From assembly GCF_023093535.1 (NCBI RefSeq), contig NZ_CP095757.1:1240001-1304000 (forward strand): a stretch of 64,000 bases of DNA, read 5' to 3'. Both the position numbers and the translations under genes were made by a program. This DNA comes from Halovivax limisalsi (GTDB lineage: Archaea; Halobacteriota; Halobacteria; Halobacteriales; Natrialbaceae). A model generated the notes under the pieces. That model had not been told where the DNA came from, ran no database searches, and saw only the letters and a list, made by a program, of their open reading frames with translations. Position 1 is the stretch's first letter. Each line of letters starts with the position of its first letter. This document shows, piece by piece, positions 1 through 64,000 of the stretch.

Positions 1-150
1 GGCGCGCACGCGGATCGCTATCGAGACGTGGAGAAACACGTCTGCGGCGACTGCGTCGCGGCGCTCGGGTTGCTCGCGTTCGCGGAGGTCGAGCAGTCGG
101 GCGGCTCGATCGCGGAGCGACTCGAACCGGTATGGACGATCGGGGGGTGA
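1..150 (+). CDS. 3' end of an unidentified protein (partial)
   Basis: An open frame runs from the window edge to a TGA at 148-150, giving the last 49 residues of a protein that starts outside. It contains a CGDC pair (residues 15-18 of the visible part) followed by a hydrophobic helix-like stretch, which suggests a zinc-knuckle or a helix-turn-helix C-terminus. The composition (Ala, Glu, Asp, Val) is typical haloarchaeal coding sequence. I do not recognise the family. Confidence 0.55.
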   Translation, partial: GAHADRYRDVEKHVCGDCVAALGLLAFAEVEQSGGSIAERLEPVWTIGG

Positions 151-454
151 TTCGAGGTGTCTGTCTCACTGGGGGAACGCACCGCAAGACGTGATCTCGA
201 GCGGTTCGATCGAGACCGTTGGGGGTTTCTACCGCACCGCCAGCGAGTCGGTCGTATCGCTCGCAGGTTCGTCGACCCCGGGTGAATGCGTAGGAGGTGT
301 CTCACACGAGATGGGGACACGATTTGTTGCTTCTCGTCCGCGAAATCCGCCACTCGACGGACGTCCGAGGCGGAACGTGAGCGCGTCGTCGGGAAAAAGC
401 ACCCTTGCAGCCGCAGCCCCAAGTCCGAATCGGCCGGCACCGCTTCGGTCGGGT
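151..454. other. intergenic, no convincing gene
   Basis: The frame of the next gene stays open back to 191, but that extension has the Arg/Ser-rich composition of non-coding frame. I see no clear TATA element, RNA gene or repeat here. Confidence 0.4.
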
Positions 455-820
455 GTGACCTCCCGTCGTGACGAACTCGGCGACGAGTCGTACCGCGAGG
501 CTGACGATCGCTACGGCGACGATCCGTACGCGGAAGACGAGAACCGCGGCTGGCTGCCCTTCTACCCGTCGTGGGGGTGGGGCGGCGCGTGGGGCGTGCC
601 GTTGCCCGTTCGCAGAAAGGGGGAGGCGTATTCCGAGGAAGCGGCGTACGAGAATGCCGACGAGGACGCCGACGGAAGCCTCTGGGACGAGGGCCTGATC
701 ACGCTGCTGATCGTCGCCGGCGTCGTTCTCTTCCTGTTCCCCGAGCCGGCAACCTCGGCGCTCGGAATCTTGCTCCTGTCCATCGGCGTGATCGCGTGGC
801 TCGTCGACTGGGCGTTGTAA
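455..820 (+). CDS. small membrane protein, acidic N-terminus with C-terminal hydrophobic hairpin
   Basis: From a GTG at 455 the frame gives about 121 residues. The first 45 are very acidic (Asp/Glu/Tyr). An aromatic Pro/Trp/Gly-rich stretch follows, with a PFYPSWGWGG motif near residue 35. The last 45 residues form two hydrophobic segments, one starting LITLLIVAGVV and one IGVIAWLVDWAL. This looks like a haloarchaeal membrane protein with a cytoplasmic acidic tail; I do not recognise a family. The frame opens earlier, at 191, but coding-type composition begins only near 455. The start is therefore a choice, not proven. Confidence 0.6.
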   Translation: MTSRRDELGDESYREADDRYGDDPYAEDENRGWLPFYPSWGWGGAWGVPLPVRRKGEAYSEEAAYENADEDADGSLWDEGLITLLIVAGVVLFLFPEPATSALGILLLSIGVIAWLVDWAL

Positions 821-1014
821 TACCGGAATCGAACCGCGGTACGGTTCCGTCGTATCACGCGCTCGATCCCAAGTGCCGGGGCACCGACACGTTCGTGAGC
901 GTGGCCCCGGCTCCGTTTGCGTCACCCCTGCACTATCTCCCGCTCGCGGAACACGTCCTCCGTCTTCGACACGCGGTACTGCTGCGTCCCGACCAGTCGG
1001 TCCTGGAGGGTGGT

Positions 1015-1428
1015 TCACCCGACCGTCCGGAGTCCCCCGGCCGATACGTCGATGTCCCCAGCCGCACCCCGGAGGGCGCCATTCTCGGTGACCAACGTGA
1101 GGTCCGCTCGTCGCGCAACGGCGAGATAGGACGCGTCGTAAAATGTCAGACCAGTTTCCCGAGCGATGTCCATCGTCGTCGATCCAGTCGTCCGCATCTC
1201 GTTCATCTCGTCTTCCAACCGATCGAGGATATCGATCGCGTCGGAAACCGTCGAATCGGACAATTCGTCCCGAGCGAGTCCGATCTTCCAGATCGCATTC
1301 GCCGCCTCGTACCGCGTTAGGTCTAACCAGCATTCGTCAAACGATACGTCGATTTCGACTTCTGCATCACCGTTTCCGAGAATGACCTCGACAACCGAAC
1401 TCGCATCGAACAAATATGAAGCCGACAT
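1015..1428 (-). CDS. VapC-like PIN-domain ribonuclease toxin
   Basis: This 137-residue protein has the PIN-domain layout: Asp8 in FDASSVVEVI, Glu41 in RYEAANAIW, Asp98 in FYDASYLAVA, and a last acidic position at Glu115 in LVTENGALR. In VapC toxins these acidic residues bind Mg2+ for RNA cleavage. It lies 3 nt downstream of a small antitoxin-like gene on the same strand, the usual vapBC order. All PIN carboxylates appear present, so the toxin looks intact, unlike the three broken toxins near 42 kb. The RNA target cannot be read from the sequence. Confidence 0.85.
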   Translation of the reverse strand: MSASYLFDASSVVEVILGNGDAEVEIDVSFDECWLDLTRYEAANAIWKIGLARDELSDSTVSDAIDILDRLEDEMNEMRTTGSTTMDIARETGLTFYDASYLAVARRADLTLVTENGALRGAAGDIDVSAGGLRTVG

Positions 1429-1431
1429 TCG

Positions 1432-1659
1432 TTATCGTTCTGCTCGCGTCTCTCTGACAGCCGAGACGATCGCGTCCGTTTCGACGCCCTCTCCGACTTC
1501 GTTTCGAAGCGCGTTGACGTCCGTGCGGAGCCGTTCGCGTCGCCGCTCGCGCAACTCTTCCTCGAGCGCATTTCGGACTACCTCGCTCACGTTGATGTCC
1601 TCATCTTCGAGATCCCGCTTCAACTCGTCGGGAATCTTTGCGGAGACTGTCGTGGTCAT
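1432..1659 (-). CDS. VapB-like antitoxin
   Basis: This 75-residue, highly charged protein has a ribbon-helix-helix-like N-terminus (TTTVSAKIPDELKRDLE, then INVSEVVRNALEEEL) followed by an Arg/Glu helix. Such antitoxins bind their own promoter through the ribbon and block the PIN toxin with the C-terminal tail. It is directly upstream of the PIN toxin with a 3-nt gap, so co-transcription and autoregulation are likely. An AT-rich stretch with TATTACAAAAG at about 1682-1692 sits where a promoter would be expected. Confidence 0.8.
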   Translation of the reverse strand: MTTTVSAKIPDELKRDLEDEDINVSEVVRNALEEELRERRRERLRTDVNALRNEVGEGVETDAIVSAVRETRAER

Positions 1660-1759
1660 ACTACTACGTATTACGTCGGGGTATTACAAAAGAGTAATCT
1701 CCGGTAACTCAATCGTGGTTACGAGGCGTATTCGGTACACGCTACGATTCGCCCTGGCC

Positions 1760-2605
1760 CTACGCCTCGGTCCGAAACCGCGCTTCGATCTCGTCCGGTC
1801 CGGAGACGGCGAAGCCGGCGTCCGAGTCAGTCTCCTCGTACTCGCTCTCCGCGATCCGCTCACGAAGCGCGTCGAGGGACTCCCCATCCGGCAGCACGAC
1901 CTCGAACCAGGCGAGGCCGCGCTCGCCGGCCGGCTCCGTGCGCCCGTTCCACGTGTTCGCGCCGAGGTGGTGATGGTAGCCGCCGGCGGAGACGAACAGC
2001 GCGGCCGGCAGGTCCGTCTGGACCTCGAAGCCGAGGAGGTCCACGTAGAACTCCCTGAACCGCTCCAGCGAGGTCACCTCGAGGTGCACGTGGCCGACGT
2101 CCGTCTCGGGGGGTGCGCCCGCCTCCCCCGTGCTCGCGGCGACGATCGGGTCGAGATCGAGGGGCTTCGTGTAGATGCCGACCCGGCCGTCGTCGGTGCG
2201 GGGCCACGCCTCGCGCGGGAAGTCGCGGTAGATCTCGACGCCGTTGCCTTCGGGATCGGTCGTGTACAGCGCCTCGCTGACGCCGTGGTCAGAGGCACCG
2301 CTCAGGTGCCGGTCGGCCCGGAGGCGACCGAGAGCGTCGCCCAGCGCGGCCCGCGTCGGAACGCGGAAGGCGGTGTGAAAGAGCCCGGCGGTCTCGGGGC
2401 GGCGGTCGGGCGCGTCGGTGGCGTCGAGGACGAGCAGCGGTGCGTTCGCGGTGCCGAGCGTGGCGCTGTCGTCGGCGCGGTCGAGCACGTCGAGGCCGAC
2501 GACGTCCCGGTAGAACGCGGTCATCTCCTCGCGGTCGGCCACGGCGAGGGCGGTTCGGCCGATCCGGGTCTCCGGCGGCAGCGCGGTCGGTGGTGTCCGT
2601 GTCAT
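1760..2605 (-). CDS. two-domain VOC (glyoxalase/extradiol dioxygenase) protein, CatE-like
   Basis: This 281-residue protein has two vicinal-oxygen-chelate modules, roughly residues 15-125 and 155-275. The second carries likely metal ligands: His in VGHVHLEV, His in a YHHHLGANTW run, and Glu in LAWFEVVLP. Together these match the His-His-Glu set of type I extradiol dioxygenases. The layout resembles Bacillus CatE (catechol 2,3-dioxygenase). It lies 4 nt downstream of a DoxX gene on the same strand, and a divergent HxlR regulator follows, the same trio as catDE with a YodB/CatR regulator. Ring cleavage of catechols or quinone-derived compounds is inferred, not shown. Confidence 0.75.
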   Translation of the reverse strand: MTRTPPTALPPETRIGRTALAVADREEMTAFYRDVVGLDVLDRADDSATLGTANAPLLVLDATDAPDRRPETAGLFHTAFRVPTRAALGDALGRLRADRHLSGASDHGVSEALYTTDPEGNGVEIYRDFPREAWPRTDDGRVGIYTKPLDLDPIVAASTGEAGAPPETDVGHVHLEVTSLERFREFYVDLLGFEVQTDLPAALFVSAGGYHHHLGANTWNGRTEPAGERGLAWFEVVLPDGESLDALRERIAESEYEETDSDAGFAVSGPDEIEARFRTEA

Positions 2606-2609
2606 GGGG

Positions 2610-3029
2610 TCAGAGCCCGACGCCGAGCGCGTAGGGCCAGGCGGTGTCGGCGACGGCCAGGAATACGAGCGCGGCCCCGAAGAGCGTGACGTTTTTCATG
2701 AAATCGGTCAGCTCGGACTGGCGCCGTTCGGGATCCTCGACCGTCCAGAAGTCGTGCATGACCGGCGTCACCGCGAGGAAGAACAGCGCGAGCACGGCGG
2801 CGCCGACGAGCGGGTAGATCCCGAACGCGATGGAGAGGCCGCCGCCCGCGAGGGCGACGCCGGAGGCCGCCACGGCGAGGCGCGGCGCCGGGACGCCCTT
2901 GGCCGCGGCGTAGCCGCTCATCCCGCCGAGCCCCGTGAAGTGATTCAGCCCCATCAGGGCGAGCACGACGCCGAAGCTGATCCGACCCACCAGGAACGGG
3001 ATGCCGTCTGCGACGGTCTCGATCGTCAT
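2610..3029 (-). CDS. DoxX family membrane protein (CatD-like)
   Basis: From the ATG at 3029 this gives 139 residues with four hydrophobic helices and the DoxX signature LAVTPVMHDFWT near residue 95. DoxX proteins are small polytopic membrane proteins linked to quinone or thiosulfate redox processes; in Bacillus CatD is co-expressed with CatE for catechol/quinone stress. The frame stays open upstream to 3173, but that part overlaps the divergent HxlR gene and lacks coding character, so I chose 3029. It is first in a two-gene operon with the VOC gene. A second DoxX gene sharing the MHDFWT motif lies at 53608. Confidence 0.8.
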   Translation of the reverse strand: MTIETVADGIPFLVGRISFGVVLALMGLNHFTGLGGMSGYAAAKGVPAPRLAVAASGVALAGGGLSIAFGIYPLVGAAVLALFFLAVTPVMHDFWTVEDPERRQSELTDFMKNVTLFGAALVFLAVADTAWPYALGVGL

Positions 3030-3111
3030 CGCGACACCGCCTCGTTCTGGCCGGGGCGGTCGTTTCGATTCGTCGCGTCGATCGATGAGTGTGGTTTCAT
3101 CGTAGACTTGA

Positions 3112-3133
3112 TTTGGAACCAAACCCGTATATA
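3112..3133 (+). promoter_or_regulatory. HxlR-gene promoter with inverted repeat, possible operator
   Basis: TTTGG-AA-CCAAA (3112-3123) is a perfect inverted repeat. It lies directly upstream of a TATA-like GTATATA (3127-3133), which is about 30 nt before the HxlR ATG at 3162, the spacing of a leaderless haloarchaeal promoter. The site is also in the divergent region of the DoxX-VOC operon, so one bound dimer could act on both sides. Binding by HxlR is inference. Confidence 0.5.
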
Positions 3134-3161
3134 CCTCAGGCAACAAGCGTATGAGTAGGTA

Positions 3162-3554
3162 ATGACGACCCAACCGCCGACGGCCGAGACGACCGAGGAG
3201 CGTGAGACGACCGAGGAGCCTGAGACGGCCGACGACACCGAGGTCGAACGGCTGAACGAGGACGTCTGCACCGTCGTCGAGTCGATCGAGGAGATCGGGT
3301 CGAAGTGGAAACTCATCGTCCTCAACGACCTGCGAGACGGCGAGAAGCGCTTTAACGAACTCAAACGATCGACGGGCGCGAGCTCCTACACCCTCTCGCG
3401 CGTGCTCGACGATCTGGAGGCGGACGGGTTCGTCGAGAATCGCAAGGAGCTCGAATCGCCGGTCGCGAGTTACTACGCACTGACCGAGAAGGGAAGCGCG
3501 CTCTGTCCCGTCTTCGACGCGGTCGACGAGTGGGGCGAGAACTGGCTCGGCTAA
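3162..3554 (+). CDS. HxlR/DUF24-family winged-helix regulator, YodB/CatR-like
   Basis: This 130-residue protein has a low-complexity Thr/Glu N-terminus (residues 1-27) followed by the HxlR winged helix. The family core IGSKWKLIVLNDL begins near residue 45, with FNELKRSTGASSYTLSRVL as recognition region and a wing near residue 90. Cys36 sits at the conserved N-terminal Cys position that senses quinones in Bacillus YodB and CatR; a second Cys is at 115. It is divergent from the DoxX-VOC operon and most likely controls it. The true start could lie inside the Thr/Glu stretch. Confidence 0.85.
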   Translation: MTTQPPTAETTEERETTEEPETADDTEVERLNEDVCTVVESIEEIGSKWKLIVLNDLRDGEKRFNELKRSTGASSYTLSRVLDDLEADGFVENRKELESPVASYYALTEKGSALCPVFDAVDEWGENWLG

Positions 3555-4345
3555 CGATTCGGTGTCTGGTCGGTCACGTTACTCGTGCCGTGGACTTGGA
3601 CAGGCCGCGTACCAGCGCGATGCGTTCAGAACTGGTATCGCCTCTCTCCACGTCGGATCTCGCGGGTCCACTCGGCCTCGTCGAATTCGTAACTGCGCCG
3701 TCACCTCGCTTCCCTCGCCACCTCTCGTTCGAATTCGCCGGCGGTTCACTCCGCGAGATCACGGGGTGAATGGGTCGCTCCACGGGCTTTTCGTGTTCAT
3801 GCTCCTGAACGGGGATGGGATCCCGGCGCGCTACAGGGACCAGCCGACGTCGATCAAACGCGGGCGAGCCTGACGCTGGAATCGGAGCAGGGCCACAAGG
3901 ACCTGTTCGAGCGGATGCCGGCCGAAGCGTCGATTTGAAGATCGATATTCACTTCGCGAAATATGACGATCGGTCCGGGTTCCCCTTCGGAAATTTTTCC
4001 TCTCGATCTATTATGTATTTCGAATCTTTCGCTTTACTGTTTCAGACCCAGATAACGTCTGGCAGTCCGTGTTGGGGTATTGAAAACACGAATCGGATAA
4101 CGTACTGCATTTCACGATAGACCGATCAGTTATAATTCATCACCGTTCCACGAATACCGTCACAACATCGGTCATTCTCATCGCGATATCTCCCCACCCA
4201 AAGCGTTAATGACATTGAGAGGCGTATCGTGTTTCGGTCGAAGTTCACCGAAGAGGGGACTCGCTTGTTGTCCTGTTACTGTCGAATCCCATCTCACCAC
4301 CTGCAAACGCAGGGCTCAAACCGTTTCGCCACGGACGTACGAACA
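3555..4345. other. long intergenic stretch, partly AT-rich
   Basis: No intact gene is visible in about 790 nt. The part from roughly 3940 to 4230 is much richer in A and T than the rest of the window, including TTTTTCC and ATTATG tracts. That is unlike native haloarchaeal spacer and could be a remnant of acquired DNA. A short coding-like piece ends at 3938 (separate entry). Confidence 0.4.
3834..3938 (+). pseudogene. possible degraded coding fragment
   Basis: One frame reads about 34 residues with coding-like composition (VDQTRASLTLESEQGH, then KDLFERMPAEASI) and ends in TGA at 3936-3938. There is no start codon in frame nearby, and coding character is lost upstream. It looks like the C-terminus of a lost gene, family unknown. 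The call rests on composition only. Confidence 0.25.
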
Positions 4346-5002
4346 GTGACTCGAGGGCTCGGCGCCGTCCTGTTCGGCGACCCGTTCGCCGTGATGAACA
4401 CGATCGGGCTCGTCGCGTTCGCCCTGGTCGGTTCGGCGAAGGCCATCCGCGAGGAGTTCGACCTGTTCGGCATCGCCGTCGTCGGACTGGCGATGGCCTT
4501 CGCCGGCGGGACGACGCGCGACCTCCTCGTGAACCGGGTCCCGCTCGCGCTGCAATCGCCGATCGAGATCGGGCTGGGCCTGTGCGGCGTCGGCCTCGCG
4601 ATCGCGTTGAGCGCCGTCCTCCGGGCTCCCGAGACCCACCCGATCACGCTCGTCGCGGACGCGATCGGCCTCGCCGCGTTCGCGACGACCGGCGCGATCG
4701 TCGCGACCGGGGCGAGCCTCCCGGCGGTCGGCGTCGTCGCCGTCGCGACGATCAACGCGGCGGGCGGCGGCGCCGTGGCGGACGTGCTGCTCGATCGCTC
4801 GCCGTTCATCCTCTTCGAGGACTTCTACGCCAGCTGCGCGGTGCTCGGCGGGAGCGCCTACTGGGTCGCGACGAGCGCGGGCGCCGCCGGGCCCGCTGCG
4901 GCCGCCGCGTGCGCGATCGTGACCGTCGGGACGCGCCTGGCGGCGGTCACGTTCGGCTGGAGTCTTCCGACGATGCAGCGACTCGGGCTCCGACGGACCT
5001 GA
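4346..5002 (+). CDS. TRIC-type (UPF0126) cation channel family protein
   Basis: From a GTG at 4346 this gives 218 residues, the family's usual size. The family N-terminus NTIGLVAFALVGSAKAIRE is followed by a glycine-rich FAGGTTRDLLV near residue 55, and the pattern repeats (GLAAFATTGAIVATGAS, then NAAGGGAVADVLLD). This internal duplication of three helices each, with a seventh helix at the end, is typical of bacterial and archaeal TRIC channels, which conduct K+/Na+ as trimers. The frame is open back to 4229, but residues before the GTG do not match the family. No operon partner is adjacent. Confidence 0.85.
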   Translation: MTRGLGAVLFGDPFAVMNTIGLVAFALVGSAKAIREEFDLFGIAVVGLAMAFAGGTTRDLLVNRVPLALQSPIEIGLGLCGVGLAIALSAVLRAPETHPITLVADAIGLAAFATTGAIVATGASLPAVGVVAVATINAAGGGAVADVLLDRSPFILFEDFYASCAVLGGSAYWVATSAGAAGPAAAAACAIVTVGTRLAAVTFGWSLPTMQRLGLRRT

Positions 5003-5207
5003 CCGGCGGTCTCCTGCGGGCCGGGACCTCCGAACTCGTGACGAGACGGCCGATCGTCGACGCTGGCGGTTGCTGCGGGCAATTTCGCCAGCGGCGCGGC
5101 GCTATCTCGGTGCCGTCCGGGGCTTTCGCGGCACGTAGAATCACCGTACCGAGCGGACAGTCGCGGCATAACAAATCTTCCGAAGACGGTGGTATCGCGG
5201 GCACGGT

Positions 5208-6290
5208 ATGATCTCCAACAGACGAACGGCCGGTACCGTCGCGACCGTCTCCCTCCTCGCGCTGATGGTCGTGACGGCCCTCGCGTTCGGTGCGGCGGGT
5301 GGCGCGCTCGCGCAGGACGGCGACGGACTGGCCATCTCAGAGTACAACGGCGACACCGACCGCTACGTGGCGGTGCAGGGCGATCGATGCGTGCAAATCG
5401 ATCCGCTCGGCGACGGCCACCGCACGGTCGAAGAGTACTACGACTATCGCAACCCCGGGACCGATCCCTCGTCCTACACGTACAGCTCCCACGGCACGAC
5501 CCATCTCCAGGAGGACGACACCAGTCTCCTCTTCCTCCACGAGGGGAGCGACGGGCTCAGTCTGGTGTTCGTCCACGACCGTTACGAGGGTGACACCGAA
5601 GGCGGCGCGGCGACGCTGCTCTTCAAGAACCTGCCCGAAGACGGCGAGTGGGTCGTCGAGGACGACAACTACGACGGCTCCGAATCGACGTGGGACCACG
5701 CGGAGACGTCGAGTCGAATCACCTCGGTCTGGGCCGAGGGGCGGACCGACGGCGGCGCGTTCAACGGCCTCGAGGGCCCGTTCGCGGTCGAAATCACGCC
5801 CTACTTCAACGATCTGGCCGACTACCGCGACGGGCCGGGCCAGATCACCGACTGGCAGCTCCTCTCGGGCGAGGATCACGATCCGAACCGCACGTCGCTC
5901 AATATGAACGAACCCGTCACTATCCGGACCGGAAGCTGCGTCGAGACCACGTCCGTCAGCGCGAACCAGACGGCGACGGTCGGCGAGCCGGTCGACGTCG
6001 AGGCGACGATCACCAATAACGGCGCTCGCGAGGAGACGGTGACGGTCCCCATCGCCGTCGACGGTGAGGTTATCGAGGAAGAAGAGGTAACCGTCGCGGC
6101 CAACGGCTCCGAGACGCTCACCACCTCGGTCGTCCTCGACGAAGCGAAGCGATACGCGGCGTCCGTCGGGGCGGAGTCGGTGACCATTCACGCTCAGGAG
6201 CCCGAGGGCGACGATATGCCCGGCTTCGGCGTCGGTGTGGCGCTCGTCGCGCTCATCGCCGCCGCCGGATTCGTCCGACGACGCGGGTAG
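5208..6290 (+). CDS. exported surface protein with CARDB-like domain and PGF-CTERM anchor
   Basis: This 360-residue protein starts with a signal peptide (hydrophobic residues 14-34, ending Ala-Gln). A unique Asp/Glu/Tyr-rich domain covers about residues 40-240, and an Ig-like CARDB domain about 240-325 (VGEPVDVEATITNNGAREE). The last 23 residues are PGF, a hydrophobic helix, then RRRG: the PGF-CTERM signal that archaeosortase ArtA processes to attach a lipid. The protein is therefore probably anchored at the cell surface. A paralog at 8925 shares its domain order. The function of the unique domain is unknown to me. Confidence 0.85.
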   Translation: MISNRRTAGTVATVSLLALMVVTALAFGAAGGALAQDGDGLAISEYNGDTDRYVAVQGDRCVQIDPLGDGHRTVEEYYDYRNPGTDPSSYTYSSHGTTHLQEDDTSLLFLHEGSDGLSLVFVHDRYEGDTEGGAATLLFKNLPEDGEWVVEDDNYDGSESTWDHAETSSRITSVWAEGRTDGGAFNGLEGPFAVEITPYFNDLADYRDGPGQITDWQLLSGEDHDPNRTSLNMNEPVTIRTGSCVETTSVSANQTATVGEPVDVEATITNNGAREETVTVPIAVDGEVIEEEEVTVAANGSETLTTSVVLDEAKRYAASVGAESVTIHAQEPEGDDMPGFGVGVALVALIAAAGFVRRRG

Positions 6291-6688
6291 GTCTGTATTC
6301 GCGGGTTCGCGCGCACGAACGAGACTTTTGGATCCTATCGGCGTCGATTCGACCGGAACGATGCCGTCTCTCGCGTCGACCTCGGCGGCACCCACTGGTG
6401 CCATCGACGTCCGGCACCTGGACGATCGTCGGCGTGGCATCGAGTCTCCGAATTCGGCGGGCGTCGCCGGTGCGGCGTCGATATTATGGCGCTCGGTGTC
6501 GATCGCGGGATCGAACTGTCGCTCCGCAGGGTGATAGCGATCGCCGAACTCGTATCGGCGATTCCGAACCGGGCCGACCGATCCCGGCCGGCGCCCGGAC
6601 CGCTCGCGATCAGGGTGCAAGAGCTCTCGAATCGGAACGGCTCGCTGGGACGGAACTCGCGATCACTACTGCCGACTGTCGTCTCGGC
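6291..6688. other. intergenic, no gene seen
   Basis: About 400 nt between the convergent surface-protein and glycosyltransferase genes. No coding-quality frame, RNA gene or repeat is visible; open frames here have non-coding composition. Confidence 0.4.
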
Positions 6689-7603
6689 TCACTCGACGAC
6701 GCGCCGGTAGACGGACAGGATGCGCTCGCCCATCCGCTCGAGGCCGAGCGATCGGACGGCGTCGCGGCCGTTCGGCGGCTCGGTCGCGGCCAGGGTCTCG
6801 CGGAGCGTCGCGGCGAGCGCGTCGACGGAGTCGGCGACGCCGCCGGGCTCGACGCCGGCGAGACGCTCGGGGACGTCGCCGACGGGCGTCGCGACGACCG
6901 GCGTGTTACAGGCGAGGGCTTCCTTGACGGTGCTCGGCGATCCCTCGCGGTGAGAAGTCAGCACGAGCGCGTCGGCGGCGTTCATGTAGTAGGGGATCAG
7001 GTCGTAGTCGACGCCCGAGATGGTGTGTAACTCGACGTCGCCCGCCACGCGGTCGTCGGTCGTCGCGACGACGCGTTCGGCCAGCGGGTAGTTCTTCACC
7101 GATCGACTCGGGTGGTACGGGAAGAGCACGTGGTAGCCCTCGCTCGGCCAGTCGACGACCGCCCGCGCGTGGTCGGTCTCGATCGGGCGAAACTGTTCGA
7201 GGTCGATCCCGTGCGGGATGACGTGTACGTCCCGCGAGAGCCGGTCGGCCATGGACGGATTGACGACGATGACGTCGTCACAGAACCGGACGAACCCCTT
7301 CGTCAGCGGGCCGTACCGCCCCATCAGGTCGGTGCCGACCAGGCTCGTCACGACCGGGACGCGACGCTGGGACAGGGCCGCCGGGATCGTCAGCCCGAAG
7401 TTCGCGTGCACCAGGTCGTAGGCCGAGAAGTCACGGGCGCGAACGGTCGGACAGAACCGGACGTAGTCCGCGGCGGATCGCCCGTCCGATCCCGATCGGG
7501 GCACCTCGAGGACGTCGCTCTCGACGCCCAGTGAGGCGAGCGCCTCGATCTGGTTCGTCACGTACGTCGCGTCCGCGTTCGTCGTGAGCTGGAGGACGCG
7601 CAT
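6689..7603 (-). CDS. GT4-family glycosyltransferase
   Basis: This 304-residue GT-B enzyme has an N-terminal Rossmann domain beginning MRVLQLTTNADATYV. The GT4 signature EGSPSTVKE (an EX7E motif) in the C-terminal domain near residue 225 binds the nucleotide-sugar donor. The family is retaining and usually 350-400 residues long, so this member is short, but both domains are recognisable. It probably adds a sugar to a cell-surface polysaccharide or glycan lipid on the cytoplasmic side. It lies between two paralogous exported proteins and 63 nt downstream of the GNAT-like gene on the same strand, so the two may form an operon. Donor and acceptor are unknown. Confidence 0.8.
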   Translation of the reverse strand: MRVLQLTTNADATYVTNQIEALASLGVESDVLEVPRSGSDGRSAADYVRFCPTVRARDFSAYDLVHANFGLTIPAALSQRRVPVVTSLVGTDLMGRYGPLTKGFVRFCDDVIVVNPSMADRLSRDVHVIPHGIDLEQFRPIETDHARAVVDWPSEGYHVLFPYHPSRSVKNYPLAERVVATTDDRVAGDVELHTISGVDYDLIPYYMNAADALVLTSHREGSPSTVKEALACNTPVVATPVGDVPERLAGVEPGGVADSVDALAATLRETLAATEPPNGRDAVRSLGLERMGERILSVYRRVVE

Positions 7604-7666
7604 GGGGGTGTGACTATCGTGTCCGCCGTCGGGCCGCCGTTCGCGACGCGATCGCCGGGAGGGCCC

Positions 7667-8806
7667 TCACGCCCGCCACCGCTTGTACAGCGACAGCAGC
7701 GGCCCCACGCCGGTCGCGGTTCGCTCGACGGTGTAGTACGTCGCGAGCGACGGGTTGAACTTCGCCTTGTAGTCCCAGAGGCGCTCGACGTTGGCGCCCG
7801 AGAGTTCGGCGACCGAACAGCCCGCGGCGCGCGCCTCGCGGATGGAGTGCCAGTTCAGCAGGTCGTTGATCGGCAGGTCGACGGACCGGGCCGGTTTCGG
7901 CACGCCCTGCCAGAACGTGAGCCGGTCGTCGAAGGTCAGCGAGAGCCGGCCGGAGACGGGCCGGCCGTCGACGGTCAGCTCGTAGGCGGTCACCGTCTCG
8001 TCGGGGAGATCGCGGTAGATCCGCGTCAGGAACGCCGCCGAGAGCGGGAACGACTCGCCCTGTTCGGCGAATCGGCGCTCGAGCTGGGCGGCGAGCCGTT
8101 CGACCGCCGCCTCGCCGCCGCGCTCGATCGCGTACTCGGGGTCCCGTTCGGCTTCGTTCGCCCGGCCCGATCGCTCGCCGGCCCCGTCTCGACCGGCCCC
8201 ACCCGCCCGCCCCGATTCCCCGTCCACTGCGTCGGCGCGGACGACTTCGCCGCCGTCCGCGACCTCGAGGGCGGGATCGTAGTCGTCCCGGATCGAGGTC
8301 CGGGCGTCCCGCGAGAACGAACTGAGCAGTTCGGACTCCGCCCGGTCGATGTCCAGTTCGTAGGTGAATCGCGGCGTGACCTCGAAGCCGTCCCACCTGA
8401 ACGGCCGAACCTCGTCGTAGCGCGGGTTCGTGACGATCCGGACGTAGTGGGGATCGCACTCGTCGTCGATCCACTCGGTGCAGGCCTCGAGGAACTCCTT
8501 CGTCCGGAGGGTGGCCTTCCGGTACTTGATGTTCGGGTCGAGCATCATCGCCGGTCCCAGGTGCGGAATGCCGGCGTGGGGCGGCGGGGAGACCACCAGC
8601 CTGAGCGGCCCCTTCGTCGCCTCGAAGACTGGCAAGATGCCGATCGGGTGCTCGCCGTTCTTCCCGACGAGCAGCGAGAGCCGCGTCTCCGTCGCGTCGG
8701 CGATGGCCTCGAGGAACTCGTGCCGGTGAAAGGCCGTCGTCTGGTCCGATCTGTCGACGTACGTGTTCCACTGGTCGTCGTCGGAGAGTCGCGTCACATC
8801 GATCAT
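7667..8806 (-). CDS. FemAB/CelD-like GNAT-fold transferase
   Basis: From the ATG at 8806 this gives 379 residues. The fold is that of the double-GNAT FemAB-like (Acetyltransf_6) family: an N-terminal half with FHRHEFLEAI and GILPVFEATKGPL, and a C-terminal half with VSGRLSLTFDDRLTFWQG near 290 and a final LWDYKAKFNPSLATYY. Such proteins sit in many haloarchaeal exopolysaccharide loci and are thought to modify sugars or peptides. An Arg/Gly/Glu-rich low-complexity insertion (about residues 175-225) interrupts the conserved region. The frame is open to 8917, but only the stretch from 8806 fits the family. Confidence 0.7.
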   Translation of the reverse strand: MIDVTRLSDDDQWNTYVDRSDQTTAFHRHEFLEAIADATETRLSLLVGKNGEHPIGILPVFEATKGPLRLVVSPPPHAGIPHLGPAMMLDPNIKYRKATLRTKEFLEACTEWIDDECDPHYVRIVTNPRYDEVRPFRWDGFEVTPRFTYELDIDRAESELLSSFSRDARTSIRDDYDPALEVADGGEVVRADAVDGESGRAGGAGRDGAGERSGRANEAERDPEYAIERGGEAAVERLAAQLERRFAEQGESFPLSAAFLTRIYRDLPDETVTAYELTVDGRPVSGRLSLTFDDRLTFWQGVPKPARSVDLPINDLLNWHSIREARAAGCSVAELSGANVERLWDYKAKFNPSLATYYTVERTATGVGPLLSLYKRWRA

Positions 8807-8924
8807 TCGTGGGCGTCTACTGTCCCGTCCCACCACCGTTACCACGAAAAGTACCGGCTCGCTACCCCCTCGAACGGGCGGGATAACTATTCCCCGCGTG
8901 CCTATCGATCCGACCAACAGTCAC

Positions 8925-10082
8925 ATGTTCGGACCCGTTCCCCGCCGAGCCCGGCGGCAGATCCATCGCACCTCGTCGATCGCCCCGTATCGTCGACGCA
9001 CGGCGCTCGCGCTCCTCGCGACGACGATTCTCCTCCTCGCGCTGATCGCCGGCCCGCCGGTCGGTCTCGGCGCCGGCGCCCAGGACGACCGCGACGAACG
9101 GGCATCGAGCGCCGCGGTCGAATCGCGAGGCTACGCCGTCGTCCAGGGGGACCGCTGCGCTCCGATCGAAGCGCTCGGCGACGGCTCCGAGACGGTGGAG
9201 GCGTTCTACGACTATCGCACGCCCGAGACCGAGCCGTCGGCCTACGCGTACAGCTCCTACGGTACCACCCATCTCCAGGCCGACGACACCAGCTCCCTCT
9301 TCCTGTACGAGGGAGCCGACGGGCTGAGCCTCGTCCTGATCCACGATCGCCTCGACGGCGAGACGGCCGGCGGCTCGATCACCATGGGGTTCGAAGACCT
9401 GCCGGCCGACGGCGAGTGGGCCGTCGAGGACGACGACTACGACGGCCGGGACGACGAATTCGCCCACGACGGCGACGCGAGTCGCATCACGTGGGTCTGG
9501 TCCGAGGGTCGGACCGACGGCGCGGCGTTTTCCGGGCTCGGCGACGAGTTCGCGGTGACGATCGCGCCCGCGTTCAACGAGGCGGCGGATTTCCGGTACA
9601 CCGATGACGGGTACGACGGGCAGATAACGGACTGGCAGGTCCTCTCGGGCGAGGAACGCGACCCGGACCGAACGTCGCTCGACCCGGGCGAATCGATCGT
9701 CGTGCGGTCGGCGGGCTGTTCGGCCGTGACCGACGTCACTCTCACGTCGCCGGTGACGGTCGGCGACGACGTGACGATCGAGGCGACCGTGCGTAACGAC
9801 GGCGAGCGGTCGGAGACCGTGACCGTCCCGTTCGTCGTGAACGGGACGACCGTCGACGAGCGGACGCTGACGCTCGAGGCGGGCGAGACGGCGACCGTCG
9901 AGACGACGGTCACCGCAGAGACGGCGGGCGTGACCGGCGTCGCCGCGGGCGAGGTGGCGACCGAGTTCGAGGCGGCCGAACCGGCGACCGACGAACCGTT
10001 CGACGCCCGCTGGCTCGGTGTCGTCGGCGCGGCGACCGCCGTCGGTGCGCTCGCGCTGGTCGTGATCCGTCTGCGGCGCTGA
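8925..10082 (+). CDS. exported CARDB-like protein, paralog of the 5208 gene
   Basis: This 385-residue protein has an Arg-rich N-terminus and a long hydrophobic signal (residues 25-47). The Asp/Glu/Tyr-rich domain is shared with the 5208 protein (for example YAYSSYGTTHLQADDTSS against YTYSSHGTTHLQEDDTS). A CARDB-like Ig domain (VGDDVTIEATVRNDGERSE) and a C-terminal hydrophobic helix ending IRLRR follow. It lacks the PGF tripeptide of its paralog, so anchoring is probably by a plain transmembrane helix. It is divergent from the GNAT gene. The two paralogs bracket the GT4/GNAT pair, consistent with an old duplication. Confidence 0.8.
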   Translation: MFGPVPRRARRQIHRTSSIAPYRRRTALALLATTILLLALIAGPPVGLGAGAQDDRDERASSAAVESRGYAVVQGDRCAPIEALGDGSETVEAFYDYRTPETEPSAYAYSSYGTTHLQADDTSSLFLYEGADGLSLVLIHDRLDGETAGGSITMGFEDLPADGEWAVEDDDYDGRDDEFAHDGDASRITWVWSEGRTDGAAFSGLGDEFAVTIAPAFNEAADFRYTDDGYDGQITDWQVLSGEERDPDRTSLDPGESIVVRSAGCSAVTDVTLTSPVTVGDDVTIEATVRNDGERSETVTVPFVVNGTTVDERTLTLEAGETATVETTVTAETAGVTGVAAGEVATEFEAAEPATDEPFDARWLGVVGAATAVGALALVVIRLRR

Positions 10083-10260
10083 ATCGAGCGGTCGACGAGC
10101 GGATCGATCGGACGAACTGCGGTCCGAACGGCGTCGGACGGGCCGAGCGGACGGCCGCCGGGCCATCGCCGTGGACGCCGATCACGCCCGGTAATCACTG
10201 ATTACGCTGCTCCACCGGCGCCATTACAACGACGGCGCGGCGGTATTCGTCGGACGACGA

Positions 10261-12063
10261 ATGTCTGGACCTCCCACGCCGACGGCGAGTACCGGCGAGC
10301 GAGCGCTGCTCGCCGTCGGCTTTCTCGCGTTGACCGGCGCGCTCGCCGGCGCGCACGGCTCGCCAGCGACCGGCTACGAACGCTCGCTCTACGCGGCGAC
10401 GCCGGTCGCGGTGTGGGCCCTGCTCGCGGCGGCGCTCGGGCTCTCGCTCGTCGTCGCGCTGGTAACCCGGTCGCGCGTGACACGGCGGTTCGCGCTGGTC
10501 CTCGGCGGCGGTGCGACGCTCGCGGTCGTGGCGCTGCCCGTGTTGCGCGGCTACTGGTTCCTCTCGGGCGGCGACGGGCACACCCACCTCGGCTGGGCGC
10601 GCGGGATCGCCGCGGGGGCGTACCATCCCGCGGACCTGCGGTATCCGGGGCTGCACACCTCGACGATCTTCGTCGGCCGGACGCTCGGGATCGACCTCGC
10701 CCACGCGATGTTGCTGGTGATCGTCGCCCTGTGCGCGATCTTCTTCTGCTTCGTCACGCTGACGACGTCGCTCTTCTTCGAGAGCCGCTACAGCGCGGTC
10801 TTCGGGGCGTTCTCGGCGTTTTGCCTGTTGCCGATCACGACGCTCAGCACGTTCCTCTCGCCGCACGCGATGTCGCAGGCGATCCTGTTCTCGACGGCGG
10901 TGGTCTTCGTCCTCTTCGCCTACGCCCGCCGCGGGGCCGTCGGCTCGTCCGGCCGGACGTACTGGCTCCTCGCCGCGCTGTTACTCGTCGCGCTAGTCCT
11001 CTATCATCCACAGCACGCGGCCCACGTACTCGTCGTGCTGGGCACGACCTGCGCGCTCCAGTGGGTCGCCCGTCGGTACGAACGACCCCCGACGATCGCA
11101 TCCCACGCGCCGCTGTACGGGTTGACGCTCGTCCTGGTCGCCGCCTTCCTCGTCTGGAGCGCGAATCACGAACTCATCCAGTCGGTGGTCCAGTTCCACG
11201 TCGAGAGCACGATCGAGTTCCTCCTCGGGGCGAACGACGCGGCCGGGGACTCGGTCGGCGCGCAGGCCGACTCGCTGAGCGCGGTCGGCGGGAGCCTCGC
11301 CCTCGTGGTCCTGAAACTCCTCGGTCCGAACGTCGTATTCGGGCTCCTGAGCGGACTCCTGATCCTGGGGACCCTCCTCGGCGTCGCCCTCCGCCGGCGC
11401 CACCAGACCCGGGCTACCATCGCCTACCTCACCGCGGGGCTGGCGGGCCTGTCCGTCCTCTTCTTCCTCTACTTCTTCGGCTCGTCCGGAATGATGTACT
11501 TCCGCGTCTTCGGGTTCATGATGCTCTTCATCACCGTCCTGGGGGCGCTGGCGCTGGCCGCGTCGATGGAGTCGATCTCCGTCGCCCCCGCTCGCGGCGT
11601 CGCCCACGTCGCCGTCAGCGTCGCGTTCGCGGTCCTCCTCGCGGCGTCGTTGGCCGGCGTCTTCGCCTCCCCCTACATCTACAGCCCGACGGCCCACGTC
11701 ACCGAACAGTCGATGACCGCCCACGCGAACGCGTTCGACGCCGCCGACGAGGACGTCGGCTTCGTCGGGATCAGAAGCGGCCCGAATCGGTACGCCGACG
11801 CCTACTACGCGCCGCTCGATCGGACCTCCGGCTACCGGGGCGTCAGCGGCGAGGAGATCGAGTCCGGGTTCGCCGACCTGGAGTCGGATCGGTACCTCGT
11901 CGTCAGGGACGCGGATTACGAGCGCGAGGTCGAGGTCTACCGTGAGCTACGGTACACGGCGGCCCAGCTCGAGTCGATCCCGACCCAGCCCGGCGTCGAT
12001 CGGATTCAGTCGAGCGGCGAGGTAACCGTCTATTACCTCTCCGGCGGGGCGCCGGAAGCGTAG
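10261..12063 (+). CDS. large polytopic membrane protein, possible GT-C glycosyltransferase
   Basis: This 600-residue protein has about 12 hydrophobic helices up to residue 480, then a soluble, acidic C-terminal part. The first large loop carries GGDGHTHLGWARGI near residue 102. An acidic residue in the first external loop after the first helices is typical of GT-C enzymes that use lipid-linked sugars, so a GT-C role in surface-glycan assembly is plausible. Overall similarity to a named family is not obvious. It is flanked by an exported protein and beta-helix proteins within the polysaccharide region. Confidence 0.6.
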   Translation: MSGPPTPTASTGERALLAVGFLALTGALAGAHGSPATGYERSLYAATPVAVWALLAAALGLSLVVALVTRSRVTRRFALVLGGGATLAVVALPVLRGYWFLSGGDGHTHLGWARGIAAGAYHPADLRYPGLHTSTIFVGRTLGIDLAHAMLLVIVALCAIFFCFVTLTTSLFFESRYSAVFGAFSAFCLLPITTLSTFLSPHAMSQAILFSTAVVFVLFAYARRGAVGSSGRTYWLLAALLLVALVLYHPQHAAHVLVVLGTTCALQWVARRYERPPTIASHAPLYGLTLVLVAAFLVWSANHELIQSVVQFHVESTIEFLLGANDAAGDSVGAQADSLSAVGGSLALVVLKLLGPNVVFGLLSGLLILGTLLGVALRRRHQTRATIAYLTAGLAGLSVLFFLYFFGSSGMMYFRVFGFMMLFITVLGALALAASMESISVAPARGVAHVAVSVAFAVLLAASLAGVFASPYIYSPTAHVTEQSMTAHANAFDAADEDVGFVGIRSGPNRYADAYYAPLDRTSGYRGVSGEEIESGFADLESDRYLVVRDADYEREVEVYRELRYTAAQLESIPTQPGVDRIQSSGEVTVYYLSGGAPEA

Positions 12064-12239
12064 ACAGACGGCCCGACAGTCGAGCGTCGCCGGTCCGACT
12101 CGTCATCGGCGGTGTCGGCTGCCGTCCGAGGTCGCTGATCCGAGGCGGTCCCGCCTCCGTCGCTCGACGCACCGCCGTCCGCGAGCGCACGAATTCGTCA
12201 CCGGTCGGTCGGCGATCGCGGAACCGGAGCGGCGCGTAC

Positions 12240-13166
12240 TCAGTCGTTCGCGACCGCGTCGTCGGCGCTTTTCGGGCACCCCTCGGGGACGCGGTCGACG
12301 GGGTCATCTCCGGCGCTCTCGTCGATGTTCGCCGTATCCGCGCCGCCGTGGGCGGTCGCGGTCTCCCAGCACGTGTCGGTACACGCGACGGCCGCGTGAT
12401 TGGACTTCTCCCAGACGGCGTCGCCCAGGGCGATGTCGGAGCTGTGCCCGCCGAGGTCGGAGTCGACGACCTCCCCTTCCTCGTAGAACTGCCAGAGGCC
12501 GCGGTCCGGGCCGCCCGCCGCACAGCAGTTTTCGAGCTTTGAGCCGTCGGTGCCCAGGCGGAAGTTCGCGCGTCCGTTGTTCTTCGCGTAGGAGTTTCGG
12601 ATCGCGACGGTCCCGCCGGCGCCGGGGATCGAGTGGGCGTCCGAATTGCCCGGTCCGGATGCGTAGACGCCGTTGTCCGTCCAATTCTGGACGTTGAGCC
12701 GGTCGATATCCAGGTGGCCCGCGTGGTCCCAGTAGACGTAGATGCCGGTCGCCTTCGGATCGCCGACGGTCACGTCGAGGGAGACGTTCTCGATGGTTCC
12801 AGTCCCCTCGGGGTCGGTGACGCGAGCGCGGAACGGCTCCGTGTGTCCGCCCTCGAAGTGGCCCGTGACCCCGATGTTCCGGATCGTCCAGTCCGCGCCG
12901 TCGGCCTGGATCTCGTAGGTCGCGCCGTCGGCCGAGATGTCGAGGAGCACGTTCTCCCACGTCTCGCCCGACCCGACGTTCTTGGTGAACGTTTCGCCCG
13001 CACCGACCGTAATCGTCTCGACGTCGCCGTCGGCGGCGGCCGCCCCGCCCGCGGCGTTCAGCAGGCCGACCGAGCTCAGCGCCGCGCCGACGCCGAAGAG
13101 GTAGCCGCGTCGACTGGTGGTCGTCTCGTCCGAAGCGTGTGCAGCCGTCTGTGGCTCACTCATCAA
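12240..13166 (-). CDS. Tat-exported right-handed beta-helix protein
   Basis: This 308-residue protein has a Tat signal (SRRGYLFGVGAALSSVG, residues 18-34). Repeating short strands with Asn, Gly and Ile follow (WENVLLDISADGATYEI, WTIRNIGVTGHFEGGH), the pattern of a pectate-lyase-like parallel beta-helix. It is paralogous to the first 270 residues of the gene at 13455 but lacks that protein's C-terminal 85-residue domain. Its likely role is binding or cleaving polysaccharide outside the cell. A second ATG directly follows the first; either may be used. Confidence 0.75.
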   Translation of the reverse strand: MMSEPQTAAHASDETTTSRRGYLFGVGAALSSVGLLNAAGGAAAADGDVETITVGAGETFTKNVGSGETWENVLLDISADGATYEIQADGADWTIRNIGVTGHFEGGHTEPFRARVTDPEGTGTIENVSLDVTVGDPKATGIYVYWDHAGHLDIDRLNVQNWTDNGVYASGPGNSDAHSIPGAGGTVAIRNSYAKNNGRANFRLGTDGSKLENCCAAGGPDRGLWQFYEEGEVVDSDLGGHSSDIALGDAVWEKSNHAAVACTDTCWETATAHGGADTANIDESAGDDPVDRVPEGCPKSADDAVAND

Positions 13167-13454
13167 CAGTTGCGGAGACCCTGCCAGGGTAATCCCCTGC
13201 TGTTCAACTGTTAACCGTATATTACGCCCCGGATAGCGCCAGCCGGTGCTACGCGATCCCGCGACCGAATCCGCGGGCAGTATCGCGTGCGAACCGCGGA
13301 TGCGGGCGGTAATCGACGGCTGGCCCCGGCGAAGCGGCGGGTTACCCGGCAGTTGACCCTCGGGCGGGCAGCCGTCGGTCGCCCGCTCGCCCGTCCGAAG
13401 CGCGGTTCGGTACGCCGCGACCGACTCGCCGTCGACGGCGCCGTACGGGGCCGA

Positions 13455-14672
13455 CTAGACCTCCTCGATCGGTTCGCCGTCGACGGCGAGCGTACGAACC
13501 TCCGTCGCGCCGTCGTGGTCGCGCACGTCGAGACTGGTTATCTCGCCCGTGAACGTCCAGACGGTGTACGCCTCGTCCGACCCGGAGAGCCACCACTCCG
13601 CCCAGTCCTCGCCGTAGGCGTCGCCCTCGGCGAGCCACTCCGCGTGGGCTTCCGCGGGCTGGATCTCGCCGGAGACCTCGACGCGGTAGGCGAACTGCCC
13701 CGCCACCTCGAGTCGGCGTGGCTCGCTGTCCTCGTCCGCTCCGCCGGATCCGGCGCCGCTCGCCGCTTGCTCGGCGCTGGTCGGACAGCCCTCGGGGATC
13801 CGATCCCGGGGCGCACCCTGCGAGGTTCCGTCGATGTTCGCGGTACTCGCTCCGCCGTGGCCGGCCTCGCTCCCCCACCGCGAGTTTCGCATCGTCAGCG
13901 AGGCGCGGTTGGACTTCGCCCAGACGGCGTCGCCCAGGGCGAGGTCCGAACCGTCGCTCTGGATGTCGCAGTCGACGATCTCGGCGTGCTCGTAGAACTG
14001 CCAGTGGCCGCGGTGGGAGCCGCCGGTCGCACAGCAGTTCTCGAGGCGCGAGCCGCGCGTGCCCAGTCGGAAGTTCGCGCGGTCGTTGTTCTTCGCGTAG
14101 GCGTTGCGGATCGCGACCGATCCGCCGGCGCCGGGAATCGGGTGCTCGCCGGGGTTGCCGGGACCGGACGCGTAGACGCCGTTGTCGGTCCAGTTCTGGA
14201 CGTTGAACCGGTCGATGTCGATGTGGCCGGCGTGATTCCAGTAGACGTAGAGGCCGGTCGCCTTCGGATCGCCGACGGTCACGTCGAGACAGACGTTCTC
14301 GATGGTTCCCGTTCCGTTCGGATCGGTGACGCGAGCGCGGAAGGGTTCGGTGTGCCCGCCCTCGTAATGTCCCGTTACGCCGATGTTTCGGATCGTCCAG
14401 TCCGCGCCGTCGGCCTGGATATCGTAGGTCGCGCCGTCGGCCGAGATGTCGAGGAGGACGTTCTCCCACGTCTCGCCCGATCCGATCCGCTCGGTGAACG
14501 TCTCGCCGGCACCGACCGCGATCGTCTCGTACTTCGAAGCGGCGGCGCCGCGTCCACTGGCACCGGCGAGGATCCCGAGCGAGCCGAGGATCGAGCCGGC
14601 GCCGAGGAGATACGATCGTCGTGTCGTGTCGCGTCCGCGTGACCGTCTCGTCGTCGAGTCAGTATCGCTCAT
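13455..14672 (-). CDS. Tat-exported beta-helix protein with added C-terminal domain
   Basis: From the ATG at 14672 this gives 405 residues. A Tat motif (TTRRSYLLGAGSILG) precedes a parallel beta-helix domain nearly colinear with the 12240 protein. An 85-residue C-terminal domain starts at LEVAGQFAYRVEVSG and ends AVDGEPIEEV. That domain recurs almost unchanged at the C-terminus of the lyase-like protein at 14840, so it is a mobile module, perhaps carbohydrate-binding or wall-binding. An ATG 24 nt upstream gives a longer form, but the chosen start places the twin Arg in the usual position. Confidence 0.75.
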   Translation of the reverse strand: MSDTDSTTRRSRGRDTTRRSYLLGAGSILGSLGILAGASGRGAAASKYETIAVGAGETFTERIGSGETWENVLLDISADGATYDIQADGADWTIRNIGVTGHYEGGHTEPFRARVTDPNGTGTIENVCLDVTVGDPKATGLYVYWNHAGHIDIDRFNVQNWTDNGVYASGPGNPGEHPIPGAGGSVAIRNAYAKNNDRANFRLGTRGSRLENCCATGGSHRGHWQFYEHAEIVDCDIQSDGSDLALGDAVWAKSNRASLTMRNSRWGSEAGHGGASTANIDGTSQGAPRDRIPEGCPTSAEQAASGAGSGGADEDSEPRRLEVAGQFAYRVEVSGEIQPAEAHAEWLAEGDAYGEDWAEWWLSGSDEAYTVWTFTGEITSLDVRDHDGATEVRTLAVDGEPIEEV

Positions 14673-14839
14673 TCGTCTATCCGGACCGGCGGACAACGCT
14701 AACCGGTTGACCTTCAGGTGTTAATGGTATATTACCCGTCGGCAGGGCCGCTCGCCTCCACTCGTCCGATCGGTGCTAATCCGGCAGGGAGCCGCTTGGG
14801 CGGCTCCCCGACTCCGTCGAACGATGGGCCGATACCGAC

Positions 14840-16828
14840 TCAGACCTCCTCGATCGGTTCGCCGTCGACCGCGAGCGTGCGGATCTCCGTGACGCCGTCG
14901 TGGTCGGAGACGTCGAGAGTGGTGATCTCGCCGGTGAACTCCCAGACGGTGTAGGCCTCGTCGGAGCCCGAGAGCCACCACTCCGCCCAGTCGTCCCCGT
15001 ACGCCTCGCCCTCGGTGAGCCACTTCGCGTGGGCCTCCGCGGGCTGGATCTCGCCGGAGACCTCGACGCGGTAGGCGAACTGGCCGGCCACTTCGAGCGT
15101 GTGAGACGTCGGCTCCGCGTCCTCGGAGCCGTCGTCCGACTCGTTCCCGTCGTCGGACCTGCCCTCGTCGTCGGCGCCGCCGGTGCGTTCGATCAGTTCG
15201 GCTCCGGTGACGCGCTGACCGTCGAGTTCGATCCACATCCCGTCCGGCTGTTCGACGGTGACGTCGGTGATCGGGCCCTCGACGCGGTAGGCGTCGCCGT
15301 AGCCGTTGCCGGTGACGCCGCCGGCGTGCCAGACGCCGTCTCGTTCCTCGACGAAGTCCTCGGCGGTGTAGGTCCCGCCTTCGATGGCGCGACCCGACGG
15401 ACTGTCGTACGGCGCCTCGGCGAACGCGACGGCACCCTCTGCCAGGAACTCGTGCGCGCAGAGGCTGGAGCCGGGCTCGGTCACGAACGCCACGAGGTGG
15501 TCGACCCCCGGCGATTCGCCGTCGTCCGAGCCGCCACCCGATTCCTCCTCGGATCCGTCGTCCGACCCGTCGTCGACGCCGACCTGGCCGAACTCGTCGA
15601 GGTACCACTTTCGGTCGGCGTGGTATCGATAGATCCCCATCCGGCCACGATCGTGGGTCGTGTCGGACGTGCTGACGACGGCGAGCTCCGTTCCGCCATC
15701 GTCACGGATGCTGAAGCGCGTCTCCGAGGCGTCCGTCGATCGCCAGTCGATCCCCAGCGTCAGCTGCTCGCCCGCCGGGATCGACGCGCTCGCCGCCTCC
15801 GAGGTGGCCAGGCTCCCGTCGGTCCACCGGTCGAGGCGGATCTCGCCGTCGTCCAGGTCGCAGAGCGCGAGGTAACCCGTGTACGAGTCGAAGCCGCCCG
15901 CCGACTGGGCGCCGAACAGCAGTCCCATGTCGGCCTCCTCGGTCGAGTCGAACGCGACCGTCGCCTCGTACCGGTTGCCCGCCGCCATCTCGTGGGAGTC
16001 GTGGACGAGGATCCGGTCGGCCGCGGACTCGGCCGACGCGGCGAGCGCCGAGTCGAACGGCACCGACGGCTGGCTCGTCGCAGTCTCCTCGTTGGGATCC
16101 GCGTCGAGTTTGTGGGCGTCGTAGACGAGGGAGACGTCCTGGGGCGCCCCGCCACCGCCGTAGTAGCCGGCGACGCCGCCGTACTCGATCTCGTTTGCGG
16201 GGTCCGTCGTGAAGCGGATGCCGTCGTTCGAGTAGACGAGTTCGCCGTCGACCCAGCACTCGCTCAGGCCGTCGGCGTTCGCCTGCCCGTTTTCGTAGGT
16301 GTTACACTTGACGTGCGTCTCGAAGTGGTTCCAGCCGTGGTCGATCGGGGCGTCGTGGATGTCGTAGATCCTCTCATCCATGTTGTACGTGTACTCGACG
16401 AGGTTGAACCCCGGCTCGCCCCGATTCGCGAGCTGCAGGCGAACGGACCAGCCGTTGGTCCCGTCGGGCTGGCCGCCGCCGGAGTGACCGCTTCCCGAGG
16501 AGTAGCTGATCGCGCTCACCCAGAACCGGTGGTCCGTGCCGTCGAGGACGAAGTCCTCCGGGATGTAGAGCCAGAACTCCTGCCAGAGTTCGTCGACGCG
16601 GCCGTGCTCGTTGGGCTCCAGCCCGTACCGATCGTTCGCCACGGACGCCCACGCGTTCCCGACGTTGACGGTCCCGCGAGGGATGTCGATGCGGTACGCC
16701 GACGCGCCCTCCTGCGTCGGCTCGCTCGACGAGAGCGAGTGATACCGACTGCGCGAGACGATATCGTAGACGTCCGCCGGGTCGTCGGATCGATCGTAGT
16801 CGACCGCGCCGTCGTACTGGCGGCTCAC
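14840..16828 (-). CDS. polysaccharide-lyase-like exported protein, main part (frame-shifted from its signal)
   Basis: The frame opens at GTG 16828 and gives 662 residues. Residues 1-225 look like a jelly-roll polysaccharide lyase (RVDELWQEFWLYIPEDFVL, DHGWNHFETHVKCNTY, ECWVDGELVYSNDG). Residues about 250-410 are a second concanavalin-like domain (YEATVAFDSTEEADMGLLFG, then IYRYHADRKWYLDEF). A Ser/Asp/Gly linker, an unidentified domain near 440-540, and the 85-residue domain shared with the 13455 protein follow. It has no signal of its own. A Tat signal is encoded immediately upstream in another frame, with a GTGA overlap, so the two pieces are probably one gene split by a single-base change. 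Confidence 0.7.
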   Translation of the reverse strand: MSRQYDGAVDYDRSDDPADVYDIVSRSRYHSLSSSEPTQEGASAYRIDIPRGTVNVGNAWASVANDRYGLEPNEHGRVDELWQEFWLYIPEDFVLDGTDHRFWVSAISYSSGSGHSGGGQPDGTNGWSVRLQLANRGEPGFNLVEYTYNMDERIYDIHDAPIDHGWNHFETHVKCNTYENGQANADGLSECWVDGELVYSNDGIRFTTDPANEIEYGGVAGYYGGGGAPQDVSLVYDAHKLDADPNEETATSQPSVPFDSALAASAESAADRILVHDSHEMAAGNRYEATVAFDSTEEADMGLLFGAQSAGGFDSYTGYLALCDLDDGEIRLDRWTDGSLATSEAASASIPAGEQLTLGIDWRSTDASETRFSIRDDGGTELAVVSTSDTTHDRGRMGIYRYHADRKWYLDEFGQVGVDDGSDDGSEEESGGGSDDGESPGVDHLVAFVTEPGSSLCAHEFLAEGAVAFAEAPYDSPSGRAIEGGTYTAEDFVEERDGVWHAGGVTGNGYGDAYRVEGPITDVTVEQPDGMWIELDGQRVTGAELIERTGGADDEGRSDDGNESDDGSEDAEPTSHTLEVAGQFAYRVEVSGEIQPAEAHAKWLTEGEAYGDDWAEWWLSGSDEAYTVWEFTGEITTLDVSDHDGVTEIRTLAVDGEPIEEV

Positions 16829-17094
16829 GCGTCCTCACCCCCCGCGGTGACGATCTCGAACGCGCTCACGTCGCCGCTGAACGCGGTGAGGTCGTCGAAC
16901 GGTTCGTCGAACGCCTCGACCTGGGGAAGGCCGGTCGCGTCGGCGCCGTCAGCGGTGGTGTCGTCCGCAGTGGATTCGGACGCCGACGCGGCGGAGCTGA
17001 ACGCGGCGAGGCCCGCCACGCCGCTGGCCGCCTTCATGTAGGATCGTCGGTCGAGTAACGGATTTCGTGACCGTCTCTCCGTCTTCTCAGTCAT
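16825..17094 (-). CDS. Tat signal and N-terminal fragment of the lyase-like protein
   Basis: This 89-residue product has a clear Tat signal (LLDRRSYMKAASGVAGLAAF). A short acidic stretch with FDEPFDDLTAFSGDVSAF follows, then a TGA that overlaps the GTG of the next frame. It reads like the beginning of a lyase: signal, linker and first beta-strands with no body. The downstream frame has the body and no signal. A one-base insertion in GAGGACGCG just before the stop would join them. It may be a real mutation or a sequencing error. Confidence 0.65.
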   Translation of the reverse strand: MTEKTERRSRNPLLDRRSYMKAASGVAGLAAFSSAASASESTADDTTADGADATGLPQVEAFDEPFDDLTAFSGDVSAFEIVTAGGEDA

Positions 17095-17671
17095 TGCACC
17101 CGATAGGTGTGCGGTCCCCTCCCTGAACGTTCACGTTCACATGAGTTACGTATTTACGTGATCGAGCTCGCGTAGACGAAACGACGAGACGTATCGGAGG
17201 GAACTACGGTCGGTTCGACCCGACTGTATCGGGTGCTGAACCGTCGTGTGTCGGCGAGGCGGGGCCGCCGCGCGCTGAGAAACGAGGGCGTACCGCCGGT
17301 CGATCACCGAGAGGGCCGCTCGCGCGGACCCACGCACGCTCCGAGCGTGGACGGCGACGGTATGCAAACCGAACGACGACCGTCAGGGCCGCTTCGTAGT
17401 CGGTAATTAACCAACGTCACGGGTTTTGATCGGTCTACAACGGTATGGGACCGACGGAGCGGCGTTCGCGCTGCGGGAACGGACGCGGAGCGAGGGGTCG
17501 ACGTCGTGTCGACCGCGCCGACCGATGCGCCAGCGGCCGTGGCGATCGAGGGGTCGACGTAGCCCGCCGACGCTTCAGCAGTTGCGCGGATCGACGGGCC
17601 GCCGGCTTCGCTGGTCGACGGTCCGTCGGTCGGCCCGCCCGATGCCCCGTCGCCCGATTTCGACCCGCACC
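17095..17671. other. intergenic between divergent genes
   Basis: About 580 nt separate the Tat-lyase gene and the methyltransferase-kinase gene. GTAATTAACC near 17402-17411 is AT-rich and could belong to a promoter, but it lies far from the chosen ATG. No gene with coding composition is seen. Confidence 0.35.
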
Positions 17672-19558
17672 ATGAGCCAACAGCTCCACCACACCACCGA
17701 CCGTCCGGACCTCGCCGGCACCCTGGTCTGTCCCGACTGCTCGACGCGGCTCGGGCCGGGCGACCTGCGGTGTCGAGACTGCGAGACCGGCACCCTCGAG
17801 CACGACGGCGTCGTCTCCTTCCGACCGGACGCCGACGATCCACCCCGGTGGCTCGGCGAGCGCGACGTCGAGGCGTTCGCGCGGTCGGTCGCGGACGGGT
17901 CGGTTCGACGAGCGGCCCGCGAGGTCGACGCGGACGACGAGCGTCGGGCGGCGTTTCTCGCCGACGTCTTCGACGTGCGCCGCGAACTGTGGCAGCCCCT
18001 CGTCGCCGAGCACGTCGGCGGCCGGTGCCTCGATCTGCACGCGGGCTTCGGCCGCCGATCGATGGTGCTGGCCGACCGGGCCGAGTCGGTGTACGCGGTC
18101 GATCCCTCGCTGGCGAACCTGCGGGTCGCCGCCGCGCGGGACGATTTCGACGGCGCGGACCGCGTCCTCCCGGTGCACACGACCGTCGACCGACTGCCCT
18201 TCCGGACGGGATCGTTCGACACGATCGTCGCCGACCTCTCCGGCGGCGCGGACGTCCGTTCGACGCTCGACCGACTGACGGAGTACCTCGCCGCGGACGG
18301 CTCGTTGCTCGTCGTCGCCGACGGGTGGACGCGTACCGCCGGCCTCACCGACCTGCTCGGCCTCGAGGGCGACCGATCGGCTGCCGGCGGCGACCTGCGG
18401 CCCGGAACCGCCGGCGGCTACCGATCGCTGCTGCGGTCGCTGGGCTTCGACGACGTGACCGCCTACGCGCTGGTACCGAGCGTCTCCCGTCCGCTGTACG
18501 CGTTCGACGTCACGTGTCGGGACGCGATCCCCGCCATCTTCGAGTCGTACGCTCGTGACGCCGGCGTCGCCGGTCGGTGCGTCGAGACCGCGATGGGCCT
18601 CCTCTCGCGGACCGGCCTCCTGAAGCGATGTTATCCGTCCTACCTCCTCGCGTGCTCGAACGAGCCGAAACCGCCGGCGTACGCGTTCTCGAACCCGCTC
18701 GTCGTCGCGGGGCGGACGCGCTCGGTGGTCCTCGACTTCGGGTCCGACGGCGTCGACGAGATCTACAAGATACCCAACAGCGCCGACCACGCGCCGTTCA
18801 CGGAGCGTGAACACCGCATCACGTCGACGTTGCGCGCGACGCCGGCGCCGATCGCCGCGTCGATCCCGGCCGGGACGACCCTCGACACCGCGTTCGGGTC
18901 CGCGAGGCGGGTCGATCCGGTCGCCGGACGGCCGCTCGAGTCGGCTGTCGACCGGAACGCGGACTCGTTCGAGCGCGTGCTCCGGATCGGCCTCGAGTGG
19001 CTGGCCGACTTCCACCGGTCGACCGCCGGCGATCCGATCCGCCGATCGCCGGCGGCCGTCCGGGAGGACCTGCGCCTGGAGCCGGCGGACGTCGAACCGC
19101 CGGCGATCGACGAGACACTCGAGACGCGCCTGACGCCCGTCCACGGCGATTTCATGGCCGGGAACATCTACTACGAGGACGGCGCGGTTACCTCCGTCAT
19201 CGACTGGGAGTACGGCGCCCGGGCCGCGTCGCCGGTCGTCGACGCCGGCTACCTGCTCTTGAACACGGCCGCCTGGATCGAGCGCGATTTCGAGGAGCGC
19301 GTCCGGACGATCCTGTGCGGGGACAACGAGTACGCCCGGCGCGCACGCGACCTCGTTCGAACGTACTGCGACGCGGTCGGCTTGCCGTCCCGGACCTTCG
19401 AGGTCTACCTGCCGACGGCGTACTTACACCAGCTCGCGATCGATTACGAGCACGAGTCGGTCAGCGCGGTCACCACCCGCTCCGAGGAGCAGGTGCGCCG
19501 CGTGCGGATCCTCTTCGACGCGATGGACGAACTGACGATCGCCGGCGGTCGTCGGTGA
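17672..19558 (+). CDS. fusion: zinc ribbon, SAM methyltransferase and APH-type phosphotransferase
   Basis: From the ATG at 17672 this gives 628 residues. Cys20, 23, 34 and 37 (CPDC and CRDC) form a zinc ribbon. Residues about 115-230 are a class I methyltransferase (CLDLHAGFGRRSMVLADRA as motif I, YAVDPS after it, FDTIVADLSGG as motif IV). The C-terminal half is an aminoglycoside/choline-kinase-like fold with the Brenner motif VHGDFMAGNIYYEDG (His about 491) and the metal-binding VIDWEYG. A methyltransferase plus small-molecule kinase in one chain, inside a polysaccharide locus, suggests modification of a surface sugar or lipid head group. The substrate is unknown. Confidence 0.75.
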   Translation: MSQQLHHTTDRPDLAGTLVCPDCSTRLGPGDLRCRDCETGTLEHDGVVSFRPDADDPPRWLGERDVEAFARSVADGSVRRAAREVDADDERRAAFLADVFDVRRELWQPLVAEHVGGRCLDLHAGFGRRSMVLADRAESVYAVDPSLANLRVAAARDDFDGADRVLPVHTTVDRLPFRTGSFDTIVADLSGGADVRSTLDRLTEYLAADGSLLVVADGWTRTAGLTDLLGLEGDRSAAGGDLRPGTAGGYRSLLRSLGFDDVTAYALVPSVSRPLYAFDVTCRDAIPAIFESYARDAGVAGRCVETAMGLLSRTGLLKRCYPSYLLACSNEPKPPAYAFSNPLVVAGRTRSVVLDFGSDGVDEIYKIPNSADHAPFTEREHRITSTLRATPAPIAASIPAGTTLDTAFGSARRVDPVAGRPLESAVDRNADSFERVLRIGLEWLADFHRSTAGDPIRRSPAAVREDLRLEPADVEPPAIDETLETRLTPVHGDFMAGNIYYEDGAVTSVIDWEYGARAASPVVDAGYLLLNTAAWIERDFEERVRTILCGDNEYARRARDLVRTYCDAVGLPSRTFEVYLPTAYLHQLAIDYEHESVSAVTTRSEEQVRRVRILFDAMDELTIAGGRR

Positions 19559-20102
19559 CGTTCGCCGGCGGGCGCCGTCGAAGCCGCGAGCCCCGCTGGC
19601 GGGGAAGACGGCGTCAGTGCGCCGGCGTCTGCCACCACACGGCATCAGTACGGTCACGATACCATCGCCGTCGGGCGAGATCGGTCCGCCACGGAGTTCC
19701 GTTCAGGACCGCCGGCTGCCGCGAGTTCCTCGGTACGCGCGGGCTACGACGCGTCGGATGCGAGCGGAACGTGACGCGGTTGTTCCCCCGGCTACCGACG
19801 GTTCGACGGTGTCCGATCGCTCCCGGTACGGAGACCGCGGCGGGCCGGCCACAGCGTTCCGCCGCCGTTCACTGCCTCCCTAACAAAGCGATCGGCGACT
19901 CCTCTCTCCGACAGTAGATGATTCGTCGCCACCACTGTCCCCGAAGCGGCCAGCACCGACGGCGCGATCCCGGTCAACCGAGCCGTGGCGGCCCGTCGCC
20001 ATCGGCCACGCTCCCCAGTGACGGCCCGAACGATGGTCGTCTCGGAACGATGGTTCCGGCGGACGGTCGCAATACGACGGCCTCCACACCAACACCCCAC
20101 GA
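19559..20102. other. intergenic, no gene seen
   Basis: About 540 nt between the fusion gene and the flippase. Open frames are Arg/Pro/Ser-rich and do not look coded. No RNA gene or repeat is recognised. Confidence 0.35.
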
Positions 20103-21575
20103 ATGACGGCTCTCTCGGCCGACGTCCTTCGGGGCATCACGGTGTCGTTCGTCTCCCGAGTCGTACACATCACGACGAACGGACTGCTCGTCGTCCTGCT
20201 GGCCGGTACCCTCCTCGCTCCCGACGAGTACGGCCGCCTGTTTCTGGTCGTCTCGATCGTCGGCATCGCCCGGCTCTTCGCCGACCTGGGCATCGCCCGC
20301 TCGGCGGCCCGGTACGTCTCCGAGTACAAGGAGACGGACGCCTCGCAGGTGCCCCACATCGTCGCCTCGTCGCTGCGCTACCGCGTCGCCCTCGTCGCGA
20401 TCGTCTGCGCGGCGTTGCTACTGGGTCGGTCCCTCTTCGCCGACGTTCTCGACGAACCCGCGCTCGCGGGCTTGCTCGTCCTCGGCGCGGCGTTCCTCGC
20501 GTTCCAGTCGATCAAGGTCTATCACGTCACGCTGTTCCAGGGCTTTTCCCGCGTCGACTACAGCGCCGTCGTCTCGATCGTCGACAACGTCGGCCGGATC
20601 GCCCTCGTCGTCGGGTTCGTCGCGCTCGGCTGGGGCGTCGCCGGCGCGCTGCTCGGCTACGTCGTCGCGTCGGTCCTGTCGGCGGCGGTCGGCCTCGTAC
20701 TACTCTACCTTCGCTTCTATCGCGGGCACGACCGAGCCGAGCGGCCGGAAGCCGGACTGCGCCGACGAATCCTCGAGTACAGCGTGCCGCTGACGGCCTC
20801 GCGGAGCGCGAACGTCATCGACCGGCGCGTCGACATCATCCTCGTCGGGTTCTTCCTGAACCCCGCCGCCGTCGGCTTCTACACCCTCGGCAAGCAGATC
20901 TCCGAGTTCGTCGAGGCGCCGGCCGGCTCCGTCGGCTTCGCCCTCTCGCCGGTCTACGGCGAGGAGAAGGCCAACGACGCCACCGACCGCGCGGCGGGCC
21001 TGTACGAGCTGTCGGTCGAGTACGTCCTGCTCTGTTACGTCCCCGCGGTCGTCGGGCTGGCGGTCGTCGCCGAACCCGCGATCCTGCTCGTCTTCGGCGA
21101 CGCGTACGCGCCAGCGATCCCGGTGCTCCAGCTGCTCAGCCTGTTCGTCCTGTTCAAGGCGATCAACAGCGTCACGACCCAGGCGCTCGACTACCTCGGC
21201 CGGGCCCGCCAGCGCGCGGTCGTGAAGGGGATCACCTCGGCGGCTAACTTCGGGCTGAACGTCCTGCTCATCCCGACGATGGGCGTCGCCGGCGCCGCGC
21301 TCGCGACGGTCGTCACCTACGGCGCCTACTCGCTGTCCAACGTGGTCATCATGCACCGCGAACTCGCGGTCGGCTGGCGTCGCCTCTCACGGGTCGCGGC
21401 CGGCGCGAGCGCGATCTCGCTGGTGATGGGCGGCTTCGTCGTCTTCCTCTCGCCGTACATCACCGACCTCCTCACGCTCGCGGGGGTCGTCGGGGTCGGG
21501 GTGGCCGTCTGGGCGGTGCTCGCGACGGCGAGCGGCCTCCTCGACGTCGAGCGCATCGTCGACGCCGTCGCCTGA
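20103..21575 (+). CDS. Wzx-type polysaccharide flippase
   Basis: This 490-residue protein has about 14 hydrophobic helices. The polysaccharide-flippase N-terminus is SADVLRGITVSFVSRVVHI, with YGRLFLVVSIVGIARLFADLGI near residue 38 and the PAAVGFYTLGKQISEF element near 255. Members of this MOP-superfamily family move lipid-linked oligosaccharides to the outer face of the membrane for polymer or glycoprotein assembly. It is on the same strand as the DUF354 gene 200 nt downstream, and glycosyltransferase genes lie around it. Confidence 0.85.
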   Translation: MTALSADVLRGITVSFVSRVVHITTNGLLVVLLAGTLLAPDEYGRLFLVVSIVGIARLFADLGIARSAARYVSEYKETDASQVPHIVASSLRYRVALVAIVCAALLLGRSLFADVLDEPALAGLLVLGAAFLAFQSIKVYHVTLFQGFSRVDYSAVVSIVDNVGRIALVVGFVALGWGVAGALLGYVVASVLSAAVGLVLLYLRFYRGHDRAERPEAGLRRRILEYSVPLTASRSANVIDRRVDIILVGFFLNPAAVGFYTLGKQISEFVEAPAGSVGFALSPVYGEEKANDATDRAAGLYELSVEYVLLCYVPAVVGLAVVAEPAILLVFGDAYAPAIPVLQLLSLFVLFKAINSVTTQALDYLGRARQRAVVKGITSAANFGLNVLLIPTMGVAGAALATVVTYGAYSLSNVVIMHRELAVGWRRLSRVAAGASAISLVMGGFVVFLSPYITDLLTLAGVVGVGVAVWAVLATASGLLDVERIVDAVA

Positions 21576-21774
21576 CCGCGTCGCCGAGCGGTCACCGCCG
21601 CCACTCGGGTGGCGCGACCCCGTTACGCTGGCGCTTCCGGCCCGTTTCGCCGGGGAAGCCGCTCGGTACCGATTCGGTAGGCGGCCGTGACGCCGAACCG
21701 GCGCCGCCCGCGATCGCAGGGATCGTCCCTACGCTCACTGTAACAACGGCGTTCGAGCCCCTCGTCGCCATCGA

Positions 21775-22917
21775 ATGCGGTATCTGATATTCACGAACAC
21801 GCCGGCGCACGTCCACCTCTACCGGAACGCCGTGTCTCGACTCCGGGCCGCCGGACACGACGTCCTCGTTCTGGGACGCGATTACGGCTGCACGGTCGAC
21901 CTCCTCGAGTGGTACGACCTGCCCCACGAGGTGTACGGCTACTGCGACACGTCGAAGTGGTCGTTGCTCGCCAGGCTGCCAGCCCACTACGTCCGTGCCA
22001 TCCGTCGGGCCAGGCGGTTCGATCCGGATCACATCTTCGGCATGGGCGCCTACGCCGCCCACACGGGGGCGCTCCTCCGGACGCCCGTGACGCTGCTCAT
22101 CGACTCCGAGGTGACCGGCCTCGATCACGCGATCTCGACGCCCTTCGCCCGCAGCGTCCTGACGCCGGATACCTTCGGGACGAAACTCTGCGACGACCAC
22201 CACGTGTTCTCCGGACTGAAGGAGTGCGCCTATCTGCATCCCGACGAATTCTCGCCGGCGAGCGACGCCCGGGCGGACGTCCGGGAGCGGCTGGACCTGG
22301 CGCCCGAGGAACCGTTCGTCATCGTCCGGCTCAACGCCTTCGGCTCCCACCACGACGTCGGCCGCGGCGGATTCACCCCCGACCGCCGCCGCGAGTTGAT
22401 CGAGCGCCTCGCCGCGCACGCCACCGTCCTCGTCTCGGACGAAGGCGGCGACATGGTCTACGAGGGGCTCCCGGCCCGGCCGTTCTCGGTCCACCCCGCG
22501 CTCCTGCACGACGCGCTCGCCGAGGCGGACCTCCTGGTCGCCGACACGCAGACGATGGTGACCGAAGCCGCCCTCATCGGGACGCCCGCCGTCCGCTCGA
22601 ACTCCTTCGTCGGCGAGGACGACATGGGTAACTTCCGCGAACTGGAGCGCCACGGACTGATATACAACGAGGCGACGGTCGACGCGGCGATCGACCGCGC
22701 CGAAACCCTCCTCGCGACGGAGGGGACCGACGCCACGTGGCGACGCCGGCGCGACGCGTTCCTCGCGGACCGGTGTGCCCTGACGGACGTCATCGTCGAC
22801 GTCGCGACCGCGCTGGGCGACGCCTCGGCCGTCGACGGCCTGCGCCCCTACGAGGCCGGCGATTCCAACGAAGTGAGCGAACCCGATCGAACCGTGGAAC
22901 TCACTCGATCGGAGTGA
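21775..22917 (+). CDS. DUF354 family GT-B-like protein
   Basis: This 380-residue protein has the DUF354 N-terminus YLIFTNTPAHVHLYRNAV. An internal HIFGMGAYAAHTGAL is near residue 85, and the C-terminal nucleotide-binding half contains LLVADTQTMVTEAALIGTPAV near 260. The fold resembles MurG and UDP-sugar 2-epimerases, and the genes usually sit in surface-polysaccharide clusters, as here. The precise activity is not established. The last 25 residues are Glu/Asp/Thr-rich and probably disordered. Confidence 0.8.
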   Translation: MRYLIFTNTPAHVHLYRNAVSRLRAAGHDVLVLGRDYGCTVDLLEWYDLPHEVYGYCDTSKWSLLARLPAHYVRAIRRARRFDPDHIFGMGAYAAHTGALLRTPVTLLIDSEVTGLDHAISTPFARSVLTPDTFGTKLCDDHHVFSGLKECAYLHPDEFSPASDARADVRERLDLAPEEPFVIVRLNAFGSHHDVGRGGFTPDRRRELIERLAAHATVLVSDEGGDMVYEGLPARPFSVHPALLHDALAEADLLVADTQTMVTEAALIGTPAVRSNSFVGEDDMGNFRELERHGLIYNEATVDAAIDRAETLLATEGTDATWRRRRDAFLADRCALTDVIVDVATALGDASAVDGLRPYEAGDSNEVSEPDRTVELTRSE

Positions 22918-23150
22918 ACGGTCGGCTCGGACGTCGCGACACCGATTCCGCTCGAACCGTGGATCTCGTTCGGACCGGCGCTCGACCGCGGACGGTGCGC
23001 GGCCGCTGGGCGAACGCGATCCTGGAGACGGTGCCGATTCGAAGCGACGGAACGCTCGCGGTCCGTCTCGATCGGTGGCGGGTTCCGTCGCCCGAGATTC
23101 GGGGCCGGGGACGGGGTCACGGCGTCCGGACGGCCCATCGGCCGCGCGGA

Positions 23151-24251
23151 TCAGTCGGTTCGGACGGGATTTCGCGCCGCCGAAACCGCCTGCGGGCTCT
23201 CGGCGGTCTGTTCGATCGCCCTGGTCTCGAGCAGGTCGCGCGGCGGCCCGACCCAGGCGTCCAGTTCCTGCGCTCGGCGGACGAGCCACCGGTAGAGCGA
23301 CCGGTAGCCGGGGAACTCGCGCTCGTTGAAGTAGCGCGGGTGCCAGAGGACGGTCATCACCGCCTCGTTTCGCGCCGCCTCGCGCAGGAGCGCCTCGCAG
23401 CGGGCTCGCGCCCCGTCGGGGTCGTCGGCCGGATCGGGCAGCGCCTGTTCCATGATCGTCAGCGGGAAGACCCGGAAGTCGTCGCCGAACGGGCGGATCG
23501 GGTGGTAGCCGTGGTGGAAGCCACAGCGGGTCCCGGAGCCGAGGCTGGCGTCGTAGCGCAGCCCGATCGCCCGGTGGTGGCGCCAGGTGTCGGGAATCGA
23601 CAGCCGGAGGTAGTGTTGCCGGCCGCCGGTGACGGTCGGCGCGCCTGTCGGTCCCTTCGGCGTCTCCGTCGACTCCGCCTCCGTCTCCGGCGTCCCGACC
23701 CTCGCCAGCACGGTTCGGAGCGCGTCGACCTCCTCGCGGAGGCGCTCGCGATCGTCGGGCGAGTGGAAGGAGCCGTGGAGGCCGACCTCCCAGCCGCCCG
23801 CGGCGAGGCGCTCGACGACGTCGCTGATCGGCGGGCTCGTCGGGTCGTACCGGCCGACGTGCTGGACCCAGCTGGTCGGCCAGAGCCAGTCGCGCACCGG
23901 CCGCTCGGCCAGCAGGTGCTGCTCGTTGAGGAAGTAGAAGGCCGACCGAACCCCCAGCTCGTCCTCGAGTTCGGCGATCTCCTCGAACTGCCAGTAGGGG
24001 TTCTCCCCGGAGACGGCCGTTCGGAGGTGGTACGTCGAGCGTTCGGTCAGCCCGTAGTACAGCGACCGAATCCCCTTGTACGGCCGGTCGACGTCGTGGG
24101 TGAGACAGAGGGCGAACGAGGCGTTCTCCGGCACCGCCGACCGATCCCGGCGGGCCTCGGGCGGGAGAGACAGGTCGAGGGTGACGGCATCGCCCGGCTC
24201 ACCGCCGGTCTGACTCGGAAGTCCGTCCACGGCTCGTTCGCGGTCACTCAT
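23151..24251 (-). CDS. polysaccharide deacetylase family protein
   Basis: This 366-residue protein has the NodB-like start FALCLTHDVDRPYKG (the Asp of HDVD as metal ligand) near residue 48, and a later GWEVGLHGSFHS that provides His ligands. A final VMTVLWHPRYFNE lies near residue 315. These are motifs of family 4 carbohydrate esterases, which remove N- or O-acetyl groups from glycans. A Thr/Pro/Gly insertion lies near residues 205-225. The start overlaps the end of wecB by 8 nt, so it is third in the GT2-wecB-deacetylase operon. Confidence 0.8.
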   Translation of the reverse strand: MSDRERAVDGLPSQTGGEPGDAVTLDLSLPPEARRDRSAVPENASFALCLTHDVDRPYKGIRSLYYGLTERSTYHLRTAVSGENPYWQFEEIAELEDELGVRSAFYFLNEQHLLAERPVRDWLWPTSWVQHVGRYDPTSPPISDVVERLAAGGWEVGLHGSFHSPDDRERLREEVDALRTVLARVGTPETEAESTETPKGPTGAPTVTGGRQHYLRLSIPDTWRHHRAIGLRYDASLGSGTRCGFHHGYHPIRPFGDDFRVFPLTIMEQALPDPADDPDGARARCEALLREAARNEAVMTVLWHPRYFNEREFPGYRSLYRWLVRRAQELDAWVGPPRDLLETRAIEQTAESPQAVSAARNPVRTD

Positions 24252-25515
24252 CCGTCGGTCCCAGCCGCCGCTCGAGGTCGTCCGCGATGCGTTCGGCGGC
24301 CACGCCGTCGCCGTAGAGGGCGGGCTTCTCGGGCGGCGTCGACGCGGCGTCGACCGCGGTCGCGATCGCGGCCGCGTCCGCGCCGACGAGTTCGTTCCAG
24401 CCCGCCTCGACGGTCTCGTCCCACTCGGTCGTCTCGCGGAGGGTCACGCAGGGCGTATCGAGGTAGAACGCCTCCTTCTGGACGCCGCCCGAGTCGGTCG
24501 CGACGCAGTCGGCCCGCTCCAGCAGCCAGAGGAACGTCCGGTAGCCGACCGGGTCGACCAGCTCGAGGGCGTCCGCCGCGCGTTCGAACGCTCCGTCGCG
24601 TTCGAGGGCCTCCACCGTTCGCGGGTGCGCGGGCAGGACGACCGGTCGGTCCACGGCCGCGAGCCCGTCGACGATCGATTCCAGACGGTCCGGATCGTCG
24701 GTGTTGGCCGCGCGGTGGACGGTCGCGAGGACGAACGAATCGGGTAACTCGCGCGGATCGATCGGGCCCGACGGTCCGGCGAGCTCGTCGGCGGGGTCGA
24801 TCAGTCCCGACGACAGGCGGTCGTGGACGGCAAGGAGCGTGTCGTACATGACGTCGCCTGGCGCGGCGACGGTCTCGGTGATGCCCTCGCGTTCGAGCGT
24901 CGCGACGGCCGCCTCGCTCGGGGCGTAGAGGACGTCCGAGAGGTGGTCCGTCGCGACGCGGTTGATCTCCTCGGGCATCGACCGGTCGCCGGACCGCAGG
25001 CCCGCCTCGACGTGGACCAGCGTCGGCGGCCGCTTCGACGCCGCGATCGCGGCCGCCAGCGTCGAGTTCGTATCGCCGTAGACGAGGACGGCGTCGGGCT
25101 CGACGTCGTCGATCACCCGCTCGACCTCGACAGCGACGTCGGCGGTCTGGGTCGCGTGCGTCCCCGACCCGACGCCGAGGTCGTGGTCGGGGTCCGCCAG
25201 GCCGAGCTCGTCGAAGAAGATCGCCGACAGTTCCTCGTCGTAGTGCTGGCCGGTGTGGACCACCGTTTCCCTGAACCGCCCCGCGAACGCCCGGGAGACG
25301 GCGGCCGCCTTGACGAACTGCGGTCGCGCCCCGACCACGGTGAGCACGTGCGGCCGCTCGTCCGCGCTCGCCGGCCGCTCGGTCCTCGTCGCTCCCTCGC
25401 CACCCATCGAGCGATCTGCCCTCGTCGCTCCCTCGCCGTTCATCGATCGATCGCTTGACGGCGCTTCCTGGCCGTCCGCCGTCGAGGACTCCTCGTCGCC
25501 GCTCGATCGGCTCAC
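24244..25515 (-). CDS. wecB: non-hydrolysing UDP-N-acetylglucosamine 2-epimerase
   Basis: The enzyme interconverts UDP-GlcNAc and UDP-ManNAc. Conserved motifs are TVVGARPQFVKAAAV at the N-terminus, VVHTGQHYDEELS, VYGDTNSTLAAA, HVEAGLRSGDRSMPEEINR and VATDSGGVQKEAFYLDTPCV, covering the donor-binding and catalytic acidic/His residues. The chosen GTG at 25515 overlaps the GT2 stop (GTGA) and gives 423 residues. The family is usually 360-390, so ATG 25443 or 25407 may be the true start. The extra N-terminus is low-complexity and carries a 36-bp tandem repeat. The product probably feeds ManNAc into the surface glycan made here. Confidence 0.9.
   Translation of the reverse strand: MSRSSGDEESSTADGQEAPSSDRSMNGEGATRADRSMGGEGATRTERPASADERPHVLTVVGARPQFVKAAAVSRAFAGRFRETVVHTGQHYDEELSAIFFDELGLADPDHDLGVGSGTHATQTADVAVEVERVIDDVEPDAVLVYGDTNSTLAAAIAASKRPPTLVHVEAGLRSGDRSMPEEINRVATDHLSDVLYAPSEAAVATLEREGITETVAAPGDVMYDTLLAVHDRLSSGLIDPADELAGPSGPIDPRELPDSFVLATVHRAANTDDPDRLESIVDGLAAVDRPVVLPAHPRTVEALERDGAFERAADALELVDPVGYRTFLWLLERADCVATDSGGVQKEAFYLDTPCVTLRETTEWDETVEAGWNELVGADAAAIATAVDAASTPPEKPALYGDGVAAERIADDLERRLGPTDE
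25384..25455 (-). repeat. 36-bp tandem repeat in the wecB N-terminal extension
   Basis: CCTCGTCGCTCCCTCGCC occurs at 25384-25401 and again at 25420-25437, a period of exactly 36 bp. In frame it encodes two copies of a DRSM-x-GEGATR unit. Because the period is a multiple of three, copy number could change without breaking the frame. Confidence 0.75.
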
Positions 25516-26816
25516 GATTGCTCCCCTCCGAGCGCGCGCGGCCCGTCGGGGCCGAGCGGGTCGCTGACGAGGCGATCCCCCGCGACGAGGAGGGCGAGAC
25601 AGAGGGCGCCGATCGCGAGGAACGACGCGGCCGTCACGAGGCCGTCGATGCCCGGACCGCCGGTCGCGACTTCGACGCCGAGTCCAGCGATCCCGATGAT
25701 GCTCGCCAGCACGCCGAGGCCGATGACGGCCGCGAGCGGGTGCGGCCCGCCGAGGACGTACTGGTTCGCGTAGCGCCAGCTCGCCCGTTTCGCGAGCAGC
25801 CACGAGAGCGTCGGGACGAAGCTCGCGAGGCTGATGTGACTCTGCTCGTCGCCGTACTTGGCCGCCATCGGGACGTCTTCGATGCGGACATTGGCGACGT
25901 TCAGGTGGACCAGCACGTCGTTGCAGAAGCCGTATCCGTCGTAGAGCCGGTCGACGTCGATCGACGCGAGCGCCTCGCTCGAGATCGCCGTGTAGCCGTT
26001 CTGCGGGTCGTTCATCCCCCAGTAGCCGCTGACGCACTTCGTCAGGAGCGTCAGGACGGCGTTGCCGAACAGGCGCCAGCGCGGCATCGGCGCGCGGTGG
26101 TCGGGGTTCGAGAGGCGATCCCCCTTGGCGTAGCCCGCGCGCCCGGCGGCCACCGGTTCGACGATCCGCTCGAAGATGGCCGGGTCCATCTGTCCGTCGC
26201 CGTTCATCACCCCGACGACGTCGACGTCGTCGACCCGCGCGAGCCGATACCCGGACTTGACCGCGCCGCCGACGCCCCGATTTCGCTCGTGGCGGACCGC
26301 GACGACGCGCGGGTGAAAGGGACCGTCCGCTCGCTCGTCGTCCGGCGTTTCGTTCCGATCGCCGTCGATCGCCGCGTCCGCCCGCTGGTCGGATGACGCT
26401 CCGTCCGTTCGGCGCTGGTCGGTCCGGGACAGCGGTGACTCCGTCTGCGAACCCTGTTCGTCGTCGGCGCGGACGCGCCCGCCGTCCGTGTGGAGAGCGG
26501 GGTTCGACGAGGGTGCGACGAGCTCGGCACAGCTGATCTCCCCGTCCGAACTCCCGTCGCCGTCGGATGCTCCCCGCGTCCCGAGCGACGTCCCCCCGAC
26601 CGCGGCGGGGAACGGGCGGGGGGTTCCGCTCGCCGCCGACCGATCGTTGACCGCGGCGGCCGCGGCCTCGATCTCGGACCAGGTGTCGTCGGTCGAGCAG
26701 TCGTCGACGACGTACGCCCGATCGACGATCTCGGGCAGGGTCTCGATCACCCGCCCGACGAATCCCGCTTCGTTGTACGCGGGAATCACGACGCCGACAG
26801 TCTGGCCATCGTACAT
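25512..26816 (-). CDS. GT2-family membrane glycosyltransferase with a large insertion
   Basis: This 434-residue protein begins like a dolichyl-phosphate-sugar synthase: VGVVIPAYNEAGFVGRVI, YVVDDCSTDDTW. Only after about 110 low-complexity acidic residues (about 60-170) does it resume with VVAVRHERNRGVGGAVKSGY and the metal-binding MNGDGQMDP. QNGYTAISSEAL follows. Two hydrophobic helices near residues 350-420 anchor it in the membrane. The enzyme probably transfers a sugar to dolichol phosphate. It is first in the operon with wecB (GTGA overlap). The insertion separates two strands of the nucleotide-binding fold, which is unusual. Confidence 0.85.
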   Translation of the reverse strand: MYDGQTVGVVIPAYNEAGFVGRVIETLPEIVDRAYVVDDCSTDDTWSEIEAAAAAVNDRSAASGTPRPFPAAVGGTSLGTRGASDGDGSSDGEISCAELVAPSSNPALHTDGGRVRADDEQGSQTESPLSRTDQRRTDGASSDQRADAAIDGDRNETPDDERADGPFHPRVVAVRHERNRGVGGAVKSGYRLARVDDVDVVGVMNGDGQMDPAIFERIVEPVAAGRAGYAKGDRLSNPDHRAPMPRWRLFGNAVLTLLTKCVSGYWGMNDPQNGYTAISSEALASIDVDRLYDGYGFCNDVLVHLNVANVRIEDVPMAAKYGDEQSHISLASFVPTLSWLLAKRASWRYANQYVLGGPHPLAAVIGLGVLASIIGIAGLGVEVATGGPGIDGLVTAASFLAIGALCLALLVAGDRLVSDPLGPDGPRALGGEQS

Positions 26817-27207
26817 GCTGTGTTACCGTTCTATTGATCCGGCAACCGGGCCGATAGTAACGGACGTCTTTCTCCGCGGGCCGGTCGGCCCACCGCGAGG
26901 CCGGACGGGAGTATGCGATCGGTACGGAATCGAGCCGCCTGCGCGGTCGGCGTCGCGGGACCGATTCGCGCACGGCGCCGGCGCGTTCGCTCGGCCTGAC
27001 CGCCGTGAGGGGCCGCCTACTCCCGAATCGAATCGATCGGGCGGGCTCGCCGCCGAACACCAGCGCAGACGGGGTTCGGCCGACGATACGCGGCCCGCGA
27101 TGCGTCGAGCGTCGGGGGTAGGCATCCCGTTCTGCGAGCGGGCAGGCGCCGCCCGACGCCGAGTCGAATCGGCCAGCGTTATCCCGACCGAGGCCGTAGC
27201 GCCCGCC
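26817..27207. other. divergent intergenic region
   Basis: This 390-nt stretch separates the GT2 operon and the P-type ATPase gene. The ATPase frame is open through all of it, but the residues are Arg/Pro-rich without family similarity. Promoters for both genes must lie here; none stands out. Confidence 0.35.
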
Positions 27208-29970
27208 GTGGAAGGGGACACGCCGGACCCGTCGTGCGCGTACTGCGGCCGACCGATCGAGTCCGGGACTGGCGAGACCGCCGGCGCAGGCGACCGCGAA
27301 GGCGACCGCTTCTGTTCGCCCGGCTGCAGCCGCCTCGACGAACGACTGCCGGCCGACTGCGGTCGATCGCCGAAATCGGCCCCTTCGGATTCGATCGGCG
27401 GGACCGAGACGCCGACCGACGGTTCGACGGACGGGGACGGCGGTGCCCCGACCGGATCCGAACCGGCGTCGAGCCGCGAACTGACCTACCTTCGCGTCGA
27501 CGGGATGCACTCGCCCCACTGCGAGGACTACCTCGAAGCCGTCGCGACGAGTCACGACGCGGTCGTCGACGCCAGCGCCAGCTACGTCACCGAGACCGTC
27601 CGCGTCGAGTGCGACCCCGAGCGGATCGACGCCGACGCCCTCGCGGATCGCCTCACCCGGCTGGGCTACACCGCATACCAGCGCGGCGAGGACGGGGAGG
27701 CGACGGGCGGGCGAGCCGGGAGGCCGTCGCAGGCGAACCGGATCCCGGCGGGGAGCGACCCGGCTCGCACCCCCGCCGGCGCCGGCCATTCACGCGCAGC
27801 CGATTCGTCGACCGGCGGCCCGTCGGACGGCGCTGTCGAGACCGGCCCCTCGAACCGCGATACCGACACCGGGCGCGTCGCGCCGGCGGACGCGACCGGG
27901 CGATCCTACCGGGACCGGGAGCGGAGCGGGCTGCGCGGCCGTCGCCACGAGGACATGCTCGAGGTGCGCTACGTCGTGGGGGTCGTCTTCGGATCGTTCC
28001 TGCTGTTACCCTACCTGACGCTGTTTTACCCGACGTACCTCGCCGACTTCGTCACCTGGGGGCCGATCTCGCTCTTCGCCGACGCGGCGCCGGAACTGAA
28101 CACCAACGGGCTCGCGTTCTTCCTCGCCCTGACCGGCGCCGTCGTCGTCCTGACCGGAGCGCCGCTGCTCCGCGGGGCCGTCGTCGCGATCCGCCTCCGG
28201 AAGCCCAACGCCCACCTGCTCGCGACGCTGCCGATCCTCGCGGCGATCGGCTACAGCACGATCGCGATCTTCGACGGGCGCTACGACCTCTACTTCGACT
28301 TTCCGATCCTGGTCGCGGCGCTGGTCATGGGCGCGATCTACTGGGAGGCGGGCGTCAAGCGCGACGCCTTCGCCCACCTGAGCGACCTCACGCGCTCTTC
28401 GGTCTCGCACGCCAGGCGCTACGGCGACGACGGGTCGACGGCCGTCGTCTCGACCGACGCGCTCGATCCCGGCGATCGCATCCTCGTCCGCCGGGGCGAG
28501 CGGATCCCGGTCGACGGCACGCTCGCCGAGGGCGAGTGCACCGTCGAGGAGGCCGTCGTCACGGGCGAGTCGCTCCCCCGGGTCAAGCGCGCCGGCGACG
28601 CGGTGATCGGCGGTTCGGCGGTCACGAGCGGCGCCGCCGTCGTCGACGTCGGCGAGTCGACGACCAGCCGCTTCGAGCGCCTGACGCGGACGGTCTGGGA
28701 CCTCCAGAGCGCCCGACACGGGGCGGCCGTCGCGGCCGATTCGCTCGCCGCCCGGCTCCTCCCGGCCGTCGTCGCCGTCGCCGCCCTCGCCGGCGCGGCC
28801 GCGCTCGTCCTCGGTGGCGACGCGACGACGGCGCTCAGGTGGCTCTCGCTCGCCGTCGTGGTCGCGACGCCCTGGGCGCTCGCGTTCGCGACGCCGATCT
28901 CCGTCGCCTCGACGATTCGCGAGGCCGCAGACGCGGGCATCGTCGTCTTCGACGAGACGGTCTTCGAGCGCCTGCGCGCCGTCGACACCGTCGTCTTCGA
29001 CAAGACGGGGACGCTGACGACCGGCGAGATGGTTGTCCACGACGCGGAGGGGCCGACCGACGCGCTCGAAGCCGCTGCAGCGCTCGAACGCCGGGCCGCC
29101 CACCCCGCCGGCGCGGCGATCGTCGACGCGTTCGGGCGGGGCGGGGCCGGCGAGGATCCGGAGGCCGGGGACGCCGACAGCAGGGGCGCGTCCGACGGGC
29201 GATCCCGCACGGACGGCGGACGCGTCGCGGCGGACGACGCCCCGCGGGTCGAGGACTTCGAAACCCACCCCACGGGCGTCGGCGGCGTCGTCGACGGCGA
29301 GTCGGTCCTGGTCGGCCACCCCCGATTGTTCGCCTCGCAGGGCTGGTCGGTGCCCGAGTCGATCGAGGCGAGCGTGGAGACGGCGCGCGAGGCCGGTCGA
29401 TTGCCGGTCGTCGTCGGCCGCGACGGTCGCGCCGCGGGACTGGTCGTCGTCGGCGACCGCGAGCGGGAGGGATGGACGGAAACCGTCGACGCGCTCGGCG
29501 ACCGCGAGGTGATCGTGCTCACCGGCGACGACGAGTCGGGGACCGCGTTCCTCGCGGCGCACGACGGTGTCGCGCGCGTCTTCGCCGGCGTCTCCCCCGC
29601 GGCCAAGACGGAGACGATCCGCCGACTGGGTCGCGAGGGCCGGGTCGCGATGGTGGGCGACGGCACGAACGACGCGCCCGCGCTCGCCGCCGCGGACCTC
29701 GGCGTCTCGCTCGGCGGCGGCACGGCGCTCGCGGCCGACGCCGCGGACCTGGCGCTGGCCCGCGACGACCTCGCCGGCGTCGAACGCGCGTTCGCCCTGG
29801 CCGAGCGCGACCGGACGCGCCGACGCGGCAATCTGGTCCTCGCCGCGGGCTACAACGCGATCGCGATCCCGGCCGCGCTCGTCGGCGCGATGAACCCGCT
29901 CGTCGCCGCGCTCGCGGTCGGCGCGACGGCGTCCGCGATCGTCGGCTACTCCTGGTTTCGGTCGCGGTGA
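27208..29970 (+). CDS. CcoI/FixI-like heavy-metal P1B-type ATPase without CPx cysteines
   Basis: From a GTG at 27208 this gives 920 residues. The N-terminus has CAYCG (Cys10, 13) and FCSPGC (36, 40), the metal-binding domain of CcoI-like pumps. A heavy-metal-associated domain follows, but its CxxC reads SPHC (Ser102 to Cys105). P-type core motifs are complete: TGES (452-455), DKTG (Asp598), an HP motif (RRAAHPAG) and GDGTNDAP (817-824). The helix-6 motif, normally CPC, is ATPWALAF (Thr554-Pro555-Trp556). A low-complexity insertion sits in the nucleotide-binding domain. With the COG2836 neighbour, a role in copper supply to terminal oxidase is plausible, but the transported ion is uncertain. 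Confidence 0.85.
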   Translation: MEGDTPDPSCAYCGRPIESGTGETAGAGDREGDRFCSPGCSRLDERLPADCGRSPKSAPSDSIGGTETPTDGSTDGDGGAPTGSEPASSRELTYLRVDGMHSPHCEDYLEAVATSHDAVVDASASYVTETVRVECDPERIDADALADRLTRLGYTAYQRGEDGEATGGRAGRPSQANRIPAGSDPARTPAGAGHSRAADSSTGGPSDGAVETGPSNRDTDTGRVAPADATGRSYRDRERSGLRGRRHEDMLEVRYVVGVVFGSFLLLPYLTLFYPTYLADFVTWGPISLFADAAPELNTNGLAFFLALTGAVVVLTGAPLLRGAVVAIRLRKPNAHLLATLPILAAIGYSTIAIFDGRYDLYFDFPILVAALVMGAIYWEAGVKRDAFAHLSDLTRSSVSHARRYGDDGSTAVVSTDALDPGDRILVRRGERIPVDGTLAEGECTVEEAVVTGESLPRVKRAGDAVIGGSAVTSGAAVVDVGESTTSRFERLTRTVWDLQSARHGAAVAADSLAARLLPAVVAVAALAGAAALVLGGDATTALRWLSLAVVVATPWALAFATPISVASTIREAADAGIVVFDETVFERLRAVDTVVFDKTGTLTTGEMVVHDAEGPTDALEAAAALERRAAHPAGAAIVDAFGRGGAGEDPEAGDADSRGASDGRSRTDGGRVAADDAPRVEDFETHPTGVGGVVDGESVLVGHPRLFASQGWSVPESIEASVETAREAGRLPVVVGRDGRAAGLVVVGDREREGWTETVDALGDREVIVLTGDDESGTAFLAAHDGVARVFAGVSPAAKTETIRRLGREGRVAMVGDGTNDAPALAAADLGVSLGGGTALAADAADLALARDDLAGVERAFALAERDRTRRRGNLVLAAGYNAIAIPAALVGAMNPLVAALAVGATASAIVGYSWFRSR

Positions 29971-30039
29971 GGTGGCGGTCGTTCGGTCGCGGTCCCGCGC
30001 TCCGGCCGCCGTGACGACCGCTTCGAACACGGCTTCCCC

Positions 30040-30876
30040 TCACAGCGGCTGGTAGAACGGCAGCGGGACGTGGGGAAGGTGGATGCCGAAGCTCATCAGG
30101 CCGTGCTGGAGGGGGACGTAGCCGAGGACGAGAAACGCCGCGCCGAGCGCGCGGTGGAGTCTGACCCGAGTGCGCGAGCCGATCGAACTCAGGAGGGTGC
30201 CGTAGACGAAGAGCGTCGGGATCGTCCCGAGTCCGAGGACGAACAGCGAGAGGCCGCCGCGAAGCGGGTCGCCGAGGGCGAAGGCGTAGAGGTAGGCTGG
30301 ATAGATGATCGGACACGGCAGGAAGCCGTGCAGGCCGCCGAGGAGGACGATCCCGGGGCCGGCGGCGAGGCGGTCGATCCGGCTCGTCAGGGCGCCGGAG
30401 ACGCGCGCGAAGACCGTCCCGATCAGCGGGAGGTCGTGACCCGGGACGCCCGCCTGCCCGCGCACGTAGTAGAGGCCGCTGGCCAGGATCGCGACGCCGA
30501 CGAGGACGCCGACGACGCCGCGCACGCGGTCGCCCATGGCGATCGTCGCGTCCGTCGAGGCGAACGCGAGGGCGCCGAGCAGGGCGGCCAGCGCGCCGAC
30601 GAGGGCGTAACTCGTCGCCCGACCCAGGTTGAACAGCAGGTGCTGGCGCACCTCGAAGAGCGAGAGGTCGTCCTGCCGGCGACCCGATTTCGCGGCCGAC
30701 ATCCGGTCGCCGTAGGCGGTCACCAGCGGCCCGCACATGCCCAGGCAGTGGGCCCCCGCGAGCAGCCCGATCACGAGGAAGACCGCCAGGTCCGCGTTCT
30801 CGGTGATCGTCGCGGTGGGGCCGGCCTGCAGCAGCGTCCCGCCCGTCCCGTCGGCGACCGCCGCGATCGCGCTCAT
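30040..30876 (-). CDS. COG2836-type (SafE/DsbD-like) membrane protein
   Basis: This 278-residue protein has about six hydrophobic helices. Two paired motifs stand out: GLLAGAHCLGMCGPLVTAYG near residue 40, and GGLHGFLPCPIIYPAYLYAF near residue 180. These Cys-containing helices are the hallmark of the COG2836 branch often found beside CcoI copper ATPases, where it is linked to oxidase maturation or thiol/metal transfer. Here it is convergent with a CcoI-like ATPase gene, 69 nt away. The name sulfite exporter used for this superfamily is probably wrong for this member. Confidence 0.75.
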   Translation of the reverse strand: MSAIAAVADGTGGTLLQAGPTATITENADLAVFLVIGLLAGAHCLGMCGPLVTAYGDRMSAAKSGRRQDDLSLFEVRQHLLFNLGRATSYALVGALAALLGALAFASTDATIAMGDRVRGVVGVLVGVAILASGLYYVRGQAGVPGHDLPLIGTVFARVSGALTSRIDRLAAGPGIVLLGGLHGFLPCPIIYPAYLYAFALGDPLRGGLSLFVLGLGTIPTLFVYGTLLSSIGSRTRVRLHRALGAAFLVLGYVPLQHGLMSFGIHLPHVPLPFYQPL

Positions 30877-31063
30877 TGTCGTCGCTTCGGTCGCTCGCGG
30901 TTATCCCTCTTGCGCTCGGACCCGGCTCGCTGGAACCGGGTACCGATCTCGCGTCGGTCCACCGCGTTCCGGGCCGACGGCCGCGACGCTCGACGGATTT
31001 GCGTCCACCCGCCGGCGTCCGCTAACGAACAGCGTTATGGCCGGGCCGTCTGTCTCGGCGTGT

Positions 31064-31831
31064 ATGGGCACCATTCGCGTCGAGCACCACGAGGAGGACC
31101 CGATCGCGACGGTCGTCATCTCGAACCCGGAGCGACGAAACGCCATCTCCCGCGAGGACGCGCAGGCGCTCGCGGACGCGTTCCGCGAGATCGATGCCGA
31201 CGACTCGGTGCGTGCGGCCGTCCTGACGGGCGAGGGCGACGCCTTCTGTGCCGGCATCGACGTCACGTCCGTCGAGGGCGAACCGACGGCGGACCTGATC
31301 GATCGCAGCTTCCACGCGGCCGTCCGCGAGATCGCCACCTGCTCGGTCCCCGTCGTCGCGCGACTCGACGGACCGGCCGTCGGCGCCGGCGCTTCGCTCG
31401 CCGTCGCCTGCGACCTGGTCTACGCCGACGCGGACGCGCGAATCGGCTTCTCGTTCGTTCGGATCGGGCTGACGGCCGACACCGGCGCGACGTGGTTACT
31501 CCCCCGACTCGTCGACACCCAGACCGCGTTCGAACTGCTGGCCTCCGGGCGGATCCTGGATGCGCCGGAGGCGGCCGACCTCGGCCTCGTGACGGAGACG
31601 ACGACGGACCTCGACGCGGTGGTCGACGACCGCGTGACGGACCTGGCGAACGGGCCGACGCGGGCCATTTCGTCGATCCGTCGCCTGGTGCGTCGCGCGT
31701 CCTCGAACACCCTCGAAGAACAGCTCGAAGCCGAGGCCCGCGCCCAGCTCGAGGCCTACCACACCGCCGACTCGTCGGAGGGGATGGCCGCGTTCCTCGA
31801 GGACCGCGAGCCGGCGTTCGAGGGCCGATAA
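31064..31831 (+). CDS. enoyl-CoA hydratase/isomerase family protein, PaaG-like
   Basis: This 255-residue crotonase-fold protein has oxyanion-hole elements AFCAGIDV (near residue 63) and GPAVGAGASLAVACDL (near 102). FVRIGLTADTGATWLLPRLV near residue 130 closely follows the PaaG pattern (ring-epoxy phenylacetyl-CoA isomerase) rather than classical hydratases with two Glu. The start is the ATG at 31064; an ATG at 31037 would add nine residues. No other phenylacetate genes are in the window, so the substrate is open. Confidence 0.8.
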   Translation: MGTIRVEHHEEDPIATVVISNPERRNAISREDAQALADAFREIDADDSVRAAVLTGEGDAFCAGIDVTSVEGEPTADLIDRSFHAAVREIATCSVPVVARLDGPAVGAGASLAVACDLVYADADARIGFSFVRIGLTADTGATWLLPRLVDTQTAFELLASGRILDAPEAADLGLVTETTTDLDAVVDDRVTDLANGPTRAISSIRRLVRRASSNTLEEQLEAEARAQLEAYHTADSSEGMAAFLEDREPAFEGR

Positions 31832-31959
31832 CGACGCGACTCGGTGGCGACGTCGCGTCGCGCCGTGTCGGCTGCGGACGCGGACGACCGGCTCGAATCA
31901 CCGACGGTCCGCAATCGGCCGCTGATACGACCGGTCGAGGCTGTTGAATTTTCCAAACG

Positions 31960-31966
31960 CTTAAGA
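31960..31966 (+). promoter_or_regulatory. TATA-like element of the lipoprotein-ABC operon
   Basis: CTTAAGA lies about 28 nt before the ATG at 31991, within the AT-rich AATTTTCCAAACGCTTAAGA. This is the leaderless spacing common in haloarchaea. No other promoter is seen before the next two genes. Confidence 0.55.
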
Positions 31967-31990
31967 GATACCGGTCGGTTTAGTGAAACG

Positions 31991-33013
31991 ATGAGTCAAG
32001 AGACGTCACGACGATGGTTCGGTATGCCCGTCCCGAGCCGTCTCGTCCTTGCGGCCGTACTCGTGGCTGCACTGGCGCTGACGGCGGGTTGCGTGGGCAT
32101 CCTCTCGGACGACGAGGGCAGTAGCCAGGCGCAGATGGAGAAGGTCCCCGATTCCGCGGAGATGGTCATGCACGTCGACGCGAGCGTGGTGAACGATCAG
32201 GACGTTCGCGATCTGATGGCCCAGTCTGACCCCGAGGGGGTCGATAGCATGGAGGAGGGCCTCGCAGCGTTCGAAAACCAGACCGGTCTCGATCCCGACG
32301 GAGTCGATGGCGCGACCATCTTCATGCCGTCGATGTCCACCGCTCCGTCCGTTTCCGGGCAGGGAGAGATGGGTATCCTCCTCGATTCCAGTTGGGACGC
32401 GGAGACGCTCGTCGAGTCGATCGAGACGGAAGAAGACGTCACGCTCGAACGCACCGAGTATCAGGGTGAATCGGTACTGTGGGCCCCCGCTGACGACACC
32501 CAGACCAGTTCGCCGACCTACGTCGCCGAACACGAAGACGGCCAGCTCATGATCGGGACGTCCGCGGCGGTCAAGTCGTCGCTCGACGTCACGTACGGCG
32601 ACGCCGCCGCGCTGTCCGGTCCGATGCTCGACGCGTTCGAGGACGCTCCGGAGGGCCACGTCCGCTTTGCGATGACGACCGAAGGCGAGGCCTTCGACCA
32701 GGGCATGGGAATCGGTGGCATGGCTGGCCAGGGCAGCTCCTCCGCGTTCATGGAGGACATGACCGCCGTCGCGGGAACGTTCTACACCGACGACGGGACG
32801 GCCGGCTTCGAAGCCCACGTCCACTTCTCGAACGCGGACACCGCGGACAACGCCGAGGGCGCGGCCAGCCTCGCGCTCGAGGAGGCGGCGGCCAACGCGC
32901 CGTCCCAGCAACAACAGCTCATCGAGAAGCTCTCGATCAGTGCGGACGGCGACACGGTCGTCGTGACCTGGGAGAGTCCCATCGACGAACTCGCCGACCT
33001 CGAGTCGATCTAA
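31991..33013 (+). CDS. exported lipoprotein of an ABC exporter operon
   Basis: This 340-residue protein has an N-terminal signal ending in a lipobox, ALALTAGC (Cys34), so it is lipidated and faces outward. The rest is acidic and Met-rich, without an obvious named domain (VPDSAEMVMHVDASVV near residue 54). It ends 6 nt before an ABC permease gene, so it probably works with that transporter, though it does not look like a classical solute-binding protein. Confidence 0.75.
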   Translation: MSQETSRRWFGMPVPSRLVLAAVLVAALALTAGCVGILSDDEGSSQAQMEKVPDSAEMVMHVDASVVNDQDVRDLMAQSDPEGVDSMEEGLAAFENQTGLDPDGVDGATIFMPSMSTAPSVSGQGEMGILLDSSWDAETLVESIETEEDVTLERTEYQGESVLWAPADDTQTSSPTYVAEHEDGQLMIGTSAAVKSSLDVTYGDAAALSGPMLDAFEDAPEGHVRFAMTTEGEAFDQGMGIGGMAGQGSSSAFMEDMTAVAGTFYTDDGTAGFEAHVHFSNADTADNAEGAASLALEEAAANAPSQQQQLIEKLSISADGDTVVVTWESPIDELADLESI

Positions 33014-33019
33014 GCGCAC

Positions 33020-34087
33020 GTGGACCTGCTGACGCTCCTGCGGAAAGAGGCGCTTTCCGTCCGTCGCAATCTCGGGCTGTTCGTCGTCCTGTTACTCCTG
33101 ATTCCGGCGATGCTCTCGGGCGTCACCGGCGTCTATCAGCAGACGATCCCGGAGGACATCCCGGTCGGCGTCGCCCCGGCGAGCGCGGAGACGACCGACG
33201 ACGAACTCGACGCGGCGAGCCTGGGCGTTCGATACTTCGCGTCGCCGGTGACGTACGACTCGCCGGCGGCCGCGCGCGAGGCGCTCCAGCGCGAGGAGGT
33301 GTACCTGCTGATCGAGGTGCCGCCCGACCTCGTCGTCGAAGGCGAGTCGGCGAACTTCACGGTCGTCTCCGATCGGACGATCGTCCCCTTTGCCGAGCCG
33401 GCGAACGTCTCGGTCTCGATCATGAACTCGAATCTCGACGGCCAGCTGGCCGCCGACGTCGAGGTCCACCACGAGCGACTCAACGAGCAGCGCGTCCTGA
33501 CGGAGTACATGATGGCGGCCGCGCTCGTGCTCTTCGTCTTCGTCTACGCGATGGTGTTCCTGCCGTACCAGCTTCGCAACGAGCGGCTGGTGCTCGACCG
33601 GCTCCAGACGACCTCGCGGCTCGAGACCGTGATCGCCAGCAAGCTGCTGTTCTACGGCGCGCTGGCGGTCGTCCCGACGCTCACCGTCGGGCTCGTCGGC
33701 CGCTGGATGGGCTTCGACATGGCGGTCCTGTCGCCGCTGTCGCTCGCGAGCGTGTTCCTGACCTTCCTGTTTCTGGGCAGCGTCGGGCTGGCGGTTCTCT
33801 TCGCGATGGGCATGCGCCGGTCGGCGCTGTTCGTTGACGTCGGATTCGTCTTCGCGCTCGCGGGGCTGTCGAGTCTGGTCTACCCCGTCGGGTTTTTCTC
33901 GTCGACGCGTAAGGCGATCTCCCGCTCGCTGCCGACCCATTACGCGACGATCACGACCCGGAGCGGCATGTTGCGCGACGCGCCGGCCGCCCTCTACGCC
34001 GACTACCTGGCGTTCCTGGTGGGTGCGGCGGTCGTCGGCCTCGTCGCCCTGGCCGGTTCGATCGCGGTCTACAAACGGAGGCGCTAA
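33020..34087 (+). CDS. ABC-2 type transporter permease
   Basis: This 355-residue protein starts with GTG 6 nt after the lipoprotein stop. Its first helix (residues 20-40) is followed by a large external loop of about 130 residues, then five or six helices in the C-terminal half (LVLFVFVYAMVFLPYQLRNE, SVGLAVLFAMGMRRSALF). This ABC-2/NatB-like topology is typical of exporters. The ATPase gene begins 4 nt downstream. The exported substrate cannot be inferred. Confidence 0.85.
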   Translation: MDLLTLLRKEALSVRRNLGLFVVLLLLIPAMLSGVTGVYQQTIPEDIPVGVAPASAETTDDELDAASLGVRYFASPVTYDSPAAAREALQREEVYLLIEVPPDLVVEGESANFTVVSDRTIVPFAEPANVSVSIMNSNLDGQLAADVEVHHERLNEQRVLTEYMMAAALVLFVFVYAMVFLPYQLRNERLVLDRLQTTSRLETVIASKLLFYGALAVVPTLTVGLVGRWMGFDMAVLSPLSLASVFLTFLFLGSVGLAVLFAMGMRRSALFVDVGFVFALAGLSSLVYPVGFFSSTRKAISRSLPTHYATITTRSGMLRDAPAALYADYLAFLVGAAVVGLVALAGSIAVYKRRR

Positions 34088-34090
34088 TCG

Positions 34091-34912
34091 ATGTCGAACG
34101 ATTCCACCGCGGACGGGCCCGCTGATCCCGACCCCCCGATCGACGATCGCGACTCGGCACGCGAATCCGATCGCCGGATCGGCGACCGCGAGCGTGCCGG
34201 ACCGAAACCGCCGGGATTCGAAGCGGACGACCCGATCGAGGCGACCGCCGACGCCGCCGACGGGGACGCGATCGTCCTCGAGGGTGTGACAAAGCGCTAC
34301 GGGACGACGGTGGCGCTCGCGGACGTGACGCTGTCGACCGAACCCGGGATTCACGGTCTGATCGGACCAAACGGATCGGGCAAGACGACGCTCTTTCGCC
34401 TGATCGCCGGGCTCTCGAACCCGACGAGCGGCCGCATCGACCGCCCCGCGGCGGTCGGCTACAGCTTCCAGGAACCGCGCTTTTACCCCGAACTCACGGT
34501 CCGCGAGAACCTGGCGGTCTTTCGCTCGCTCGACGACGATCCCGAACCCCGGTCGTGGGTGGAGACCCTCTGTGCCGAACTCCGCCTCGAGCCCGCGGTC
34601 CACCGCCGCGCCGGCGACGTCTCCGGCGGCTTTCGCAAGAAGCTCGATCTCGCGCTGGCGCTGCTCTCGCGACCGTCGGTCCTCCTGCTCGACGAACCGC
34701 TGGCCGACGTCGACGAGTTCTCCAGGCGCAAGATCCTCGACTTCTTCGCCGACTACGCCGACGACGACCGGACGATCGTGGTCTCCTCGCACAACGCCGC
34801 GGCCTTCGAGGGACTGTACGACCGCGTGACGATCCTGCTGGACGGCGAACTCCGCGCCGACGGCGCCCCCGACGATCCGCGCGTCGGGAAGTACCGGCGG
34901 TACTACGGGTAG
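34091..34912 (+). CDS. ABC transporter ATP-binding protein
   Basis: This 273-residue protein has an acidic, Asp/Glu/Arg-rich first 55 residues, then a full ABC ATPase: Walker A GPNGSGKTT near residue 93, Q-loop SFQEPRF, signature VSGGFRKKLDLALALL (SGG in place of SGGQ) near 178, Walker B VLLLDEP, and the switch His in VVSSHN. It energises the ABC-2 permease encoded immediately upstream. The long N-terminal tail has no counterpart in most family members. Confidence 0.9.
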   Translation: MSNDSTADGPADPDPPIDDRDSARESDRRIGDRERAGPKPPGFEADDPIEATADAADGDAIVLEGVTKRYGTTVALADVTLSTEPGIHGLIGPNGSGKTTLFRLIAGLSNPTSGRIDRPAAVGYSFQEPRFYPELTVRENLAVFRSLDDDPEPRSWVETLCAELRLEPAVHRRAGDVSGGFRKKLDLALALLSRPSVLLLDEPLADVDEFSRRKILDFFADYADDDRTIVVSSHNAAAFEGLYDRVTILLDGELRADGAPDDPRVGKYRRYYG

Positions 34913-34990
34913 GAATCCGAGCGGGTCGGCACCCAGACTCGGGTCCACCTTCACACGTACAGGCCAGCAGTCATGGTCACGCGCTCGTGA

Positions 34991-35317
34991 GTGCCACGCG
35001 TGTCAACCGTTTCGCCCGCCCAGCGCGATCGCCCGACGCAGTACTACTACGACTCGGCGACCGACCGCGTCGACGTCGTCCTCGACGTCTCGCCGGCCCA
35101 CCGCGAGGACCTGACGGTGCTCGTCGGCGAGGAGCGACTCGAGGTCCACATCGACGCGGACGAGGGCGTCGACGAACGAGCGTTCCGGACGCCGACGGCC
35201 GACTGGACGTTCGGCGAGGATCACGAGGCCGTCTACAACAACGGCGTCCTGACGGTCTCCGTCGAGACGTCCGACGCGACGGCCGACGGCGGCGAGATCA
35301 TCGACGGCGACGACTGA
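34991..35317 (+). CDS. small alpha-crystallin/CS-fold-like protein
   Basis: This 108-residue protein has alternating strands (DRVDVVLDVSPAHREDLTVL, RLEVHIDADEG, NNGVLTVSVE) resembling the Hsp20 or CS beta-sandwich, including a GVLTVSV near the end like the GVL motif of small heat-shock proteins. The acidic C-terminus is probably disordered. GTG 34991 is used; GTG 35000 is an alternative. It is downstream of the ABC operon but 78 nt away, so co-transcription is uncertain. Confidence 0.55.
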   Translation: MPRVSTVSPAQRDRPTQYYYDSATDRVDVVLDVSPAHREDLTVLVGEERLEVHIDADEGVDERAFRTPTADWTFGEDHEAVYNNGVLTVSVETSDATADGGEIIDGDD

Positions 35318-35443
35318 ATCCGCTCGCCACTCCTGCGATCGAATCTCCGCTCGTGGTGCCCGGTGACCGCGCACCGACGCAGCGTTCGGCAGTCCCGTCG
35401 TCGAGCGGGACACTCATGGTGATGGCCCACGCTGGATTCCACG

Positions 35444-36220
35444 ATGAGCTGGGAGGACCAGTGGCCGGGCGAACCCTACCGGATCGAGGAGACCGGTCGA
35501 ATCCCCGACGCCTCGCCGTTTCGCGTGGCGCTGAAGCGATCGGCCTGCGAGGCCGCCCCGGAGATCGAGACGCTTCGCGAGCGCGCCGGCGACGTCCTCG
35601 AGTACGAGAGCCGGGCCGACGCCGTCTCGAAACTCGTCCACGCGGTCGAGGGGCCGGGGCTCCGGCTGCAACAGCCCGCGCCGAACGATCCGGCCGACGT
35701 CGACGCCTACCTGGTGTCGGTCAGAGAGCCCCGACCGGGTCCCGACGATCGCGGGGATCCGGCGGCCGGCTGGACGTTCGGCACCCGCGCCCAGCAGGTG
35801 GGCGCGCTCGCGGAAGCGCTCTTTTCGGCCTACCGATTCGATCCGCCGCCGATCGTCGCCTACGCCGCCCGGGATCTCGGCCTCGCGCCGGTCGACATCC
35901 GCGTCGCCGTCGAGGACGATCCGGATCGCGTGGGCGGGCTCGACCCGGAGGTCGACGGCGGCTGGCACCCCGACGTGGCGTTTACCGTCCGCGAGCGGAC
36001 CGACGGGGAGAGCGTCGACGGATCCACGCTGAAACGCTACGTCGCCGAGGTGAAACACGGCTCGACCAGCTTCGAGCGCAACCAGCGAGCTGGCATGGAG
36101 CGCCTCGCCGCGCGCGACGCGAAGCTCGACGTGCTCGTCATCCGGGTCGACCTCGCCTCGATACCCCAATCGTACGACCTGACGATCCGCTCGATCGACG
36201 ACGTCCGGCCGCCGGGGTAA
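35444..36220 (+). CDS. PD-(D/E)XK nuclease-like protein
   Basis: This 258-residue protein's C-terminal half has the restriction-nuclease-like arrangement: Asp177 in GWHPDVAFTV, Glu202 and Lys204 in YVAEVKHGSTS, then ERNQRAGMERLAA, where Gln/Asn might act as in the K-Q variants. That pattern (D, ExK, helix) is the catalytic core of PD-(D/E)XK enzymes. The N-terminal half is unidentified. It stands alone with no methylase or helicase nearby, so a repair or RNA/DNA processing role is as likely as defence. Confidence 0.6.
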   Translation: MSWEDQWPGEPYRIEETGRIPDASPFRVALKRSACEAAPEIETLRERAGDVLEYESRADAVSKLVHAVEGPGLRLQQPAPNDPADVDAYLVSVREPRPGPDDRGDPAAGWTFGTRAQQVGALAEALFSAYRFDPPPIVAYAARDLGLAPVDIRVAVEDDPDRVGGLDPEVDGGWHPDVAFTVRERTDGESVDGSTLKRYVAEVKHGSTSFERNQRAGMERLAARDAKLDVLVIRVDLASIPQSYDLTIRSIDDVRPPG

Positions 36221-36319
36221 GCACCGCACCGTCGCACCGGGAGGCGCCTCGCGTCGCCCTGGGAGGCCCCGCCGTCACTGCGGTCGACGAGGGATCGTCA
36301 CCGGCGCGGCCCGAGCGGA

Positions 36320-36526
36320 CTACTCGTCTTCGAGGAGGCCGAGATCCTCGACGACGAGGTCCGCGAGCTCGTCTTTCAGGGCGGGATCGACTTCGGCGAT
36401 CGACTCGCCGTCGTGGTGGTGTTCGTTGTGGCGCGTTACCGCGTCGGCGACGTCCGGAAGGGCGACCCGCGATTCCGTGTCGCACGCTTCACAGAGTATC
36501 GGGACTGTCGGCTCGTCGTCGCTCAT
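36320..36526 (-). CDS. small acidic CxxC protein
   Basis: From the ATG at 36526 this gives 68 residues. The N-terminus holds ILCEACDTESRVALPDVA, a CxxC that could bind zinc together with a downstream His cluster (RHNEHHHDGES); the last 25 residues form an acidic helix. Similar short proteins occur in haloarchaea, but I do not recognise a named family. It is divergent from the universal stress gene. Confidence 0.6.
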   Translation of the reverse strand: MSDDEPTVPILCEACDTESRVALPDVADAVTRHNEHHHDGESIAEVDPALKDELADLVVEDLGLLEDE

Positions 36527-36793
36527 GCGCCACCGTTCGTCGGCCGTCCAATAAACCGCACCGATCGCTCGTCGCCACCCCGATCGCTCGCCGCTGCAGT
36601 TCGATCGCGACTCGAGCCGCCGGTTCGACCACACCGTTTCGCTCGCGGTCCGGTCCACTTGCGTCTCTCTCTCGCCCCGATCGAACCGTTCCGTGCTCGG
36701 TCCTCTCGCCCGCCGCTTGCCTCGATGCCCGCGTTCACCGACGTTGCCAGTGCAGGCTCGGTGTATTCCCGGGACTCACTCCTTTGTGGGCGT

Positions 36794-37210
36794 ATGTACG
36801 ATCACGTCCTGGTCCCGACCGACGACAGCGAGACCTCTCGGCGAGCCGTCGACCACGCCGTCTCCCTCGCGAGCGAGTTCGGCGCGACGGTTCACGGCCT
36901 CTCCGTCGTCGAGAGCACGGGGACGAGCCAGCGCGACCAGCTGCGGGCGGATCTCGAGGACGAAGCGCGGGCGGCCGTCGACGTCGTCGAGGAGGCGGCC
37001 GCCGGTGCCGGACTGGAGTGTACCACGACGGTCCGGGAGGGGCCGCCGGCCGAGGAGATCCGCGACCACATGGCCCAGTACGAGTTCGACCTGATCGTCG
37101 TGGGGACCGAGAATCGGACGGGCCTCGATCGCGTCCTCGATCACAGCGTCGCGGAGGACATCCTCGAACACTCGATCGTGCCGGTGTTGACGGTGCCGGG
37201 TCCGGAGTGA
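36794..37210 (+). CDS. universal stress protein (UspA family)
   Basis: This 138-residue protein begins MYDHVLVPTDDSETSRRAVDH, the family N-terminus. The C-terminal nucleotide-binding loop is VVGTENRTGLDRVLDHSVAE, followed by VPVLTVPGPE. The usual G(S/T) after the nine-residue spacer reads HS here, so ATP binding is not certain. UspA proteins respond to stress and bind ATP or other ligands. Confidence 0.9.
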   Translation: MYDHVLVPTDDSETSRRAVDHAVSLASEFGATVHGLSVVESTGTSQRDQLRADLEDEARAAVDVVEEAAAGAGLECTTTVREGPPAEEIRDHMAQYEFDLIVVGTENRTGLDRVLDHSVAEDILEHSIVPVLTVPGPE

Positions 37211-37278
37211 GCCCCGCAACGCCGACTGCACGGCCCGGCGAAGACCGTCGGCGCGTCGCGACGAGCGCTCGGCAACCG

Positions 37279-38142
37279 TTACGCTTCGGCGTCGCGGACC
37301 GTCACGTCGCCCGAGAGCGTCGTGTTGTGATACGGCATGTCGATGCCCTCGGCGTCGAAGCGTTTCTTGACGGCCTCGACGAAGGTAAACTGGGTGGGCT
37401 TGTAGCCGGACCTCGAGGGGTCGATCCAGAGGCGTCCCGAGAGGACGACCGCCGAGTCGCCGAGCTCGACGACCGGCGCGCTCGGAGCCGGTTCGTCGAG
37501 CGTGGCGTCGATCTTCGACGCCTCGTCGAGGATGACCTCGCGCGCGTGGTCGATGTCGTCGTCGTAACCGATGCCGAAGCCGTAAGTGACGCGCACCGTC
37601 TCGTTCGCGACGGGGTTGGTGACCGCCGCGTTCGCGAGATCGCTGTTGGGGACCGTAACTACCTCGTTGTCGAACGTCTCGACCTTGGTGACGCGCAACT
37701 GGATGTCACGGACGCGGCCGCTCTCGTCGTCCCACTTGATCCAGTCGCCGATCCGGAACGGCTTGTCCTGTAAGATGAAGATCCCGGCGACGAAGTTGGC
37801 GATGAGGTCCTGGGTCGCAAAGCCGACGGCGAGCGCGAGCGCGCCGCCGAGGACCGCGAACGACGAGAGCACGACGCCGAACCCGGCGACCGTCGCCGCC
37901 AGCGCGATCGCCACGACGAGCGTCACGATGACGCTCACCCGGACGGCCGTGTTCACGATCGCCGGCTCGTAACCCCGCCGGCGGAGCCCCTCGCGGACGA
38001 AGCGCCTGACGAACAGTTTACCGACGCCGTACAGGACGAGAAACGAGACGACGAACAACGCGGCCGTAATGGCCGCCTCGACGACCATCGATACGTACCG
38101 TTGCGGGTCGAGCGCGGATTCCGTCGATAGCGGGCCCAGCAT
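37279..38142 (-). CDS. MscS-family mechanosensitive channel
   Basis: This 287-residue protein has three N-terminal helices. The pore helix is rich in Gly/Ala (GGALALAVGFATQDLIANFVAG, shown here in part as ALAVGFATQDLIANF), followed by the MscS beta domain (DKPFRIGDWIKWDDESGRV) and a C-terminal alpha/beta domain ending DMPYHNTTLSGDV. These channels open under membrane tension to release solutes during osmotic downshock. ATG 38142 is chosen; a GTG at 38169 would add nine residues. Confidence 0.9.
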   Translation of the reverse strand: MLGPLSTESALDPQRYVSMVVEAAITAALFVVSFLVLYGVGKLFVRRFVREGLRRRGYEPAIVNTAVRVSVIVTLVVAIALAATVAGFGVVLSSFAVLGGALALAVGFATQDLIANFVAGIFILQDKPFRIGDWIKWDDESGRVRDIQLRVTKVETFDNEVVTVPNSDLANAAVTNPVANETVRVTYGFGIGYDDDIDHAREVILDEASKIDATLDEPAPSAPVVELGDSAVVLSGRLWIDPSRSGYKPTQFTFVEAVKKRFDAEGIDMPYHNTTLSGDVTVRDAEA

Positions 38143-38280
38143 TCCCGGAGCACTCTCGGGCCGAACCAATTAGTCGTTTCGTCGGACGGTCGAGCGCGCT
38201 GACCGTCCCGAGCGGCGGTCGGGCGCGGCATTCGGCCGTCGTCGTGCGCGCCGCGACGGCCGTGTCACGGCGATCGCGAG

Positions 38281-39648
38281 TCACGGTTCCCGGGCCGGGG
38301 TCGGCGTCGGCTCGCGCTGTCGGTCGAGCGCGAGCACGCGCCGGTCCGGGAGGGTCGGGTCGGGTTTCCGCCCGATCGTGAGCAGCCGCTCGGTCAGCGT
38401 GAGCTCTTCGGGGGCGGGCGTCGGTTTCTCGATGGCCTCGAAGGAGACGGCGATCCCGCCGGCCTCGGCGGCGATGCGCACCGCGGCCAGCTGGTACGTC
38501 GGGTAGAACACCGGCGGCAGGAGCCCGGTGACGCCGTCGAGGCGGTGGAGCCGCTTGAGCCACGTTCCGGTGTTGACCAGCAGGCCGTCGCCGACGCGCC
38601 GGAGCGAAGGCCGGTGCGTGTGGCCGTAACAGAAGACGGCCGTCTCCGGCCGTTCGTCGAAGATCTCCCGAGCGGCCGCCTCGTACGGTTTCTCGGCGTC
38701 GACGGTGAGGTCGGCGTCGAAGACGCCGAAGCGATCGATCGTCCGTTTGACGTCGTACTGGACCAGATAGAGCGGCACCGCGAGCAACAGCAGCAGGCCG
38801 GCGGCCGCGATATTCGCGGCCAGAAATGCGTAGGCCGCCGAGCCGGCCATGCCGAAGTTTCCGAGGAAGGCCCGGGCCGCCTCGATCGGCAGCGATTCGA
38901 CGCCGAGGCGGTCGAGGCCGACGAGGATCGCCAGGAGCGCGCTGACGTTGAACAGCAGGAGAAACGGCACGATGGCGTAGCGAAGCACCGGGTTCATCTC
39001 CCGGTAGACGTACTTCGAGAGGATCCACAGCGGGAGCCACTCCGTGGGGGTCACCGCCTGGACGTCCTTGAGCCAGTTGAACCGGCCGCGATCCGAGAGG
39101 GCGCCGGCGCGGCTGACGACGCGGGTGTTGTAGTGATAGCCCAGCGGCGAGGCGTGCGGGTTGCCCCAGTCTTCGATGCGGTTGTTCGGATCGCGCTGGT
39201 GGCCGTGTTCGAAGTGGATCGCCGCCTCGCCGACGGAGCGGGTGATCGAGGGCTCCTGGACGACGTCGACGTTGTACGCGGCGAAGCGATCGACGTACTC
39301 GTCGTGGGCCGCCAGTTCGTGGTCGTGATTGCCGGGGACGAGCGTGATCGGCGCGGTCTCGCCGGTCGCGCGCAACTGCGCGAAGAGGTCGGGGTAGGTG
39401 GCTTCGAGCCGATCGAACTTCTCGACGCCGCGGGTGTCGGTGAACTCCCAGAGCCCGAACGCGTCCCCGTTGATGACGAGTTCGATCGGCTCGTCGGCCC
39501 GCTCGATGCGTTCGAGGAACGCGATCAGCTCGTCGATGAACTCGACCTCCTCGAGCTGCTCGTCGCCGCCGATGTGGAGGTCGCTGATGACGTAGTAGAC
39601 GCGATCCTCCGGCGGCACGCGGTCCCCGTCACGGTCGCCTGCGGCCAT
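38281..39648 (-). CDS. metallophosphoesterase interrupted by a membrane hairpin
   Basis: From the ATG at 39648 this gives 455 residues. Calcineurin-like motifs are present in order: YYVISDLHIGGD (DxH), LVINGDAFG (GD), LVPGNHDHELAA (GNHD/E), HFEHGHQRD, and finally CYGHTHRPSLR. Between the last two lie about 150 residues with two hydrophobic helices (YAIVPFLLLFNVSALLAILV; AANIAAAGLLLLLAVPLYLV). The active site must therefore assemble from parts on the same side of a membrane hairpin. UDP-diacylglucosamine hydrolase-like or phosphodiesterase activity is possible; the substrate is unknown. Confidence 0.8.
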   Translation of the reverse strand: MAAGDRDGDRVPPEDRVYYVISDLHIGGDEQLEEVEFIDELIAFLERIERADEPIELVINGDAFGLWEFTDTRGVEKFDRLEATYPDLFAQLRATGETAPITLVPGNHDHELAAHDEYVDRFAAYNVDVVQEPSITRSVGEAAIHFEHGHQRDPNNRIEDWGNPHASPLGYHYNTRVVSRAGALSDRGRFNWLKDVQAVTPTEWLPLWILSKYVYREMNPVLRYAIVPFLLLFNVSALLAILVGLDRLGVESLPIEAARAFLGNFGMAGSAAYAFLAANIAAAGLLLLLAVPLYLVQYDVKRTIDRFGVFDADLTVDAEKPYEAAAREIFDERPETAVFCYGHTHRPSLRRVGDGLLVNTGTWLKRLHRLDGVTGLLPPVFYPTYQLAAVRIAAEAGGIAVSFEAIEKPTPAPEELTLTERLLTIGRKPDPTLPDRRVLALDRQREPTPTPAREP

Positions 39649-39946
39649 TGACCGAACTGAACAGGGCGAGCGGGATAGGCCTTCCTCACCGACCGTCCGG
39701 CCACGATCGCTGGCTTCGACGATACCATCCGGCTCAATCGTCCGCATCCGACCGCTCGGTTGTGTGACGCTCGCTCGTCCGTCTCGAATGGACTCGATCA
39801 CTGTCGTACGCCCCTCGACACCCACCGGGCCGGGTTTGTGAGCGGGTGCGCGCCCGAACAATCGGACGGTCAGGGAGCGGAGGCTCACCATCGCCTTCGC
39901 CGTCGCCGTCACAACGTTCTTTATCCACCCCGCGGATGCCTCGGTC

Positions 39947-41152
39947 ATGACGACGTACGACGTCGGGATCGTCGGCGGTGGCTGCATCGGCTGTTCGATC
40001 GGCTACCACCTGGCCGCAGAGACGAGCCTCGACGTCTGCATCGTCGAGAAGGAACACCACCTCGCCGCCCACCAGAGCGGGCGCAACTCCGGCGTGCTCC
40101 ACCCGGGCTTCAACTACCCGCCGGGGTCGCTGAAAGCCAGGTTCGCCACCGAGGGTACCCGCCGGATGAAAGACTACTGCGAGCGAACCGGCGTTCCGCT
40201 CGACGAACTCGGCGTGCTCGTACTCGCGACGGACGAGCGAGAACGCGCGCGTCTCGAAACGATTCGGGCCCAGGCGACGGAGAACGGCGTTCCAACGGAA
40301 CTCCTCGAGAGCCCCGGGGCGATCGCCGAGTACGAGCCCCACGCCGCCGGCGAGGCGGCACTGTACTGCCCGGCCGCTGCGTCGGTCGATTCCCAGCAGT
40401 ACGTCTACGCGCTCGCCGCGGACGCGGCCGACGCCGGCGTCGACGTCTTCACCGACGCCGAGGTCCGGGACGTCCGTCAGCGCGGCGAAACCCACCACCT
40501 CGAGACCTCGATCGGCCCGATCCGGTGTTCGTACCTCGTCAACGCGGCCGGGCTGTACGCCGACAAACTGGCCCACCAGCTGGGCGTCGGCGAGGGCTAC
40601 CGGGTCGTCCCCTTCCGCGGGGAGTACTACGAGCTCGTCCCCGCGAAACGCGACCTCGTGCGATCGATGCTCTACCCGACGCCGGATCCCGAATTGCCGT
40701 TCCTCGGCGTCCACTACACCCGCCGGACCGACGGCTCGGTCATCGTCGGCCCGAACGCGGTCCCGGCGTTCGGCCGGGAGGCCTACCGCAACACCCAGTT
40801 CGACCTCCGGGAACTGGCCGAGACGCTCGGCTTCCCGGGCGTCTGGAAGCTGTTCGCCTCGCGAAAGATGCTCGGCGTCGGGCTCGCCGAACTGCGAAAG
40901 TCCTACCGCAAGGCGGCCTTCGTCGCCGCCGCGAATCGGTTGCTGCCCGCCGCTGAGGCCGACGACTTCCGCAAGAGCTACGCGGGGATCCGCGCCCAGC
41001 TGGTCAGTCGGGACGGCGATCTCGTCGCCGACCCGATGGTCGCCCACGGCCCGCGCTCGACGCACGTCCTGAACGCCGTCTCGCCGGGGCTGACGTCGTC
41101 GCTCCCCTTCGGTGAACACGTGGCGGGCGAGGTCGTCGATCGGATGGGGTAG
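39947..41152 (+). CDS. lhgO: L-2-hydroxyglutarate oxidase
   Basis: This 401-residue FAD-dependent oxidase begins with the dinucleotide motif DVGIVGGGCIGCSIGYHL. LhgO/DAO motifs follow: AAHQSGRNSGVLHPGFNYPP near residue 42, LVNAAGLYADKLAHQLG near 195, RGEYYELVP, and a C-terminal GPRSTHVLNAVSPGLTSSL. It oxidises L-2-hydroxyglutarate to 2-oxoglutarate, passing electrons to quinone, and prevents build-up of this side product. Length and motifs are normal for the family. Confidence 0.9.
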   Translation: MTTYDVGIVGGGCIGCSIGYHLAAETSLDVCIVEKEHHLAAHQSGRNSGVLHPGFNYPPGSLKARFATEGTRRMKDYCERTGVPLDELGVLVLATDERERARLETIRAQATENGVPTELLESPGAIAEYEPHAAGEAALYCPAAASVDSQQYVYALAADAADAGVDVFTDAEVRDVRQRGETHHLETSIGPIRCSYLVNAAGLYADKLAHQLGVGEGYRVVPFRGEYYELVPAKRDLVRSMLYPTPDPELPFLGVHYTRRTDGSVIVGPNAVPAFGREAYRNTQFDLRELAETLGFPGVWKLFASRKMLGVGLAELRKSYRKAAFVAAANRLLPAAEADDFRKSYAGIRAQLVSRDGDLVADPMVAHGPRSTHVLNAVSPGLTSSLPFGEHVAGEVVDRMG

Positions 41153-41245
41153 GGCCGCCACCGCACGGTCCGTTCACGTCGCGCCGCCGCCCGTCGGGAT
41201 CAGTATCCGTCCTCGCCAGTCGGTGCCCTACGGGACGATCACGGC

Positions 41246-41533
41246 CTACGATACGATCACGAGCTGCGCGACGGTTCCGGGTTCGAAGACGAGGCCGGCG
41301 TAGGCGAGCAGGACGACGAGGACGGCGCCGGGGACCCCGCCGATGGCGACGACCAGCACGACCAGCGGCGTGATCTCGACGCCGTAGCCGAACCACGAGA
41401 GCGCCAAGATGACGAGCAGGCCGATCACCGCGTTGACGATGAACGGTCGCACGGTCCGGATGATCTGGTAGGCGCCGAACGCGAACGCGAGGACGACCAG
41501 CACGACGAGGAGTTCGAGCCCGGTGATCGACAT
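41246..41533 (-). CDS. BofA-family small membrane protein
   Basis: This 95-residue protein has three hydrophobic helices and the family core RPFIVNAVIGLLVILALSWF near residue 28. ITPLVVLVVAIGGVPGAVLV follows, the usual archaeal BofA-like layout. The name derives from a Bacillus sporulation protein, but haloarchaea do not sporulate and the archaeal role is unknown. Confidence 0.75.
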   Translation of the reverse strand: MSITGLELLVVLVVLAFAFGAYQIIRTVRPFIVNAVIGLLVILALSWFGYGVEITPLVVLVVAIGGVPGAVLVVLLAYAGLVFEPGTVAQLVIVS

Positions 41534-41631
41534 GGGAACCCGTCCGGGCGCGACGCGTATCAGTAGTGGTGCCGTTACGGCGACGCGATGGCCCGTCCGC
41601 GGCGTCGGTCGTGGACGGATCGACGGTCAGT

Positions 41632-41638
41632 TTGTATA
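41632..41638 (+). promoter_or_regulatory. TATA-like element before the toxin-antitoxin cluster
   Basis: TTGTATA lies about 28 nt before the ATG at 41663, leaderless spacing. A second AT-rich AAATATAC at 41651-41658 lies between them and could serve a shorter start at 41675. Confidence 0.5.
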
Positions 41639-41662
41639 GTGAGGTGACCGAAATATACCGAT

Positions 41663-41929
41663 ATGGCCGCAGCGATGACGGAGCGTATCCGAAAGTTGGC
41701 CAGAGAGCGCGATGTCGGCGAATCGGAGATCATCCAGCAGGCCGTCGAATCCGGCGTCGAATCGCTCTGGCGCGACCTCGTTATCGAGCGATATCTGGAC
41801 GGCTCGATGTCTCGACCAGCGGCGATCGAAGCGCTTGGACGTGATACCGTCGTCGAGGTCGAACGGGCCAAATCGGCCGTCGAGGAGGACGTCGCCAGGG
41901 GGCGACGCGACCGGGATCGAAATGGCTGA
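41663..41929 (+). CDS. UPF0175-type antitoxin
   Basis: This 88-residue protein reads TERIRKLARERDVGESEIIQ, then RYLDGSMSRPAAIEALGRD, as in UPF0175-like antitoxins, with a helix-turn-helix near residues 50-65. In such pairs it precedes a DUF3368/PIN toxin and represses the operon. Here the next gene, overlapping by 8 nt, is only the first part of such a toxin. The antitoxin's last residues (Arg/Asp/Gly-rich) also look altered. Confidence 0.7.
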   Translation: MAAAMTERIRKLARERDVGESEIIQQAVESGVESLWRDLVIERYLDGSMSRPAAIEALGRDTVVEVERAKSAVEEDVARGRRDRDRNG

Positions 41930-42053
41930 ATTGGTCGTGGCCGATATCGCCCCGCTCGTCCAACTCGACGAAGCCGATTCGCTCGGGTCGCTGGAGCTGT
42001 TCGACGCGGTTGCGGCCTCGTCGCGAGGCTTTATGTCGGTAGGAACGAACTGA
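41922..42053 (+). pseudogene. truncated DUF3368/PIN-like toxin
   Basis: The 43-residue frame begins AELVVADIAPLVQLDEADSL and continues GSLELFDAV, like the first strand and helix of DUF3368 toxins (V-x-D-x-x-PLI-x-L). It then runs into unrelated sequence and stops at 42053. An intact toxin is about 150 residues, so the catalytic acidic residues after the first Asp are gone. The start overlaps the antitoxin as in intact modules. Confidence 0.65.
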
Positions 42054-42058
42054 TACGT

Positions 42059-42403
42059 ATGGACTCGCCAGCCGAATCGGCACACAGGCGGGCTGCTGAG
42101 GCCTTTGTGCAGGCGACGCGTGAACGCTTCGACGAGGAGATCGAAGCGATCCACCTCTTCGGGAGCGTCGCCCGGGGCGAGGAACGAGGCGCCGACTCGG
42201 ATGTCGATTTACTCGTCGTGCTATCGGACGAGACGGACAACTCACGCGTAACGGACGCGATTCGCGATCACGCGTACGAGATCGAACTCGAATACGGCGT
42301 CGTCATCTCGCTTGTCGTCCGGACGCAGTCGGAACTCGACTGCGATCGGAATCGTCCGTTCGTCCGGACGGTAACCCGGACCGGACAAACGTTGTATGGG
42401 TAA
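42059..42403 (+). CDS. MNT-domain nucleotidyltransferase antitoxin (MntA-like)
   Basis: This 114-residue protein has the minimal-nucleotidyltransferase signature LFGSVARGEERGADSDVDLL: Gly35-Ser36 and Asp48-x-Asp50. In HEPN/MNT modules this enzyme AMPylates the HEPN ribonuclease and so neutralises it. All catalytic residues are present. Its end overlaps the start of the HEPN gene by 8 nt, the standard arrangement, but that HEPN gene is broken. Confidence 0.85.
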   Translation: MDSPAESAHRRAAEAFVQATRERFDEEIEAIHLFGSVARGEERGADSDVDLLVVLSDETDNSRVTDAIRDHAYEIELEYGVVISLVVRTQSELDCDRNRPFVRTVTRTGQTLYG

Positions 42404-42784
42404 CGACGCCGATCCGGGTGCCGAACTGGCGATGGCACGCGACGCGCTCGCCGACCCTCGGATCCTCGAGACCGGCGATGGAACCGACGCCGGCGTCGTG
42501 AACCGTCTGTAATACGCCGCATTTCATGCCGCACAGGCAGCGTTGTTTGCGAACGGACGACGCCAACCTCCCACGGCCACGTTCGGCAAGCGTTCGGACA
42601 GGAATTAGTTCTGAACGGCGATGCAACGCGAGCGGACGGGCGATTGCTCGGCGAGTTGTACGATTATCGCCAGCAGGCCGACTACGGTGTCGGGACCCCG
42701 CCCGTCGATCCCGCCCAATTACTCACCGACGTGGAGGCGTTCCTCACGCGGATGGAAGATATCGTCTCGACTCGGACTGACTAG
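42396..42784 (+). pseudogene. HEPN-domain toxin, broken by a stop codon and a frameshift
   Basis: From ATG 42396 the frame reads ADPGAELAMARDALADPRI and VVNRL, then hits TAA at 42510-42512 exactly where HEPN proteins have a Tyr. The same frame continues YAAFHAAQAALFANGR. After about 42560 the homology moves to another frame: TSHGHVRQAFGQELVLNGD, LLGELYDYRQQADYGVG and DVEAFLTRMEDIV, to the stop at 42782-42784. There are thus at least two independent lesions. The mature toxin would be about 130 residues. The intact partner MNT gene lies just upstream. Confidence 0.85.
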
Positions 42785-42800
42785 GGATTCTCGCTCCGAC

Positions 42801-42818
42801 GAGAGGCGGTAGCCTCTC
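42801..42818 (+). terminator. perfect hairpin after the HEPN pseudogene
   Basis: GAGAGGC-GGTA-GCCTCTC forms a 7-bp perfect stem with a 4-nt loop, 16 nt after the pseudogene stop. It could mark a transcript end, although no T tract follows. Confidence 0.4.
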
Positions 42819-42843
42819 TGGACCGCAGTCCGAAGGGTATCAG

Positions 42844-42974
42844 TCACTCGTATCGTGGACGCTCCCGGTACGGAATCGGATCGCGCTCGCCGACTCGCTG
42901 AAAGGCTTCGAGCCGTCGGGTGGATGAGTCGCACGTTCCGCATGCGGGTTCGTTATCGCGGTAGCAGCTTCAGG
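42844..42974 (-). pseudogene. duplicate of the queC 3' end
   Basis: These 131 nt align without gaps to the last 131 nt of queC (43828-43958), same strand, with 25 differences by hand count (about 81% identity). Translated, it reads CYRDNEPACGTCDSS and RRLEAFQRVGERDPI, then its own stop. One zinc-ligand Cys of QueC (CDSC) is Ser here. There is no start and no upstream queC body. The toxin-antitoxin pair at 43049-43765 lies between the two copies. Confidence 0.85.
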
Positions 42975-43048
42975 TGAGCCTTGGCCGTACATCGTTGAGA
43001 CAGCACTCGGTTCTGACGGTACTTCGGAGCGTAGTCCGGTTTCAGTTG

Positions 43049-43395
43049 TTATCGAAGCGATGCGACGAGTCCGTCGATGGCCTCGTCGACGAGTGCTGGT
43101 GTAATCCGCCCTTGCCAGTAGTCGATGTCACCAGCGTCGATCGATTGCACGCTCCACGGGGCGATGCGGCTTTGCCTCGGCGTTCCTCCCTGGCGCCACG
43201 CATCGGGCTCGATATCGATCAGGTCGTCGACCCACGTTCTCGTCGTGAGCGCGAGGACGACGTACTGCTCTCCGTGGAACGGTCTCCCGTGTGGTTCGAA
43301 ATCACGAGCCACGGTCTCGCTGCATCCGCACGCTTGTACGGATCGACGCCGTAGACCACGTCCCCGGGTTCGTAGATGGGCGCGTTATCGGTCAC
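43049..43395 (-). pseudogene. PemK/MazF-type toxin with a one-base frameshift
   Basis: From GTG 43395 the frame reads YEPGDVVYGVDPYKRADAAR, then PWLVISNHTG, the MazF/PemK N-terminus. It then diverges at about 43285-43290. The rest continues in the neighbouring frame: RPFHGEQYVVLALTTRTWVD, SRIAPWSVQSIDAGDIDYWQ and DGLVASLR, to the stop at 43049. Restoring one G in the GGG of ACGGGAGACC joins the halves into a normal protein of about 115 residues. The antitoxin gene overlaps its start by 11 nt. Confidence 0.85.
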
Positions 43396-43765
43396 GGTCC
43401 TCAACCTCGAGACTCGGGTGCGGTTCGTCGGGCGCGTGCTCGGCCCACTCAGATCGGTCCTCCGGGCCGAGCTGGTCGTTGAACAGGGCGGTGGCGCGCT
43501 CGTAGCCGTCGTAGCGGGCGAGGCGATCGTCGTCGCTCGTGATCGCCCAGTAGGTTCCCTTGTGTTCGACCAGCTCTCGACGCTTGAGTCGCGTGAGGCT
43601 GGTACTCACCGTCCCGTCGTCGAGTTCCGTACGCGCCGCGATTTCGCTCGCCTTGAACGCGCGGTCGTCGTTCACCGCCAGAAAGCCAAGGACCTGCTCG
43701 GTCGCGGAGACGTCCGCCAGTTCCGCCTCGTCCGATCGCTCGAACGTCTCTCGATCGATGGACAT
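43385..43765 (-). CDS. MarR-like winged-helix antitoxin/regulator
   Basis: From ATG 43765 this gives 126 residues. A winged helix covers residues 20-90 (VLGFLAVNDDRAFKASEIAA, TELDDGTVSTSLTRLKRREL, YWAITSDDDRLAR). A Glu/Asp-rich C-terminal tail could cover a toxin. In haloarchaea such proteins precede PemK/MazF toxins. The protein looks intact, while the downstream toxin is frameshifted. The frame continues upstream over the queC end, but that part is not this gene. Confidence 0.75.
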   Translation of the reverse strand: MSIDRETFERSDEAELADVSATEQVLGFLAVNDDRAFKASEIAARTELDDGTVSTSLTRLKRRELVEHKGTYWAITSDDDRLARYDGYERATALFNDQLGPEDRSEWAEHAPDEPHPSLEVEDRDR

Positions 43766-43827
43766 GGGTACACTGAAAGTAGCGTGAGGGGCGTTATATA
43801 CGTTCGGTACGTTATTGTCGAGATCGC

Positions 43828-44589
43828 TCACGCGTATTCGGGGCGCTCCCGATACGAAATCGGATCGCGTTCGCCGACTCGCTGGAAGGCTTCGAGCCGT
43901 CGAGCGCACGAATCGCACGTTCCGCAGGCAGGTGACTCGTCGCGATAACAACTCCAGGTCCGTTCGTAGGGGACGCCGAGGTCGAGGCCGCGGGTCGCGA
44001 TGTCGGTCTTGCTGGCCTCGACGAACGGCGCTTCGATCGCGATCTCGGTGTCGTCGGCCGTGCCCGCCTCGACGACGCGCTGGAAGGCCGCGAAGAACTC
44101 GGGGCGGCAGTCCGGATAGCCGCCGTGGTCTTCCGAGTGGGCGCCGACGAACACCTCATCGCAGTCGGTGGCTTCGGCGTAGGCGACCGCCATCGAGAGG
44201 AGGTTGGCGTTGCGGAACGGGACGTAGGTCGAGGGCACGGCGTCACCGGTATCGCTCGCGTCGGGCACGTCCCCCGCATCGGTCGCGTCGGGACCCGCTC
44301 CCGTCCCTTCGATGAGGCTCGACCCGCCGATCCGGGCGAGGTGGTCCGTCTCGACGCGGTGGAACGTCGCGTCGAGTTCGTCCGCCTGCGCGCGGGCGCA
44401 CTCGTACTCTTTCGACTCGGTGCGCTGGCCGTAGGACGTGTGCAGGAAGTGCAGGTCGTAGCCGCGGTCGCGGGCCTCGTAGGCGGCGGTGGCGCTGTCC
44501 ATCCCGCCGGAGGCGAGGACGACGGCCGACCTGGAGGGTGAATCGGCGGCATCACGGTCGGTGGGAGTACTGGATCCCGCCATCGTCAT
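43828..44589 (-). CDS. queC: 7-cyano-7-deazaguanine synthase
   Basis: This 253-residue enzyme converts 7-carboxy-7-deazaguanine to preQ0 with ATP and ammonia. The P-loop is VVLASGGMDSATAAYEAR (SGGxDS), LHTSYGQRTE follows, and four Cys in WSCYRDESPACGTCDSCARR bind zinc. A Gly/Asp/Ala-rich insertion (about residues 95-115) is not in most homologs. The product feeds archaeosine formation in tRNA. It is last in queDEC, starting inside the queE stop (ATGA). Its 3' end is partly duplicated 984 nt downstream. Confidence 0.92.
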   Translation of the reverse strand: MTMAGSSTPTDRDAADSPSRSAVVLASGGMDSATAAYEARDRGYDLHFLHTSYGQRTESKEYECARAQADELDATFHRVETDHLARIGGSSLIEGTGAGPDATDAGDVPDASDTGDAVPSTYVPFRNANLLSMAVAYAEATDCDEVFVGAHSEDHGGYPDCRPEFFAAFQRVVEAGTADDTEIAIEAPFVEASKTDIATRGLDLGVPYERTWSCYRDESPACGTCDSCARRLEAFQRVGERDPISYRERPEYA

Positions 44590-45404
44590 CGCCCCGCGGC
44601 GTCGTCCCAGAGGTCGACGTGCAAGCGCGGCGTGTACCGGAAACCCCGGTCCATCGCGAGTTCGGCGACCGCGTTTCGCCGCTCGTCGAGTTGCTCTCGG
44701 GTCGTGCCCTCGGGCATCAGGAGGACGTCGCTATTCGGAATGGGGGTGTCGGTTCGCGAACGCAGCCGATCGAGGAGGGCGGTGATCTCGGGGAGGTCGG
44801 CCTCGCCGGTGACGACGAACTTCAGCTGCGCGTCGTAGGAGTCGATAAGGTCGGCGAGGGCCTCGAGATTGATTCGCCTCTCTTCGTGGCGGTCGGTCCA
44901 CGGTTCGACGGCGTCCGGATCCGCGTCGTCGTCGCGCTCCGCATCGTCGGTGCCGGCGGGCGGACGGTCGGGCGTCGGCGTGCTGCTCGCGAGTTTCGGG
45001 CTGACGCTCGCCAGGTCGATCGGCGCATCGCGGTAGATCGTCCCGTTGGTCTCGACGGTGACGTGATAGCCGCAGTCGTCGAGGCGCTCGAGGAGTGGGA
45101 CCGCCGCGTCGTGGAGCAGCGGCTCGCCACCCGTCAGGACGACGTGATCCGCGTCGTGGGACGCGATGTCCTCGAGGATAGCGTCGACGGACCGCCAGTC
45201 GCCCGTCGGCTCCCACGAGGTGTGATAGGAGTCGCAGAACCAGCAGCGCAGGTTACAGCCGCTGGTCCGGACGAAGACCGAGGGGACGCCCGCCAGTCGC
45301 CCCTCGCCCTGGAGGGAGTAGAACAGCTCGTTGATCGGGAGGGACTCGGACCGAGCGCGGGTATCCGATTCCGTGGATTCGGATGGCGTCAATTCGACCG
45401 GCAT
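44586..45404 (-). CDS. queE: 7-carboxy-7-deazaguanine synthase (radical SAM)
   Basis: This 272-residue radical-SAM enzyme makes the deazaguanine ring from 6-carboxytetrahydropterin. The cluster motif is CNLRCWFC (CX3CX2C) within FVRTSGCNLRCWFCDSYHTS; LTGGEPLLH and VTVETNGTIYR follow as in the family. A 35-residue acidic insertion near residues 150-185 has many Asp/Pro. It is in the middle of queDEC: the queD stop overlaps its ATG by one base and its own stop overlaps queC. Confidence 0.92.
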   Translation of the reverse strand: MPVELTPSESTESDTRARSESLPINELFYSLQGEGRLAGVPSVFVRTSGCNLRCWFCDSYHTSWEPTGDWRSVDAILEDIASHDADHVVLTGGEPLLHDAAVPLLERLDDCGYHVTVETNGTIYRDAPIDLASVSPKLASSTPTPDRPPAGTDDAERDDDADPDAVEPWTDRHEERRINLEALADLIDSYDAQLKFVVTGEADLPEITALLDRLRSRTDTPIPNSDVLLMPEGTTREQLDERRNAVAELAMDRGFRYTPRLHVDLWDDAAGR

Positions 45405-45868
45405 CAGATCCCTCCCGCGCAGAGTTCGCCCGTCTCGCGCACCTGGACGGAGATTTCTGTAACCGTATCGGGGAGTTCGGACTCGAGGCGGTCTTCGAGC
45501 AGGACGCTCATGACCTCCGCCGTGGGCGGGTGCGGGAGGACGACGAGCGCGTCCGCGTCGCCGGACGCCTCGAAGGCGTCGACGAGGGGGTCGTCCTCCT
45601 CGACGAGGAACCGGTGATCCCACTCGGAGATTATTCCAGTAATATCTCCTTTGTCGACGATCCAGCCCTCCTCGGTGAGGTGGCCGGTGATTTCGGCCGT
45701 GATTTCGTAGTTGTGCCCGTGCGGACGCGAGCACTTGCCCTCGTGGTGGAGTATGCGGTGGCCCGCGCTGATTCGGATCGGGGAATCGCAGCCGATGTGG
45801 AGGGTTCGGGGGGTTGCGTCGAGGGATTGGGGCGGGAGACTGTATTGTGGGATCGATTCGAGCGGCAT
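45404..45868 (-). CDS. queD: 6-carboxy-5,6,7,8-tetrahydropterin synthase
   Basis: This 154-residue enzyme performs the first dedicated step after dihydroneopterin triphosphate in the deazaguanine pathway. Zinc ligands His37 (ISAGHRIL), His50 and His52 (PHGHNYEI) and the catalytic Cys46 (EGKCSR) are present; LPHPPTAEVMSVLL lies in the C-terminal half. It heads the queDEC operon from a promoter near 45893. Confidence 0.92.
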   Translation of the reverse strand: MPLESIPQYSLPPQSLDATPRTLHIGCDSPIRISAGHRILHHEGKCSRPHGHNYEITAEITGHLTEEGWIVDKGDITGIISEWDHRFLVEEDDPLVDAFEASGDADALVVLPHPPTAEVMSVLLEDRLESELPDTVTEISVQVRETGELCAGGI

Positions 45869-45892
45869 AGGGGATATTATCGAGAGAGCACT

Positions 45893-45900
45893 TGTATATT
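45893..45900 (-). promoter_or_regulatory. TATA-like element of queDEC
   Basis: On the minus strand AATATAC is centred about 27-28 nt before the queD ATG at 45868, leaderless spacing. It is only 29 nt from the end of the structured element at 45929. Confidence 0.6.
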
Positions 45901-45928
45901 ATGGATGGGTGGGGTGGACGACGCAGGC

Positions 45929-46099
45929 GGAGAAAACCCTTGGCGGTCTCGAGGGCTGAACTAGCTGCGATCCTCAGTCACTACTTCGCTCGTTCCTTGC
46001 GGTTTCTGAGACGGGAGTCTCAGAGTAGCGGGGCTTCGCTTCCCGCGTCACTTGCGTCGTTTCGCACCTCGAGACCGCAAGCCCCTTTCAGTCTCACCC
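45929..46099 (-). repeat. hairpin-closed structured element, left copy
   Basis: Read on the minus strand, it starts GGGTGAGACTGAAAGGGG and ends GGGTTTTCTCC. These flank an inverted repeat (CTTGCGGTCTCGAG against CTCGAGACCGCCAAG) that closes about 115 nt of purine-rich sequence with GCGGGAAGCGAAGC and CCGCAAGGAACGAGCG. An inner 8-bp hairpin (TCTGAGAC-GGGA-GTCTCAGA on the plus strand, 46005-46024) adds structure. The right copy at 48393 keeps the flanks and changes both stem arms together. It begins 46 nt after the 46145 gene stop, on the same strand. Confidence 0.6.
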
Positions 46100-46144
46100 A
46101 GCGGTTGATCGGCGTGGAGTAGCCCCGTGGACTGTCGGCTCCGG

Positions 46145-46858
46145 TTAGTCCACCGGTTCAGTTTCCTCGATACGGGTTTCGAGCCGGGTGAGGAAGTTCG
46201 GATCGAACTCCTCGTCGACGTGGTTGACGTTCCAGAGGCCCGACTTCCGAATCGCTTCCGAGGGGCAGTGCCTGCCGAGCCAGTCGCTCGCTCTCGGATC
46301 GATCGGTTCGGCCCCATAATTACTGACGAGCGCGATCAGGTTCGATTCGAGGTACGCGCGTTCGCTGTCCGGTCCCGGTTCGTCGTCGACGTCGATCCAG
46401 AGGAACGGAAGGTTCCTGATGTACTCGCTGACGCGGACCTCGTGATCGAGTTCGGAAAGGCGGCGGTCCCTACCGGCGCTCGAGCCGACTCCCCACTCGG
46501 GATAGTCATCTTCGAGATCGGCTCTGGCGAGGAGGGCTTCGCCGACCCGTTTGCGGAAGACGGATCCGCGGTGGTTGCCGCCACCTTCGTAGGTGCCCCT
46601 GTTGGCGCCGCGGTGCGTTCTGAGGCGATTCCAGAGCGTGGTTCCACTTCCCGAGGATACCGCGTGCGTTCCGATTCGGGTGATCCGCGGCTGGTCGGAA
46701 CCCTCGCGGGATTCGTCGGCCGCGAAGAACACGTATATCCCGCGCTCCGGCCAGTCCGTGTAGCCGGTACAGTCGTCGAGCGTTTTCGCGCCGCCGACGC
46801 GTTCGTCGAACCGATCTAGCAGGTGATACAGTCGATCGAGATCGTCACGTCGCCCCAT
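46145..46858 (-). CDS. GIY-YIG-like nuclease protein
   Basis: This 237-residue protein has the superfamily's strand pair: ERGIYVFFAADE (Gly40-Ile41-Tyr42) and ITRIGTHAV (61-66, in place of YIG). The catalytic-Arg helix is TLWNRLRTHRG (about 74-84) and a later Glu is in AYLESNLIAL. Between them is a His/Arg/Gly-rich loop. I know no named family with the C-terminal part (SGLWNVNHVDEEFDP). It is divergent from a PD-(D/E)XK-like gene 196 nt away and is followed on its own strand by the structured element. Cleavage of DNA or RNA in genome defence is a possibility. Confidence 0.6.
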   Translation of the reverse strand: MGRRDDLDRLYHLLDRFDERVGGAKTLDDCTGYTDWPERGIYVFFAADESREGSDQPRITRIGTHAVSSGSGTTLWNRLRTHRGANRGTYEGGGNHRGSVFRKRVGEALLARADLEDDYPEWGVGSSAGRDRRLSELDHEVRVSEYIRNLPFLWIDVDDEPGPDSERAYLESNLIALVSNYGAEPIDPRASDWLGRHCPSEAIRKSGLWNVNHVDEEFDPNFLTRLETRIEETEPVD

Positions 46859-47054
46859 CGTGAGTCAGCGGACCAAAACTCTCCACAATGTAAAACTAGA
46901 CGGCCAACCAACCGAGGTAAATTAGATCATATCGACATCTGGGCCAGAAACAGTGGTGATGAAACCGCGTTCGTGGGGATTCCCGCTGCTGTTCACGGCG
47001 TTTTCACCAGAATCGAGTGCAAACCTACTTGTCGTCCGACTTCGATGTCCGCCT

Positions 47055-48296
47055 ATGAGTACCTCGACGGGTTCGCTTTCCGAGCCGGACGTCCTCGCCC
47101 AAACCAAGCGGGCGCTCTTTCCCGAGGACGATCCGGATCCGGCCTACGCCGTCGTGGACACCCAATTCGCGATGGATGAGTGGCTCTCCGGTCACCCCGT
47201 CGACCCGGAGACGCGCGAGTTACTCTCCCCGTTCAATCACGTCCGCGTCGGCAACGGCTACCCGGATCTGGTCGGCGTCCGCAAGCTGGAGAACGACTTT
47301 CTCGCCGTGGATCGATTCGGGGACGAACCCCCGTTGATCGTAATCGAGGCGAAGGGCTACGCCGGCGGCGACGTCGACACCGAGACGGGGATCACGCAGG
47401 CCTACGCTCGCCTCGCGGAGGCGAACGCGGCCTACCTCGCCGCTCCGGCGGCCATCATCACGAAAACGGATCGGACGCTCGCCAGAGAACTGAACGTCGG
47501 CGTGCTCGGCGTGACGGAGTCGGGAGACGTCACGCCGATGGAGCGTCCGCGGGTCGTGGGTAATCGAACCACCACGGAGGCGAAGGCGATCCGCTTCCAG
47601 GCCAGCGCGCAGGGTGTGGCCGACAAATCGTTCTCGCTGAACCATCCGAAGAACTACCTCGGATACGCGCTATCGTGCTACGCCGACGGCGAGACGGCGA
47701 CGCTACAGGAGAACTACGTCGTGGGCGAAGTCGACGGCTCGAAGCAAGGGGCGAAGTTTCTCGGACTCGTACACGAGCGACGCGGCCGCCCCGAACTTAC
47801 CACGCTCGGACAGGAGGTCGTTCGATTCGCGAAGTCGAATTACGGCACGGTCGAGAAAGCCCTTCGGGAGTTCGAGAACTGGCAAGGGAGCCGGAAACGA
47901 TTTATCGACGCCGAACCGCTCTGGGGGCAACTCGCCCGTCGGATCGTCTACGATTACAGGGCGACGACGCTGCTGGTTTCGGAGTTACAGGAACTCTACG
48001 AGATCGGGATATCGCGACCGACACTCGTCGAACTGGTTTCACACCTCCACGAGCACCACCCGACGTTCACCATCGAGCTGTTCATCAAAGGCGACGATGA
48101 CGTGCGAAGTCGCGTGCTGGACGAGGACGGTGAGCTGCAGGTCGACGAATTAGCCGACGGGAACGTCTTTCACTCGCCGACGGTGTTTCAGTTGAAGGCG
48201 ATGCTCTATCACGCCGGAATCGTGACCGACCGCGGGAAGGAGCCGAACAAACTGGATCCGACGGCCGACGTCTGGGCGCTTCGGGAACGTGTTTGA
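47055..48296 (+). CDS. PD-(D/E)XK nuclease-like protein with C-terminal helical domain
   Basis: From ATG 47055 this gives 413 residues. The nuclease core is near the N-terminus: Asp71 in GNGYPDLVGV, Glu98-x-Lys100 in LIVIEAKGYAGG and Gln115 in ITQAYARLAEANAAYLAAP, a D-ExK-Q set like that of restriction R subunits. Residues 180-413 lack helicase motifs and look like helical or winged-helix segments (LVSELQELYEIGISRPTLVE; SPTVFQLKAMLYHAGIV). The product could cut foreign DNA alone or with the divergent GIY-YIG-like protein. The frame is open back to 46953, but 47055 begins the well-coded part. Confidence 0.65.
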   Translation: MSTSTGSLSEPDVLAQTKRALFPEDDPDPAYAVVDTQFAMDEWLSGHPVDPETRELLSPFNHVRVGNGYPDLVGVRKLENDFLAVDRFGDEPPLIVIEAKGYAGGDVDTETGITQAYARLAEANAAYLAAPAAIITKTDRTLARELNVGVLGVTESGDVTPMERPRVVGNRTTTEAKAIRFQASAQGVADKSFSLNHPKNYLGYALSCYADGETATLQENYVVGEVDGSKQGAKFLGLVHERRGRPELTTLGQEVVRFAKSNYGTVEKALREFENWQGSRKRFIDAEPLWGQLARRIVYDYRATTLLVSELQELYEIGISRPTLVELVSHLHEHHPTFTIELFIKGDDDVRSRVLDEDGELQVDELADGNVFHSPTVFQLKAMLYHAGIVTDRGKEPNKLDPTADVWALRERV

Positions 48297-48667
48297 TCTG
48301 CCAGCCGATCTAAATCGATCAAGATTGATGGACATTGTACCACACGAGCCGTTTTCACGTTACGTTGGGGAAACCGGCCGACCAATCCACGCGGGTGGGA
48401 ATGAAAGGGGCTGGCACTCTCGGGGAAGGCGCGGGAAGCAAGCACCGCAGGAGCGATAGCGACGAGGAGCGCAGCGAGAGCGAGGCCGACCGCAGGGAGG
48501 CCTCGGATCCGCGAACGGGGAGCGGAGCGAACCGTGAGCGACCGCACCGACTCGAGAGTGCCAGGGGCTTTCTCCATGTTCGCAGCGGTTACGCGGCCCG
48601 AACCCCGTATTTCTCAAAACACTTTCAATGAGGCCTCGATACATGGCCTCCAGCATCCGTCCTTGTG
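48297..48667. other. intergenic holding the right structured element
   Basis: Apart from the element at 48393-48575, nothing is recognised. Frames reading through the element are rich in Arg, Glu and Ser because of its GAGCGA-type repeats and are not taken as genes. Confidence 0.4.
48393..48575 (+). repeat. hairpin-closed structured element, right copy
   Basis: It starts GGGTGGGAATGAAAGGGG and ends GGGGCTTTCTCC. The closing arms are CTGGCACTCTCG (48411-48422) and CGAGAGTGCCAG (48553-48564), 12 bp perfect. The 130-nt interior is purine-rich (GCGGGAAGCAAGC, CCGCAGGAGCGA). Flanks match the left copy, while the stem sequence differs with pairing kept, which favours a conserved RNA or DNA structure. 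It lies 97 nt after the 47055 gene stop, same strand. Confidence 0.6.
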
Positions 48668-49051
48668 TCAGAGACTATCAACAGCAGACGGAGCCACATT
48701 ACACCCACAGGGCGTCACCTGACCCACTCCCGGCCCGGAGATCGCGATACCGATAACTGGACCACCACAGCCGGGACAGTCGGGCGCCCATTCGGGCCTC
48801 CGCGGATACCCGGACTCCTTCCACGCCGGAACCTCGTCGTCATCTCCCGCAACGTCCCCGCCCGTCGCTGGCGGATCGGGATCGCAATCGTCGTCAGAAT
48901 CGTCCGCGCCGGGTGTGGGGTTGTCTGCCTCTTCGTCGCCGTCCGACTGCTCAGGCTCATCGCTAATTCCGCCGTCTGAAGCCGCTTGACGGCCGTTCGT
49001 GTACACGTTGCTCCCGGGACGCTTATGTCGATGTGAACTGTATCGGGTCAT
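48668..49051 (-). CDS. acidic protein with C-terminal zinc knuckle
   Basis: This 127-residue protein has a charged N-terminus and an Asp/Glu/Pro-rich middle, then a compact end: WAPDCPGCGGPVIGIAISG followed by GQVTPCGCNVAP. Two Cys pairs (CPGC, CGC) suggest zinc binding. Similar C-termini occur in short haloarchaeal proteins of unknown function. It is a single gene with no clear neighbour. Confidence 0.6.
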   Translation of the reverse strand: MTRYSSHRHKRPGSNVYTNGRQAASDGGISDEPEQSDGDEEADNPTPGADDSDDDCDPDPPATGGDVAGDDDEVPAWKESGYPRRPEWAPDCPGCGGPVIGIAISGPGVGQVTPCGCNVAPSAVDSL

Positions 49052-49458
49052 GCTTCTGGAACCCTCTCGGGTTTGGGAAGCAATCGTCTCGGGTGCTCCA
49101 CCACCCGGGACATTTCACGTACCTGCCCCCTGGTCTTCTGGAGCCGATCGCTTCCACCCCTCAGTGCGTAGCACAGTGACTTATATCTACCTCTAATTCG
49201 ACGAATAGAACAAGTATGCGGTTGATCGTAAGCTATACGCCATTTTGGGCGGATTCTCGAAACTACCGCCTACTGTCAGCGTAAGTCAGTGTAACCTGGC
49301 CCACCGAACGGTTCAGATCTCGATCGAACGGCTCGGTTGCACGCTCGTCGAACGGCCGATCGTCCATCGAAAATTGAAGCGACTCCTTCGAGCGGACGGC
49401 CTTCGCCGGATGATCGCTGCCTGCTACCCGCGTCCGCTACTCGTCCGCTGTTCGTCCG
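49052..49458. other. intergenic, lower GC
   Basis: About 400 nt with AT-rich patches (ACTTATATCTACC near 49179-49191; TAATTCGACGAATAG near 49194). No gene of coding quality is seen. A 22-codon frame from ATG 49216 is too short to support. Confidence 0.35.
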
Positions 49459-50100
49459 CTACCCGGTTTCGTTCCCGGTTCCAGTTTCGTTGCCGCCCCC
49501 GTTACCGCCTCCGTTCTCGTTCCCGCCGCCGTTTCCGTTCGTCTGCCACCAGTCTTCGTGCTCGAGTATCGAGTCCTCGTCCTCCTCTTCGACCGGAGTG
49601 CCCTCGACGGCGATGAACTCCTGGTTGTCGCCGAAGGGGCTCCAGTCCTTGTTCATCTGGAAGAGTTGCGGCTGGTTCCCATCGTCGGTGTCGGGGACGA
49701 AGCCGATATCTTCGTCGTACTCGCCGATCTCGGTGTCGTGGGCGACGAACAGCGGGACGACTTCGCCGGTGTTGAGCCACCGGATCTGGTGGGTGTTGTA
49801 GTCCGCGAACCAGCTGTCGGTGACGGCGCCGTAGTTCGGCTTCCAGTCGACGACGCCCGAGACGAACGCGAATCTTGCGTCCGGGTTGAAGTTGGTGATG
49901 TGGATGAGGGCGTCCCAATCGTCGTCCAGGAGCCCGTCGCCGTCGTCCTGCGCCGCCGCGGTTCCCGACGCGCCGACGGCGAGGGCGGCCGATGCGAGTG
50001 CGCCCTTCTTCAACGAGCGGCGCGAATCGCCAGTACGCGCGGCGGTGCTTCGTGAATCGTCCCCCGCTCCGTTGGTCGCGCTGATCGAGTTGTCCGTCAT
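49459..50100 (-). CDS. Tat-exported protein with Asn/Gly tail (paralog A)
   Basis: From ATG 50100 this gives 213 residues. The Tat signal is SRRSLKKGALASAALAVGAS (residues about 26-45), ending in Ala-Gln. A domain rich in Trp/Asp follows (WDALIHITNFNPDARFAFVS, NYGAVTDSWFADYNTHQIRW, GEVVPLFVAHDTEIGEYDED), then an Asn/Gly tail with two NET sequons. I do not recognise the fold. It is a tandem paralog of the gene at 50340. Confidence 0.75.
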   Translation of the reverse strand: MTDNSISATNGAGDDSRSTAARTGDSRRSLKKGALASAALAVGASGTAAAQDDGDGLLDDDWDALIHITNFNPDARFAFVSGVVDWKPNYGAVTDSWFADYNTHQIRWLNTGEVVPLFVAHDTEIGEYDEDIGFVPDTDDGNQPQLFQMNKDWSPFGDNQEFIAVEGTPVEEEDEDSILEHEDWWQTNGNGGGNENGGGNGGGNETGTGNETG

Positions 50101-50339
50101 ATAATAGTCACTCCGGTTCCCCGCTCCCACGGCCAGCCGGGTAAGGCGTAAGCTTGCAGTCGAAGCGGCGAACGAAGGCTCTGAAAGCGGCCTACGGGGT
50201 ACCTAGCTCGGTCGGCGACGCCGTCCGGCCACTCGCCCGGGGCGGTTTTTCACCGTCGACCGGTTTCTCCACCGCCTGCCCGCGTCGTTGGACCGTCGGT
50301 CGTCCCGGTCCGCGCTCGTTTACGAGCCGGTTTCGTCCA

Positions 50340-51065
50340 CTACCCGGTTTCGTTCCCGGTGGTGGTTTCGTTACCGTTTCCGGTTACGTTCCCGGTGGTT
50401 GTCTCGTTGCCGTTTCCGGTTACGTTCCCGGTGGTGGTTTCGTTGCCGTTTTCGGTTCCAGCGCCGTTGCCGTTCCCGCCGCCGTTGCCGTCCGTCTGCC
50501 ACCAGTCTTCGTGCTCGAGGATGGAGTCTTCCTCCTCTTCTTCGACGGGACTGGCCTGGATGGCGATGAACTCCTGGTTGTCGCCGAAGGGGCTCCAGTC
50601 CCGGCTCATCTGGTACAGCTGCGGCTGGTTCTGGTCGTCGCCGGTGTCGGAGACGTAGCCGAGGTCTTCGTCGTACTCGCCGATCTCGGCGTCGTGGGCG
50701 ACGAACAGCGGGACGACCTCGCCGGTGTTGAGCCACCGGATCTGGTGGGTGTTGTAGTCCTCGAACCAGCTGTCGGTGACGTCGCCGTAGTTCGGTACCC
50801 ACTCGACGACGCCCGAGACGAACGTGAACCTGGCGTCGGGGTAGAAGTTGGTGATGTGGATGAGCCCCTCCCAGTTGTCGTCCAGGATCAGGTCGTCGTC
50901 ATCGTCGTCCTGTGCCGCCGCGGTTCCGGACGCGCCGAGGGCGAGGGCGGTCGACGCGAGCGCCCCCTTCTTCACGAACGAACGGCGCGAATCGCCGGTT
51001 TGCGTGCCGGTGCGTCTCGAATCGTCTGTCGCTCCGCGGGTCGTCTTCGTCGTCTCGTCAGTCAT
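50340..51065 (-). CDS. Tat-exported protein with N-glycosylation-rich repeat tail (paralog B)
   Basis: From ATG 51065 this gives 241 residues. The Tat signal is SRRSFVKKGALASTALALGA. The central domain matches paralog A closely (GLIHITNFYPDARFTFVSGV, DSWFEDYNTHQIRWLNTGEV). The tail consists of three NGNETTTGN-x-TG repeats with six N-x-T sequons. In an archaeon with N-glycosylation such a tail is likely to be densely glycosylated and to act as a stalk or surface shield. Function otherwise unknown. Confidence 0.78.
   Translation of the reverse strand: MTDETTKTTRGATDDSRRTGTQTGDSRRSFVKKGALASTALALGASGTAAAQDDDDDDLILDDNWEGLIHITNFYPDARFTFVSGVVEWVPNYGDVTDSWFEDYNTHQIRWLNTGEVVPLFVAHDAEIGEYDEDLGYVSDTGDDQNQPQLYQMSRDWSPFGDNQEFIAIQASPVEEEEEDSILEHEDWWQTDGNGGGNGNGAGTENGNETTTGNVTGNGNETTTGNVTGNGNETTTGNETG
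50345..50452 (-). repeat. three 36-bp tandem repeats inside paralog B
   Basis: Units start at 50345, 50381 and 50417, each beginning CGGTT(T/A)CGTTCCCGGTGG. They are nearly identical and in frame, each coding one NGNETTTGN-x-TG unit. Slippage would change tail length by 12 residues without a frameshift. Confidence 0.85.
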
Positions 51066-51226
51066 ATCATCGCCCCTCCGGTCACTCGCTCCCACAGCCA
51101 GCGGGGTAAGCCGTAAGCTTGCAATAGGAACGTGTACGACTGTCCTGTGAGCCGCGTACGGAGTCCGTAGCCGGTCTCGAGTCGACCCGATCCGTTCCGC
51201 CGACCGGTCGCCGATCGTCGACGAGA

Positions 51227-51838
51227 TCAGCCGTCGCGCGACCGCAGCCGACCCCGGAAGAACCCGACGAGGTCGGTGACGTAGCCGGTCCCCCAGATCG
51301 CGACGATCGCCGCGCCGACGGCGTTGAAGACGAGGTCGGTGACGATGTCGTCGATCCCGTAGACGGTGACGAGGCCGCCGAACGTGAACTCGAGGACCTC
51401 CCAGAGGAGCCCGGCCGCGAGGACGAACACGACGATGAACGCCGCTCGAAACGTCGGCGGCACGTCGATCTCGTCGGAGTGCAGTTCCAGGGCCCGAAAG
51501 GCGGCGTAGCCGATCCCGGCGACGAGCGTCGCGGAGACGGTGTGGGTCACTTCGTCGTACCACTGGAACCACTCGTAGAGGGTCAGCGCACCCGCGGTGT
51601 GCAGGACCATGGCGACGGCGATCCAGCAGACGAGGCCGGCGTCCATCGAGTAGCCGTACTCCCGGCGCAGGAGTGCCGGAAGGAGCGTGACGCAGAGGGC
51701 CAGGCCGGCCGAGACGGCCAGCTCCGCGTTCAACGTCGCGACGCCGACGACGAACAGGACCGCGAGGAGCAACTGCAGCGCTCGCGCGACGGTGCGCTCC
51801 TGGGCGTCCGTCAGTCCGAGTCGGTCACCGAGAGTCAT
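51227..51838 (-). CDS. DUF2238-like polytopic membrane protein
   Basis: This 203-residue protein has about six hydrophobic helices. The family-like pattern is WYDEVTHTVSATLVAGIGY near residue 94, LLWEVLEFTFGG near 145 and DIVTDLVFNAVGAAIVAIWG near 162. Asp, Glu and His inside helices suggest a membrane enzyme or transporter, but the function is not known. Its start overlaps the end of the upstream membrane-protein gene by 14 nt, so the two are co-transcribed. Confidence 0.7.
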   Translation of the reverse strand: MTLGDRLGLTDAQERTVARALQLLLAVLFVVGVATLNAELAVSAGLALCVTLLPALLRREYGYSMDAGLVCWIAVAMVLHTAGALTLYEWFQWYDEVTHTVSATLVAGIGYAAFRALELHSDEIDVPPTFRAAFIVVFVLAAGLLWEVLEFTFGGLVTVYGIDDIVTDLVFNAVGAAIVAIWGTGYVTDLVGFFRGRLRSRDG

Positions 51839-52415
51839 CGTTCGTTCGCGTCGATTGATAGGCGGAGCCGGCGGCCTCGCCCCGCGTGAAGTACCAGTAG
51901 AAGAGGCCGCCCGCGAGGAATCCTACGACGGTGACGGTCGCGATATCCCGCTGGAGTTCGGACTGCGTCCGCAGGAAATCGGTTCCGAACCAGCCGTCCG
52001 AGTAGTACTGCGCGACGATCCAGAGCGACTCGATCGCCAGCGTCGTCAGGACGCCGAAGACCACGGCGAAGCGCGGCCCGAGTTCGACCGGCGTGAACGC
52101 GTCGAGTTCGACGACGAGCACGAGCGCGAGCGCCGCGATGGCGAGAAAGCCCGCGACGTCGGGGTAGAGCTCGATCGCCCGCGCGCCGACGGCGATCGCG
52201 GCGGTGGCGAGGAGGGGCCACGGGGCCATCGCGGTCCAGTCGCGCCGGATCACGGCCGGCGTCGATGCCACCGCACCGAGAACGATCGCGAACCCGCCCC
52301 AGAGGAGCGCGCCAGATCGAACACTCGCGACGGCTGCCAGCCCGATCGCCCCGGTCAGCGCCCAGCCGAGGACGGCGTTCCGTCGGCCGCCGGGTCCCGC
52401 GTCGTCGTGGGCCAC
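51825..52415 (-). CDS. membrane protein, partner of the DUF2238-like protein
   Basis: This 196-residue protein has about five hydrophobic helices (LGWALTGAIGLAAVASV, VAGFLAIAALALVLVVELDA) and ends with VVGFLAGGLFYWYFTRGEAA and a charged tail. It is first in a two-gene operon with a 14-nt overlap. I do not recognise a family. Confidence 0.6.
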   Translation of the reverse strand: MAHDDAGPGGRRNAVLGWALTGAIGLAAVASVRSGALLWGGFAIVLGAVASTPAVIRRDWTAMAPWPLLATAAIAVGARAIELYPDVAGFLAIAALALVLVVELDAFTPVELGPRFAVVFGVLTTLAIESLWIVAQYYSDGWFGTDFLRTQSELQRDIATVTVVGFLAGGLFYWYFTRGEAAGSAYQSTRTNDDSR

Positions 52416-52759
52416 CGTGCAGGGTGCACCGCGCCAGCACTAAAACATCCGCCCGTTTCCCGACCCGTATCGACGCGTCCCGGCGTCGGCGATATCGCGT
52501 CCGAACTGCTGGCGGCCCTCGAGACGAACGGCGAGCGGCGGACGCCGCTGCTCCCCGGGCCGGAGGGCGTTCGGGCACTGGCCGCCGGAGACGGGGGCGG
52601 TACGAGGGCGCGCTTCGGTCGCGATCGTGACTTTCCTCGAGGAAACGGACGCGATCAGGCGATCCGACGGCAAACTCGGTCATCACTCGACTGGTGCGGG
52701 GCTGCAAGGGACCGTCCACTACGGAACTAATTTGCGCATCGGGTGAGAAGCGCCGGACA
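52416..52759. other. intergenic with the Doc-gene promoter
   Basis: No gene is seen in these 344 nt; in particular no Phd-like antitoxin precedes the Doc gene. AACTAATTT at 52725-52733 is about 30 nt before GTG 52760 and is the likely TATA element. Confidence 0.45.
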
Positions 52760-53161
52760 GTGACCGCCGATCTCGACTATCCGTCCGCCGACCTCGTTCT
52801 CGATATCCACGAGCAGATCGTCGAGGAAGGGGACGAAACGGAACCGGGCGTTCGATCGGTGGAAGCGATCGAATCCGCGCTCCAGTACGTTTCCGAAGGG
52901 TTCTTCGGTAAGAGACCGGGGACCATCCACGAAAAGGCTATTCACCTGATGCGACTGCTCGTTGCCGATCACCCGTTCGTAGACGGAAACAAACGAACGG
53001 CATTACGGACTGTCGTCGTTTTCTACCTGATGAACGGATACACGTTCGAGTACGGTGACGAAATGCGCGCACTGTTACATCGATTTGCGACGGACGAGTC
53101 CGCCGTGGACACGGAAACGGCGGTAATCTACGTCCGAGCCTGTGCCCGCCGTAACGGCTAA
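52760..53161 (+). CDS. Fic/Doc-family toxin-like protein
   Basis: From GTG 52760 this gives 133 residues. The catalytic motif HPFVDGNKRTALRTVVVFYL is at residues 71-90: His71 as base, Gly-Asn-Lys in the anion loop. The Lys is typical of Doc, which phosphorylates EF-Tu, rather than AMPylating Fic with GNGR. SVEAIESALQYVSEGFFG lies before it, as in Doc. The motif is complete, so the protein is probably active. A small gene follows 28 nt downstream and may encode the antitoxin. Confidence 0.85.
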   Translation: MTADLDYPSADLVLDIHEQIVEEGDETEPGVRSVEAIESALQYVSEGFFGKRPGTIHEKAIHLMRLLVADHPFVDGNKRTALRTVVVFYLMNGYTFEYGDEMRALLHRFATDESAVDTETAVIYVRACARRNG

Positions 53162-53189
53162 ACCTGAGCGCCGCGAACCCCGATACGAA

Positions 53190-53360
53190 ATGGCCTCGAG
53201 CACCGATTCCGCGACGCCGATCGACGAAGCCGTTCGGCAACTCTACGAACGGTACCGGTCGGCCGAGAGCGACGCGGAACGTCGCGAAATCGCCCTGGAG
53301 ATGGGGAAGCTCGATGGCCGCCGAAACGCGGACATTTATGCGGCGCTCGAGGACGAGTGA
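53190..53360 (+). CDS. small charged protein, possible Doc partner
   Basis: This 56-residue helical protein (PIDEAVRQLYERYRSAESDA, then LEMGKLDGRRNADIYAALED) is rich in Glu and Arg. GTG 53142 would make it 72 residues and overlap the Doc gene. Position and size fit an antitoxin placed after its toxin, the reverse of phd-doc. No family is recognised, so this remains inference. Confidence 0.55.
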   Translation: MASSTDSATPIDEAVRQLYERYRSAESDAERREIALEMGKLDGRRNADIYAALEDE

Positions 53361-53607
53361 GGGATTCTGGGTGATCCCGATCCTCGCGGAGTAACCGATT
53401 GCAGCGACGATATCCCCCGGTCTCTCCACCGATTCGTCCGTCGCACGTGCTCGACTCACCCGGCCGAAACCGAACCGACCGCGTTCGGTTCGCCCGGTCC
53501 GCACGATCGTTGCCTCCCGATACCGACCACGCACGACCCGTCAGGTTCGGAGACGGTACGCCCGATCGCCAACCGCCACTAAGTCCCTCTCGGATGTGGC
53601 CAGTCAC

Positions 53608-54081
53608 ATGCGTCCCACCACTCGCCAGCAGTCGATCACCAATCGACCGCAAGTCTCGAATCTCCTCGAAGATACCGACGAGCAGCCGGAGCCGGACCGG
53701 ATCGAGAAATCGCCGGCCGTCCGACTCGGCCGCCTGCTCTACGGCGGCGTCCTCGGGACGATGGCGGTCGACGGCCTCCGAAACGCGGACGCGCGAGCCG
53801 AGTACGCCGACGCGAAGGGCGTCCCGGTGCCCTGGCTGGCGAACGTCTACGCGCACCTTTTGCTCCTGACGGGGGCCGTCGGAATCGCGCTGTGGCGCTC
53901 GCCGCGCGCCGCCGCGACAGCGGTCGTCGCCTTCTTCCTCGGCGTCACGCCGATGATGCACGACTTCTGGACTCTCGACGACCCCGAGCAGGCCCAGCAG
54001 GAACGGCTCAACTTCCTCAAGAACGCCGGCCTCCTCGGGGCCGCGCTGATCGTTCTCGGGATCGCGCGCCGGTCCCAGTGA
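53608..54081 (+). CDS. DoxX family membrane protein (second copy)
   Basis: From ATG 53608 this gives 157 residues. A charged tail of about 40 residues precedes four hydrophobic helices with the DoxX motif GVTPMMHDFWTLDDPEQAQQ, close to that of the 2610 gene. GTG 53596 is an alternative start. No catE-like or regulator gene is adjacent, so its role in redox stress is less clear than for the first copy. Confidence 0.75.
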   Translation: MRPTTRQQSITNRPQVSNLLEDTDEQPEPDRIEKSPAVRLGRLLYGGVLGTMAVDGLRNADARAEYADAKGVPVPWLANVYAHLLLLTGAVGIALWRSPRAAATAVVAFFLGVTPMMHDFWTLDDPEQAQQERLNFLKNAGLLGAALIVLGIARRSQ

Positions 54082-54207
54082 GGCGGCCCGAGCGAGAGGG
54101 TCGGAGCGAGCAGAACCGAGTGAGCGGGCCGAGTCCCGACGTACACGGCGATCCCTCGCGGCTTCACCCCGCGGCTATATCCACGCGGTCGGTGTACGAC
54201 CCTCGAC

Positions 54208-54894
54208 ATGCCGTCAGCACTGTTCGTCGTCAGCGAGCACGGCTACTGGGGAGAGGAGTGCGTCGAACCGCTCACCGCACTCTCGGACGCGGGCGTCGAA
54301 ATCGCGGTCGCCACGCCGACCGGCGGGCAGCCGAAGGTCGACGAGCGATCGGTCGACCCGGACGAGGTCGGGGAGGACCTGGCCGAGCGCGTCCGCGACG
54401 TCGCAAAGCACGACGACCGATTGAACGATCCCGTTCCGCTGGCCGACGCGGACGCCGACGACTACGACGCGGTGTTCTTCCCGGGCGGGCACGGCACCGA
54501 GTGGGACATCACGCACGACCACCACGCCCGCGATCTCCTGCGGACGGCCGTCGAGGGCGAGGACGGCACCGCCCTCGTCGTCTGTCACGCCGTCGGCCTG
54601 CTGGCGTTCACCCGCGACGAAGACGGCGCGTTCCTCGCCGCGGGCCGGACCGTCACGGGGTTTCCGAACGCCTGGGAGGAAGGGATCGTCGACGAGCGCG
54701 ACCTGCTGCCCGACGGCCGAAAGTTACCCTACTGGGTCGAGGACGAGGTCCGCGCGGTCGGGGCGGAGTGGGACGCCGAACTCGACGCCGAGACCTCCGT
54801 CCAGGTCGACGGCGACCTCGTCACCGGCCGCGGCCCGGAGTCCTCCCGCGCCGCGGCCGAGACCCTGCTCGACGAACTCGGCGTCGAGCGGTGA
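54208..54894 (+). CDS. DJ-1/PfpI-family glutamine-amidotransferase-like protein
   Basis: This 228-residue protein starts ALFVVSEHGYWGEECVEPL. The GGHG element is in VFFPGGHGTEWDI near residue 92, and the nucleophile-elbow Cys126 is in TALVVCHAVGLL. This layout matches Hsp31/YajL-like members with glyoxalase or deglycase activity. TATA-like CTATAT at 54175-54180 is about 30 nt upstream. It is probably a detoxification or chaperone protein. Confidence 0.85.
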   Translation: MPSALFVVSEHGYWGEECVEPLTALSDAGVEIAVATPTGGQPKVDERSVDPDEVGEDLAERVRDVAKHDDRLNDPVPLADADADDYDAVFFPGGHGTEWDITHDHHARDLLRTAVEGEDGTALVVCHAVGLLAFTRDEDGAFLAAGRTVTGFPNAWEEGIVDERDLLPDGRKLPYWVEDEVRAVGAEWDAELDAETSVQVDGDLVTGRGPESSRAAAETLLDELGVER

Positions 54895-55107
54895 GCACCT
54901 CGCCGGTCGGTTCCCGCGCCGTCGGGGGCACCCCATCCGGCGGTCCCGTCGGTTCGACCGCCCGCGCCGACCGGGTCCCGTAACCCCTCGCAATCGCGGA
55001 CGGTCGAGGCCGTTACCGGGCGGTAGCGGCCGTCAGCTTCCCGTATTGGTACTGATTGATGAGGGCAAACCGCAAGGTTTTCAACTCGGCGCTCTCGCCC
55101 CGACGAT

Positions 55108-57372
55108 ATGCACGACGACGCGGGGATCGCGCCGGACGCGGCGTCGCGAGCGGACGCGAGCTGCTCGGTACTGTACGTCGGCGCCGCCTCGGCGCTCACC
55201 GATGCGCTGGCCGAAACCGACGACCTGCACGTCGAACGACCGGCCGACCCGGAGGCGGCCGTCGACGCGGTTCGGGCCGATCCGGACGGCGTCGACTGCG
55301 TCGTCACCGAGTACGATCTGCCGGGGGTGACCGGCATCGAGCTGCTCGAACGCGTGCGCGCTATCGAGCCGGGGCTACCGGTCGTCCTCGTCGCGGCCGA
55401 CGGCTCGGAGGCGGTGGCGAGCGAGGCCATCTCCGCGGGCGTCGACGATTACGTACCGAAACGCGGGACCGCCGAAGGCGCCCGCACGCTCCGCTCCAGC
55501 GTCGAGAACGCGATCGACCGTCGCCGGGCCGAACGCGAGCGCGAGCGTCACCTCACCGCGATCGAGACCGCCGCGGAGGGGATCAGCATCCTCGACGCGG
55601 ACGGCCGATTTCGGTACGTCAACGAGGCCTACGCCCGCCTCTACGGCTACGAGCCGGACGAGCTCGTCGGCGAGTCCTGGGAGCGCCTCTACCGGCCCGA
55701 GGACGCCTCGCGGGTTCGCGAGGAGATCCTGCCGACGGTCTACGAGACGGGGCGCTGGAGCGGCTACACGACCGGCCTCCGGGCCGACGGTTCGACGTTC
55801 GTCGAGGATCACGACCTCGCGGTGACCGCCGACGACACGCTCGTCTGCACCGTCCGGGACGTCGACGCCCGCCGCGCCGAGGGGGCCGCGGTCGAGGAGC
55901 GACTCCTGCTCGATCGCGCGCTCGACCTCCTGCCCGACATCGTCTACGTCCTCGACCCCGACGGGACGCTATCGTGGTACAACGACCGCCTGCCCGACGC
56001 GACCGGGTATGCGCCCGCGGAACTCGATGCGATGTCGGCCGTCGAACTGTTCCCGCCGACCGAGCGCGATCGCGTTCGGACGGCGATCGAGACGGTTCGT
56101 TCGACCGGCAGCGAGGTGATCGAGACCGAGATACGGACCGCAGACGGCGAGTGCGTGCCGTACGAACTCACCGGCGACCTGGTCACCGATGGCGGCGACC
56201 CCGCCGCGATCGTCGGGGTCGGCCGCGACATCTCCTCGCACCGCGAGCGCGAGCGAACGCTGCGGGCGCTCAACGAGACGTCCCAGGAGTTGATGGGCGC
56301 CGAGACGGAGCAGGCCGTCGCCGATCGCGGCGTCAGGGCCGCACAGGAGGTGGTGGGGCTGGCGGCGACGGCGATTCACCGGTACGACGAGGCGGCCGAC
56401 GGCCTCGTCCCGGTGGCCCAGACCGACCCGGGTGCGAGCATCCTCGCGGACCCGCCGACGCTCGAAGCGGGCGAGAGCATCGCCTGGCGCGTCTACGCGT
56501 CGGGCGAGCCCTACGCCACCGGCGACGTCAGCGCCGATCCGGACGCGGCCAACCCCGAGACGCCGATCGAGAGCGAGGTCATCCTGCCGCTCGGCGACCA
56601 CGGCGTGCTCATCGCCGCCTCGGAGACGCCCCGCGCGTTCGACGACGAGGACGTCGTTCTCGGGGAGATCCTCGCCGGCTCGATCGAGGCGGCGTTCGAC
56701 GCCGTCGATCGGACCGCGGAACTGGCCGCGCGCGAGCGGGAGCTGGCCGACCGCAACGAGCGCCTCGAGGAGTTCGCGTCGGTCGTCTCTCACGACCTCC
56801 GGAACCCGCTCCAGGTGGCTCGCGGCCACCTCGATCGCATTTCGGCGTCGGCGGACCGCGCCGACGCCCTCGAGCAGGCGACCGAGGCGCTCGACCACAT
56901 GGACGCCTTGGTGGACGATCTGCTGACGCTCTCCCGGCAGGGGGAGTCGATCGGCGACCGCGAACCGGTCGTCCTCGATCACCTCGCCCTGCAGTGCTGG
57001 CGCACGATCGACGCGGCGGCGGCGACGCTGCGCCGCGAGAGCGAGCGCGCGGTCATGGCGGACCGGAGACGGCTTCGACAGCTCCTCGAGAACTTGCTCG
57101 CGAACGCGGTCGTCCACGGCGGTCCGGACGTCACGGTGACCGTCGGCGCTCGCCCGGGCGGCTTCTACGTCGCCGACGACGGACCGGGCATCCCGCCCGA
57201 CGAGCGAGCGACGATCTTCGAGACCGGCTACACGACGGCCGACGACGGCACCGGCTTCGGCCTGGGAATCGTGACGCGAGTCGCCGAGGCCCACGGCTGG
57301 TCGGTCGAGGTCGGCGAGAGCGAGGACGGCGGCGCCAGGTTCGACGTGACGGGCGTCGAGATCGTGGGGTGA
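55108..57372 (+). CDS. multidomain sensor histidine kinase (receiver-like, PAS, PAS, GAF, HisKA, HATPase)
   Basis: This 754-residue soluble protein begins with a receiver-like domain (CVVTEYDLPGVTGIELLERV, residues about 68-87; here the acceptor Asp position reads Glu-Tyr-Asp). PAS domains lie near 145-255 and 265-380, GAF near 395-530. The H-box is SVVSHDLRNPLQVARGHL with His562. N, G1 and G2 boxes are LLENLLANAVVHG, YVADDGPGIP and DDGTGFGLGIV. No helices span the membrane, so it senses cytoplasmic signals such as redox or light. No response-regulator gene is adjacent. Confidence 0.88.
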   Translation: MHDDAGIAPDAASRADASCSVLYVGAASALTDALAETDDLHVERPADPEAAVDAVRADPDGVDCVVTEYDLPGVTGIELLERVRAIEPGLPVVLVAADGSEAVASEAISAGVDDYVPKRGTAEGARTLRSSVENAIDRRRAERERERHLTAIETAAEGISILDADGRFRYVNEAYARLYGYEPDELVGESWERLYRPEDASRVREEILPTVYETGRWSGYTTGLRADGSTFVEDHDLAVTADDTLVCTVRDVDARRAEGAAVEERLLLDRALDLLPDIVYVLDPDGTLSWYNDRLPDATGYAPAELDAMSAVELFPPTERDRVRTAIETVRSTGSEVIETEIRTADGECVPYELTGDLVTDGGDPAAIVGVGRDISSHRERERTLRALNETSQELMGAETEQAVADRGVRAAQEVVGLAATAIHRYDEAADGLVPVAQTDPGASILADPPTLEAGESIAWRVYASGEPYATGDVSADPDAANPETPIESEVILPLGDHGVLIAASETPRAFDDEDVVLGEILAGSIEAAFDAVDRTAELAARERELADRNERLEEFASVVSHDLRNPLQVARGHLDRISASADRADALEQATEALDHMDALVDDLLTLSRQGESIGDREPVVLDHLALQCWRTIDAAAATLRRESERAVMADRRRLRQLLENLLANAVVHGGPDVTVTVGARPGGFYVADDGPGIPPDERATIFETGYTTADDGTGFGLGIVTRVAEAHGWSVEVGESEDGGARFDVTGVEIVG

Positions 57373-57515
57373 GTCGACCCGGGCGTCGACGTCGTGGCGT
57401 GGCCCGAACCGGCGACCTGGAACCGCCGGCCGGTCCTGGTTCCCACTCGTCCGTTCCGGCCTCGTGTCGCTCGCCTCGCAGTCGACCGTGATGCTCGACT
57501 CGCCTCGCAGTCGTC

Positions 57516-57845
57516 TCAGCCGTCGGTCGACGCGTTTGCGGGCTCGGCCGGCCCGCGCTCCGCGACGACCTCGTGAATCTCGACCTCGTTGGGCGCCTCG
57601 AACGCGCTCTCGGCGTCCGCGTCGCCGTGGGCGCGATCGAAGTCGACGCTGTCGCGCCAGGATTCGTACGCTTCGCGCGACTCCCAGACCGTCTGGGTGA
57701 CGTACCCCTCGGCGTCGACGGGTGCGAGGAGCCGCAACTCGCGAAACCCGGCTCGCTCTTCGATGCCGTGATTCGTCCGTAGTCGATCGACGAACGCGTC
57801 GACGCGGTCGGCCGGAACCTGCACGCGGTTCGAGACGACGATCAT
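57516..57845 (-). CDS. antibiotic-biosynthesis-monooxygenase-fold (HmoA-like) protein
   Basis: This 109-residue dimeric alpha/beta-barrel protein reads MIVVSNRVQVPADRVDAFVD, then YVTQTVWESREAYESW, the pattern of ABM-domain proteins including heme-degrading HmoA. The C-terminal 25 residues are acidic and Ala/Thr-rich. A DtxR-type regulator gene lies 900 nt away, so a heme or iron link is possible but unproven. Confidence 0.75.
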   Translation of the reverse strand: MIVVSNRVQVPADRVDAFVDRLRTNHGIEERAGFRELRLLAPVDAEGYVTQTVWESREAYESWRDSVDFDRAHGDADAESAFEAPNEVEIHEVVAERGPAEPANASTDG

Positions 57846-57987
57846 TCGCGTATCACCGGCTTAACGGTGGGACGGCGCGGGTAGAAACCTGTACCCGCAC
57901 ATCTTCGTGCGGCGGGGCGTCACAAAACGGTCCCTCCGACGGATGTCGCCGACGGTCGGGTTTCGTTCGACCGTCCGACTGTACCGA

Positions 57988-58629
57988 TCAGAACGGGGCG
58001 TCGGGCGATCCGCGGCTCGGCCGTTCGGACTCCCTGGCCCGCTCCATCGGGTTCGAGCCGACGGGGGCGCTGTCTTCGGGCTCCGCCGTCACGTCGCCGG
58101 TCTCGAGGTACGTCTCCTCGAGTTCTTCGAGCTGGTCGCGGATCGCCTCGCTCTGGTGGTGCATCGGCGCCGGTCGGACCCGCACGAGGTCGTACTCGTG
58201 GCGGTCGGAAAGCGCGTTCCAGGCCCTGAACGAGCCGATGGTGAGGGTGTGGGTCTGCGGGCAGAACGGCGTCGTCGGGGTGAACTCCGCGCGGAGGACG
58301 CGTTCGACGCCGTCGCCGTCGATCGTCCGATCGCGCTCGACGGCGTCCGCTGCGTCGGGCCGTTCGACCGCGTAGCGATAGCCCGCGTTCTCGTGGCGGG
58401 TGTCGAGGTTCAGCTCCGCCAGGTTGTAGTTGAACGTCATGTCGTAGACCTTGCGGGCCTCGAAGACGTCCCTGGTCACCCGGTGGAACGCGACGTGGTC
58501 CATCCCGGACAGGACGTCGTGCTCCGCGAGGAAGGGACCGGGCGAGGGGACGTGGTCGGCGACGAACGCGTCGAAGGGGTCGAACAGGCCGTCGGAACCG
58601 CCGCCGAAGGGAGACGGGAAGCGTGACAT
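57988..58629 (-). CDS. conserved-looking protein of unknown function
   Basis: This 213-residue protein has a compact middle with FNYNLAELNLDTRHENAGYR, LRAEFTPTTPFCPQTHTLTI and GSFRAWNALSDRHEYDLVRV. A single Cys sits in a TPFCPQTH motif reminiscent of MIP18/PaaD-type iron-sulfur assembly domains, but the likeness is weak. The last 50 residues are low-complexity. It lies 133 nt downstream of a DtxR-family gene on the same strand, so iron-regulated co-expression is conceivable. Confidence 0.6.
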   Translation of the reverse strand: MSRFPSPFGGGSDGLFDPFDAFVADHVPSPGPFLAEHDVLSGMDHVAFHRVTRDVFEARKVYDMTFNYNLAELNLDTRHENAGYRYAVERPDAADAVERDRTIDGDGVERVLRAEFTPTTPFCPQTHTLTIGSFRAWNALSDRHEYDLVRVRPAPMHHQSEAIRDQLEELEETYLETGDVTAEPEDSAPVGSNPMERARESERPSRGSPDAPF

Positions 58630-58762
58630 GTCTCCGGGTTCGCTCTCACCCGGGATACGGCTACTCCCGGAGATATTCGCCTCGCGCTCCGCTCGACTGG
58701 TCTGACACCCTCGCGGGCGACGCAGTGGGCCGGGGCATCATGATCGGTCCGGGGACGGGCCC

Positions 58763-59236
58763 TCAACAGGCCGGACACGCCTCGCCGCCGTCCGTATCGG
58801 CCTCCGGACAGACGCCGGGACAATCCGTCTCGACCCGGTCGCGGAGGGTATCGAGTCCCGCGGGCGGCAGCGCGACCGCGAGGTCGAAGGTCCGCTCGTC
58901 GTCGAGGTCGTCCTCGAGCGCCGACTCGAAGTACGACGAGACGACGCAGACGCGCCACGCGACCCGCGCGGCGACGGCCTCGCCCCGCTCGGTCAGCCGG
59001 ACGCCCCGGTACTTCTCGCGGTCGAGGAGGCCGCGCTCGCCCAGCTTCGACAGCATCTGTGACGCGCTGGCCGGCGTCACCCCGACCGCGGCCCGGAGGT
59101 CGCCGGTCGTGACCCGGCCGTCTCGCCCCGTCGATTCGTCCGCGATGGCGTAGAGGTATCGCGCCTCGCGCCGCCCGACCGAGTCGATCGCGGCCGGCCG
59201 ATCCGTCCTCCCGGGTGCGCGCGTATCGGCTTCCAT
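58763..59236 (-). CDS. DtxR/MntR-family metal-dependent regulator
   Basis: From ATG 59236 this gives 157 residues. The N-terminal winged helix is SVGRREARYLYAIADEST and TTGDLRAAVGVTPASASQML, with LSKLGERGLLDREKYRGVRL. The dimerisation helices that follow carry the usual His/Glu positions less clearly than classical DtxR. The C-terminus holds four Cys (139, 143, 154, 157), an extra metal-binding or redox site. It probably represses iron or manganese uptake genes. Confidence 0.8.
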   Translation of the reverse strand: MEADTRAPGRTDRPAAIDSVGRREARYLYAIADESTGRDGRVTTGDLRAAVGVTPASASQMLSKLGERGLLDREKYRGVRLTERGEAVAARVAWRVCVVSSYFESALEDDLDDERTFDLAVALPPAGLDTLRDRVETDCPGVCPEADTDGGEACPAC

Positions 59237-59438
59237 GGCCTCCCATCCGAGCGCGGCCGTGAAACCCCTCCTCCCGAATCGGTTCGCCTCCGACGAGGCG
59301 GTCACTGGCCTCGAACGCCCCGGTCGGGGTCTGGTACCGGTCGCTGTTCGCCGTTCGGACGCGGCCGTCGGCGCTGTAGAAGGAGGGTTCGCGGACGACT
59401 GGTTTCTTCCGCCCGCCGTGGTGTTTTCGCCGGTGGTC

Positions 59439-59912
59439 CTACGCGCCCCTGACCGCCTCGAGGACGTCCTCGTAGGGCGGTTCGGTCGTCGGGTCGTCGG
59501 CGACCCAGGTGTAGGCGACCGTTCCGTCACCCTCCAGGACGAACACCGCCCGGTTCGCGACGCCGTGGAGGCCGAGGTCAGCGATGTCGATTTCGAGGCC
59601 GTACGCCCGGATGGCCTCGCCGGCCGTGTCGCTGACGAGGTCGAACTCGATCCCGTGCTCCTCGCGGAACGCGCCCTGGCAGAACGGCGAGTCGGCGCTG
59701 ACCCCGAGGACGGTCGCTCCGGCGCCGCGGAAGTCGGCCAGGCGCTCTTGCAGGGCGACCATCTCGTTCGTGCACGGAGGCGTGAACGCGCCCGGGAAGA
59801 ACGCCAGGACGACCGGCCCGTCACCGAGTCGGTCCTCGAGGGCGAACGATTCGTGCTCGCTCGTGCCGCGCGTCGCGTCGAACGTCGGCGCAACGTCTCC
59901 TGATTCGAGCAT
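59439..59912 (-). CDS. peroxiredoxin, BCP/AhpE-like
   Basis: From ATG 59912 this gives 157 residues. The peroxidatic Cys47 is in FFPGAFTPPCTNEM; a second Cys78 in VSADSPFCQGAF could be the resolving Cys of an atypical two-Cys enzyme. GVANRAVFVLEGDGTVAYTW completes the family pattern. It reduces peroxides with thioredoxin-like donors. It follows the DtxR gene region but is a separate unit. Confidence 0.88.
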   Translation of the reverse strand: MLESGDVAPTFDATRGTSEHESFALEDRLGDGPVVLAFFPGAFTPPCTNEMVALQERLADFRGAGATVLGVSADSPFCQGAFREEHGIEFDLVSDTAGEAIRAYGLEIDIADLGLHGVANRAVFVLEGDGTVAYTWVADDPTTEPPYEDVLEAVRGA

Positions 59913-60028
59913 CGCTCCACCGTTCGACTCACGGCGGGGAATAGGCCGGGCCGAACATCTCCGCACGCCGTCGCGCTGCGGTCGATCGGGTCGGGCGGCG
60001 TTCACACGGCGTCGACCGGAGAGCGATG

Positions 60029-60751
60029 TCACGCCGCCAGTCGACCGCCGACGTAGCCGCCGACGGCGCCCAGGGCGGCGCTCACCACGGCCACGAACAG
60101 CACCGTCAGCACCAGCACGACGGCGAGCAGCGAGGCCCAGCCGCCTTCGCCGACGGCGAGCAAGCCGTCGACGAGGCCCGCCAGGACGAATCCCGACGGA
60201 ATCGCGATCGCGAGCGCCGGGAGGAGGCCGGCGAGGGCGCCGACGCCGATCGACCGGCCGGAGTCGTCGTGTACCAGGTGACCGGCGACCGCGCCGCCGA
60301 TCACCGGTGCCACCGGAGCCGCAAAGGAGAACAGGGCGGTCGCGACCGCGCCGATGACGGCCGCCGTGGCGTCGGAATCCGCTGGATCCGCTCCCGTCGC
60401 CCGGTTGTGAGCGCGCCGCCGCAGCACGACGAACGCCACGCCGGCGACGACGAGTGCAGCGCCGGTGACGACGAGTCCGAGTTCCGTCCACCGAACCACG
60501 GCCTCGGTCACCGCGACCGAGTCGGCCGGCGAGAGCTCCTCCGTCCCCAGCATCACCGTCACCTCCCCCGATTCGACGCCGTCGACGATGGCCGCACGAT
60601 CGACGAACGCGGCCAGCGCGATCCCGCCTGCGACCGCGAACAACCCGGCGAGGACGATCAACCCGCCCAGAATCCAGTCGACGATCGCGGGAAATCGCCG
60701 CCCGTCAGTCGCCCGTTCGCCGTCCGATCGCCGACCCGAGGTTTCGCCCAT
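60029..60751 (-). CDS. DUF5518-like polytopic membrane protein
   Basis: This 240-residue protein has two N-terminal helices around a short external loop, then three or four Gly/Ala-rich helices (AVIGAVATALFSFAAPVAPV, VLFVAVVSAALGAVGGYVGG). The glycine-rich second half is like DUF5518 haloarchaeal proteins. No enzyme motif is seen. Confidence 0.6.
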   Translation of the reverse strand: MGETSGRRSDGERATDGRRFPAIVDWILGGLIVLAGLFAVAGGIALAAFVDRAAIVDGVESGEVTVMLGTEELSPADSVAVTEAVVRWTELGLVVTGAALVVAGVAFVVLRRRAHNRATGADPADSDATAAVIGAVATALFSFAAPVAPVIGGAVAGHLVHDDSGRSIGVGALAGLLPALAIAIPSGFVLAGLVDGLLAVGEGGWASLLAVVLVLTVLFVAVVSAALGAVGGYVGGRLAA

Positions 60752-60914
60752 GTCATCAACTCACACGGGAAATGCCGTAAAACCACGAGCGTACGGGGGT
60801 GAGGGGTGTCGGTCGCTGATCGCCCGTCGCCGACCGATCTCTCAGGGTGCGACGCGGTCGAGCGGCTGGACAAGTATAGAAAGGTTGAACTGTACGCGGC
60901 AGCGACGGTCGCAC

Positions 60915-61229
60915 ATGGACGTCGTTACCACCGAGACGATTCCGGACGAAGAGATCGACGAGGCGCTCGGCATCGCTCGTGGCAACACGGTCAAGGCGCG
61001 CAACGTCGGGCGCGACATCACCCAGAGCATCCGCAACATCACCGGCGGCGAACTCAAAGCCTACTCCGAACTCCTGACCGACGCCCGCGACGAGGCGATC
61101 GCCCGGATGACCGACGACGCCGAGAAAATGGGCGCCGACGCGATCGTCAACGTTCGCATCGAGACCTCGGAGATCGCCGGCGGGAGCTCGGAGGTCATCG
61201 CGTACGGCACGGCCGTCACCCTGCGGTGA
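60915..61229 (+). CDS. YbjQ/UPF0145 family protein
   Basis: This 104-residue protein begins VVTTETIPDEEIDEALGIAR and continues NTVKARNVGRDITQSIRNIT, with the conserved GADAIVNVRIETSEI near residue 75. This is the usual YbjQ length; the family forms pentamers of unknown role. GTATAGAAA at about 60874-60882 is a likely TATA element, about 37 nt before the ATG. Confidence 0.9.
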   Translation: MDVVTTETIPDEEIDEALGIARGNTVKARNVGRDITQSIRNITGGELKAYSELLTDARDEAIARMTDDAEKMGADAIVNVRIETSEIAGGSSEVIAYGTAVTLR

Positions 61230-61269
61230 GCCGCGCCGAACCGTCCGGCGAGGCGTCTCCGACGATCCG

Positions 61270-61770
61270 ATGAGTGACGTCTCGATCGAACGCGTCGATC
61301 CGGCCCGCACCGGCGTCAAAGCGGGTCGCGTCGTGGGACTCCTGACGGCGATCCTCGCCGTCGCGAGCCTGCTCGCCGTGCGCGAGGCGTTCGTCGGCCG
61401 CTTGCTGACGATGGTGGAACTGCTCGGCGTCGGCCCGAGCCTCCTCGGACTCGACCCCGGTCGCACCGCGGCGCTTTACTTCTGGCTCTACGCGGCCGGC
61501 GCCGTCCTCGCCCGCTACGGACTCTGTTACGTCGTCGGCTCGCTCGTCGGCGTCGTCTACGACTGGCTCGACGAGCCGCCGGTCCCCGTCCTCGTCGGGC
61601 TCGTACTCGCGATCGGCCTCGTCGACGGGGCGATCCAGGCGATCGATACGGGTATCGTCGCGATCGGCGTCGGGTACGTCCTCGCCTGGCTCGCGTACGT
61701 GCCGGCGTTTTACTGGCTCTACGATCCGGACGCCGCGTCGGTCCCCGACCGCCACGTCCGAAACTCCTGA
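61270..61770 (+). CDS. four-helix membrane protein of unknown function
   Basis: This 166-residue protein has hydrophobic segments near residues 20-42, 65-95, 105-125 and 130-150, and a short charged C-terminus. It lies 40 nt after the YbjQ gene on the same strand and may share its transcript. No family is recognised. Confidence 0.65.
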   Translation: MSDVSIERVDPARTGVKAGRVVGLLTAILAVASLLAVREAFVGRLLTMVELLGVGPSLLGLDPGRTAALYFWLYAAGAVLARYGLCYVVGSLVGVVYDWLDEPPVPVLVGLVLAIGLVDGAIQAIDTGIVAIGVGYVLAWLAYVPAFYWLYDPDAASVPDRHVRNS

Positions 61771-61879
61771 CCCGTCCGCCGTCAACCGGCCTGCTGCCTG
61801 TCTCGCCGCGCCGAGACGCTGGCGTCCGCGCCTGTCGTGACGCCGTGCCCGCGTCCTGACCGCGGTCGCCGGTCCACGC

Positions 61880-62368
61880 TCACCCCTCGATCGTCGACTC
61901 GAGTTCGGCGAAGTCCTCGACCACCCTGACCGTGACCGGCGTATCCGTAAAGCGCTCGCCCAGGAAGACCACCACGTGCTCGGTCGCAGGGTCGCGGACC
62001 TCGATCGCGGTCTCGACCGAGCCGCTCTCGGTTCCGTCGGCCGACCCGAACGAGACCGCGAGGTCGTACGATCCCGGATCGGTCAGTGTCTCCTCGTAGA
62101 TCGCCGCTGGGTCTGACTCGCCACCGTCGTCGGCCGGCAGAGCGAGCGATTCGTCGAGCACCGTCTCGCCCGCCGGATCCACGAGCGTGAGTGCGCCCGT
62201 AACGCGGGCCCCGGTCGTGTTGAACACGTTGACGTCGCCGACCACGCGATCGACGAGCCACTCGCTCGCCCGGGTGCACCCGGCCAGGCCGCCGCAAACG
62301 GCGCCGGCCCCCGCCGCGAGCACCCGTCGACGCGTCCGGCGATCGGGTCGAGGCGAGTCGCCCTGCAT
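61880..62368 (-). CDS. Tat-type lipoprotein
   Basis: From ATG 62368 this gives 162 residues. The start RRTRRRVLAAGAGAVCGGLA with the lipobox AGC (Cys near 31) points to Tat export and lipidation. An Ig-like or transthyretin-like beta domain follows (VNVFNTTGARVTGALTLVDP; SYDLAVSFGSADGTE). Haloarchaeal genomes carry many such proteins; the ligand is unknown. Confidence 0.72.
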   Translation of the reverse strand: MQGDSPRPDRRTRRRVLAAGAGAVCGGLAGCTRASEWLVDRVVGDVNVFNTTGARVTGALTLVDPAGETVLDESLALPADDGGESDPAAIYEETLTDPGSYDLAVSFGSADGTESGSVETAIEVRDPATEHVVVFLGERFTDTPVTVRVVEDFAELESTIEG

Positions 62369-62612
62369 TCGACCGGCCCTTTCGTGCCCACCGACAAATA
62401 GCCGACGAACGTGTCCGGAATCGAACCGGTTGGCTGGCTCCCGTCGAACCATCCGCTCGCGCCGGTTCGGGCGCGTCTGGAACCGCAGGGCTCTCCCGAT
62501 TCACTTCTGTTCCCCGCGGATCCACCGCGGCGCTCCCCCGATCAACTGAAAGGGTCCTTTGAGCTTGCCGAAGGGGTTTATCGCGGACGGTCGTAGCCGA
62601 ACGTAGCCGACC

Positions 62613-63278
62613 ATGAATCGACGAAACGTGCTCGCCGGTGCCGGAACGGCCCTGACCGCGGCGGTCGCGGGCTGTCTCGGTACCTTCGGCGACTCCGACC
62701 CCGCTGACGGGAACTCGACCTCCCCCAACGAGACGGACGCGAACGGCACGGACCCCGGTCACTCCGGCGACCCGCAGGGATCGCCGGCCGGATCCGAGGA
62801 AGATGGCGTTCCCGTCCTCGAGTCGTTCGCGGTCTGCGAGGAGGCGACGGTCCCCGACGCCGAGCGCGAGAGCGACATGGATCCCTGGGGGGTCTTCGTC
62901 GCCAGTCGCGACGTCGCGACCAGCTACTTCGAACCCGACGGTGAGGACACGCCGGACGCGGTCGCCACGTTCGTCGAGGAGACGGCGTTCGACGACGGCG
63001 AACGGCTGCTGTTCGTCCAGGCCTGGGGCCCCCAGACGTGTTACGAATTGCAACTCGGCGCGGACCCGCGCGTGGGCGGGAACGGCCTGACCCAGGTCGA
63101 GTTCGCCGTCGAACGCACCGCCCCGGAGAGTCGGGCCTGCGGCGACGCGATGACCCCCGTCAACCTGCTTCTGCGACTCTCGTACGATCCCGACGGGCCG
63201 GATCCGGACGTCGTCTCCGCGTCCGTCGGCGGCGACGCGGCCAGCCCCGCGGAGTTCGAGATCGAGGCCGACCGGTAG
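62613..63278 (+). CDS. Tat-type lipoprotein with acidic linker
   Basis: This 221-residue protein begins MNRRNVLAGAGTALTAAVAG followed by Cys21, a lipobox after a twin-Arg motif. Residues 25-65 are a Ser/Asp/Asn/Gly linker; the rest is a compact domain with four Cys (VCEEATV, QTCYELQ, RACGDAM) that may form disulfides outside the cell. GTTTATC at about 62576-62582 may be the TATA element. Unknown function. Confidence 0.75.
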   Translation: MNRRNVLAGAGTALTAAVAGCLGTFGDSDPADGNSTSPNETDANGTDPGHSGDPQGSPAGSEEDGVPVLESFAVCEEATVPDAERESDMDPWGVFVASRDVATSYFEPDGEDTPDAVATFVEETAFDDGERLLFVQAWGPQTCYELQLGADPRVGGNGLTQVEFAVERTAPESRACGDAMTPVNLLLRLSYDPDGPDPDVVSASVGGDAASPAEFEIEADR

Positions 63279-63385
63279 GCCCGCTCTCGGCGTGTCCCGG
63301 GTCGCAGAACGGAACCGTCCATCCCGGTCTCGCCGGCCCCCGGCGTCCACCCACCGTCGGGGTCGGTTCGGTACTCGACACCGTC

Positions 63386-63392
63386 TTTATAT
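63386..63392 (+). promoter_or_regulatory. TATA element of the small glycine-zipper gene
   Basis: TTTATAT is centred 26 nt before ATG 63415, the best leaderless promoter match in the window. Confidence 0.65.
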
Positions 63393-63414
63393 CGGCGCGA
63401 GCGAACGTCTCCGC

Positions 63415-63588
63415 ATGACGGATCGGACCGACGATTCCGACGGCGAGGGCGAGTACCTGGCCCTGGGCATCGCGATCGGATCGGCGCTCGGCGTCTCGAT
63501 CGGCGTGGCGACGGACCAGCTGGCGGTCGGACTCGCCGTCGGGATAGGCCTCGGCGTCGCGATCGGGGCCGCACTGGAGAATCGTTGA
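63415..63588 (+). CDS. small glycine-zipper membrane protein
   Basis: This 57-residue protein has an acidic first 13 residues, then two Gly/Ala/Val helices (LALGIAIGSALGVSIGVA; LAVGLAVGIGLGVAIGAAL) with GxxxG spacing, ending ENR. It resembles glycine-zipper hairpins that oligomerise in membranes. The good promoter supports a real gene. Confidence 0.7.
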   Translation: MTDRTDDSDGEGEYLALGIAIGSALGVSIGVATDQLAVGLAVGIGLGVAIGAALENR

Positions 63589-63706
63589 GCGGCGGCGTCG
63601 GCTGGCGACTCCGCCGCGGATGGGTCGGCGGACCGATCGCGGACGGGGACTCCGCCCAAACGCGTCCCGCGGTCGACGTCGACTGCGTCGCGGGGGATCG
63701 CGACGC

Positions 63707-64000
63707 TCACTTCAGCCCGCTGGGGCGGTCGGTATCGACGTCCGCCCTGTCGGGGTCGAACTCGAGGAGCCGGGCGCCACACGACGAACACCGGTGGGTC
63801 GCGACCGTCGAATCGACGCAGCAGGACTCGACCGGCGTCTCGTCGACCGTGATCGCCCCGTCGCAGTCCGGACAGCGCTCGAAGTGCGACCGGATCGTCT
63901 CGAGCAGTTCGACGCGCTGGTCGACGGGGATCTCCCGCCAGCGATCGGTCCGCGCGTCGAGGACCGCGTGACTCGCCAGGTCCGACCGGAGCGCGGCCGG
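63707..64000 (-). CDS. zinc-ribbon protein, 5' part outside the window (partial)
   Basis: The frame runs from the window edge to TGA at 63707-63709, giving the last 97 residues. Two Cys pairs (FERCPDCDGA and RCSSCGARLL) around a VESCCVDS segment form a zinc ribbon. A helix precedes it (REIPVDQRVELLETIRSHF). The C-terminus is acidic. Nucleic-acid binding is possible; no named family is recognised. Confidence 0.7.
   Translation of the reverse strand, partial: PAALRSDLASHAVLDARTDRWREIPVDQRVELLETIRSHFERCPDCDGAITVDETPVESCCVDSTVATHRCSSCGARLLEFDPDRADVDTDRPSGLK

Follow-up and report, generated by a model that had tools for sequence, protein, structure and literature searches.

PDC-M57 is a candidate defence system of PADLOC-DB represented by two models, M57A and M57B, and the literature library that was searched yielded no paper describing it. 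The Dpd systems, which concern 7-deazaguanine in DNA, comprise the dpdA-K gene set, in which dpdC has been assigned to DUF6884 (PMC11888242) and also to DUF328, where it is credited with the conversion of dPreQ0 to dADG (PMC12839542). DUF6884 is further reported to be related to YaaA, with a base-flipping mode that is itself a prediction, and YfjM, a B. subtilis DUF6884 protein, was recovered among proteins that bind abasic and ribonucleotide lesions (PMC11701544). In the locus studied here, a 237-aa protein matches M57B, as in PDC-M57; however, no M57A/DUF6884 gene is adjacent, and the only DUF6884 protein found in the genome is encoded approximately 2 Mb away. A likeness to the Dpd systems also exists, in that the neighbours of M57B relatives are often DpdC-like genes and in two cases DpdA, while the queDEC genes are the neighbours here, but M57B itself stands outside the dpdA-K gene set (PMC11888242). 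The 237-aa protein belongs to a known family of candidate defence proteins and is of the M57B type; it is present without its usual partner, and its gene lies beside an unrelated, mostly vertically inherited gene for a 413-aa PD-(D/E)XK-like protein.

Both genes are located in the window, the whole 64,000-nucleotide stretch of DNA that was analysed, which is part of a 3.89-Mb haloarchaeal chromosome; among the named relatives found in the genome collection, the nearest is Halovivax asiaticus, with 85% identity in the protein compared. In positions of the window, the features are as follows:

42844–42975, minus strand: copy of the queC 3' end, 132 bp, 81% identical (sequence comparison)
43828–44589, minus strand: queC, 7-cyano-7-deazaguanine synthase (PF06508, E = 5e-67)
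44586–45407, minus strand: queE, radical SAM (PF04055, E = 9e-17; synteny and homology)
45404–45868, minus strand: queD, 6-pyruvoyl tetrahydropterin synthase family (PF01242, E = 3e-20)
46145–46858, minus strand: PDC-M57B family protein, 237 aa, likely a GIY-YIG-like nuclease (PADLOC match, motifs, AlphaFold2 topology)
46859–47054: divergent intergenic region, 196 nt, 51.5% G+C (sequence comparison)
47055–48296, plus strand: PD-(D/E)XK-like protein, 413 aa, widespread in haloarchaea (residues invariant in 30 homologs, genome matches, tree)

The two divergent open reading frames and the 196-nt spacer named in the original prediction were confirmed at these coordinates, and homologs place the start of the 413-aa gene at 47055 rather than at the beginning of a longer open reading frame from 46953. 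Among congeners, short conserved stretches exist at both ends of the spacer. Between congeners, both genes are under purifying selection, with dN/dS values of 0.13–0.25; the M57B and PD-(D/E)XK open reading frames are therefore both real genes. The immediate left neighbour of the M57B gene is the queD-queE-queC operon, which directly follows it in the same orientation, and not the accessory DNA with decayed toxin modules that had been proposed. Among known classes, a classical restriction-modification system was rejected, no methylase adjoining either gene, and a toxin-antitoxin pair was rejected, neither protein matching such families.

The 237-aa protein matches the PADLOC model PDC-M57B (PDLC04714) over its whole length (residues 1–233, E = 3.3e-69), and sequence searches of Pfam, NCBIfam and PDB returned no significant match. 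The original prediction had read a GIY, an IG motif, an Arg helix and a later Glu in this protein, and the alignment of 24 relatives bears this out, with G40, Y42, R61, G63, R78 and E171 invariant. The GIY, YIG, Arg-helix and Glu motifs of GIY-YIG nucleases such as UvrC, Slx1 and the Eco29kI/Hpy188I-type restriction enzymes are thus conserved in the family as a GVY...R-I-G...R...E pattern; unlike in those nucleases, the YIG motif takes the form R-I/V-G, with an Arg replacing the first Tyr. In the AlphaFold2 model, built from 27 homologs (pLDDT 89.2, pTM 0.89), strands occupy residues 40–50, 57–65 and 151–156 and helices occupy residues 75–83, 100–113, 137–148 and 166–178, and this predicted order fits a GIY-YIG domain with insertions. 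However, a Foldseek search of the model against PDB and viral libraries gave no significant match, a phage endonuclease II entry at E = 5.6 being no evidence, and the hhalign profile comparison of M57B with the GIY-YIG domains of relatives was likewise not significant, the aligned part being the Arg-helix stretch. The model topology is accordingly compatible with the GIY-YIG fold that had been anticipated, but Foldseek did not confirm it. From motif and predicted topology, the protein is likely a GIY-YIG endonuclease, and the assignment is kept at that strength because neither the Foldseek nor the profile comparison reached significance.

In the 413-aa protein, the residues singled out in the original prediction (D71, E98-x-K100 and Q115) held up as PD71...E98-A-K100...Q115, invariant in 30 homologs of 36–81% identity. 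This pattern resembles RecB/Mrr-type PD-(D/E)XK nucleases, but the family itself was not recognised when its sequence was searched against Pfam, NCBIfam, PADLOC and PDB. The AlphaFold2 model was built from only two sequences, reached a pLDDT of 42.7 and was not put to a fold search. The family was matched in 138 of the 243 genomes of the order and in 44 of the 46 genomes of the same family, usually as a single copy with neighbours that vary between genomes, and none was found in the viral contig scans. In its tree, the same-family genomes and Halovivax are largely kept together; a second subfamily, about 40% identical, is partly plasmid-borne. As judged from these sequence comparisons, the gene behaves like an ordinary chromosomal gene with mostly vertical inheritance, and its product is likely to be engaged in cutting or processing DNA for an unrelated task on the chromosome.

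The proposal that the two genes form an undescribed nuclease defence module stands in part: both proteins are nuclease-like and one belongs to a candidate anti-phage family. The family is not undescribed, since PADLOC already catalogues PDC-M57B, and its partner elsewhere is a DUF6884/DpdC-like protein rather than a PD-(D/E)XK protein. A module peculiar to Halovivax would be co-regulated from the shared spacer, with both nucleases acting jointly on invading DNA. The divergent layout, the conservation of the spacer ends in four species, the purifying selection on both genes and the catalogued status of the M57B half all speak for such a module. However, with weak fragment matches left out for both genes, 32 of the 243 genomes contain both, 19 only M57B, 98 only the PD-(D/E)XK gene and 94 neither (Fisher p = 0.16), so that the pair shows no significant co-occurrence across genomes. 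The two genes are adjacent only in four species, all Halovivax, whose proteins differ by 15–24% and whose spacer is partly conserved, and never outside the genus; as far as adjacency is concerned, this is the outcome that the original prediction had named as refuting it. A fifth Halovivax species retains the PD-(D/E)XK gene without M57B, in the order queD 5' remnant, about 330 nt, PD-(D/E)XK gene, which resembles an empty site. With the PD-(D/E)XK gene distributed as an inherited chromosomal gene and the M57B partner elsewhere being of the DUF6884 type, a joint two-nuclease module is highly improbable.

The genes that accompany M57B in other genomes give a different picture. A DUF6884-type gene emerged from the neighbour analysis as the recurrent neighbour of M57B relatives, and library scans assigned its product either to PDC-M57A/DUF6884 or to the DpdC-like proteins; in several bacteria, M57B and the DUF6884/DpdC-type partner are fused in single proteins. 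By profile search, the partner gene is present in 36 of the 76 M57B loci, a count that includes some duplicate genomes. It is adjacent or fused in about half of the archaeal loci and in most bacterial and IMG/VR copies, including the M57B relatives of Kribbella and Actinoplanes and 10 of the 13 IMG/VR loci. In the case of Halovivax, the profile search found no DUF6884/M57A gene adjoining M57B in any locus. The sole DUF6884 protein of the genome (L082:1459-2253) is a weak PDC-M57A match (E = 3e-11), and its gene has as neighbours a tRNA-like stretch and small genes of viral appearance.

The spread of M57B is patchy, covering 51 of the 243 genomes, and extends to plasmids and IMG/VR contigs, with none in the phage collection that was scanned. 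In the M57B tree, the Halovivax clade (SH-aLRT 100) is nested in a 16-row clade (SH-aLRT 96), most of whose non-Halovivax members have an adjacent partner, and archaeal families are mixed in the tree, as would be expected for horizontal transfer. These features bear on the idea that M57B is a DNA-repair nuclease rather than a defence protein, with DUF6884 proteins recognising the lesions at which it acts. The relationship of DUF6884 to YaaA and the lesion interactions of YfjM (PMC11701544) are in its favour; nevertheless, the patchy spread, the family-mixed tree and the occurrence on plasmids and IMG/VR contigs are a better fit for a mobile defence or conflict gene, and a repair role is unlikely.

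Another possibility is that DNA cutting by M57B depends on the 7-deazaguanine state of the DNA, the chemistry being supplied by DpdC-like partners elsewhere and by queDEC here. Consistent with this, DpdC-like partners accompany M57B in many haloarchaea, and the hydrolysis of dPreQ0 to dADG is attributed to DpdC, of DUF6884/DUF328 (PMC12839542; PMC11888242). In addition, a DpdA-type transglycosylase is encoded divergently beside M57B in two loci (L018:4957-7857 and L034:192-3100), with a DpdC-like domain or neighbour, and such haloarchaeal loci are possibly compact 7-deazaguanine modification-restriction loci. The placement of M57B immediately ahead of queDEC, with both on one strand, also agrees with the idea. 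However, DpdA has no match in the genome studied here, and que genes are near only 5 of 49 M57B loci, all in Halovivax. Moreover, the genome has no full-length strong queC match besides the one in the window, and this gene is expected for tRNA archaeosine. A dependence of M57B on the 7-deazaguanine state is therefore quite unlikely. An extended form is equally doubtful. It envisages a compact modified-base system in which M57B would do the cutting and a 7-deazaguanine or other altered base would be read or made by DUF6884/DpdC-like proteins; in some haloarchaea, at loci L018 and L034, DpdA would make this a minimal modification-restriction set, and the Halovivax nuclease would instead have become attached to the preQ0 operon. 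The putative link of M57B to DUF6884/DpdC and to preQ0/7-deazaguanine chemistry is nevertheless an interesting lead with promise, resting on other genomes.

The reading that fits best, and that we hold to be fairly likely, is that of two independently inherited nuclease-type genes, in which a partnerless, horizontally spreading M57B gene was inserted beside an older PD-(D/E)XK gene. Rather than a new defence system, the pair is probably a chance adjacency, because the M57B gene is a mobile catalogued candidate that lacks the partner it usually has, and the PD-(D/E)XK gene is inherited in the ordinary way. In this history, a divergent queDEC/PD-(D/E)XK pair would be the older arrangement, into which the M57B gene would have entered, without a partner, between queD and the PD-(D/E)XK gene in the ancestor of the four Halovivax species. 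On Halorubrum plasmids and genomes, queDEC is divergent from a 39% PD-(D/E)XK homolog with about 200 nt between them and no M57B; the two are directly divergent in L106 and L155 and separated by about 1.1 kb in L129. Insertion of M57B between queDEC and the PD-(D/E)XK gene is most likely as the simplest history, the alternative being that M57B was lost from the fifth species instead of inserted in the other four. A shared function could also explain the lasting adjacency and the partly conserved spacer in four species, and the association of PD-(D/E)XK-type genes with queDEC in two separate clades may merit a test.

Under the preferred reading of two independent genes, the M57B family would spread horizontally and normally work with a DUF6884/DpdC/YaaA-like protein. 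Base flipping would be the means by which the DUF6884 partner detects an altered or modified base, and M57B would then cut the DNA at or near that base. In Halovivax, M57B may work alone or with a partner encoded elsewhere, for which the DUF6884 protein 2 Mb away is a candidate; as the partner is not next door, it may also have taken on another role. This reading prevents the naming of a false two-nuclease system. Meanwhile, for the catalogued but uncharacterised PDC-M57 family, it points to a likely nuclease chemistry and to a partner pattern that is well supported and includes fusions, and it offers a connection with archaeal modified-base biology that can be tested.

The surroundings of the pair differ from the description in the original prediction. 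The AT-richer zone placed at the right was not recovered, since the right flank has a G+C content of 64% against 63% for the M57B and PD-(D/E)XK genes, and only the spacer is low. The repeats said to bracket the pair are different repeats and not one element: the right one is a 763-bp tandem duplication (49463–51176, 82% identical) of an unrelated gene, and the left one is the 132-bp copy of the queC 3' end (42844–42975 versus 43828–43959), situated about 0.85 kb beyond queC. The tandemly duplicated gene has a Tat-like signal, and a scan of one of its copies gave no Pfam match. Similar queC 3' fragments lie beyond queC in congeners and on one Halorubrum plasmid, and this recurrence suggests that the 3' end of queC has served repeatedly as an integration site. 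The nucleotidyltransferase-type "toxin" lies further left, from 42059; this MNT-type gene (42059–42403) matches PADLOC PDC-S09 with an E-value of 3e-21.
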